The position numbers and the translations under genes were made by a program. A stretch of DNA of 64,000 nucleotides from Cloeon dipterum (lineage: Eukaryota; Arthropoda; Insecta; Ephemeroptera; Baetidae). Position 1 is the stretch's first letter, and each line of letters opens with the position of its first letter. This document shows, one piece after another, positions 1 to 64,000 of this stretch. The notes beneath the pieces were generated by a model. The model saw only the letters and a list, made by a program, of their open reading frames with translations, was not told the origin of the DNA and did no database searches. Where the stretch lies: NCBI RefSeq assembly GCF_949628265.1, contig NC_088788.1, positions 34,954,335 through 35,018,334 on the forward strand, given 5' to 3'.

Positions 1-27
1 TCAGGGGGAAGCCCAGAGGAGGAAGTG

Positions 28-17339
<17,312 letters not shown>

Positions 17340-18150
17340 CGAATGCTTCCGCGGAGCAGAAGCATGGACGAGACTTTCCGGACTACACAGTGGTGGTGCC
17401 AGTGTCAGAACCATTACATTTGTGACTTGTGATCAACCAGTCAAGCCTTAATTGTTAGCAATATATCGTTTTTTTAGCATCACTTGTGACGTTGCCAAAT
17501 TCGCAATTGGCAATTTGTATTTTTACCGTAGGAGTCAGCCGTCTCGCGCAACCAGCTCTCATGGTGCACAAATAACAACAGAAATTAATTTTAACGATTT
17601 AAGGTGCACATGAAGAGGAATAAAAAAGGTTGACGCTAAAATAATTTATATTTTTCTCCCTTTTGCCAAATTTTATATTGTGTCCCGTACACAAGCGTAT
17701 TTTAACATCATATTTTGTAGTTTTTGTTAGTATTTTTTGTCATGTGATTGCTAATGTTGTTAATTTTTCATTTAAGTATATGGGCTCTCTTTTTATTTTT
17801 CGCCTGATGCCAAATTTGCAACTCTCGTCTCAGTCATATTTATTAATAATTCATGTTTTACGCAGAGAACAACGAACTACATATAAGTCATTGTTAAATT
17901 TGTGCAACTGGACAGAATAATCTCATATTATATATTTGCTCTTAAACCTCATGCTGTGTAGGAAAAGTCATTGTGGTCATCATTTGAGAAAAAAAAAATA
18001 ATTGTTAATGCACACAAAATGAATGCTATATTCATATTTATAAAAAGAACTTATGACAAAAAAAATATTTATAATAATATGACTGCATTTTGAGAATGTA
18101 GCGTTGTTTTTTCTTTTTTTAATAAATCTACAGGAAAGAAATTCCAACCA
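17340..18150 (+). other. NUAK 3' UTR with candidate poly(A) signal
   Basis: AT-rich sequence follows the NUAK stop. AATAAA occurs at about 18120-18125 after a T-rich tract, giving a 3' UTR of roughly 800 nt. Earlier near-signals also exist, for example around 17622. No coding sequence is visible. Confidence 0.45.
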
Positions 18151-18311
18151 AGCTCTTTCATTCTATTTACCTCCCCACGAAACCCAAATGATTTAACTTG
18201 TGCAAGGTGACTGATATTTATACTATAAAGTAAATCTTTACAGAAAAAGAGTGAATAATCCTTATTACCTTCACTATAAATAATATCTAAAAATTAAAAA
18301 TAAAACAAAAA

Positions 18312-18495
18312 ATTTCCCAGGTTGCTGTCTAAAATTTTGAGAAAATCGGCTCTAAACTTTTCATGCTAATCAAGCAGTGTAAAACCACGATTTATTTCAC
18401 AATTTTGGGAATTTTTCCTCAAAGTTCGCACACCATTGAATAGATCGCGACAAGCAGGATCAGAATCAAGCAAAAAATGGGAAATTTAGCCGTTT
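18312..18495 (-). repeat. Repeat family D copy (downstream of NUAK)
   Basis: Contains CCCAGGTTGCTGTCTAAAA, ATCAAGCAGTGTAAAACCACG and CAGAATCAAGC. It is parallel to the 40145-40330 copy. Confidence 0.55.
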
Positions 18496-19934
18496 TGATC
18501 CTCGGTCCTGATTTCATTCTTGCACATTGCAGAGATAAACTGTAATTAAATTTTACAAACAATAAACTCAATGAACTACTTGATCTAATCGACGATGTAA
18601 ACTATTCTTAGTTGCTGGCCTGGAAAGCTCGAATCTACTTTAAAAAATAGTTAAAGCGCCTTTCTCCGCCTCGGTGCGATCGCAGACTCCTCTATTTGCC
18701 GCGCACTCGCCTTTTTCAATTGAACCAAAGCTGCTGATGTCAAAACCCTGCAGATTTCAGCCACTTTTTTCTATTTATATATCTGCTGACCCTTTCACTC
18801 TATCTATTCAGATAAGGGGGACAACTCCACTACTTGCTTCCCGGCAAAAACGAGTGCGAATCTCGAGAATGTGCCTAGGAGGTTGCGAAGGAATCGTGTG
18901 TGGAGCAAAAAGGTCTAGCACACTCTGCTTGTGCTATGTGCTGGCTGACCCCATATTTTCCTCCACAACCAGTTTCCCTGCAGGCTCAAAACATTGACCA
19001 ACTATAGGGCTCTGCGCTGTTGCATTTCCGCGTCTGGTGCATATATGTGCGTCTGGCATGTGCGAGAATGTCGGGCAAATTATGTAACTCCTCGGCTGAT
19101 CACTTGCATATTGCTGAGCTACTTTAATTAAATAATCTTTCATGAAAAACTGCATGAAACGCTTCAATTATCAAGTTAGAAAAAAAATTACAGGTCAGTA
19201 ATTTTCGTAACGACTAGCAATTTTTCTAATGTGAACGGAACACATTCACATCGGTATATTTTGATATATTGCCCTTGCCAGCTCAGACGCGACTCCACAT
19301 GAAGCATGTAACCTGGCACAAAGACCTCTCTGATGAAAGTAGTTCACTGAATATTAAGCAGCTGCGAGCTGTATTCGCAGTGCAGATTGAATGAAATCAA
19401 ACTTAATGAGGATCGATACTATAAAAAAACGAAAAAATCCTTGTTTCAATGCATAAAATAATTACTAGAGATTCATTTCAAGCCAAAATTTTACAATTTT
19501 GAGACAGGTTGGCATGCTTTTCAAATGGTGAGGACTCTTTCCTTATTTTAAATCCTATTTTATTTCACAACAAAGAGTTTCCAACATGTGTCACACACCG
19601 TTGGATAGATCTTAACGAGAGGAATGGAAATCTGCCAAGAAAATATGGTCGAGCGCTGAAATAAATTATAAAGAATATGGGCAGAGTTTTAATTATGGTT
19701 GTAGCAAAGATCTTCTTTTTATCTTTTTATCATAATGTATGCACTGCTTATTGTTTTCGACAATTCTATTTATTTTCAAACGTTGTTCAGAAATAATTCA
19801 CTGTAAATTAGAGCTGCAAGCCAACAATTATGAACATTTTTCAGTGTTGACTCAATAGCAAAAGTAGAGTTTATTGTTTTCGAAATGTAGCTACAGGTTA
19901 TCTCCAAAATAATTCCAAATGAACAGTTAAATTT

Positions 19935-20150
19935 CAGATTTCTCCAATTTTTTGTTTTCGATTTCGATCCCTCGAATCTCGACGAAATCTTTCCAATGGT
20001 GAGCGAATTTTGAGTGAAACTTCCATAAATTGTGAAAATAAATCGCAGTTTTGCAGTAGGGAGACAGTGGTTGATTAGCATGCAAACTTTTTTTTAAAAA
20101 AAAAATTGAACGGCACAACCCAGGAAATTTTTAGCCTTTTCCTAGTATTT
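19935..20150 (+). repeat. Repeat family D copy (intergenic)
   Basis: Contains GATTTCGATCCCTCGAATC, CAATGGTGAGCGAATTTTG, AAATAAATCGCAGTTTTGCAG and GGGAGACAGTGGTTGAT. Other copies are at 18312-18495 (minus), 29285-29560 (plus), 40145-40330 (minus) and a diverged one near 2665-2840. Non-coding; the class is unknown. Confidence 0.6.
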
Positions 20151-20297
20151 CAAAAAAAGACAAAAATTATTGTTTGCAAATTTTCTTTACACCTCTTCAA
20201 ATAAATTAATATTTTATCTCTGTTATGCTTTCAGCTTTTTGTGAAAACAAATAAATTTAATATTTGAAAAGTGCGACCACTCGAGGTTGTTTTCATG

Positions 20298-20633
20298 TTG
20301 AATATAATTAAAACCAGGCTTCATCCTCGTTGTCAAATTAAAGAGAAATTCGTCTTCTTTATTTCTCGACCAGTTTCGACGTCACCAAGTACGTCCTAAT
20401 CATGAGTTACAATTACAATCAAATAACAAACAATACAATAATGTCACATCTAAAATCATATAAATTCCATACAATTTTTAAAAAAACACCCACCTATTCA
20501 TGAGGCACTTGAGGCAAGCTCCAAAGACCAAATGTAACAAATTCTAAGCCACCCCTTTGTTAAATAACACGCAGAAGACGAATTTCTCTTTAATTTGACA
20601 ACGAGGATGAAGCCTGGTTTTAATTATATTCAA
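20298..20633. mobile_element. 336-bp element with 61-bp perfect terminal inverted repeats (MITE-like)
   Basis: The left arm 20298-20358 begins TTGAATATAATTAAAACCAG and the right arm 20573-20633 is its exact reverse complement over 61 bp. The ~214-bp centre has no open frame. Perfect arms suggest a young insertion or ongoing arm conversion. No clear target-site duplication is visible: the flanks read TTTCATG on the left and AATAAA on the right. It is probably a non-autonomous DNA transposon or foldback element, and the family is unknown. Confidence 0.7.
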
Positions 20634-20929
20634 AATAAATTTAACCTTAGAAAACAACTAATTTCTTTTTAAAGAGATCTCGAGCCTCATTGTGTTGTGC
20701 TGGATTTTTTTCACGCGTAAAATCTTGCTTGGCTCTCGTGTTCAGCTTTAATTGCTGCTCGTCGTTCCCTTTCAGATCTCACCAAAAAGCGCGAGATAAT
20801 CTGAATCAATGAGGGACAAAGTAGCTGCGGTGGGGAATTCCCTCCGAAGGTACTCCCTGAGCGGCACCTGAAGTGAATAGCGAGCGAGTGCTCTTCTCGC
20901 AGCCAGTCGGCGCCCACTTTCCACTCGCG

Positions 20930-23900
20930 ATGTTTGTGTTTTCGTTGTCGTCGGCTCTGATCTACCTCGCCGCGGCTAGACTCGCCTCCGGCTTGCTAGG
21001 TAAATCCCTTTAATTACTAAAATCGTATACATGATTTTAAAATCTAAAAGTAGTGTCGAAAATTTGAGATGAAAGTCAAATGAACAGTTGCTTTTCCTCC
21101 TAAATAAGCTCAGTCTGTGGGCGCATGGTGTTTGACTATCTTTCCGCTTCGTAAATCGCACCGGCCGGTTGGATAAGCGCCAAAAAGTGGTGCTAACACT
21201 AACAGTCCCACGAATTAAATCAGCCAGAACCGTGCGATGCTCGTCCTTTGTCACCTAATCTATTTCTTCCGCTTTGCTCTGTTTTAACTAAAATGTTTCA
21301 AACATTTAGAGTGACACAAACCACAAATAATGCTATTATATCTTACTTAATTTTAATTAAAGATGGTACTGTGCCGATTTTATATTTTTAATATAAATAT
21401 TTAATTTAATATATTAAGGTATCTTCATTACATTCATCTCTTTTTGTATTATCGCTCTTGTTGTTCAGCCTATTTTCACCAAATCAAAATTTATCAAGAG
21501 CCTTAAAACAAAAATTAAATATTCTGACCTGAAATTAAGCATCTATATATATGTATATAAGATCATGAAAACTCGGTGACCTATAAATAAATATTGAGAG
21601 GGTCAAGGATTGCATTCGCAGTCAAGACAGAGGCAGCCAGTTAAACCACAATATGCGTAAAAAAATATTTTGCTGGTCAAATACACTTGACATTTGATGG
21701 TAGGTGTCATATAATTTTTAAATTAAATACAATCACAGCTTAATGTGCTTCAAACTTTCGCTTCATTTGTCAATTCGTAAACATTGATTAGCAATCAGTA
21801 GAATGTTTTGTGTGCCGAGTTAAATGACGTAATAATCGCATTTTTCACACCTCCCTGTTCGTGCTAATTTTATTAGTTTGCTATTTTATTAGTTAATAGT
21901 TTTATGTAAGACCATAAAAAGCCAGAATTTCCTAATTGGAAAGGTCTGACCAAGATAAACGATTATTTTTTCATTCAATATTTAGATTTTTCTCGTGTTA
22001 ATTCATCCAGCAACTGCATAAAGATATTTTTAGAGTGCTGCGTGCGTTGAGCAGCAACTCGCGACCGCTTTTGTCGGAGGTATACTATTATGTAATTAGC
22101 GGCGTTACTTCACTCGTCTTGCCGGTGTGAGCGTTTTACAATAAATTGTGACTTGCACACACCAGACAGTCTGCTTTAGTCAACTCTAGTTACGCGCATT
22201 TAACTCGCTAAAGCAGATGCCGAGAACTGCTTTCTTGAGCAAGTCAAGTGTTTAAACTAGGATGGGAATCAGAGATTTCCTCGCTGATCATTTTTTCTGA
22301 CCATTTCTGACATTTAAAAGAAGATCTAGGTGCGTCATATGCACAAGGAAAACGCTTTTTGCGCATGAATAAAGACACGTTTATTTGCTGAAAGGGGCAA
22401 CAATGATTTCGTTGTTGTTTAAAAATCATAAGGGGAGAATAGTTTATTGAACTCGAGAGTGAACAAAATATCATATAATAGTATTTTTATCACAGTTTAA
22501 AATACTAAAAAGTGAAATGAAGGATGCAAAAGCTGGTCCTGAATGAGTTTATTACTATTTCTGTGCAAGTGAAAGAAAATATAGTGCGAAGGTCATCTTC
22601 AAAGAAGCTTGTATGATAGTCTGGCTTTCATTAAAAATATAATTTTACTGATTCCCGCCAATTTAAAAAAGGAAAGGCTAGATGCCCGGCGCCTAAACGC
22701 GTTCAGTAAACGCCTTTCAGGTCAGTTAGGCGCACCATAAACATTCAAGGGCATAGATTTAGACAGTAAAATTGCTGCTTTTGAGTTTGAGTAAATCAAA
22801 GAGGTCATCCCGTCGCACCTTTAATGCATTTACCAATTTTTTACAACTGCCGCGGCTCAAAAGGTCGCGTGCGAGTGCGTGTCTGTTTATGCCCACTGAA
22901 AGGCAGCTGCCAATTAAGGCCGTCCAGTTTGATACACCGGCGGGCACTGCTTCAGGTTACAATCTCGGAGTGCATCAGATTATCTGGTGCCTGCAGTCCC
23001 GGTGCGACGACCTTGATTTGACAAAAAACCTGTTTCAGCCCCGAATTTCAAGATTTTATTGATACGAAAGCCGCCAGAGTAATTTCAACTTGAGCCAAAT
23101 AATTACGGCTTGAACAAGGTGAAACGTCATACGAAAATCCACTTTGGGAATGCTAGTAGTGCGAAAAACCAGCAAAAAAAATTGCCTTCGCAGAGGGCAG
23201 CATAAAAAGAGCTAGAGTAACTAACCTTCGTGCGTACTACAACGCAAACAATGCTGCAGCACATGATGCACAATTCGTTTTGTCACTACTTTTCCTTGAG
23301 AAACGCCAACAAATCTCGAGCTGTAAATAATCAGAGGACAAGGCTTCGTGATGAAGGGATATCCTGACTGAGTTGTTTCTCACTCGCGGCTTAACGGAGA
23401 GGCAATAATTCGATGGTGCACTTGAAATAAATCCCAAAATTTTCCTGTCCAACTTTCTCTTCAAATGCAAACGTGATTATTGTAAAATGATTCTGGACTG
23501 GATGATTTTACTTATTAATTGTTCCTTCCAGCAATATGAAAGCTGACGATTATCCGTAACTATTAAGCTTTCCAGAGATTTTTTGTCAAAATAATATAAA
23601 GAACTCCTTTAAAATTGAACAAGTTACTTTTCATTTGCTTAATTTTTGCAAAGAAGGAAAAATGAATAGTCATCCCGCTATTTCATTTTAAATATTTTTC
23701 TCCAAGGTAAATGCCGAAAATGTGTGAAAATGTTAATGGAAATCCTTGGCCTTTTAAGGATTGGTGGATTATTCCGTTGACAAAAAACTTGTTCTGGGCT
23801 ATTCCTTTAATAGACAAATAATGCAATCTGGATTCGCGCTTTTGGAATTCCCAACGAATAACTTGTATATAGCACCAAGGTTAACAAGAATGGGATTTTG

Positions 23901-26900
23901 GCAATAGCTCTCGTTTGCGGTTTGTGGATGAGGCCCCTATTCACCTCACGGAATAAATTTGAATTAAACACGGTATGTCAAGAGCTTTAGTTATTGAGGA
24001 AGAAGGAACAATATTAATTGCGTTAATTGTACCACCGCATGCTAAGCGACAAATAAATAGAAGTGTTTATCAGGCTGGTTTGAATGTTCTCATGGAAGAG
24101 ACAGGCGTTTTTTCTCACCGCTCACCTAAAAACTGTTTATTGCATGATGAGTTTCAACATAATGTGGCCCCATTTAGCGAATTTAGGGTGATTAAATAAT
24201 CAACGTGTGTAAATAATGATCTGTTGTTCACTAAATGGATTTTATTTTTAATATTTCTGAAAAATTCATCAACAACGAATAATAAAACAATTTGAAGCAA
24301 AGAAAAGCCATAAAAATCATTCACTCGATTAAACTTTGGCAACGCGGTGTGCATTATGTTATTATTCTGAGCAATAATCGTCCTACAGCTGCCGGCAAAC
24401 ACTTTTATTCTGCTCCAAATGCAATGTAGGTTTTGCAAATACAGCCGCGGCTTTTGCATTGAATTATGTAATGGTTGTATAAAAGCGCGCTCTGTGCCGC
24501 TCGAGATAAAAAGTGAGAATACCGCAAAACGCAACGCGAACAGTCGATTAGCTGTCCCTTCTATTCATGGTCAGCCGCAACACTGAAACATCCAATTATC
24601 TGCCTTTTTTCTACTCTTGAATTTACAGGACTGTTAGCATACCAAGTAACAAATTAAAATATAATTTATTGTTAAATTCAAAGCTATAAAAATGAATTTT
24701 AATCAGGCTGCGAAGAAAATATTTCCTAGTAGCTTTCTACTACCTATCAGGCTGACGCTTCTCTATTCTAGAAAAAGCGTCTATTTTCACGGCTGGTTGC
24801 GGCCGACTCAAAATTAACCGTGCGCCGCACATTACTTAAAATCATGCACATTAGCTCTCGAAGATAAAAATTAAAGCACGCGTAGCTACCACGATAATAA
24901 TAGTGAAATTCTTCACCGGAAGACGATCGAATCTTCCAAATTTTTGCTCCCAGCCAGCAGCGGAATTAGGAAGAAGTGCATGTTAAATTTTTTCTATGCT
25001 CTTGTACGAGTGAGAGTGAAACTGCTCCATTGTGATCGATGCCTGTGATAGTGTCGCACTGCTGATAACATTTTAATTACACAGAAAGCGTGCACGTACG
25101 TCTCTCGAGAATTTAGAATTTGTATCAGCGACCTTGGTGAAAGCGGATCACGCTCTTCCCTTCGTAAGAAGCGACTCATTGCCCCTTTCCAGCAGACACA
25201 TGCACGAACAACACTTTCCTCCGCTGCGCTCTCGTTCATAAATTGCTTTAAACTGCACGTGCAATAAACAAAATAATTGACTGCATTCGCATTTTTGCGG
25301 CTCCAACCTATAATCACACGTCTCGTTGCACAAGCCACAAAATAAAAAAAAACTAATAATATTTATATTTCACTCACGTGCCTTTGAACTTGTGTAACCC
25401 CGCCGACACAGCCGTGAATAAAACTGCGTACACTGTAAAGAATTAATCCCTCTTCCCTTACTTAGCTATCATGACCTGGTTGATCTATTATAATATATGT
25501 AATAAGAGTGGCATGGATATTCCGTGTCAATATGTGATAATATCCTTAATACACATGTCTCAGGCATGTTGGATTGAAATGTTTTACCCATGTTATAGGT
25601 GTTTTAAACATGTTATTTTTTAGAATAATTAACTAGAATATTTGTTATAATAACGGCACCTGCTGTGCTAAATAACATATATTAAGCCTTATTAGAGCGC
25701 ATTATAATAGCGGGGAATGTGAATACGCGTCTCAGGGCCATACTAATCTTTTCTTGAAGCCAATAAGATATTAATCAATTTTTACCATTTGTTTAAAAGT
25801 TGAAAACGCATACACGATTCTCTGGTTTGCAGTTGAAATTATTTTTAATATTTTTGTCATTGGCTTAAACATTTTCTCAATCAGCGTCACTTTGCTCTTT
25901 GATGCGGTCTGGAAGGTTATTTAATTACTTGATGCTGTCTCAAGAGAATAAGAGACAGATGTTACACAAACAAGTAAAACCAGATGTTGAACATGTAGGG
26001 TATCAAAAAGCACGCAAAGTTGTCATTTATACTATCAAAAAACCAGCTTCGTGTCAAGGCTATAGGCTACGTTAACGATTTAAAGGGATTTAAAGTGTGC
26101 AGCTTATATGATACAAAAAATTGATCAATCAAGAGCAAGCATAATTTAAACTGAATATATGTGTTATGTTGGAAAAAAGCAAACAGGTCAATGAAAACTT
26201 TATTATTTTAAACGTAATTTTGGTAGTTAAAAATATGTAAACCAAATACATTTTACATTATCTTTAATGATAATCTAGGATTACATTTAAAAAATCATAA
26301 TTAAACCAACTTCCGACCTAAATGTTTTAAAGGCATACTGGCAAATAAAACTAGGAAAATTATAAATAATTTTGATAAAACGATTTTTATTATTATCTGC
26401 AATTTATAATAATAAAAGGGCTGTCAAAAATTACACGATTATGACTTTTTTCTGAACTTCAAATCTTGACAAGGCTATTAAGTGAGCATGCAATTTTGAA
26501 CCTATTAAAACACAACACACTTTGAAATCGTCTAAATCTGTCAAAACCATTTAATTTGTTCAGTTTTTGGCATAAAACCTGTTCTTCAAGCTGGTTTTTT
26601 TCATCAATAAATAAATAAGTAATAAGCCTCGTCGTGTGTATGTGTAAAATTGATTATTTCGCCGTGGCAGGCGCGAGTGACACAAAAATTGTTCCAATTT
26701 TTGCCAATATTTTCACCACCAAATTTCGGGCTCTAACGATCAGAAATGAAAAAACTGCACACCGTTCGACTCATCTTGACCTCCTTTAACTTAACTTTAA
26801 TTTAAAATGCAAATGAATTAAAATAATGAACTTAAATTCATGCTTCTAAAAATAGCGGGGAAATATATTATTTACATAAAAATTTGTTAGTTTTAGCAAG

Positions 26901-29900
26901 TTACCCATAAAAAACCGTCTCAAAATAACAGCCCTAATCACTCGTTTGCTAATACGCGACTATTTGTTATTTTGACAGGTGAGCCTCCACCCGCACTATC
27001 GGAGGAAGTGGCGCGAGTGGCGATGCCCCCCGAGGTTCAGCCAGGCAACATCAGGAGAGTTCTGGACCAGGTTCTCAGCCACATGCTTTTCAAGCACCGC
27101 AGCGGCCGAAAGTCTGTCTGCTATGGTTTGTATAATTGTATTTGTGCAATCATTATAATGAGAAAATCTGCAGTGTAAATGCTGCAATTAGTAAAACCAC
27201 AGCAGGTCGCAAATTGCGTGTCAACTAAATAGAGGAGCGCGCGCGCTTAACGCAACTAATGGTGAACAAAAGGATTTTTGCGACACAAGACAAAACGTTT
27301 TCCCAACGTGAAAATTCATGTGGGCGGCGTAAAAGCTTTTAATGCGCAGCCATTCCCACAGCAACAGCGGAATTAATTTATCAAAAATCTCGTAGAAATG
27401 TTAACTATCGACCTCGACCTGCCGCAAGAGCTGATAACATGCAATTTCCATCCTGCGCGCTCCTTTAGCTTTCACTTCGCGTTTTGCACAGACGAGATGA
27501 GCAAATTGTCAGTCACAATAAATCACGGTGAAAATGAAGTTGGCAGATGCACTTGAGTGACTTTCTTTGAACGATAGTGATCGTGACTTTGGGTTTTGTG
27601 TGTTTTGCAAATAATGCAAGAATGACTCAATTAGATGAAATGCGAAAATACCGTAGGGGTCTCGGTTGCAATTCAAGGATTTTGTAGAAAGTTGAACTTC
27701 CAGGTCTGCTCGGATGCTTCCACGTTTCTGGGAAGTTGGCGCATTTACGCTCGGTGCCGGAGAGCCCAGAGAAGCTGGAGACCAAATTTTACCTTTACAC
27801 AAACGGCGGCCCCGAGACGCGCGAGCAGCGATCGATCGGTATGTTGATTTCCTAATTTCTGGTTGCTCTCTCCATTCTTTAATTCGCAACGCTCACAAAG
27901 GTGTCGAAGATGAGGCAGAAATGCTGGACTACTTTAGCTACCAGAAACTGTCGCTTTCCCATTTCGACCCGACGAAGCCAACGAAAATCCTGCTTCACGG
28001 ATACAAAGGGCGAGGAGACGGCACCAACGCCAGGAGGATCAGAAACGCCTTTCTCGATCGCGTAAAAAACATCCTCCGTTCTGATAAAGCCGATTGCAAT
28101 AATCCCTTGAAATGCAGGAAAACGTGAATGTTATTTCTGTGGACTGGTCCAACGGCGCCAAAGGGCCCAATTACCTCCGCGCCGTGGCGAACGCAGAGCT
28201 CGTGGCGCGACAAATGGCTCGGCTCATCGTGGAAATGATCGCGTTGGGTGCAAATCCCAAAGACATTCACATTGTAGGATTCAGCCTGGGCGCACAAGTT
28301 GCCGGCATGGCTGGCGGAGAAGTGCAGAAGATGGGATTCAAAATAGGAAGAATCACAGGTTGGAATCAATTTTTTAATGCTTTCAAAATGGGCTTACAGG
28401 AAAATTTATTTCATTACATACATTTGTGCACTTTTCGACATTTTTGGTACAGATAATTATTTTTTAACTTATATTCAACTTAAACTTCTGGGGAAAGATG
28501 CGGGAAAATTTTGATCAACGTGAAAAATAGAAATTATCTTAAGGTTTTCCTAAAAAAATAGATACAAGAATTCAATTAATAGATCATAAAAGTTTCCTTT
28601 TCTGTGCCACACATTTTATTAAAACAAAATCCCTAAAATTGACTCTCTTCCTAGGTCTGGATCCTGCGTCCTTCACCTTCGAGAGGGCTGGCCTGGATGC
28701 CGACAAGAGACTTGACTTAACTGATGCCGAATTTGTGGACGTGATCCACACGGACGGCAGTTTGATTTGGTCCGACGGTTTCGGACTTTTAGCGCCTGTG
28801 GGACACGTCGACTTCTACCCCAACGGTGGCCAGGACCAGCCTGGCTGCAAAGACAGCTACGTTGGTGCACTCACCTTCCAGCTCAGTAAGTTGAAATCAA
28901 ATCTGAAAACATAGTGTGAAAATTTACCAATTACGAAAAGACAAACAAAAACCGCAAGTAATAAAATATATTACAAATTATTTATTTGTAGCGGTGTAAG
29001 CTTTAATTAATAATTTGTCGCGGGAAAATGAATAATTTTATGTTGCTTTTTGGATTGCTGGGCAATTCTAATAGAGCTGCCTGTTTTGAAATGTGACTTT
29101 AATTATTAGATAAAATGGTGTCAAGAATTGTATTTACGATTTTAATCACGTTTAAGGTTTTTTATTATTGGTTATCTTAAGGATAGCATGAAACAGCAGG
29201 CAAAATCACGGCTTACTACTTATTTTTCTTAATATGTTCATTTTCCACTCACAAAGAATAATCAAAATAATCACAATAATCAAAACAGGCCAAAAATTAA
29301 GAACATTTTGCGTTGCTTACTGTAGCAAGAAGTTCATTGAGTTTTCTTTTTAAATTTAACGTGCAATAATGAAGTTAGGGATTGAGAATTTCTCGAGGTT
29401 TTTTCGCTTGATTTCGATCCCTATGTCATCGCAATTTATCTAATGATGTGCCAATTTTAAGGAAACAATCCTAAAATTTTGAAATAAATCGTGAATTTAC
29501 AGTTGGGAGACAAATGGTTGATAGACTTTGCACATTTGAGCAGATTTTCTCAAAAATTTAAAATTTTGAAATTTAATTCTAAATTTTAAGATCATATTCT
29601 AAGTTAAAGATTAAAAGGATTTTTACAAACTTTATGTAAAACTCTTTACAAGACAGTCTTTGAGAAAAAAGTAGTTAACCCTTCCATTTTGCCGTTTTTT
29701 TACATATTATTTAATCTAAATTGTGGATGTTAAGATGGATTAATTAACAAAACTTAACAGCGGGCAGGCAACTAAAGCATGGTGCAAGATCGTGTTACTA
29801 AACTTCGAATAAAGGGGTTCTTTCAGCGCAAAACATGAACAGCACGCACCTGTGCAGCCACGCGAGGGCCGTCGACCTGTTCATAGAGTCGCTCGACCCG

Positions 29901-32778
29901 TCCTGCCAGTTCCTGGCCTTCCCTTGCCCCGGGCTCAGACAGTACGGAAGGGACTTCACGCACGGCAACTGCTTCACCTGCGGCGATGGCAGTTCGTGCG
30001 GCGAAATGGGCATCAAAGCGCCCCAAAGAAGCGGCCGAGGAGCCCTCTACTTAGCCACGCGTGCTACGAAACCCTATTGTGGTTGGTGATGACAAAATTC
30101 GTTCAGAGAGATGACTTGTTAAATTCGTGCAATGAAGTCTTGACAAGGGAAACGCTCCTCTATTAATCCAAAAAAATGTGGTATTTTAGCTACAATTTTA
30201 AAGTTTGTGATAAAAGGATGACAATTTTCAAAAACAAATAGCTCCCGTTCCTTTATGATTCGGTAAATACACGCCCGAGTTAATTTCTTGAAAAGCATTT
30301 AAATTTTAAGAAACTTTTTTGTTATATTTAAATTAATTTCCATAAAATTTCAAGAGAGAATTTTAATACCAGATTTTTCAACCTTGTTAGGGAATTCGGA
30401 ATGACAATCAAATTAGATTAATCATTATGTTCTTCACGAAAGAACTGCCATTTATTGGGCACATTCTTTCAAAGTCACATCTTTGATGTAGGTATGGGAA
30501 ACACTAAAGAGACTAATATATTTATTTTGTACGACCAGGCAACATCATAAATGCATTTCCAGTGCTCTGGAAAATCGAATTTAGAAATTTAACGGATTTT
30601 GTGGAAGTTATATTTTTTTCTTATTAATTTTCATAAAATGAAGCTTCATTTTAGCAATTAAAAATATTTTCTGTCCCACTTAGTTTGGATCAACTTTTAA
30701 AAAAGTTTTCCCAGAAATTCGGCAGAGGAAAATACGCAAAAATTGCGAATTTTATCAGCTTTCCGAATTTGAAAAGAATTTTAATCTAGCTCTCATAGCA
30801 GTTGAATTAAAAAGGCCTTTTGTAATTAATCAATTTATTTTCAATTCGATTTTTTTATTGAAATCTGGAAAAAATTTTTGAATCCAAGATATATTTGAAA
30901 GATTTTTATAGTTCGAGATTTGAATGAGTGCAACCTGGAAAACCGCAAACAACGCAACGTTTTTCTCCAGAATTCTGTCATCTTATTTTAAACTCTGTAT
31001 GATGTTGATAAAAGAGCCATTTTTTCAGATGAATATAGGCGTGTTCCCCTTTTAAAGTGGAATGATAGTGATTTTTTTATTTAAAAAAATGAAATTTCAT
31101 GTTGAGTTAACCCTAACTGACCTATTTTTTCCATGTACTTCTGACCAAAAGTGCCCCAAAATCTAATTTTTCGAATTTTACCGGTTACGCCCTCTTTTTT
31201 TAGCATAGGAAATCAATCGCTTCCGGGGTGAGAAAATTTATGAAAATTTAACAGTGAGAAAATAAAAAATAGTGCTTTTGAGTCTTTAAAGAAATTTTTT
31301 ATTTTTTCAAAAATTGCAGATTTTCAAAAGGGGTCTGTGTTTGGCCTCATTAAAATTCACTAGTTCATAGTAGCTTTAAATACTGCCTAAATTCTGAAAG
31401 CTGATTAAATTTCCAGTTTTTCCCCACTCAGCAAAATTTTCTCAAATTCACCATTTTTGAAAAAAAATCGTCTGAAAATTTCAGCTGGCCGTTAAAGAAC
31501 GTTTAAAATTTTTTTGGGGAAAATCAAAATACCCAAAATTAAGTTAATTTATTCAAGAATCATCTCAGAAAAAATGTTTTTTTTATTTTAATAATTTAAA
31601 TGATTTTCAGAGGCAAACTCGGACCCTTATGGCTATCAGAGACTGCGTGTAATATAAATAAATTTTTTATTGATTTTCAAGGACAGATTCATTTGCTACC
31701 ATGTGCGAAAATTTCAAATTTTTCTGATAATGAAAACGTAATTAAAATGATAATTGAGTTGCGCGCCGGGCACCTTCTGTAATGCAACCAGAAGCGACGG
31801 CATGAAACGCCCCCCTCTGTTGGCCAGCAGCGCTGGGCGCTGACCAATCAGATTGTTTTTGCCAATTTTCTCCGAAATTTACAGTGCTGCACTATGTTTT
31901 CTCACATGATTTGGAATCCTCTCATCGAGATCTATCGGATAGCCAGAGTCTTTTTTTGGGGAAATGCGGAATTTCAGAGTAAATCGCGATTACACAATTC
32001 CGTTGAAAATTCTCCATTTAAAACAATGCTAAGTTTGAGGCCGATTTTCTCGAAAATTTACAGTGCTGCCTATGTCTTTTTTTAACTGTACATGATTTTT
32101 AGGACCCAATCTGTATGTGTGTTAAAGGATTTGGCGGGGAAATCCACTATCATTCCTCCTTAAATTCAATCGTCTGATTAAATTGACCAAAAATAATGCA
32201 AAACTTGTATTCTCATGCAGGACAACAGATCAGAACGTCTGTTGAGATTTCCCCGAGTTCAAAGCTGACAAGAGGCACTATGTACTTGCAGCTGCACCAC
32301 AGCTCAACCGTGACGACATTTGAGCTCAGCTCCTCACGCTTGGGCTCTCAGTAAGAGGAAAAACGAAATAGAAAATGAATTGCATTTAAAACAGAAATAA
32401 CAGTTTAATAAATAAAATATTACGTTGCTTTCAGAGCTTTGGACATGATTAGCGGTGGACAAGAGCTGAGTGCCATCGCCGTGGCGAATGCTCACAGTAT
32501 AACTTCAGAAAAGACGCCGATTTTGTATGCTGCGTTGATTTTCAGGCCGAAAACAGGGCCGGCTGGAGTAATTACAAGCCAACAAGTTATGCTGGACAGA
32601 ATAACAGTCACAAACCAAGACAAGCAAAGGTAAATTTTCGATTAGTAATATTGATGCAGTTAATAAAATGATTTCAAACTTTAGGTGGTACTTCTGTGGC
32701 GGAAATACAACAGTCAAATACTCCAATACGCAAAAGAATAAACCCCTAATTCTGAAATTAGACCAAATCCGCTGCTGA
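20930..32778 (+). CDS. Secreted pancreatic-type triacylglycerol lipase
   Basis: Hydrolyses ester bonds of neutral lipids or phospholipids outside the cell. Exons: 20930-20999, 26979-27125, 27704-27838, 27901-28061, 28118-28358, 28655-28885, 29827-30081, 32221-32350, 32435-32629, 32685-32778, giving 552 residues with consistent phases. The N terminus MFVFSLSSALIYLAAARLAS is a signal peptide. ETKFYLYTN, KILLHGYKG (oxyanion region) and VISVDW are lipase-family landmarks. The catalytic triad is Ser227 in GFSLGAQVAG, Asp254 in GLDPAS and His340 in LCSHARAVDLF, so the enzyme looks active. The last ~170 residues (TMYLQLHHSSTVTTFELSSS onward) resemble the C-terminal PLAT-like domain seen in longer animal lipases. 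Two large introns (6.0 and 2.1 kb) carry repeats. The start is chosen for the signal peptide and the intact frame. Confidence 0.92.
21000..26978 (+). other. Lipase intron 1 (6.0 kb), no gene seen
   Basis: AT-rich with scattered short open frames and no recognisable domains. A TATAAAAG box at 24478-24485 precedes a moderately GC-rich stretch and could be an internal promoter. A half copy of the foldback repeat family lies near 26715-26800. Confidence 0.6.
24478..24545 (+). promoter_or_regulatory. Possible TATA-type promoter inside lipase intron 1
   Basis: TATAAAAG at 24478-24485 is followed by GCGCGCTCTGTG and, about 55 bp downstream, AACAGTCGATT, which resembles an arthropod initiator. The spacing is longer than the usual ~30 bp and no downstream coding exon was identified, so this is weak. 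Confidence 0.2.
29285..29560 (+). repeat. Repeat family D copy (lipase intron)
   Basis: Shares GCCAAAAATTAAGAACAT with the piece at about 2658 and GATTTCGATCCCTATG, TAAATCGTGAATTTACAG and GGGAGACAAATGGTTGAT with 19935-20150. Confidence 0.6.
30082..32220 (+). other. Lipase intron 7 (2.1 kb), AT-rich with a short duplication
   Basis: No gene. Two similar segments (about 31861-31920 and 32039-32100) share CTC-GAAATTTACAGTGCTGC and an ACATGATTT tail, so they look like an old local duplication. A GC-rich island at 31758-31850 stands out in an otherwise AT-rich intron. Confidence 0.5.
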
Positions 32779-32949
32779 TACAAATGACTGATCTCTTCTA
32801 TTTCTAGGAGTGAGAAAAAACTAAAATAATTCCGCATCTTGCTTGCTGGTTAGTGATTCTATTTTTGGTACAAATCCATGACTTTGTATTTGTAAGACGT
32901 TCACAGAAAAACGTCAACATTTTAAGACATTGTGTAGAATTTAAGGTAC

Positions 32950-32957
32950 AAAATAAA
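32950..32957 (+). terminator. Candidate poly(A) signal of the lipase gene
   Basis: AATAAA lies about 170 bp after the lipase stop and only about 10 bp before the stop codon of the convergent MPV17L2 gene. The 3' UTR of one gene must therefore reach or overlap the coding end of the other. Confidence 0.5.
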
Positions 32958-32964
32958 TTTATAG

Positions 32965-33718
32965 TTAAGTTGAATACTTGAGTTTGATTCTACCTTCATC
33001 TGCCTGGTGTTTCTGCAAATTCTTCATGACTTGATCCTACAAGTGAAAGATATTACTGATAGTTATTTAGAATTCTAATATCGCCTTACATGATGCTTCA
33101 TGTATGATAAAAAGACGTCCCAGACCACAGTTGCTCCGTTGACGTACAGAACTCGGAACCTGCTAGGAACGTAGTGGAAATTGACGTACTGAATCGGAGG
33201 CCAGAAGAACCAATCAAACTAAAATCAATAAAAAAGATTAATAGACAGATCAGTATTCCCAACAAACTACATCCTTACCGCATATACTGTGGGAAATTTG
33301 GATCTGAATTCCGTCGTGACTTCAGCTGGAGTTTTGTTTTCTAAAGAGCCCATTCCATAGAAGAAAAATGCAGCAAAGAACGGAGCTGCTATGAGCTGGT
33401 CTGCTAAGATTTTCTTCCAGACTTGATGGGGTTTCAGAACTTTGTCAAGCCAGACGTACCAATAGTGGTGAGGAGGACCGCAAGCGAGGCCTACCAAAAA
33501 CATTCGGCCTGCAACACACAGATGTTTATTTATATTTTCAATACATAACGAATTAAAGATTGATATTAACCTGTTCTGGCCCAGTCATACTTGTTTGAGA
33601 TCGCACTTTTCCTTTCAATACTTTGCTGCAGTCCGTCTCCAATTGCCAAAAGGCCACCGGAGGTGATTGTGTTGGTCAAAAATAGCCACTTTTTGGAGAA
33701 CAACCGTCCCAGCACCAT
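32965..33718 (-). CDS. Mpv17l2: MPV17-like protein 2 (Mpv17/PMP22 family membrane protein)
   Basis: Members of this family are small multi-pass proteins; MPV17L2 sits in the mitochondrial inner membrane and is linked to mitoribosome assembly. Exons in transcript order: 33571-33718, 33279-33508, 33090-33218, 32965-33036, giving 192 residues, the usual family size. The protein starts MVLGRLFSKKWLFLTNTITS. Landmarks are the GPPHHYWYVWLD motif and the C-terminal signature FDWFFWPPIQYVNFHYVP followed by WDVFLSYMKH. The WPPIQYVNF form fits MPV17L2 better than MPV17 itself. It is convergent with the lipase, with 186 bp between stop codons. Confidence 0.9.
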
Positions 33719-33849
33719 CTTAAAAACTAAAAACAGGATTCAAAATCTATTAATTAATCTTATCTGCACTGGGATGCTTCAAAATGATTTTAATCATGTT
33801 TTTGAGCATCATCGTGTTAAATTGGTTTGTTGTTTAGAGGCGTCAAAAT

Positions 33850-34969
33850 AATTTTAATGCAGAATTTACCGGATAATTAGGGAGAAATCTGGAAAATGGC
33901 CTCTAGGCGCTCACAAAATTGATAATTTCTAGAGTTCTAATAATACTAGGAATTAAGAAAAAAGAGATTTGTGCCAAAAGATGCCAATAAAATTTGGATT
34001 TGACGACTTAAATGAATTTTCCAATTTTATTCTTTATTTTTGAATAGCAAAACTATTGCATTTTTGAATTAATTTGACCTTTTCGACGCCATCAGGGGCG
34101 CTTTATTACACAAGGTAGGGTGTGTGTGGTAAAAAAGGAAAGAATCAATTCAACATTTTTCTAAAAATGCATTTTGTGTATGAATGATTATAAAAAAATA
34201 TCTGTATAGATACATACCCTTTGTGTATGGCCAAAAATCGTATCACAGCAGAATGAAAATTTGAGCTTTCATGGAAGCATGCTGCAGTCATTAATCGCTT
34301 GTGCGAGGTTCAAGAACCTAGAAGAACCCCCGTTAAAGAGAAAATACATTAGGGAAAAACATTACAATTTACATAGCTATAAAGTCCGCTGAAAACATCG
34401 GGTGTTGTCTTCAAATTTCAAACGTTGAGCGTTTCCAGTCCACAAACAGACTTTCAGTGCATGGTGAGCATGCTGAGATTTTTGTTTACCATCGCCAGCT
34501 GGAACACCACGTGACTTGTTATATGTAATGCAACCGCACCGACACCAACACGAGCCACTCGAGCCTTAGCCTTACTCGAGCCAGACGCCCAGACGGCAAA
34601 GACGGTGCCGACTGTGCGAGCATCAAACTGCTGAATTTGCGTTAGATTTTGAAGATTTAAGCAAGCAGAGTAGAAAAAGCCGGCAGCCTTCTTTGCTTTA
34701 CCAGTTTATTACATACATAATATCGCATTTATCTAAAAAGATTAAAAAGTTTGAGCCCGCAGAGTGAAAGGATCAGTTTTATAACTGTAGAAATCTCTTT
34801 TGAATCGAAAGTTTTGCCCAATTTTTAGGTAAGTTTGAGAATGGTTTATGTATATAGAACAAAACCTATTTTTATGTGAAATTTGTGGCGTGCTGTTTTT
34901 TATGTTTGTTTTACATAATTGACACAATTTCATTCACATAATTCTAGTCTAATATTTTTAATTCTTAGG
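33850..34969. other. Intergenic promoter region between MPV17L2 and ferrochelatase
   Basis: Divergent arrangement. The stretch is AT-rich except for a CG-rich segment around 34500-34625, which probably contains ferrochelatase upstream sequence. An AG acceptor (TTCTTAG) lies just before the ferrochelatase ATG, so a non-coding 5' exon upstream is likely. Confidence 0.4.
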
Positions 34970-36972
34970 ATGGAAATCACTCGGCTGTCGCGGAGACTGT
35001 TTTCAACAGCCTCAGTGCTGCGAAATGCTGCTGAAACAAATAGAAAAGTTAAAACGGGAGTCTTGATGATCAACATGGGTGGCCCTGAGAAGCTGGACCA
35101 AGTCCACGACTACCTTTTGGGCATCATGACTGACCGGGACATGATCCAGCTGCCCGTGCAGAGGTAGCAATACTGCAGTTTCATAAGATAATTTGATGAA
35201 CATTTTGTTAATTTCTCTTTTAGCAAGCTTGGTCCGTGGATTGCCAAGCGACGCACTCCCGAGGTGCAGAAGAAATACAGTGAAATCGGCGGCGGCTCTC
35301 CCATTCTCAAGTGGACAAACCGGCAAGGGGAATTGATGTGCAAAAAGCTGAACGAAGTGTCCAAGGAGACGGGGCCGCACAAGCACTACGTGGCCTTTCG
35401 ATATGTCACTCCATTCATTGACGATGCCATTGAAGCCATGAAAAAGTACTTTTGTCGCGATAGCCTGCGTGACCCTGTCCATAATTAGGCGTCTAATTTT
35501 AGAGACGGGGTGGAGCACGTGGTTGCCTTCTCGCAGTATCCGCAGTACAGCTGTGCCACCTCCGGCTCCAGCTTCAACGCTATTTTTGACTACGCTGCCA
35601 AAAAGTGATGACCTTTTGATTTTATTTACTAAAGACTTATAATTTCTGCATCAAAGCAAGGGCATCGCTGAGAGCATGAAGTGGAGCGTGATCGACAGAT
35701 GGTCCACGAATCCTCTATTGGCCAAGGTTTTCGCTGATCGAATCCGCACCGAGTTGAATCAAATCCCTGAGGATGTGCGACATGACACCATCATTCTTTT
35801 TTCTGCGCACTCCCTACCTCTAAAGGTGCGAAAAACCAATCAAACTTACCCTCTGCGCTGCTAATATGGGAGCAAAACCGGCCGGGGCTGCGAAAAACAC
35901 GTATTCAAAAAAATGCAGTCCAGAAGTAAAAACATTTTTCCACCAGTTTCTTGCAAGGCAATGTTCACCTCCTACTCCTCCTAGTTTTCATTAATTTTCT
36001 AATTATTCGCTTGTGAACAAGAATTGCCAGAGAGAATATTATAGAGAAATCGAGGCAGAAAATAGCAAGAGGAAACCAGTTTGCACTAGTTTGAACTGGT
36101 TAAAAAAATTACAAAGCTTGGAACTAACGTTTGTTAGAGATTTATATTTTTTATAGAATGCGATAAATACCTACCAATCGATTTGTCTGATTGAACAGTG
36201 TCTTTAAGCCAAAATTTAGCTAAATTGAGCGAAAGCTAATATTTTAAAATCAATTTTGAAGATTTGGGCCAGTTTAAATCGCCCCCGCTGAATCCAACAA
36301 CTGTGCAAAGAACCAAAACGTTGCTGTATCCCAACAGTTTCCTTTTAAGACGATCTGAAGAAGCAAATTAAAACCAATCCCCTCCTTCAGGCTGTGCAGC
36401 GAGGCGATCCGTACCCATCAGAAGTCGGTTCGACCGTCCAAATGGTCATGAACGAACTGAACCACTGCAATCCCTTCAACCTGGTTTGGCAGTCAAAGGT
36501 TGGGCCTCTCCCATGGCTTGGACCATTCACAGATGAGGCCTTGGAAGGTTTGTTTGCATTTTTTGTGCCTTCCGAAATACTAAAGACTAAATCCGTAGCA
36601 TATGTGAAGAAGGGAAAGAAGAACTTCATATTGGTGCCCATTGCCTTCGTCAATGAGCACATTGAAACGTTGCACGAGCTGGATATCGAGTATTGCCACG
36701 ACTTAGGAAAAAAGGTATTTTTTCAGCCCTTAACAGAATTTGAGGTCTAACACATTCTTCAACAGCTCGGGGTGCAGAATCTTCGCAGGGCGGCTGCTCC
36801 CAACGACCACCCACTGTTCATAGACGCTCTTACAGACTTGGTTCAGCAGCGGCTCAAGTCAACTGCTCCAGGTGTGTCGCCCAAATTCCTGACAAGGTGC
36901 CCTCACTGCGTCAACGCACGGTGTGGCCAAACCAAAAAATGGTTTGCAGAGCTGTGCGGTGCAAGAATTTAG
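34970..36972 (+). CDS. FECH: Ferrochelatase (mitochondrial protohaem ferro-lyase)
   Basis: Inserts Fe2+ into protoporphyrin IX, the last step of haem synthesis, at the matrix face of the mitochondrial inner membrane. Exons: 34970-35163, 35224-35445, 35503-35604, 35657-35825, 36391-36547, 36599-36714, 36766-36972, giving 388 residues. A basic N terminus ([20 protein letters not shown]) fits a transit peptide. [10 protein letters not shown] opens the mature domain, followed by [16 protein letters not shown] and YPQYSC. SAHSLP carries the catalytic His224. The animal-type [2Fe-2S] ligands are all present: Cys156 in YPQYSC, and Cys365, Cys368 and Cys373 in [23 protein letters not shown] and ELDIEY are also conserved. 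AATAAA near 37142 is a likely poly(A) signal. Confidence 0.96.
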
Positions 36973-38048
36973 TTAATTATAAGGGGAAGAGATACTTCGT
37001 AGTTAAGTAAAGTTGTTGTCATGAGAGTCGAAAATGTTCTCTATTTGGTGGTTTGTGATTTAATCTTATTCTAGGGCATGTCTCTTTTTTATTTATACAA
37101 AATTATTAATATTTTCATTTATTTCTGTCCTGCACAATGCGCAATAAATTATTTGATTTTGCTACAATTAAGATTTACTTTATATCACATCTATATAAAA
37201 TATATCCTAGCACCAAGAAGATATATGCATAAAGGTATTTCAATTTAATGACACAGTATCAACGATTAATGATGATTTTAAATAATTTCTATGTGAAGTA
37301 AAGGCTAACTTCTGGCCAGTTAGTGGGTTCTGCAACTGTAATAAATGCGTTTTTCAAAAAACATGAACATACATGACGGTATTATGCTCGATAAAATTGT
37401 GTTCCGAAAAGTGACGATGTAAATTTTCGGGCGCCTGCCTTGCCTACACAGCGCGCAGGGGAGAACGGAGGGAGAAAATCGGGAATAATAAAAGTACCAC
37501 ACGAGACCATCTCTCGGGAACGCTAGCTACATTTTTTCGCTCCCCTGACGACAAGCAAGCAAGAGGGTGTTTTCTCTCTCACAAACAATGGAAAATCGTT
37601 AATAACGATGGTTTTAACTGTAAAAAGGGTTAAACAAGGGGAAAACGTTAATAACGATGATTTTAAATGAAAAAAAGGGTTAAATAAGGGAAAACGTTAA
37701 TAACGGTTGTTTTAACTGTGAAAATAGGGTTAAACAATGGAAAAACATTAATAATGGAAGTTTTATTTTTTTGTCGGAAAAAATGCGGGTTTTTGCGAAC
37801 TCAGTTGCATGGTTGTTAACCTTGTTAACGTTGTTAAAGCTCTCTCTCTACTCTATTGCTAGTGGGGGAAGAGAGGGGCGTAACTCTCAGCTGACAAAAA
37901 TAAGTTCTTTGCTTGTCTTGTTAGGCTAGAGCAGGGCTAGAGTTGCCGAGAGCTCTCCAGTTTTTTTCTAATTTCTTCGTAACTCACTGTTGCTGTCGTC
38001 TCATTTTTCTTTTGTCTTCAACCTACGCACATTAGTGTCTTTTTGAAA
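36973..38048. other. Ferrochelatase 3' end and promoter region of the next gene
   Basis: An AT-rich 3' UTR is followed by a CG-richer stretch (about 37430-37570), a tandem repeat (37590-37770) and a pyrimidine-rich region before the next ATG at 38049. No coding sequence was seen. Confidence 0.5.
37590..37770. repeat. Tandem repeat, about 50-bp period, 3.6 copies
   Basis: Units start near 37590, 37640, 37689 and 37739. Each begins GGAAAACGTTAATAACG or a close variant and continues through TTTTAACTG and AGGGTTAAACAA. The core CGTTA-A-TAACG is an imperfect palindrome. It lies 280-460 bp upstream of the SDR start at 38049; a regulatory role is only a guess. Confidence 0.8.
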
Positions 38049-39401
38049 ATGAAGAGAAGTAAAAGTTTACTCTCGAACAAATATGTTCTCGCGCTAAGCG
38101 CAGCCGGCACCACTTTCGCTGGAGCGATTTTTATGAAGTATGTATAAAATCAACAATTTTCATTACGTACATTGTTTTAATTTAAAATTTACAGGGAATA
38201 CATGGGTGGAAGGAAGTTCGAAGGGAAAGAGCAGGCAGAAGGAAAGGTTGTGATCATCACAGGAGCAAACACGGGAATCGGCAAAGAAACTGCCAGGGAA
38301 TTGGCCAAACGAGGTGCGAAAGTTTACATGGCATGTCGAGACATTGACAAGTGTGAAGAGGTAAAAATACACTATAACAATTATATATTAGGCTTAATTA
38401 TACTTTAGGCTCGTGAAGAAATAGTCATAGAATCGAAAAACAAGTATGTATACTGCCGAAAATGTGACTTATCTTCTCAGGAGTCGATAAGAACATTCGT
38501 CAAGAGATTTAAAAATGGTAATTCTATTTTTTTACAATAATATCGATATTATGTGTACCATTAAATTGCAGAACAGGATCGCTTGGACATATTGATCAAC
38601 AATGCTGGAGTGATGCGATGTCCTCAATCATTCACCAAAGAAGGGTTAGAATTGCAGCTCGGAGTCAACCACATGGGCCACTTTTTGCTAACATGTCAAC
38701 TTTTAGACTTGTTAAAGGTTCGCAATATGAAACTTGATCTTGTAAACCTACTCACAAGCTATTTTAATTGTATAGAAATCCCAACCGAGCCGTGTGATAA
38801 CGGTTTCCAGCATCGCACACACTCGAGGCACCATCAACAAGGGCGACCTGAACAGCAAAGCAAAATATGACCCAGCCGACGCATACAGCCAGAGCAAACT
38901 GGCAAATGTTCTATTCAGCAAAGAGCTGGCGGAACGGTTAAAAGGTTTGCATCGGCACTTAGTTCATCAGATTGGAACAGATACAATTAACAATATCTTG
39001 ATTCAGGCACTGGAGTGACGTCTAATTGCCTCCACCCTGGAGTTGTCGATACCAAGCTCTTCAGGCACATGGGCTTTTTCAAAAGCAAAACAGCCAGCTT
39101 GTTTGTGCGTCCGTTGATGTGGCCTTTCGTCAAAACTGCTCGTCAAGGAGCCCAGACGACGTTGTTTGCCGCCCTGGACGAATCGCTCACCCAGGTTTCA
39201 GGGAAATATTTCAAGTAATTTGAATAAGGAATTATTGGAATGAGCTAAATGCAATTTATTTCCTTCCATTTGTTCCTTAGAGAGTGCGCAGAGTACCCTG
39301 TGGCGCCTCAAGGTGATGACGACGCGATGGCCAAGTGGCTGTGGGCGGTCAGCGAAAGGTGGACTCAGGCCAGCAAGGATTGTGATAGGTATGCAAATTA
39401 A
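38049..39401 (+). CDS. Short-chain dehydrogenase, retinol dehydrogenase 11-14-like
   Basis: NAD(P)-dependent oxidoreductase, probably acting on retinoids or other lipophilic alcohols and aldehydes at a membrane. Exons: 38049-38137, 38195-38360, 38409-38517, 38572-38717, 38776-38944, 39007-39214, 39281-39401, giving 335 residues. A basic then hydrophobic N terminus ([18 protein letters not shown]) looks like a membrane anchor. The cofactor motif TGANTGIG is at about 52-59, followed by NNAGVM. The catalytic Ser is in [11 protein letters not shown] and the catalytic Tyr207/Lys211 in [20 protein letters not shown] is typical of the RDH11-14 group. It reads toward a paralogous SDR on the other strand, 288 bp away. 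The exact substrate cannot be told from sequence. Confidence 0.9.
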
Positions 39402-39689
39402 ATATGGGATTAGCACTTTTTAAATGCAATATGGTTTATTTTTTACTATTATTATTTTCGCCAACAATTTACACAGTCAAAATAAATTAAGGAATGCTAT
39501 CTGCGTAAATAAATTACTAGTAAATGCACTAAAGATGACGAAAAAATGAAAATTGGCGTTGTTGCGAAGTCTCGTTGTTGCTTGGGGACACTTTCGAGCG
39601 CTACTTCCATAAATCCAGACACACAATCACACTGAACAAGCTATTCTACCATACAAATAATGGTTATAATATTTATTGTCAAGGCGGAA

Positions 39690-42646
39690 TCAGTGCTTGC
39701 TCTTCTCGATGCTTTTGATGCCGACCAGTTGGCATGTTTTTTCATACAGGGCTTTGGTCAGATCTCCGTTATGGGCTTTCTCTGCCATGTTTGTCTCAGA
39801 GCAGTCCCTGGTTAATTTTTAATAATAATTTTGAAAATTCTGAATGCGTGCATGGTACTCACGCGAAGTATTTCCCAGTCGTTTTTTGTAATCCGGATTC
39901 GATGGCCAGGTAGACAGTGGTTTGACAACCCTGGTGAGGGTTTTTGGTGAAGAGCCAAATCCAGGGCACCATGGGTGCCTTCAGGATGATAGAGCTGCTG
40001 AAGGGCGAATGCCTCATGTGCTGCGTGCCGCGTACCATTCCAGGGTGCAGAGAGTTGAAAGTTACGCCGCTTCCTTTAAATTAAACATACAGAGAATTTG
40101 TGAAAAATCCTTTTACATTAGCCTGAAATACTATTTAAATTAGGGGAAAATCTAACATTTTCCCAGGTTGCCGTTGATTTGTGAGAAAATCGACTGCAAA
40201 GTTTGTTAATCAAGCATTGTCTCCCTACTGTAGAACCACGATTTATCTCAAAATTAAGGGATTTTCCCCAAAACACGCAAACCACTGGATAGAGAAAAGA
40301 GGGATCGAAATCAAGCAAAAAAATTGTTTTTATTTTTCAAGAAATATGGCAAAATCTAATTTAAAATAAAATCCAAACGTTACAACTGACGCCTGCAGGA
40401 TCATACTCATGCAATAATTTTCATGCGCGTGCCACGGCATACAGAATAGCTAAATTTAGTACAACGATTTTCTCACCCTTCAATCGTTTTGCCATTTCCA
40501 CTGTCATCATAACCAAGGCCAATTTGCTCTGACCAAACGCCTCGCGAGACGAGTAACACCCTTCCATGTTAAGGTTTTCCATGTGAATGTCTCCAGCAAA
40601 GTTTGCTACGCAGCTCACGTTGATCACTCGGCCCTTGCGCGCTTTCAGCTTTGGCAATAGGAGGTGGGTCAGCAGAAAAGGGCCTGTTTCACATTTCTAG
40701 TTTTAAAAGAAGTCTCAAAATGATTCATTTCACTTGCCTAAATAATTTGTTTGGAGATGAAACTCAAATCCGTCGACCGTCCTTCCTTCCGGGTGAAAAA
40801 CCACTCCTGCATTGTTGATCAAGATGTCCACCTCAGTGTTTCCTGTTAAAATTATTTTTTCAAGTACATACTTGTAAAACGAGTATTCCGTCAACTTCAT
40901 TATTTCGTCATCCGAACGTATGAATGAGAAATATTTGTGTTTTGTCTTTGTGAATTCGAGTATTTTGTCTTATTCACGATTTTTATCATCTTGATTGTGC
41001 CACAAAAACATTTTTCGTTCTGCTATTGTCGAAAAGATTGTATTTTAATGTTAGCGAAAACGTTTGTTCAAAAAGGGAACCTGACCAGAAGCTGTAGATT
41101 ACTTCAGAACTTCTTCTACGATTTGTGTAGCCGAGACAGATTTGAAGATGTGAGTGTCTGACGCTGACGGATCTGAACGTGACGCGGAGGATACCGTTTT
41201 TGAAGAAAACTAAGTGTTGATTTATGTGATAAGTATGAATGATTGCATTCTGAAGTAACCCATAATCAAAGTTGTTATTTGCCAAGACGTCATTTTAAAT
41301 TAAAATCGACGAAATTTAATCATTCTTAAAATTTATACCAATAACATTTTGATTTTCCGAACTAAATCCAACGAGCTAACAACCCAATTATTACTCTTTG
41401 AAACATAATTGGCATGAGGTCAAGAAAACTCTACGAAATTCATCATTCTCTACATACCATTTAAATATTTCTTTTAAATAATTATTTTTTTGTGTTTTAC
41501 GGGATGATTTTTGGAAATCTCTAAGATTCCATCTCCTCGTGGTGCAATATAAAAAAATGGTTCCTCTCGCTGAGCCCAATCAAACTCACCTACGTTAATT
41601 GAAGTTTATAATTAAAATTTTGGAAATGAGATCAGGATTTTGGATGAGATCAAGACGAGCCTTACGGTGGGCAATACTGATGGATAACACTCTAAATTTA
41701 GGGTTGAAAATATTTGCGAAACACGAAAAATTCGTGCAATTTCTTGAAAACAATTTTTTTATGAATAGTGATTATCCGTCAAAGAGCGATTTATACCTGG
41801 CAATCAGGTGAAACCTGAGTGTTTTAAAAATAATAGAATAATTACCTAAGTTGGCGACGAATTGCTTGATTGATTCAAAGCTGCACAAATCAAGCTTTTC
41901 CACGATTAGAACGGCGTTTTGCGCAACTTTTCGAACTTCGTCGCGCGCCTCTTCGCCCTTTTTCTCGTCTCTGCACGCCAGAATCAGTTTGGCGCCTGAA
42001 AGAAATAGTATGATTTTTAAATTTTACACGGAAGCCGTAGAAAAATAGCTAACGAATACAGCTTGTATGCAAATTTGTACATTTGCTTGAGTGCACGACA
42101 TATTCGTCCATAAAAAGTTGCACTCTTAGGCTTTCTATGCTCGGAGTGTCGTTACTACTACTTTTTTGCTGCTTGTATCCATCAAACACAACAAGTGGAG
42201 AATGTTGGATCAATGATTAATTTACTTGCGTGTAACGTAGTAGTTGGAAAATATTTATTTAAAAAAATATATATTTAGTAGTGATTTTTCATACCACTTT
42301 AAATTTTTTATTAAAAAAAATCCCGTTTTTTATTCCGAAATTTAATTAGCGTAAAAAAATCACCCTTCTTGGCTAGTTCCTTGGCCGTTTCGAGCCCGAT
42401 GCCGCAATTAGCTCCAGTGACGATGACCCACTTGCTGTCGATGCGCGCCTTGCTGGGGCAATCTGCTCCCCCCATGTACCCCCTGCAATGGACGAATGAA
42501 TAAAAAATGTGCGACTTGACAACCCTACGCACTCACTTGATGCAGGTGACGACGCCGACGAACAGGGCGACGACCCACGGCCACCAGCTGGACAGGGGGT
42601 CTTCGCCGAGGTACTTGACGAACTCTGGCGGCTCCGCGTCCACCAT
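39690..42646 (-). CDS. Retinol dehydrogenase-like SDR lacking the catalytic Tyr (likely pseudoenzyme)
   Basis: Exons in transcript order: 42537-42646, 42364-42482, 41846-41995, 40738-40842, 40477-40683, 39863-40073, 39690-39807, giving 339 residues. The N terminus has a hydrophobic anchor (WWPWVVALFVGVVTCIKG). The cofactor site TGANCGIG (about 59-66) and NNAGVV are intact. The YxxxK position reads AFGQSKLAL, so the catalytic Tyr is Phe211 while Lys215 is kept, and the usual VSS(I/V)AH is VSCVANF. Reductase activity is therefore doubtful, although cofactor binding may persist. The intron 40684-40737 uses a GCAAGT donor (GC-AG). Convergent with the 38049 SDR, from which it probably arose or with which it shares an ancestor. 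Confidence 0.88.
40145..40330 (-). repeat. Repeat family D copy (SDR intron)
   Basis: Minus-orientation copy containing AATCAAGCATTGTCTCCCTACTG, ACCACGATTTATCTCAAAATT and GGGATCGAAATCAAGC. It lies in the 404-bp intron between exons 39863-40073 and 40477-40683. Confidence 0.6.
40843..41845 (-). other. 1-kb intron of the SDR with repeat fragments
   Basis: No coding sequence. The part at 41395-41620 resembles the repeat at 13290-13590 (both contain CATAATTGGCATGAGGT or ACAATTGGCATGAGGT, then TCAAACT). It is followed directly by a half copy of the foldback family at about 41630-41720. Confidence 0.5.
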
Positions 42647-43101
42647 GGCGCTCCTTCCGCTGGCTGGAGTGACAAAAAGTGCTGCTCGACCGCGCTCGCT
42701 TTTTTGTCTGGCCGGATGGTTTAATTAAATCAACTATAGAGAAGGGGATCAAAAGAGGCGTGCCCGCCGTGTAAGGGCGTTTGATGCGAGCTGGAAGTTG
42801 GTAGTGTCTCCAGCCAGCCAGCCAGCCGCCTCCCCCATCTCTCCCCCTGCCGTCCTGCGCGCACTGCATCTCTGCATCCTCCCCCAATCCCACTTATCCC
42901 ACCGCTGACAGCGCGTGTGAATAATGAATGAAACGCAAAGCCTTATGGTCAACGAACCTTTTATTTACTTCCAGCAGCTTTCGGTACACATTTAGCCAAT
43001 CTGCTGTTTCCGTATAAATTCCAAATCGCAGTAAAACTTTGTGTAACAAATGGAAATAAATTTAAAACAACAATTTATTATCGGCGCTCCCTGGTGTCAC
43101 T
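42647..43101. other. SDR promoter region and Sec23 3' UTR
   Basis: The SDR upstream sequence contains a CAGC-rich tract near 42812-42835 and a C-rich segment. Sec23, on the minus strand, ends at 43102. On the minus strand AATAAA is present at about 43075-43080, a likely Sec23 poly(A) signal. Confidence 0.5.
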
Positions 43102-48807
<5,706 letters not shown>

Positions 48808-48845
48808 TCAGACTGTGCTCTCTTGGACTTCTTTCTGTTCAGACT

Positions 48846-50453
48846 GAAATTATAAAGACAGCCGGTTAAGTGTCAGTATTGTCAATGCGAGCACATCAGT
48901 CGAATTCTTCAGAGTTATTTAAATAAAATTTGACGAAAAATTACCAGAGAAGTGCCGAATTGACCACAATCCCTTGCTATGCTGACAGCCAGATGATGAT
49001 AGAACACAGACACGTCACAATTAAGCAGAGCTACCAACGTAACATTGGACTTGTGTTTACGTGTTGCGTATGTTGCGAAAGGGGGTAGGGAGGACACGCT
49101 CGATTCACACCTGATTCACACTATACTACATAGATTTCGATAATTTCCTAAAAGCACAATAAGCAGCAGAGTGAGCTCGCAATTCATTTTAAGCAATAAC
49201 TTGATCCTTTTTAATTGAAAACTATAAGAAATATTGATGGCGATGACATTTATTTTATAAACAGGGGGACTCACACTTTCCGCTCACTCACACTTCTAGC
49301 TCTCTGATGGGAAGAATCAATGCAATGCCCTATCCTAGCGAGAAGTAGAGTGAGTGTTGGGCGAAAAGATTGAGTCTGCCACATATATAATATTATTTAA
49401 AATGATTATTTATTCAGCAGTAAACGCATCTCTACATAAACTAATAAATCATAAAACAATAACATTATTAAATAAAGTTTTAAAAGATTATTATACGAAT
49501 GAAAAATAATATGAAATTATTGAACAATATTATTTCATAGTATTATTAAACGACAATAATATATTTTGACCCCAAATTTTTTGGAACCCCTGCCATGTCT
49601 AAATTTGATTGGACTATATTATTTAATACAATTCACGGCTATAATTTGAGTATAATTTCCACGCATCTGTTCTCATTATTGTTTTCATCTTTAGTTACTG
49701 AAAATTGTTAATGTATTGCTTAACTATTATACATAGCATTATCTCGACTGTGTCAAAAAACCTCAAGCATCATGTTATAAAAAAACGTAACAATCGAAGT
49801 CGTTTCGTCGTTTGGTGTCTAATAAATTAACTAAGTTAAATAATATAACGTTGATGCATGCGTTGTTGGCTGCGAAACTAATAGGTGCTCGGCGCTGCAA
49901 TCAATTTCGATTTAACGCGGCTCTGCTGCAGCTGCAGCCAATGCAGTTGCAGTAATGCGCTCAATGCTGGCATGATGTAAATTAAAAGTTGCTTCTCTTA
50001 CAAAAATATTTTAAAATTTTTTTCCAGAATGATCCATTCATGATGCGCTCTATCATGGAAGGAGACGCTTTTATCAAAGACATTTCCTCCACACTTCCTG
50101 AGAATTCTGAACTGTACCCGCCTAGAAATCTTTCACCCCAATATTTTCCAGATCTTAGAATTTTGAATAGCATTTTTGAATAAATCAACCTTTAAAAATA
50201 TATTGTTTGAATTTGTCGGACACTGGTAAATTTTACTGTTGGTAAAAGGTCTTGCGCCAGTTTGTTGCGGCATGAACAATATTATAAATAATAAACTTAT
50301 TTTCTAACAAATCTGGCATATTAAAAGTTTGAATTTATTTTGTTGCATGCTACATGGTTATTTTAAATTCCAGTCTAAAATTGAAATTATTGGACTGAAT
50401 AATATTAAAGAATATCGGAGGAACATTATGTACAAAGTTTGGAGGACACTGGC
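48846..50453. other. Intergenic region between Sec23 and Ndc80
   Basis: Probably includes the Sec23 5' UTR exon and promoter (about 48850-49150) and the Ndc80 3' UTR. It is very AT-rich at 49380-49850. On the minus strand AATAAA at about 50334-50339 is a likely Ndc80 poly(A) signal. Open frames on both strands at 49982-50188 match nothing I recognise. Confidence 0.45.
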
Positions 50454-53307
50454 TTACTTCTTTTCAGCCTTTTTCACACCTATGTTCTTGAATGGCTCGG
50501 TCACTCTTCGAGTCTGAAATACGGTCCAAAGATATTTAAAGTGTTTACATTGACATAGGATAAACTTACCAACTCCTCTGCAAATTCAGCTTGCCTTTGA
50601 AGGAATTTGGGGAAGAAGTAGCCCTCCAAAAACTCCTTTCTGAGTCTCAAATCTTCCTTTGCCTGCAGAGTGTCCCTGTGAAACGGTTTTTAGTGGATTG
50701 AAATAGATTGATTGGCAGTGATTTACTTGTTGATTTTGTCAATCATTTCCTGGACCTCCGCTAATTTGGGCATTGCCTCCAATTCCTTCTTCACTTTGCA
50801 ACATCTTTCTTGAGTGAGTTCAATCTTGGCCTTCAGCTCTTGCTCATTCTGAATGACATGGCAAATAAATCAGTGATTCAAACAAGCACATCTTTCTCAC
50901 CATTTGAGATTGGCCTTGCCGCTCAGTAATCATGCTGTCTAATTGATCGCATTCCTTTTTCAGTTTCTGCAGCTCATCGTTTAGAGTCGTCTTTGCCTCA
51001 TTCAACTGGAAATGTCAAAATTACAGCATTAACACATACATTAATATTAAATAATCATCTCACCTCTTCGATATCCTTCACCAGTTTAGCAAGGCACTGG
51101 GAATCTCTGTCATTTACATGCTCCATGGATTCAATGCCCTTGAGCCACATGGCTTTGGTCTCCAGCATGTTCTCCTTGGCGTTGTTGTGTGTCGGAGCGT
51201 GACTCCATTTGTACTTTTCTTGCAACTGGTGCTCCAGCACAATTTTGTTGATTTCGTGAATCAGGGAGCGAGTCTGAATGGGGAAAACTTGTCATTAAAG
51301 TTGGTTCATACAATTTTAAGTGAAAAAACGCACTTCTAATTGCAGCTTTGAGATCTTCAGGTCTGCGTTTCCAATCAGACGGTGCACGATTTCCAAATGC
51401 TCATTCTGACTTTTTATCTGCTCAGTGTACTGCTTGCACTGAGCGATGATGCTGTCTCTTTCTGTGGCCTTCAATATCTGGTTTTCAATCCGGTCACTGA
51501 GTTCGGAACACATGTCCTTGTAACGTTTGTTGTCGTTCTCTGCAACAGTGAAATATTCAGACTGTGAAATTAGCAATTTCCAAAATGTGCAACTGACCAA
51601 GAGACTTGATGGACTCCTTCTCAGTGTTGATTTTCGCCTTTAAAGTCCCCGAGGAAACCTTGTACTCTTCAATGGTCTGTCTGATTTCGTGGATTCTCTT
51701 TTCAATGATGTCCAGTTGCTGGACCTAATTAAATAGAGAATACAGATAATTGGAGAGCATGGTAAGAGCTATTATTACTTTTTCATCCTCCTCAATTTTG
51801 CGTGGGTCCTTTTCCATGACATCTATTTCCTGTTTCACAGATTCAATCTGGTTTGCCATCTCTGTATGCACATCAGGAGTGTCGTCACCAATCGCCTCGA
51901 CTGAAGGACAAATTTTAAAAATTGAATTCTTTGCGAATCGAAAACTTACAGAACATCCTGTCCACTTCTTCCTGTTCCAATTCAGGTTCCCCAGCCTTAG
52001 CATTCGAATACATGCCCAGAATGGTGAGGCTGGCCCCTTTGTGCATCTTGTTATCTGTGGTGTCTGTGAGGAAGCAACTTTTCTCAAAGTCCACAGTAGT
52101 CAGGATCTCAACGCAATCAACAAGCCAGGAGAGCATGGCCAAAATTTGAACTCCACCATGACCAGAACCAACTGCAAACAATGAGTTGTTACGGATGAGC
52201 ATCAACTCAACATTATTCATAAATTTTAAACACAGATCCCTTTTAAAAATCTTGAATGTTTAACCGTTTGAGACGCCGCCAAGGACCTCTGGTATTTTCT
52301 CACCTGCTATGAAACTAGACTTGCTGATGTTAGACGGATAGCCCAGATTCTTGATAATGTTGCTGATCTTGTCAGCGTAGTCACTGTTAGTGACGTTCGT
52401 GCTGGGGTCCAGTTCTCTGTAAATGGCGTTAAATACTTGCACCAGGGTGGAATTGCTTAGCGGCTTAAGTTTGATGTTTGCCATGGAAGGGGAGCAGCGT
52501 CGCAAAAAGTTCTGGATCTTGGAGATAGCGTTGCTTTGGAAATTTTTGTCGTTGATTGGCCTGGGATCTTTGGTTTTCTGGCCATTGATGGGAATGACAT
52601 GCAGTTTGGAACTGTGGCGCCTGCTTGAGGCACTTCCCCTTTGAAAAATAAAAGAAACTCTATGTAGTCTTGTTCCTCGTTTCTGTAAAAAGATGCCTAC
52701 CTGTTGGTTGAGGCGAGGCCACTGAATCCAGGGCTTTTGCTAGGATTTGGTCTCACTGGGGTTAGAAGGAGGCCTGCGGCGTTGTGCTGATCAAAGACTG
52801 CCATATCAAAAGTCCTTCTCTTGTCCAAGGCTGGAGGTTCCTGTGAGGATGACCTCCTCTTCCTTGTAGGAGCAGCATTCGAGCCATAACGACCAGCTCT
52901 TGAAGAGGATGGACCCGCCATAAAATCATTAGGCATCAAAGTTTGGCGGCTGTTCTGACTTTGTGGCTGTCTGCAAAAGTATTCAAGTCTATTAAGAATA
53001 TATCTATCTATATTACATAAAAATTTCTTAGATATTTATGTATATTATAAGTATGTATATATGGTATGTAACCTACCTACAAATGTCACAATATATGTAC
53101 TTAAATAAATATGTACTATTATTTAGTGGCGCAGTTTCCGTCAAATTCAACTTACGAGAAATATGAGGAATTTGCCGAATTCGCAGGTCTTGAAACTGAT
53201 GGCATTTCATTGTCCTGGCTTCCTTGACTCCCAGACATATAATAGCGGAAGCTTGATTTACGCCGCGTAGGGTTTGCTATTAAAGGTATGCTACTCTTCC
53301 TGCTCAT
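50454..53307 (-). CDS. Ndc80: Kinetochore protein Ndc80 (Hec1)
   Basis: Microtubule-binding subunit of the Ndc80 complex, linking kinetochores to spindle microtubules in mitosis. Exons in transcript order: 53156-53307, 52701-52970, 52265-52638, 51950-52171, 51779-51900, 51598-51724, 51334-51539, 51064-51273, 50901-51005, 50727-50848, 50570-50675, 50454-50513, giving 691 residues. The basic N-terminal tail has several RRKSS, KRRSSS and RRHSS sites, a pattern typical of Aurora B targets. KDPRPINDKNFQ opens the calponin-homology domain (roughly residues 150-310), ending near HGGVQILAMLSWLVDCVEI. The rest is long charged heptad-like coiled coil. The C terminus is short (TRRVTEPFKNIGVKKAEKK). An AG acceptor lies at 53318, and a 5' UTR exon ends at a GTGAGA donor near 53632. 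Confidence 0.93.
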
Positions 53308-53632
53308 CTTGTCCTTGCTAGAAATTAAAGTATGTACATATATACATTTATGTTCATAAATAATGTGCAAGTAATGTAACACTATTTAATTCGCATTATT
53401 AATTCCTTAGACATGCTGCGATAATTTTTAAGGAATCGTAAAATTTAATCATACACATACACACATATCTTACATATAAATTATGTACTATTATAAATAA
53501 AAATGCACGCCAACCTGTTTGGGCAGCTCAGCACGTAAAAAGCAAAAGCACCGTCGATATAATGTATCTATTAAGCAAATTTGAAAAATGTGTAGGTGAA
53601 CAGAACAAATTCAACGACCAACGTTCTCACCT

Positions 53633-54290
53633 CAGTTTCACTGTAAGTGTGCCTGCCCGCCCTCAGCTGGAGCGATAGTTCGGATACGCGCCAAATGGTC
53701 CGTTGAGAAGAAGTGGGATGAGCAGCATTCCCACTTTTCAGTTTTTGTTACCGCTACCGCCATCTGTGTCCACTGTCCCAAACTATAAAGCACGCTGCAG
53801 GACTGGGATCTGTAAGGGAAGCGTTAGCATTGCTCTTGTACCGTGACAATCGTGACTACGAATACGAAAGTGGCGGTGCGGGTGAGCAGCATTAACAACG
53901 CATAAGAAGCTCGCGCTCAGATTGCAGCTTGCGAGAACGAGGAGCAACTTGGCCCGGTGATTAAGGATTTGTCGGTGAGGTTCAGCATTATTTACATTGC
54001 CGAGTGATCTGTAAACAAATTTATTGTTTCTATTCCAGGCCTCATTTTCAATCGGTGCGGTTGTTCAGGTTACATCTTTTGATGCATTAATCAGCAGCCT
54101 AGACCGCGATAGTTAATCTCTGTCCAAAAATCTCTGCATTGTCCAGGGTCTCCTAATTCAGCAGGTGAGATTCGGATTTTCAGTGCTTGCTGTTTGCGTT
54201 TGCATGAAGAAATTGTTTTAAATTTATAGCATTTAGAGCTCAAATTACATTATTCAGTCCAGTTTATTTATGTTGTACATAATTTTTCAG
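53633..54290. promoter_or_regulatory. Shared head-to-head promoter region of Ndc80 and HDAC1
   Basis: The 5' ends of Ndc80 (minus) and HDAC1 (plus) diverge from here. GCGCCAAA at 53688-53695 matches the E2F consensus (TTTGGCGC on the minus strand), fitting a cell-cycle gene. The probable Ndc80 leader exon begins just left of it. HDAC1 has an AG acceptor immediately before its ATG, so its leader exon also lies in this interval. Transcription start sites cannot be fixed from sequence. Confidence 0.5.
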
Positions 54291-54291
54291 A

Positions 54292-56859
54292 ATGACCACT
54301 CAAACACCACACAACCGCCGAAAGGTGTGCTACTACTACGATAGTGACATTGGCAACTACTACTACGGGCAGGGACACCCGATGAAGCCGCACCGCATGC
54401 GGATGACCCACAACCTGCTGCTGAACTATGGCCTCTATCGCAAAATGGAAATTTACCGGCCATACAAGGCTACGGGCGATGAGATGACCAAGTTCCATAG
54501 TGATGACTACATCCAATTCCTACGGTCCATCCGACCGGACAACATGTCCGACTATGGCAAACAAATGCAGAGATGTGAGTCAAAATATTGCTTCCCCTTC
54601 GCAAACATACCCTAATTTCTGAGAGATCAAATCCGCATTTTGTCGACAAGTGTTTCAAATAAAACAAATTTTATTTTGCAGTCAACGTCGGTGAAGATTG
54701 TCCTGTATTTGATGGGCTCTTTGAGTTTTGCCAGCTGTCGGCCGGAGGCTCCGTGGCAGCCGCTGTCAAAATCAACAAGCAAGCGTCAGACATTTGCATC
54801 AACTGGGGTGGCGGACTGCACCACGCCAAAAAGTCTGAGGCGTCGGGCTTCTGCTACGTCAACGACATTGTCCTTGGAATCCTTGAGCTTCTCAAATATC
54901 ACCAGCGGGTGTTGTACATCGACATCGACGTCCACCATGGCGATGGAGTCGAGGAGGCTTTTTACACCACAGACCGTGTGATGTGCGTCTCTTTCCACAA
55001 GTATGGAGAGTACTTCCCTGGAACTGGTGATCTCAAGGATATCGGCGCGGGAAAGGTAAATTTGTTTACTTTCGTGATGTTTACATGGACCACTAGTCCA
55101 TAGGTTTTAATCTAGCATTGTTTTCGAGTTACGTGTACTGTAAAAATATTTAGGAAAAATTTAAAATCAATTTAGAAACAAACTATGTTTGATCGTGATG
55201 ATTTTTATGAGTTAATTTGACTTTGTAAATCATTATGAACCTATATGCGAGAGCTGCGCATGCGTCAGAGCTGGCTGGAACAAAGTCATTCGTAATGGCA
55301 TTCTCTCTGTAAGTGCTCAAACCAGCTGTGACGCATGCGCACTTCTTGGATATTTTAGATTCATATTGTTTTGGCGGGAAAAGGTTCTACTTGTGCTACG
55401 CACGTCGCTCTGGACCTTTTGGTCGGAAAAAATATCCACTCTACCTGATTTGACCCTCAAGAATCGATTTGGTGTGCTCGGAAACTTCGTCAAAGACGGT
55501 CTTTTATAAGAATAAAATTTTCTATTGCTCTTACTGTCTCAAGAAAGCTTATTTCTAGCTCTTATACAAACACAATCTAATGTAAGCTCTGTTATTTTGT
55601 GATTTCAGGGCAAGTATTACTCGGTGAACATACCGCTGAGGGACGGCATCGACGACGAGAGCTACGAGAGCGTGTTCAAGCCAATCATCGCCAAGGTGAT
55701 GGAGACATTCCAGCCGAACGCAGTGGTGCTGCAGTGCGGCGCGGACTCACTGACCGGCGACCGGCTTGGCTGCTTCAACTTGACCATCAAGGGACACGGC
55801 AAGTGCGTCGAGTTCGTCAAGAAGTACAACATCCCGCTGCTGATGGTGGGTGGTGGCGGCTACACAATACGCAACGTGTCGCGCTGCTGGACCTACGAGA
55901 CGGCGGTCGCGCTCGGCGAGGAGATCCCTAACGAGCTGCCCTACACAGACTACTTCGAGTACTTTGGGCCAGACTTCAAGCTGCACATCAGCCCATCCAA
56001 CATGACCAACCAGAACACAAACGAGTACCTGGACAAGATCAAGAACCAGCTGTTCGAGAACCTGCGCATGCTACCGCACGCGCCAAGCGTGCAGATGCAG
56101 GCCATTCCAGAGGACGCCATGCAGGTGGACAGGGAGGACGACGACAACCCAGACAGCCGGCAGAACCAGGCCGACAAGGACAAACGGGTGTCCGCCAACA
56201 ATGAGTTCTCCGACAGTGAGGACGAGGGCGACCGAAAGGAGCAGAAATCTCACAAGGGAAAGAAGCCCAGACTGGAAAAGCTTGAGAACAAAATCAAGGC
56301 CGACGAGAAACCTGTCGAAGACACAAAAGACAATGGTGAGTAACAACTGTATTTTCCCCCAACAATGAACTTTTTTCGCCGCCTAAACCATATGAATGCG
56401 AGAAGTGCGCGTGCGTCAGAGCTGGTTTGAGCACTTGCAGAGAGATCGCCTGTACGAATGACTGTCAGATCCTGCCAGCTCTGACGCATGCGCAGTTCAC
56501 GCAAATAGGTTCAGATTGTTTTGGCGGCAAAAAAAGTTCGCACGTCGCGCTGGGTGTTTTGGTCAGGAAAAATATCCATTTTACCTAATCCGACCCTCAA
56601 GAATCGATTGGTGTGCTCAGACTCCGTAAAAGATGGTCTTTAACGACCCAAAGGGCCGAAATACATTTCTTCCAGCACATTTCAATTTTTGACTCTTTTT
56701 CACTGGTGGGTACCAGCTGCCCACGTGTCCCAAAATTTGCCAGCTGGCGCAGCGCGGCTGGCAGAGACCTCTACCTACTTGATTTTGTTTCTAAAATGCT
56801 GTTAACCACTTGAATTTTATGTTGCAGGTGCTAGTAATGCAACGGCCTCGGCACAGTAA
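54292..56859 (+). CDS. HDAC1: Class I histone deacetylase HDAC1/Rpd3
   Basis: Zn-dependent removal of acetyl groups from histone lysines, the catalytic core of Sin3, NuRD and CoREST complexes in the nucleus. Exons: 54292-54574, 54682-55055, 55609-56335, 56828-56859, giving 471 residues. Starts [20 protein letters not shown]. The catalytic His pair is His141/His142 in [15 protein letters not shown]. Zn ligands are Asp177 and His179 in DIDVHHGDG and Asp265 in [13 protein letters not shown]; the transition-state Tyr is in GGGGYT. The tail is acidic then basic ([21 protein letters not shown], with CK2-type serines) as in HDAC1/2, ending in a tiny last exon ASNATASAQ. Introns 2 and 3 each carry a copy of the same foldback repeat. 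AATAAA near 57256 is a likely poly(A) signal, about 50 bp from the stop of the convergent SelM-like gene. Confidence 0.97.
55235..55512 (+). mobile_element. Foldback repeat, copy 1 (HDAC1 intron 2)
   Basis: A hairpin with arms GCGCATGCGTCAGAGCTGGC (from 55256) and CCAGCTGTGACGCATGCGC (to about 55340) surrounds a ~40-bp loop. It is followed by ~170 bp including TTTTGGTCGGAAAAAATATC and TCAAGAATCGATTTGGTGTG. The flank matches copy 2 in HDAC1 intron 3 in the same orientation. Non-coding; probably a non-autonomous DNA element. Confidence 0.75.
56366..56640 (+). mobile_element. Foldback repeat, copy 2 (HDAC1 intron 3)
   Basis: Same family as 55235-55512. The right flank (TTTTGGTCAGGAAAAATATC, TCAAGAATCGATTGGTGTG) is parallel to copy 1, but the central hairpin with its loop is reverse-complemented. 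Here the left arm also extends out to TTTTTTCGCCGCCTAAACC, giving a longer inverted repeat with TTTTGGCGGCAAAAAAA. Copy e of the AGAGGTCTCAGC MITE follows immediately. Confidence 0.75.
56641..56774 (+). mobile_element. MITE family A, copy e (HDAC1 intron 3, right half)
   Basis: TTAACGACCCAAAGGGCC leads into CAATTTTTGACTCTTTTTCACTGG and ends GCAGAGACCTCTA. It abuts the right end of foldback copy 2; the left half of the MITE is missing, so one element probably inserted into or recombined with the other. Confidence 0.6.
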
Positions 56860-57308
56860 TTGCGTTCAGGTATTATGAAAAAAGCCAAAATTGACTATTT
56901 AATTTTTGGTAATCGGCCTTGTGTAGTTAATAAGAGATTTTACGGTTGAAAGTGGCTCAATAATGATTGCTGGTGCATCTTGAGAATATTTTTGACGCAA
57001 TATCTACGAAAAGAAACAAGTTGTCCGCATTTAAAAGAATCCAGTTTCTTCCTCCTTGTATTCAGCGAAAAAGACTGTACATTATCACGAACCTTTTAAT
57101 CACTTATGATGATTCAGCTCCCAACCTTGTCTTTCAAGTTAAGATTTTGGTTTTTAAATTGCAAAATAGAACTCCCGATTTCATAAGTTACTGAAAAGCC
57201 TCCTTTGTTCTTTGTCTCATCTCTTTTTTTACTTCTTTTGATACAATTTCAGGTCAATAAAATATGACGCGTGAGTTAAAAAAAAATACAATTTTCTTTC
57301 AATATCAA
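56860..57308. other. HDAC1 3' UTR and intergenic gap
   Basis: AT-rich with no domain-bearing frame. It contains AATAAA at about 57256, and the minus-strand SelM-like gene ends at 57309, so the two genes nearly abut tail to tail. Confidence 0.5.
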
Positions 57309-57928
57309 TCACAACTCTGTTTTTTCCTTTTTCGATTGTCCTTTCTTGCCAGCCTCTTTTTTGGCTTTTGGCACAGTGACCGGCGCTTCTGCTCCACACT
57401 GGCCTGCATTAGCTGGTGGCTGATGCGATTGCCTGAACTCCTTCCTGACGTTCAGTCCGTTGTCTAGAAAAACAACTTCCCATTCATCCTTGGGCAAAAT
57501 CCAAATGGGAACATCGTCAACCACCTGAACAAAAGTTCACAATATATACTCCTGAAACAGCAAAAACGCAAACGAACCTGGTCGCGATCGCCGTAGAAGG
57601 TCACCATAGGTTTCTGATCCTCCAGCCTCCAAATTTCTACGTTTTCGCTAAAATTAAAAAAATTTCATTCGAAAATTCAGTTTTTTTATAGAAGAGGTTA
57701 CTAAATTGGTACTATTTTCTTGTAGAACTTGCACATCTCCTTGTATTTGGTTTCCTTGCACTTGGTAGGGAGCTAAAAGAATATCATTTCTATGAAATTC
57801 AGAAAGCGAATTAAAACATTGAAAATATTTACCTTAACAACTGCCCTAACTGCTTTTCCCTCATCGTCTTGTACGGTTTCCGAAATGACGGCTAAAACTA
57901 AAGCTAACGTCAGCGTGAGTATTTTCAT
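57309..57928 (-). CDS. SelM/Sep15-fold secreted protein, Cys form
   Basis: Exons in transcript order: 57833-57928, 57702-57772, 57578-57647, 57309-57524, giving 150 residues. The N terminus MKILTLTLALVLAVISETV is a signal peptide. LPTKCKETKYKEMCKFYKKIVPIYENV aligns without gaps to the SELENOM segment that starts CGGU and runs to IPFYHN: Sec becomes Cys and the upstream CGG is lost. KPMVTFYGDRD and WILPKDEWEVVFLDNGLNVRKEF match the following strand and helix. The tail is Lys-rich (KKEAGKKGQSKKEKTEL). Family members are ER-lumen thiol redox proteins; this one lacks a two-residue CxxC-type site, so its redox role is uncertain. Same intron phases and an equal 71-nt second exon show it is a tandem paralogue of the gene at 58253. 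Confidence 0.75.
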
Positions 57929-58148
57929 TGCTGTGATATATATCCGTGTTGCGTCGACCACCTCTGGAAACCAACTGTAAGAATTCCTACGTGTTCTTTT
58001 CCGCTCCCTGATATTGACAATGCCGAGCAATACGTGGACGAATCCCAGTGTGGGAAAGAGATAACAAAACTTCGCAATTAGATAGTGGACGGGCAGGATT
58101 TTATTTTTTGTATTTAACAAATACAATATTGCTTGAAAATTTGAACTA

Positions 58149-58220
58149 TTCCGTTTGAAGGCGTCAATCAGCGGCCACCGCTTGATGGGTTTGCGCCACT
58201 GACATCATAAATTAAACGAA
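58149..58220 (-). ncRNA. SECIS element in the SELENOM 3' UTR
   Basis: Reading the minus strand: lower helix TTCGTTT (58220-58214) with AAACGGAA (58156-58149, one bulge); quartet ATGA (58208-58205) opposite TGA (58166-58164) giving tandem G-A pairs; upper helix TCAGTGGC with GCCGCTGA (8 bp including one G-U); unpaired AA of the apical loop at 58192-58191, 12 nt after ATGA; and a small ACC/GGT pair closing a terminal loop (form II-like). All core eukaryotic SECIS features are present at the expected spacing. It recruits SBP2 and the Sec-specific elongation factor so that UGA 58630-58632 is read as selenocysteine. Confidence 0.8.
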
Positions 58221-58252
58221 ATAAGGTCAAATTTGCAGCAGCAATAATTATG

Positions 58253-58823
58253 CTACAAATCTTCCTTTGGTGACTGAGTCTCAGCAGCACTCGGCGCTGG
58301 TTTCACTTCCTTCAGCTTAATTTCGTACTGCTTGAACAACTCGTGAATCTCTTCTACCTGGTTTCTCCACCAGATTTTCTCCCGCCCGATTTCCTACGAA
58401 ATTTAATTTTTAATGTTTGCCAGAATCAAGTTAATTTGAAAATAATTACTTTATCATCCTCGTAGAACACTAATGTAGGTTTCATATTCTTAATGACGAT
58501 GCTCCTTGTGTTTTCGCTAATTGTAAGCAAAAATGGATAAATTTGAATAATAATTTGTTATTTCCGCGCTTACTATTTATTTAAATGCAGGTAGTAAAAT
58601 TGACTTGGGCCTGGGAACATCCCTAGGTGTCACCCACCGGAATGCTGCGTTTGATAATTAATGAAATCAAAAATACATATAAAACTATGAAATTCTTAAG
58701 GATATTAATATGTATTTATATCTTACGAGAAACTCGACACGACGAACTCCCAAAGACGCGTGAGACATGGCGATCAGCATAAGGGACAACACCACGGTGA
58801 AATTTAGTAAATTTTGACTCATC
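58253..58823 (-). CDS. SELENOM: Selenoprotein M, with in-frame UGA selenocysteine
   Basis: Exons in transcript order: 58727-58823, 58574-58644, 58450-58516, 58253-58393. Exon 2 reads HSGG, then TGA at 58630-58632, then HLGMFPGPSQFYYLHLNKYEN. Against vertebrate SELENOM (CGGU-QLNRL...IPFYHN), Sec, Phe, Tyr and Asn fall at identical spacing, with the partner Cys replaced by Ser. Then KPTLVFYEDD and EKIWWRNQVEEIHELFKQYEI match the last strand and helix. A SECIS element lies 33 bp past the TAG stop. SELENOM is an ER-lumen thioredoxin-fold redox protein. In the frame that reaches the UGA, the only ATGs in exon 1 begin at 58780 (MLIAMSHASLG), a short signal peptide; a longer one starting MSQNLLNF at 58823 is one base out of frame across a 4-A run (58800-58803), either a sequencing error or a real shift. 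The product is 110 residues from 58780. Confidence 0.82.
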
Positions 58824-59561
58824 TCCAAATTATACTGATAATTTAGGATTTGGAAAATTCGGGTAATTCAATACGGATGTTTGACACCAACTGAAGTTTG
58901 TACATAAGAGCACGCTAGCTGGTTTTTATCAGCAATAAATGTCAAGGTTTTTGGTGGGAGTTTAATAAAAAGGGAAATGCGTGCGCGTGCAACTATCTTT
59001 TTACTTTCGCACGCATACACACTCACGTGCTTTCCTTTGTAATTTTGATAAAAAAAGTGGAAAATTTAGGAGAAATTTCGGAAAAGCTAAAAAAATAATA
59101 GTGAATGGACTGAATTTGTGAAACCTCAATTTTATCTATTATATAAAAAATACCCCCATTTTCACCGTTTCCCTCCCTATGTATCTTAAAATTCATTCAT
59201 GTTTTACAATATACTATTCATATTTTTATTTAAAATTTCCTGATTTTTTGCTTACGCGAGGTTAATAGAGGCGAGAAAAATAGTGAGTTTGTCTCGTAAA
59301 TGCGCGAGCACTTCCCGCCTCTGCTGTCGGGAAAATCAAAGCCTGCGCCTCCTTTTGAGCCAACTTGTAACTAAAGTCGTAAATATCAAACTAAAATACA
59401 AACACCTAGACATCCCTGTGTTTACTTTGTCGATGCCGAAAAATATATATTTTTGCAGCAAGTCAGCGGTCACTTCAGACGGGTTGCTGCGGAAGAATTT
59501 GTCTCAATTCTTGGAGAGGCCTAATTGAGAACAAAAAAGTGATTGAGAGTCCGTTTCAGCC
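58824..59561. promoter_or_regulatory. Divergent promoter region of SELENOM and WBP11
   Basis: The two genes are head to head. The stretch is mostly AT-rich, with a GC-richer segment at 59290-59345 containing TTCCCGCC. The WBP11 leader is probably within 59290-59561. No coding sequence supported. Confidence 0.4.
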
Positions 59562-61643
59562 ATGGGTCGAAGGTCGATTAACACCACGAAAAGTGGGAAG
59601 TACATGAATCCCACTGATCAAGCTAGTGAGTGGCTAAATTTTACCACACATTTTATCAATAACACACTCTGTTAATTAATTTGTGTTCATTTTACAGGGA
59701 AAGAGGCAAGGAAAAAAGAGCTAAAGAAAAACAAGAAGCAGAGACAAGCGGTTCGGACGGCTGTGTTGAAAGGCAAAGACCCTTCGCAGATCATCTTCGA
59801 GTTGGAGAAGATTGATAATATGGGTAAAAAGATTCAAGTTGACTATTATTATGAATTCTGATTCATTGAAAATCTTGCAGAGTACAATGTTTACCAGCCA
59901 TCGCCTTTGAACGAAAAAGTCTTAAAGGACAAGAGGAAAAAACTGAAGGAGACATTCAACCGAGTCATGAAACTTTATGCAAGTTATTCAAGCAAATATT
60001 TGCGCCAAATTAACGTTTTTATTTGCAGAATAAGGAGGATCCTGATAAGTGGATGGAAATGAGGAAGCTGGAAATGGAATATGATAAAAGAAGGGCGATG
60101 CTGATTCAGTTCTACGAAAGTGTCAAATACGCCCAGAACGTTTCCGTGAACGAAATCCCGTTGCCCAGCATCAACATCCCAGACAGTCTGACCTCGAGCA
60201 TCCCCCTGCCTACGGACTTGCCCTCCACAGTTGTCCACGGAATATTGAAGAAGTCGTCAGCCTATGGGTATAATGATGTTTAAAAAGCGCTTAAACAAAA
60301 TTTTACTATTTTGGACATTTCCAGAATTTTGACCAGGATGTGGTAAATTATATCTTAGTTATTTGCTTAGTGCTTTGAGGATTTAGAAGCAAGAAATATA
60401 AAACTATTTTTTTATGTCTTTTAGCATCATGGATGGCCAGTGCCCTGGAGTTCCTCCAGGACCTCCACCAGACTTAAGCATTGACGATGAGGAAGGTCTT
60501 GATGGTACGTATTTTATGCCCAGTTTTTGAACTGATTGATATTAATTCGTCTTCACAGAGGAAACTAACGAAAATGGCATTGAAGACCGGCCTCGAACGA
60601 TTCGGTTTGCCGAGGACAAATCAGAAGAGGACCTGATGCCACCAGCAACCGAGGACGTGGAGTTGCCTAACAATGGCAAGGCTCAGCCAACCGCTCTCCA
60701 ACAAAAAATGCTGCTAATGGCTGGTCAAGATATTGACGAGTTCATGAAAGAGGTGATTGCTCGCGTCAAGTAAATTTTTGGGATTGTTTGAATGCATTTT
60801 TGATTGATAGATGGAGGAAGTGCACAGGAAAAGAGAGCAAGACAGGCAGGCAGATATGAACAGCAGAATATCCAGGCTAGAGGCTGAGGATAAGGTTGTA
60901 GACGACACCCAGAAAGCTGCCCCTGGAATTGGTATGCGACAGAATTCCTCCCAATCTTTTTGATTCTATTGACGCACTTCTCACATCAACCTAATGGAAA
61001 ATAAAATTTGCAGCGCCACCTCCGCCCCTGATGTACCGACCCATGATGCGGCCAATGATGCATCCACCACCCGGTGTACGACTGCCGCCGGGACACCCGC
61101 AGTCGCGGCCAGCCATGCCTCCGCCACCCCCTGGCATGCGAATGGGCATGCGGATGCCGCCCGGTATGCCTCCAGGCATGCCGGGCAGAATGATGGGCAA
61201 CATCCCACGACCTCCCGGCATCCCGCCTCCTCTGGGAATGGTGCCGCCACCTCCGGGCGCGGGAAACCCCAACGTGTTGTCCGCAGCTCCGCAACTCATT
61301 TCCAGGCAGCAGACGGTGGAGTCAACCTCAAAGAAACAAGGCGCCACAATCGAGGCTAAACCGCAAATCAGGTTCGAATTTCTAACAAAAATTGTGTTCC
61401 TTTTGAGACTGACCAAATGTTTTCAGGAACCTGAGTGCCGACATTACCAGGTTCATGCCCATGTCGGTCAGGGCCAGAAAAGATGAGAAACCGAGCAAGA
61501 GGAGCGATGCAAGAGCTGAGGCCAACAGCTTTGCCAGGGCGCAACAACAGGCTGCCGCTGCAGCCAGCCACGCTCAAGCAAACACCCAGAACAAGGACGA
61601 CGCCTACATGCAGTTCATGAATGAAATGTCCTCGTTGCTCTAG
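59562..61643 (+). CDS. WBP11: WW domain-binding protein 11 (splicing factor)
   Basis: Nuclear, spliceosome-associated protein that binds WW domains (for example PQBP1) and protein phosphatase 1. Exons: 59562-59625, 59698-59823, 59881-59978, 60029-60267, 60425-60504, 60559-60752, 60811-60931, 61014-61371, 61427-61643, giving 498 residues. Starts MGRRSINTTKSGKYMNPTDQ, the family signature, then KEARKKELKKNKKQR, KDPSQIIFELEKID and LNEKVLKDKRKKLKETF. HGILKKSSAYG and TIRFAED resemble the conserved mid-region and a PP1 docking motif. PPGPPPDL and a Pro/Met/Gly-rich block (about residues 310-420) are WW ligands. The C terminus KPQIRNLSADITRFMP...DDAYMQFMNEMSSLL matches the conserved end. The intron 59979-60028 uses a GCAAGT donor. 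AATAAA near 61711 is a likely poly(A) signal. Confidence 0.95.
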
Positions 61644-62731
61644 CTGAATCTTTGCTAAAAAAATCTTTGTAGCGTTTGTGTATATATTTAAGCCGTATAA
61701 CACGATGGTGAAAATAAATCCCTAAAAGATCAAGTGATAGTGGAATGATTATTTTTTATTTGCCTTTAATCAGTCAAATCGGGATTCAAAATATATTTAA
61801 TTGTTCGGAATTATAAAGTTTAGCTTTAATATTTAATTGTATCTATTTTATAAAATACTAATGCAATTTAACAGTTCAGCTTAACAGATAATCATAAGTT
61901 AGAAAATGTGTCAATATTTTAAAGTTCGAAGTCAGTGTTGATAAAATCATGCACGGATAATCGATATTATGGTTTTGTAAAAGGGAATTTAAGTCAACAG
62001 AAGCACGCAGCGAGAGGTCAGCGCGCGAACCAAAGCCAGCCAATCAGCGCAGCAATCGCTTTGAGGCATGTTTTTTTCTTAAAGTCAACATTATTTGCAC
62101 CACATATTTTAGTGCTCATTCGATTCCAATCATCAAAAACTATCTCATGCTACCGAAATCTGCTGGAGGCTGGAGAGGACCGCGATGTTAACATTGAAAT
62201 AGGTCGTGCCTTATGGAGGTTGCATGTTATTTCGGACAGAGATTACTCTGAAAATTAAACTGAGATGGGTGATTTTTTATTTAAATTGGATGTATTTAGT
62301 CCATACTATAATGCTGGCAAAATATATTTTCGACTAAACACAACTTCAAAGCTTATAAAGGACCACTCAGTCATGCCTTTTTTGTTGCCTTCTTGGTTGC
62401 AATTGCAAATCGCCATCTGCTGGGAGCATGCCCAACTAGTGGTGTAAACAAATCTGCTCTTCGTCTCCTTGATTCAGAGCAGGAATCGTGTATTTTTATT
62501 TTTTATTGGTCTCTTCCTTTTTAGATCAACAAATTCAATATCCGTGGATTGAAGATAAAAATTTGAACCGTTCTTTTATTTGATTTTTATTCAAAAACAT
62601 GTCAACAATTATACACATAAAATAATTATATAAATTATAACAGGTATATTATATAGCACAGTTTTTTAACTGAATTAATTTTAATAAATTATTCAAATTT
62701 TTGTCAGGTGCCTCTGAAAATATTTAACAAA
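61644..62731. other. Intergenic region, WBP11 to WRAP53
   Basis: AT-rich. It includes the WBP11 3' UTR (AATAAA at about 61711) and the WRAP53 5' region, where an AG acceptor (TTTTTGTCAG) at 62698-62707 implies an upstream leader exon. The frames at 61935-62258 and 62265-62447 show no recognisable domain. Confidence 0.5.
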
Positions 62732-63699
62732 ATGGACAGTACGGAAAAGGATAGTCTCATGGACACAAGCGAGCCGCCAGAACTGCCAGAAGAGGCTCAC
62801 CATGACTCAATTGCTGAAAGCAAGACTCAGACTGCCGGCGAAGAACCAATGCCAACAGAGGAGCCTGAAACTGAAGCGCTGCCAGTCATTTCACCAGATG
62901 AACCAACTCCAGAGGTTTCAAGCAATGAGACTGATCAACTCAAAGCCCCAGCCCAGCAACTAACGGCCTTTCAGGTCACAGAAATCGCGAGAGAAGATAT
63001 CTCCTTCAAAACCACCAGCGTTGAGCAGTATTTGAAGGGCTGCAAGTGGGCTCCGGACGGCACCTGCATCCTGACCAACAATTCAGACAACACTCTTCGG
63101 ATCTACAATTTGCCCGGCTTCCTCTACCAAGAGTCTTCCAGCCTTCCGTCCGAACCGGACACCATTCCACAAGCGGTGGTCATCAAAGAGGGCGGCCTCA
63201 TTCAAGACTTCTGCTGGTACCCGCAGATGTCCTCGATGGACGCCGCAACCTGCTGCCTACTGTCCTGCAGCGCGAGGTGTCCGGTGCACCTGTGGGACGC
63301 GTTCGACGGCCGCCTGCGCGCCTCCTACTCCCCCATCGACAGGGTGGACGAGGTTGAGGGCGCCAGCAGCCTGGCCTTTGCCCCTGACGGCCAGAGGTTT
63401 TACTGCGGCTCCACCCACTTCATTCGCCTCTTCGATCTCGGCCGTCCAGGACGGGAATGCGAAAAAAGGGAACTGAAGCACCACCTCCAACCTTCCGAGT
63501 ACCGGCAGCCTGGCATCGTGTCTGCCATCGCAGTCAGCGAGGCCAACCCCAAGGTGTACGCGGTCGGAAGTTACAGGAAAAGCGTCGGGTTGTACGCAGA
63601 ACCGGACGGGGAGCTCATCAGCCTGCTCCACGGACACAGGGGTGGGATCACGCAGCTCGCTTTTTCTGCAGATGGAACAAAACTTTTCAGTGGTGCCAG
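62732..63699 (+). CDS. WRAP53: WRAP53/TCAB1 WD40 protein (first coding exon, incomplete)
   Basis: Delivers telomerase RNA and small Cajal-body RNAs by binding their CAB boxes. One long exon, 62732-63699, ends at a GTATAA donor in phase 2 after SGAR; the rest lies beyond the window. The N terminus is acidic (MDSTEKDSLMDTSEPPELPE). The WD40 part begins VEQYLKGCKWAPDGTCILTN, then NTLRIYNLPGFLY, CWYPQMSS, CPVHLWDAFDGRLRAS, SLAFAPDGQRFYCG, IRLFDLGRPGRECE, GIVSAIAVS, YAVGSYRKSVGLY and HRGGITQLAFSADGTKLFSGAR, all closely following vertebrate WRAP53. The start is the first ATG after the leader acceptor. Confidence 0.93.
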
Positions 63700-63753
63700 G
63701 TATAAATTAATTGGCTTTTAGATTTAATAATAAATAAAAAAAGTAAATAACAA

Positions 63754-63934
63754 TAGAGGGCTCAGCCGCGAGTTTTAAGGCAGCAGCTGGGTCATTTTCA
63801 CCGGCGGCTGGCGCGGCTGACAATTTTTTAAACGTGAAGTTTGACAGTAATGACCTAAAGGGTAGAAAGACATTTGTTTCTCCTCCAATTTTTAATTTTT
63901 GACCCTTTTTAACTGGCGGCTGGCTGAGACCTTA
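63754..63934 (+). mobile_element. MITE family A, copy f (WRAP53 intron)
   Basis: TAGAGGGCTCAGCCGCGAG on the left and GGCTGGCTGAGACCTTA on the right, with TTTTTAAACGTGAAGTTTGACAG inside. Non-coding, in the first intron after the WRAP53 coding start. Confidence 0.7.
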
Positions 63935-64000
63935 GATTTATTCAAAAACGATGAAATAAATTAATTGAATTGAAAAAAATCACTCTTTGCTTTACAAATT

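What the first reader, a model, noticed from the sequence alone, without database searches (positions are those of the whole stretch)
58149..58823. Selenocysteine-encoding SELENOM gene with a complete SECIS element
The second coding exon runs HSGG-TGA-HLGMFPGPSQFYYLHLNKYEN. Taking TGA as Sec, Sec, Phe, Tyr and Asn line up with vertebrate SELENOM at the same spacing, and translation continues through two further exons matching the family. The 3' UTR has all SECIS core elements in order: ATGA, a 12-nt gap to AA, an 8-bp upper helix, tandem G-A pairs and a lower helix. Ordinary gene finders would stop at the UGA and split or drop this gene. Many insects have lost most selenoproteins, so a Sec-containing SelM is informative about the lineage.
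Basis: partly seen in the sequence, partly recalled or inferred. Interest (0 to 1): 0.92.

Follow-up and report, generated by a model that had tools for sequence, protein, structure and literature searches.

The report
Divergent selenoprotein M gene with twin
This is most likely a working animal gene that reads a stop codon as selenocysteine to make a small selenoprotein M-like protein, sitting beside a cysteine-containing twin; it is an unusual member of a known family, because it lacks the partner cysteine that such proteins normally use.

Summary
Minus-strand exons 58822-58727, 58644-58574, 58516-58450 and 58393-58253, with GT-AG introns, give a 124-aa protein if one in-frame TGA (58632-58630) is read as Sec. 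A SECIS starts 30 nt after the stop: Rfam SECIS_1, 32.5 bits against a gathering score of 35; E 4e-4 for the locus, 0.015 for the window. The finding omits two things. First, a tandem paralogue at 57928-57309 has exons 1 and 2 of identical length, identical intron phases, and TGC (Cys37) where gene 1 has TGA. It is recognisably SelM-like (z about 10 against human SELENOM). Both genes place residue 37 at the Sec position of Pfam Sep15_SelM, but both score below its cut-off. Second, the motif CGGU is SGGU here, and the Sec protein has no cysteine at all, so Sec must work without an internal resolving thiol. Family-level naming is sound; subfamily is less sure, since gene 1 aligns better with SELENOF while its layout is SelM-like. 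No genome is held, so the Sec machinery and the insect claim were not testable. SelM is already described in ticks. New variant of a known kind; moderate interest.

The parts
58727..58822 (-). Gene 1 coding exon 1 (96 nt): ATG and a hydrophobic, signal-peptide-like start
   Evidence: donor GTAAGA; signal peptide judged by eye
58574..58644 (-). Gene 1 coding exon 2 (71 nt) with the in-frame TGA
   Evidence: acceptor CAG, donor GTAAGC
58630..58632 (-). Sec codon TGA (residue 37), preceded by Ser-Gly-Gly
   Evidence: residue 37 at Pfam PF08806 position 9, the Sec position of human SELENOM, assuming that the one unmatched residue in the gene 1 stretch lies after residue 37
58450..58516 (-). Gene 1 coding exon 3 (67 nt)
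58253..58393 (-). Gene 1 coding exon 4 (141 nt), ends Lys-Glu-Asp-Leu then TAG
   Evidence: KEDL read as an ER-retention type ending (established knowledge, not tested)
58148..58222 (-). SECIS element in the gene 1 3' UTR (covariance-model match 58153-58217)
58100..58105 (-). AATAAA poly(A) signal of gene 1, after the SECIS
57833..57928 (-). Gene 2 (Cys paralogue) coding exon 1 (96 nt)
57702..57772 (-). Gene 2 coding exon 2 (71 nt); TGC (Cys37) at 57760-57758 where gene 1 has TGA
57578..57647 (-). Gene 2 coding exon 3 (70 nt)
57309..57524 (-). Gene 2 coding exon 4 (216 nt), ends Lys-Thr-Glu-Leu then TGA; no SECIS match after it

Best explanation
A functional animal selenoprotein gene of the Sep15/SelM family, most likely a divergent SelM. 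It makes a small ER-luminal thioredoxin-fold protein in which the UGA at codon 37 is decoded as selenocysteine through the 3' UTR SECIS (SBP2, eEFSec, tRNA-Sec). It is one of a tandem pair: its neighbour carries Cys at the same site and has no detectable SECIS. Since the resolving Cys of CxxU is Ser here and the protein has no other Cys, the selenol probably works as a lone nucleophile, reacting with peroxide or mixed disulfides and being regenerated by an outside thiol such as glutathione or a partner protein. Shown: gene structure, SECIS, alignment at the Sec site, Cys twin, absence of Cys. Inferred: Sec incorporation, ER location, fold, chemistry.
For: Open frame through the UGA over four exons with canonical splice sites. 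SECIS_1 full-length model match, E 4.3e-4 locally and 0.015 window-wide, 30 nt after the stop and before AATAAA. The paralogue has Cys exactly at the UGA, exons 1 and 2 of identical length and identical phases; gene 1 vs gene 2: BLASTP E 4e-4, beginning at Sec37/Cys37, and z 4.6 with 1 of 1,000 shuffles as good. Pfam Sep15_SelM is the best Pfam match of each: E 0.0092 (gene 1) and 5.3e-4 (gene 2), both placing residue 37 at profile position 9, where human SELENOM has Sec. Gene 2's only PDB match up to E 10 is mouse SelM 2a2p, E 0.88; the two-gene profile also has 2a2p as best of 177,635 PDB sequences, weakly (E 0.16). Ser at -3 does not depend on exon 1: no other AG lies between the acceptor and the TGA.
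Against: Both Pfam scores are under the cut-off of 26 and gene 1 has two other chance-level Pfam matches close behind (PLCC E 0.026, HMG_box_5 E 0.046). The SECIS score is under Rfam's gathering score. Exon 2 of the two genes is only 24 of 71 identical in DNA. In small profiles gene 1 is matched or beaten by 53 of 4,194 scored shuffles (SelM), 27 of 3,911 (Sep15) and 7 of 4,212 (both). PDB search with gene 1 alone finds no family member. The dissimilar 3' UTRs give no sign that gene 2 once had a SECIS. No transcript, orthologue or Sec-machinery evidence was available.
Confidence: 0.87

Rival explanations
1. Gene 1 is a decaying pseudogene and the TGA is a nonsense mutation.
For: Strong divergence from known members and loss of the CxxU cysteine.
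Against: The only in-frame stop falls exactly at the family's Sec position, all splice sites are canonical, the frame ends in an ER-retention type tetrapeptide, and the SECIS is in place.
Confidence: 0.05
2. The UGA is read through without selenocysteine, as reported for insect SPS1-UGA genes.
For: SECIS-less UGA readthrough is described for SPS1 in Hymenoptera and some Paraneoptera (PMC4561486, passages seen).
Against: Those genes lack a SECIS according to the same passages; this one has a match in place. Its Cys twin fits the Sec/Cys exchange pattern.
Confidence: 0.04
3. Gene 1 is a SELENOF (Sep15) or a third subfamily, not SelM: same family and Sec-decoding, so it overlaps the best explanation, but misnamed.
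For: U-x-L-G-x-F-P after the Sec is shared with human SELENOF (sequence recalled); z 6.6 against SELENOF with 0 of 2,000 shuffles as good, 2.2 against SELENOM with 79 of 2,000.
Against: z only 0.65 against Drosophila Sep15 (504 of 2,000). Sec-to-Tyr spacing (+19) equals SelM; Sep15 has one residue more. No Cys-rich N-terminal region, KDEL-like end, and a SelM-like neighbour with the same exon layout.
Confidence: 0.25

Closest known systems
SELENOM / SelM (mouse structure 2a2p)
   Same: Short layout, Sec at Pfam PF08806 position 9, F+11, Y+19, N+21 and P+32 from Sec, UGA with SECIS, C-terminal Asp-Leu as in mouse SelM
   Different: SGGU instead of CGGU, no Cys in the protein, below the Pfam cut-off, 11 of 52 residues identical to human around the Sec site
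SELENOF / Sep15 (Drosophila 2a4h; human sequence recalled)
   Same: Same Pfam domain; ULGxFP-like stretch after the Sec
   Different: No Cys-rich N-terminal domain, no CGU, SelM-type spacing, KDEL-like end
Tick SelM (Amblyomma maculatum, PMC3840058)
   Same: Arthropod SelM transcripts are described there (passages seen)
   Different: Sequence not available to me; not compared
Duplicate pairs in which one copy lost Sec and SECIS, such as SPS2/SPS1
   Same: One copy keeps Sec and SECIS, the other does not (PMC4561486, passages seen)
   Different: Here a tandem pair of a presumed ER thioredoxin-fold protein, with Cys in the second copy

Membership tests
Eukaryotic selenoprotein | In-frame UGA with homology continuing beyond it | tested here: met
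Eukaryotic selenoprotein | SECIS in the 3' UTR | tested here: met
   32.5 bits, slightly below Rfam's gathering score of 35 (nothing reported)
Eukaryotic selenoprotein | Genome with tRNA-Sec, eEFSec, SBP2, SPS2 | not testable with these tools
   no genome held; ARAGORN finds no tRNA in the window
Sep15/SelM (PF08806) | Score above the curated cut-off | tested here: not met
   16.5 and 20.4 bits against 26, though best match of each, E 0.0092 and 5.3e-4, aligned at the Sec position
SELENOM | CGGU motif | tested here: not met
   SGGU in gene 1, PTKC in gene 2; CGGU given in PMC10668967 (passages seen)
SELENOM | Signal peptide and C-terminal ER-retention type ending | tested here: inconclusive
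   N-terminus judged by eye only; KEDL and KTEL endings present
SELENOM | Groups with SelM, not Sep15, in a tree | tested here: inconclusive
   Pairwise only: gene 2 is SelM-like (z 9.7 against 2.8 for human SELENOF), gene 1 ambiguous; no eukaryotic collection for a tree

The most novel reading that the evidence does not exclude
A Sec-only SelM: a presumed ER selenoprotein in which selenium is the sole thiol-type redox atom of the protein, paired in tandem with a Cys form that also lacks the resolving cysteine. The family would then have shifted from CxxU thioredoxin-like chemistry to a one-selenol mechanism using an outside thiol, possibly in an insect, where the paper passages I saw name no Sec-SelM.
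Probability: 0.4. Interest if true: 0.6.

Novelty: new variant of a known kind. Interest (0 to 1): 0.42.

Why it matters
A Sec form retained beside a Cys twin is a natural pair for asking why Sec is kept. A SelM with no cysteine at all lets one test whether the CxxU pair is needed for SelM function. If the organism proves to be an insect, it would bear on how far selenoproteins were lost in that lineage. A gene finder that treats UGA only as stop would truncate or drop this gene.

Tried and rejected
Tried: Rfam at the gathering threshold (nothing reported). A loose SECIS pattern of my own (not selective: mean 1.47 hits per simulated window over 30). Search for a decayed SECIS after gene 2 by 3' UTR alignment (score 21 against a shuffle mean of 20, 111 of 300 shuffles as good). 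PDB search with gene 1 alone (one irrelevant weak hit, E 1.1). NCBIfam (one irrelevant hit for gene 1, E 0.08; none for gene 2). Relatives in viral contigs (600 pattern stretches, none confirmed), in genome contigs (593, none confirmed) and gene 2 in phages (no match); these are viral, prokaryotic and phage collections, so the misses say little about animals. Nine paper searches showed no insect Sec-SelM and no SelM lacking the CxxU cysteine in their listings or in the passages I read. Listings were capped in three of them (20 of 117 papers, 20 of 22, 15 of 27), I opened 9 papers, passages only except one section of PMC2500217, supplements were not available, and the library lacks most subscription papers.

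Considered and rejected: exon 2 skipping (the twin keeps an exon of the same length with Cys at that site); Fep15 (detected only in vertebrates according to PMC3316567, passages seen). Structure prediction was not run: the tool takes proteins that the DNA gives letter for letter, and a spliced product is not clearly of that kind, so I did not send it.

Full report
Observation. On the minus strand, four exons (58822-58727, 58644-58574, 58516-58450, 58393-58253) with GT-AG introns join to 375 nt that encode 124 residues and a TAG, if the single in-frame TGA at 58632-58630 is read as Sec. Sec is residue 37. The product starts with a hydrophobic, signal-peptide-like stretch (by eye) and ends in KEDL.

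SECIS. The 3' UTR holds ATGA (58208-58205), a 12-nt gap, AA (58192-58191), a 9-bp upper helix including two G-U pairs, TGA (58166-58164) and a 9-bp lower helix (58222-58214 with 58156-58148). It begins 30 nt after the stop codon and lies before AATAAA at 58105. Rfam SECIS_1 matches over its whole length at 32.5 bits: below the curators' 35, so nothing is reported at the gathering threshold, but with E 4.3e-4 in the 1,851-base locus and E 0.015 against all 4,227 families in 64 kb, where only one other match reached E 1. The stretch folds better than all of 200 shuffles, z -3.06. A loose pattern of my own was unselective, 1.47 hits per simulated window over 30, so pattern matching alone would prove nothing.

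The twin. A second gene lies downstream on the same strand: exons 57928-57833, 57772-57702, 57647-57578, 57524-57309. It encodes 150 residues ending KTEL. Its exons 1 and 2 are 96 and 71 nt, as in gene 1, and the intron phases agree throughout; exon 3 differs by one codon (70 against 67 nt) and exon 4 is longer. Codon 37 is TGC where gene 1 has TGA. BLASTP between the two gives E 4e-4 over 51 columns starting at Sec37/Cys37; by shuffling, z 4.6 with 1 of 1,000 as good. DNA identity of exon 2 is only 24 of 71, so the duplication is old or the genes evolve fast.

Family. Pfam Sep15_SelM is the best match of both: 16.5 bits (E 0.0092) for gene 1, followed by two chance-level families (E 0.026 and 0.046), and 20.4 bits (E 5.3e-4) for gene 2; the curated cut-off is 26. 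From the match coordinates both put residue 37 at profile position 9, exactly where human SELENOM has its Sec; gene 1's stretch holds one residue more than the profile, which I assume lies after residue 37. Gene 2 against human SELENOM gives z 9.7 with 0 of 2,000 shuffles as good; gene 1 gives z 2.2 (79 of 2,000), but z 6.6 against human SELENOF (0 of 2,000) and only 0.65 against Drosophila Sep15 (504 of 2,000). With small profiles, gene 2 beats all of 4,151 scored shuffles of 5,000 (SelM) and all of 4,024 (SelM and Sep15 together), but is matched by 96 of 4,128 with Sep15 alone; gene 1 is matched by 53 of 4,194 (SelM), 27 of 3,911 (Sep15) and 7 of 4,212 (both). Gene 2's only PDB match up to E 10 is mouse SelM, E 0.88; gene 1 alone finds none of the family; the two-gene profile has mouse SelM first, weakly, E 0.16. 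The Sec-to-Tyr distance is SelM-type in both genes; Sep15 has one residue more. I read this as a divergent SelM pair, with Sep15-like or separate-subfamily status of gene 1 not excluded.

What is unusual. SELENOM is described with CGGU (PMC10668967, passages seen). Here the motif is SGGU; the Ser codon lies inside exon 2 and does not depend on the choice of exon 1. The whole gene 1 product has no cysteine. Gene 2 has PTKC, also without a Cys at -3, with other cysteines at 46 and 122. The usual intramolecular selenenylsulfide cannot form in gene 1. If made, the protein must work as a lone selenol resolved by an outside thiol, or its Sec serves another role. This step is inference. A single-base difference separates TCC from TGC, so an assembly error or a private variant should be excluded.

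Context and lineage. The pair lies between HDAC1 (plus strand, ending near 56340) and WBP11 (plus strand, starting near 59562, head to head with gene 1); Pfam supports both, their ends are judged by eye. Of 30 other ORFs of the window given to Pfam (a hand-picked part of 235 stop-to-stop ORFs of 70 aa or more, with one shorter one), 12 matched at E 0.01: besides HDAC1 and WBP11, a protein kinase, lipase exons, ferrochelatase, a short-chain dehydrogenase (below its cut-off), a Sec23 homologue, Ndc80 and a WD40 gene. This is an animal-type genome; its class could not be determined, and no genome is held. Insect selenoproteins that I saw named are SelH, SelK and SPS2 in flies and mosquitoes (PMC2500217, section 26 read), and MSRB1, TR, SPS2, GPX and SelenoK for Paraneoptera (PMC7376646, passages). 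The centipede has 20 selenoproteins (PMC4244043, passages), and ticks have SelM (PMC3840058, passages). A Sec-SelM in a non-insect arthropod would be ordinary; in an insect I found none in print with the searches listed under Tried and rejected, which are limited.

Verdict. The finding is real and its main reading is probably right (0.87 for a Sec-decoding Sep15/SelM-family gene). It is a new variant of a known kind, interesting for its missing cysteine and its Cys twin more than for being a selenoprotein.

Noticed in passing
57309-57928: Cys-containing tandem paralogue of the Sec gene (MKILTL...KTEL), not mentioned in the finding; no SECIS match downstream.
   Followed up: yes
31283-31355 (minus): Weak Rfam match to C/D snoRNA snoR25 (38.6 bits, gathering 50, E 0.012).
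   Followed up: no
54283-56340 (plus): HDAC1-like histone deacetylase gene, tail to tail with the SelM pair (Pfam Hist_deacetyl; ends by eye).
   Followed up: partly
59562-61640 (plus): WBP11-like gene, head to head with the Sec gene across about 740 bp (Pfam Wbp11 for one exon; extent by eye).
   Followed up: partly
38565-38867 (plus) and 40424-42532 (minus): Apparently two short-chain dehydrogenase genes close together in opposite orientations; the first has a sub-cut-off Pfam match, the second was recognised by eye only.
   Followed up: no
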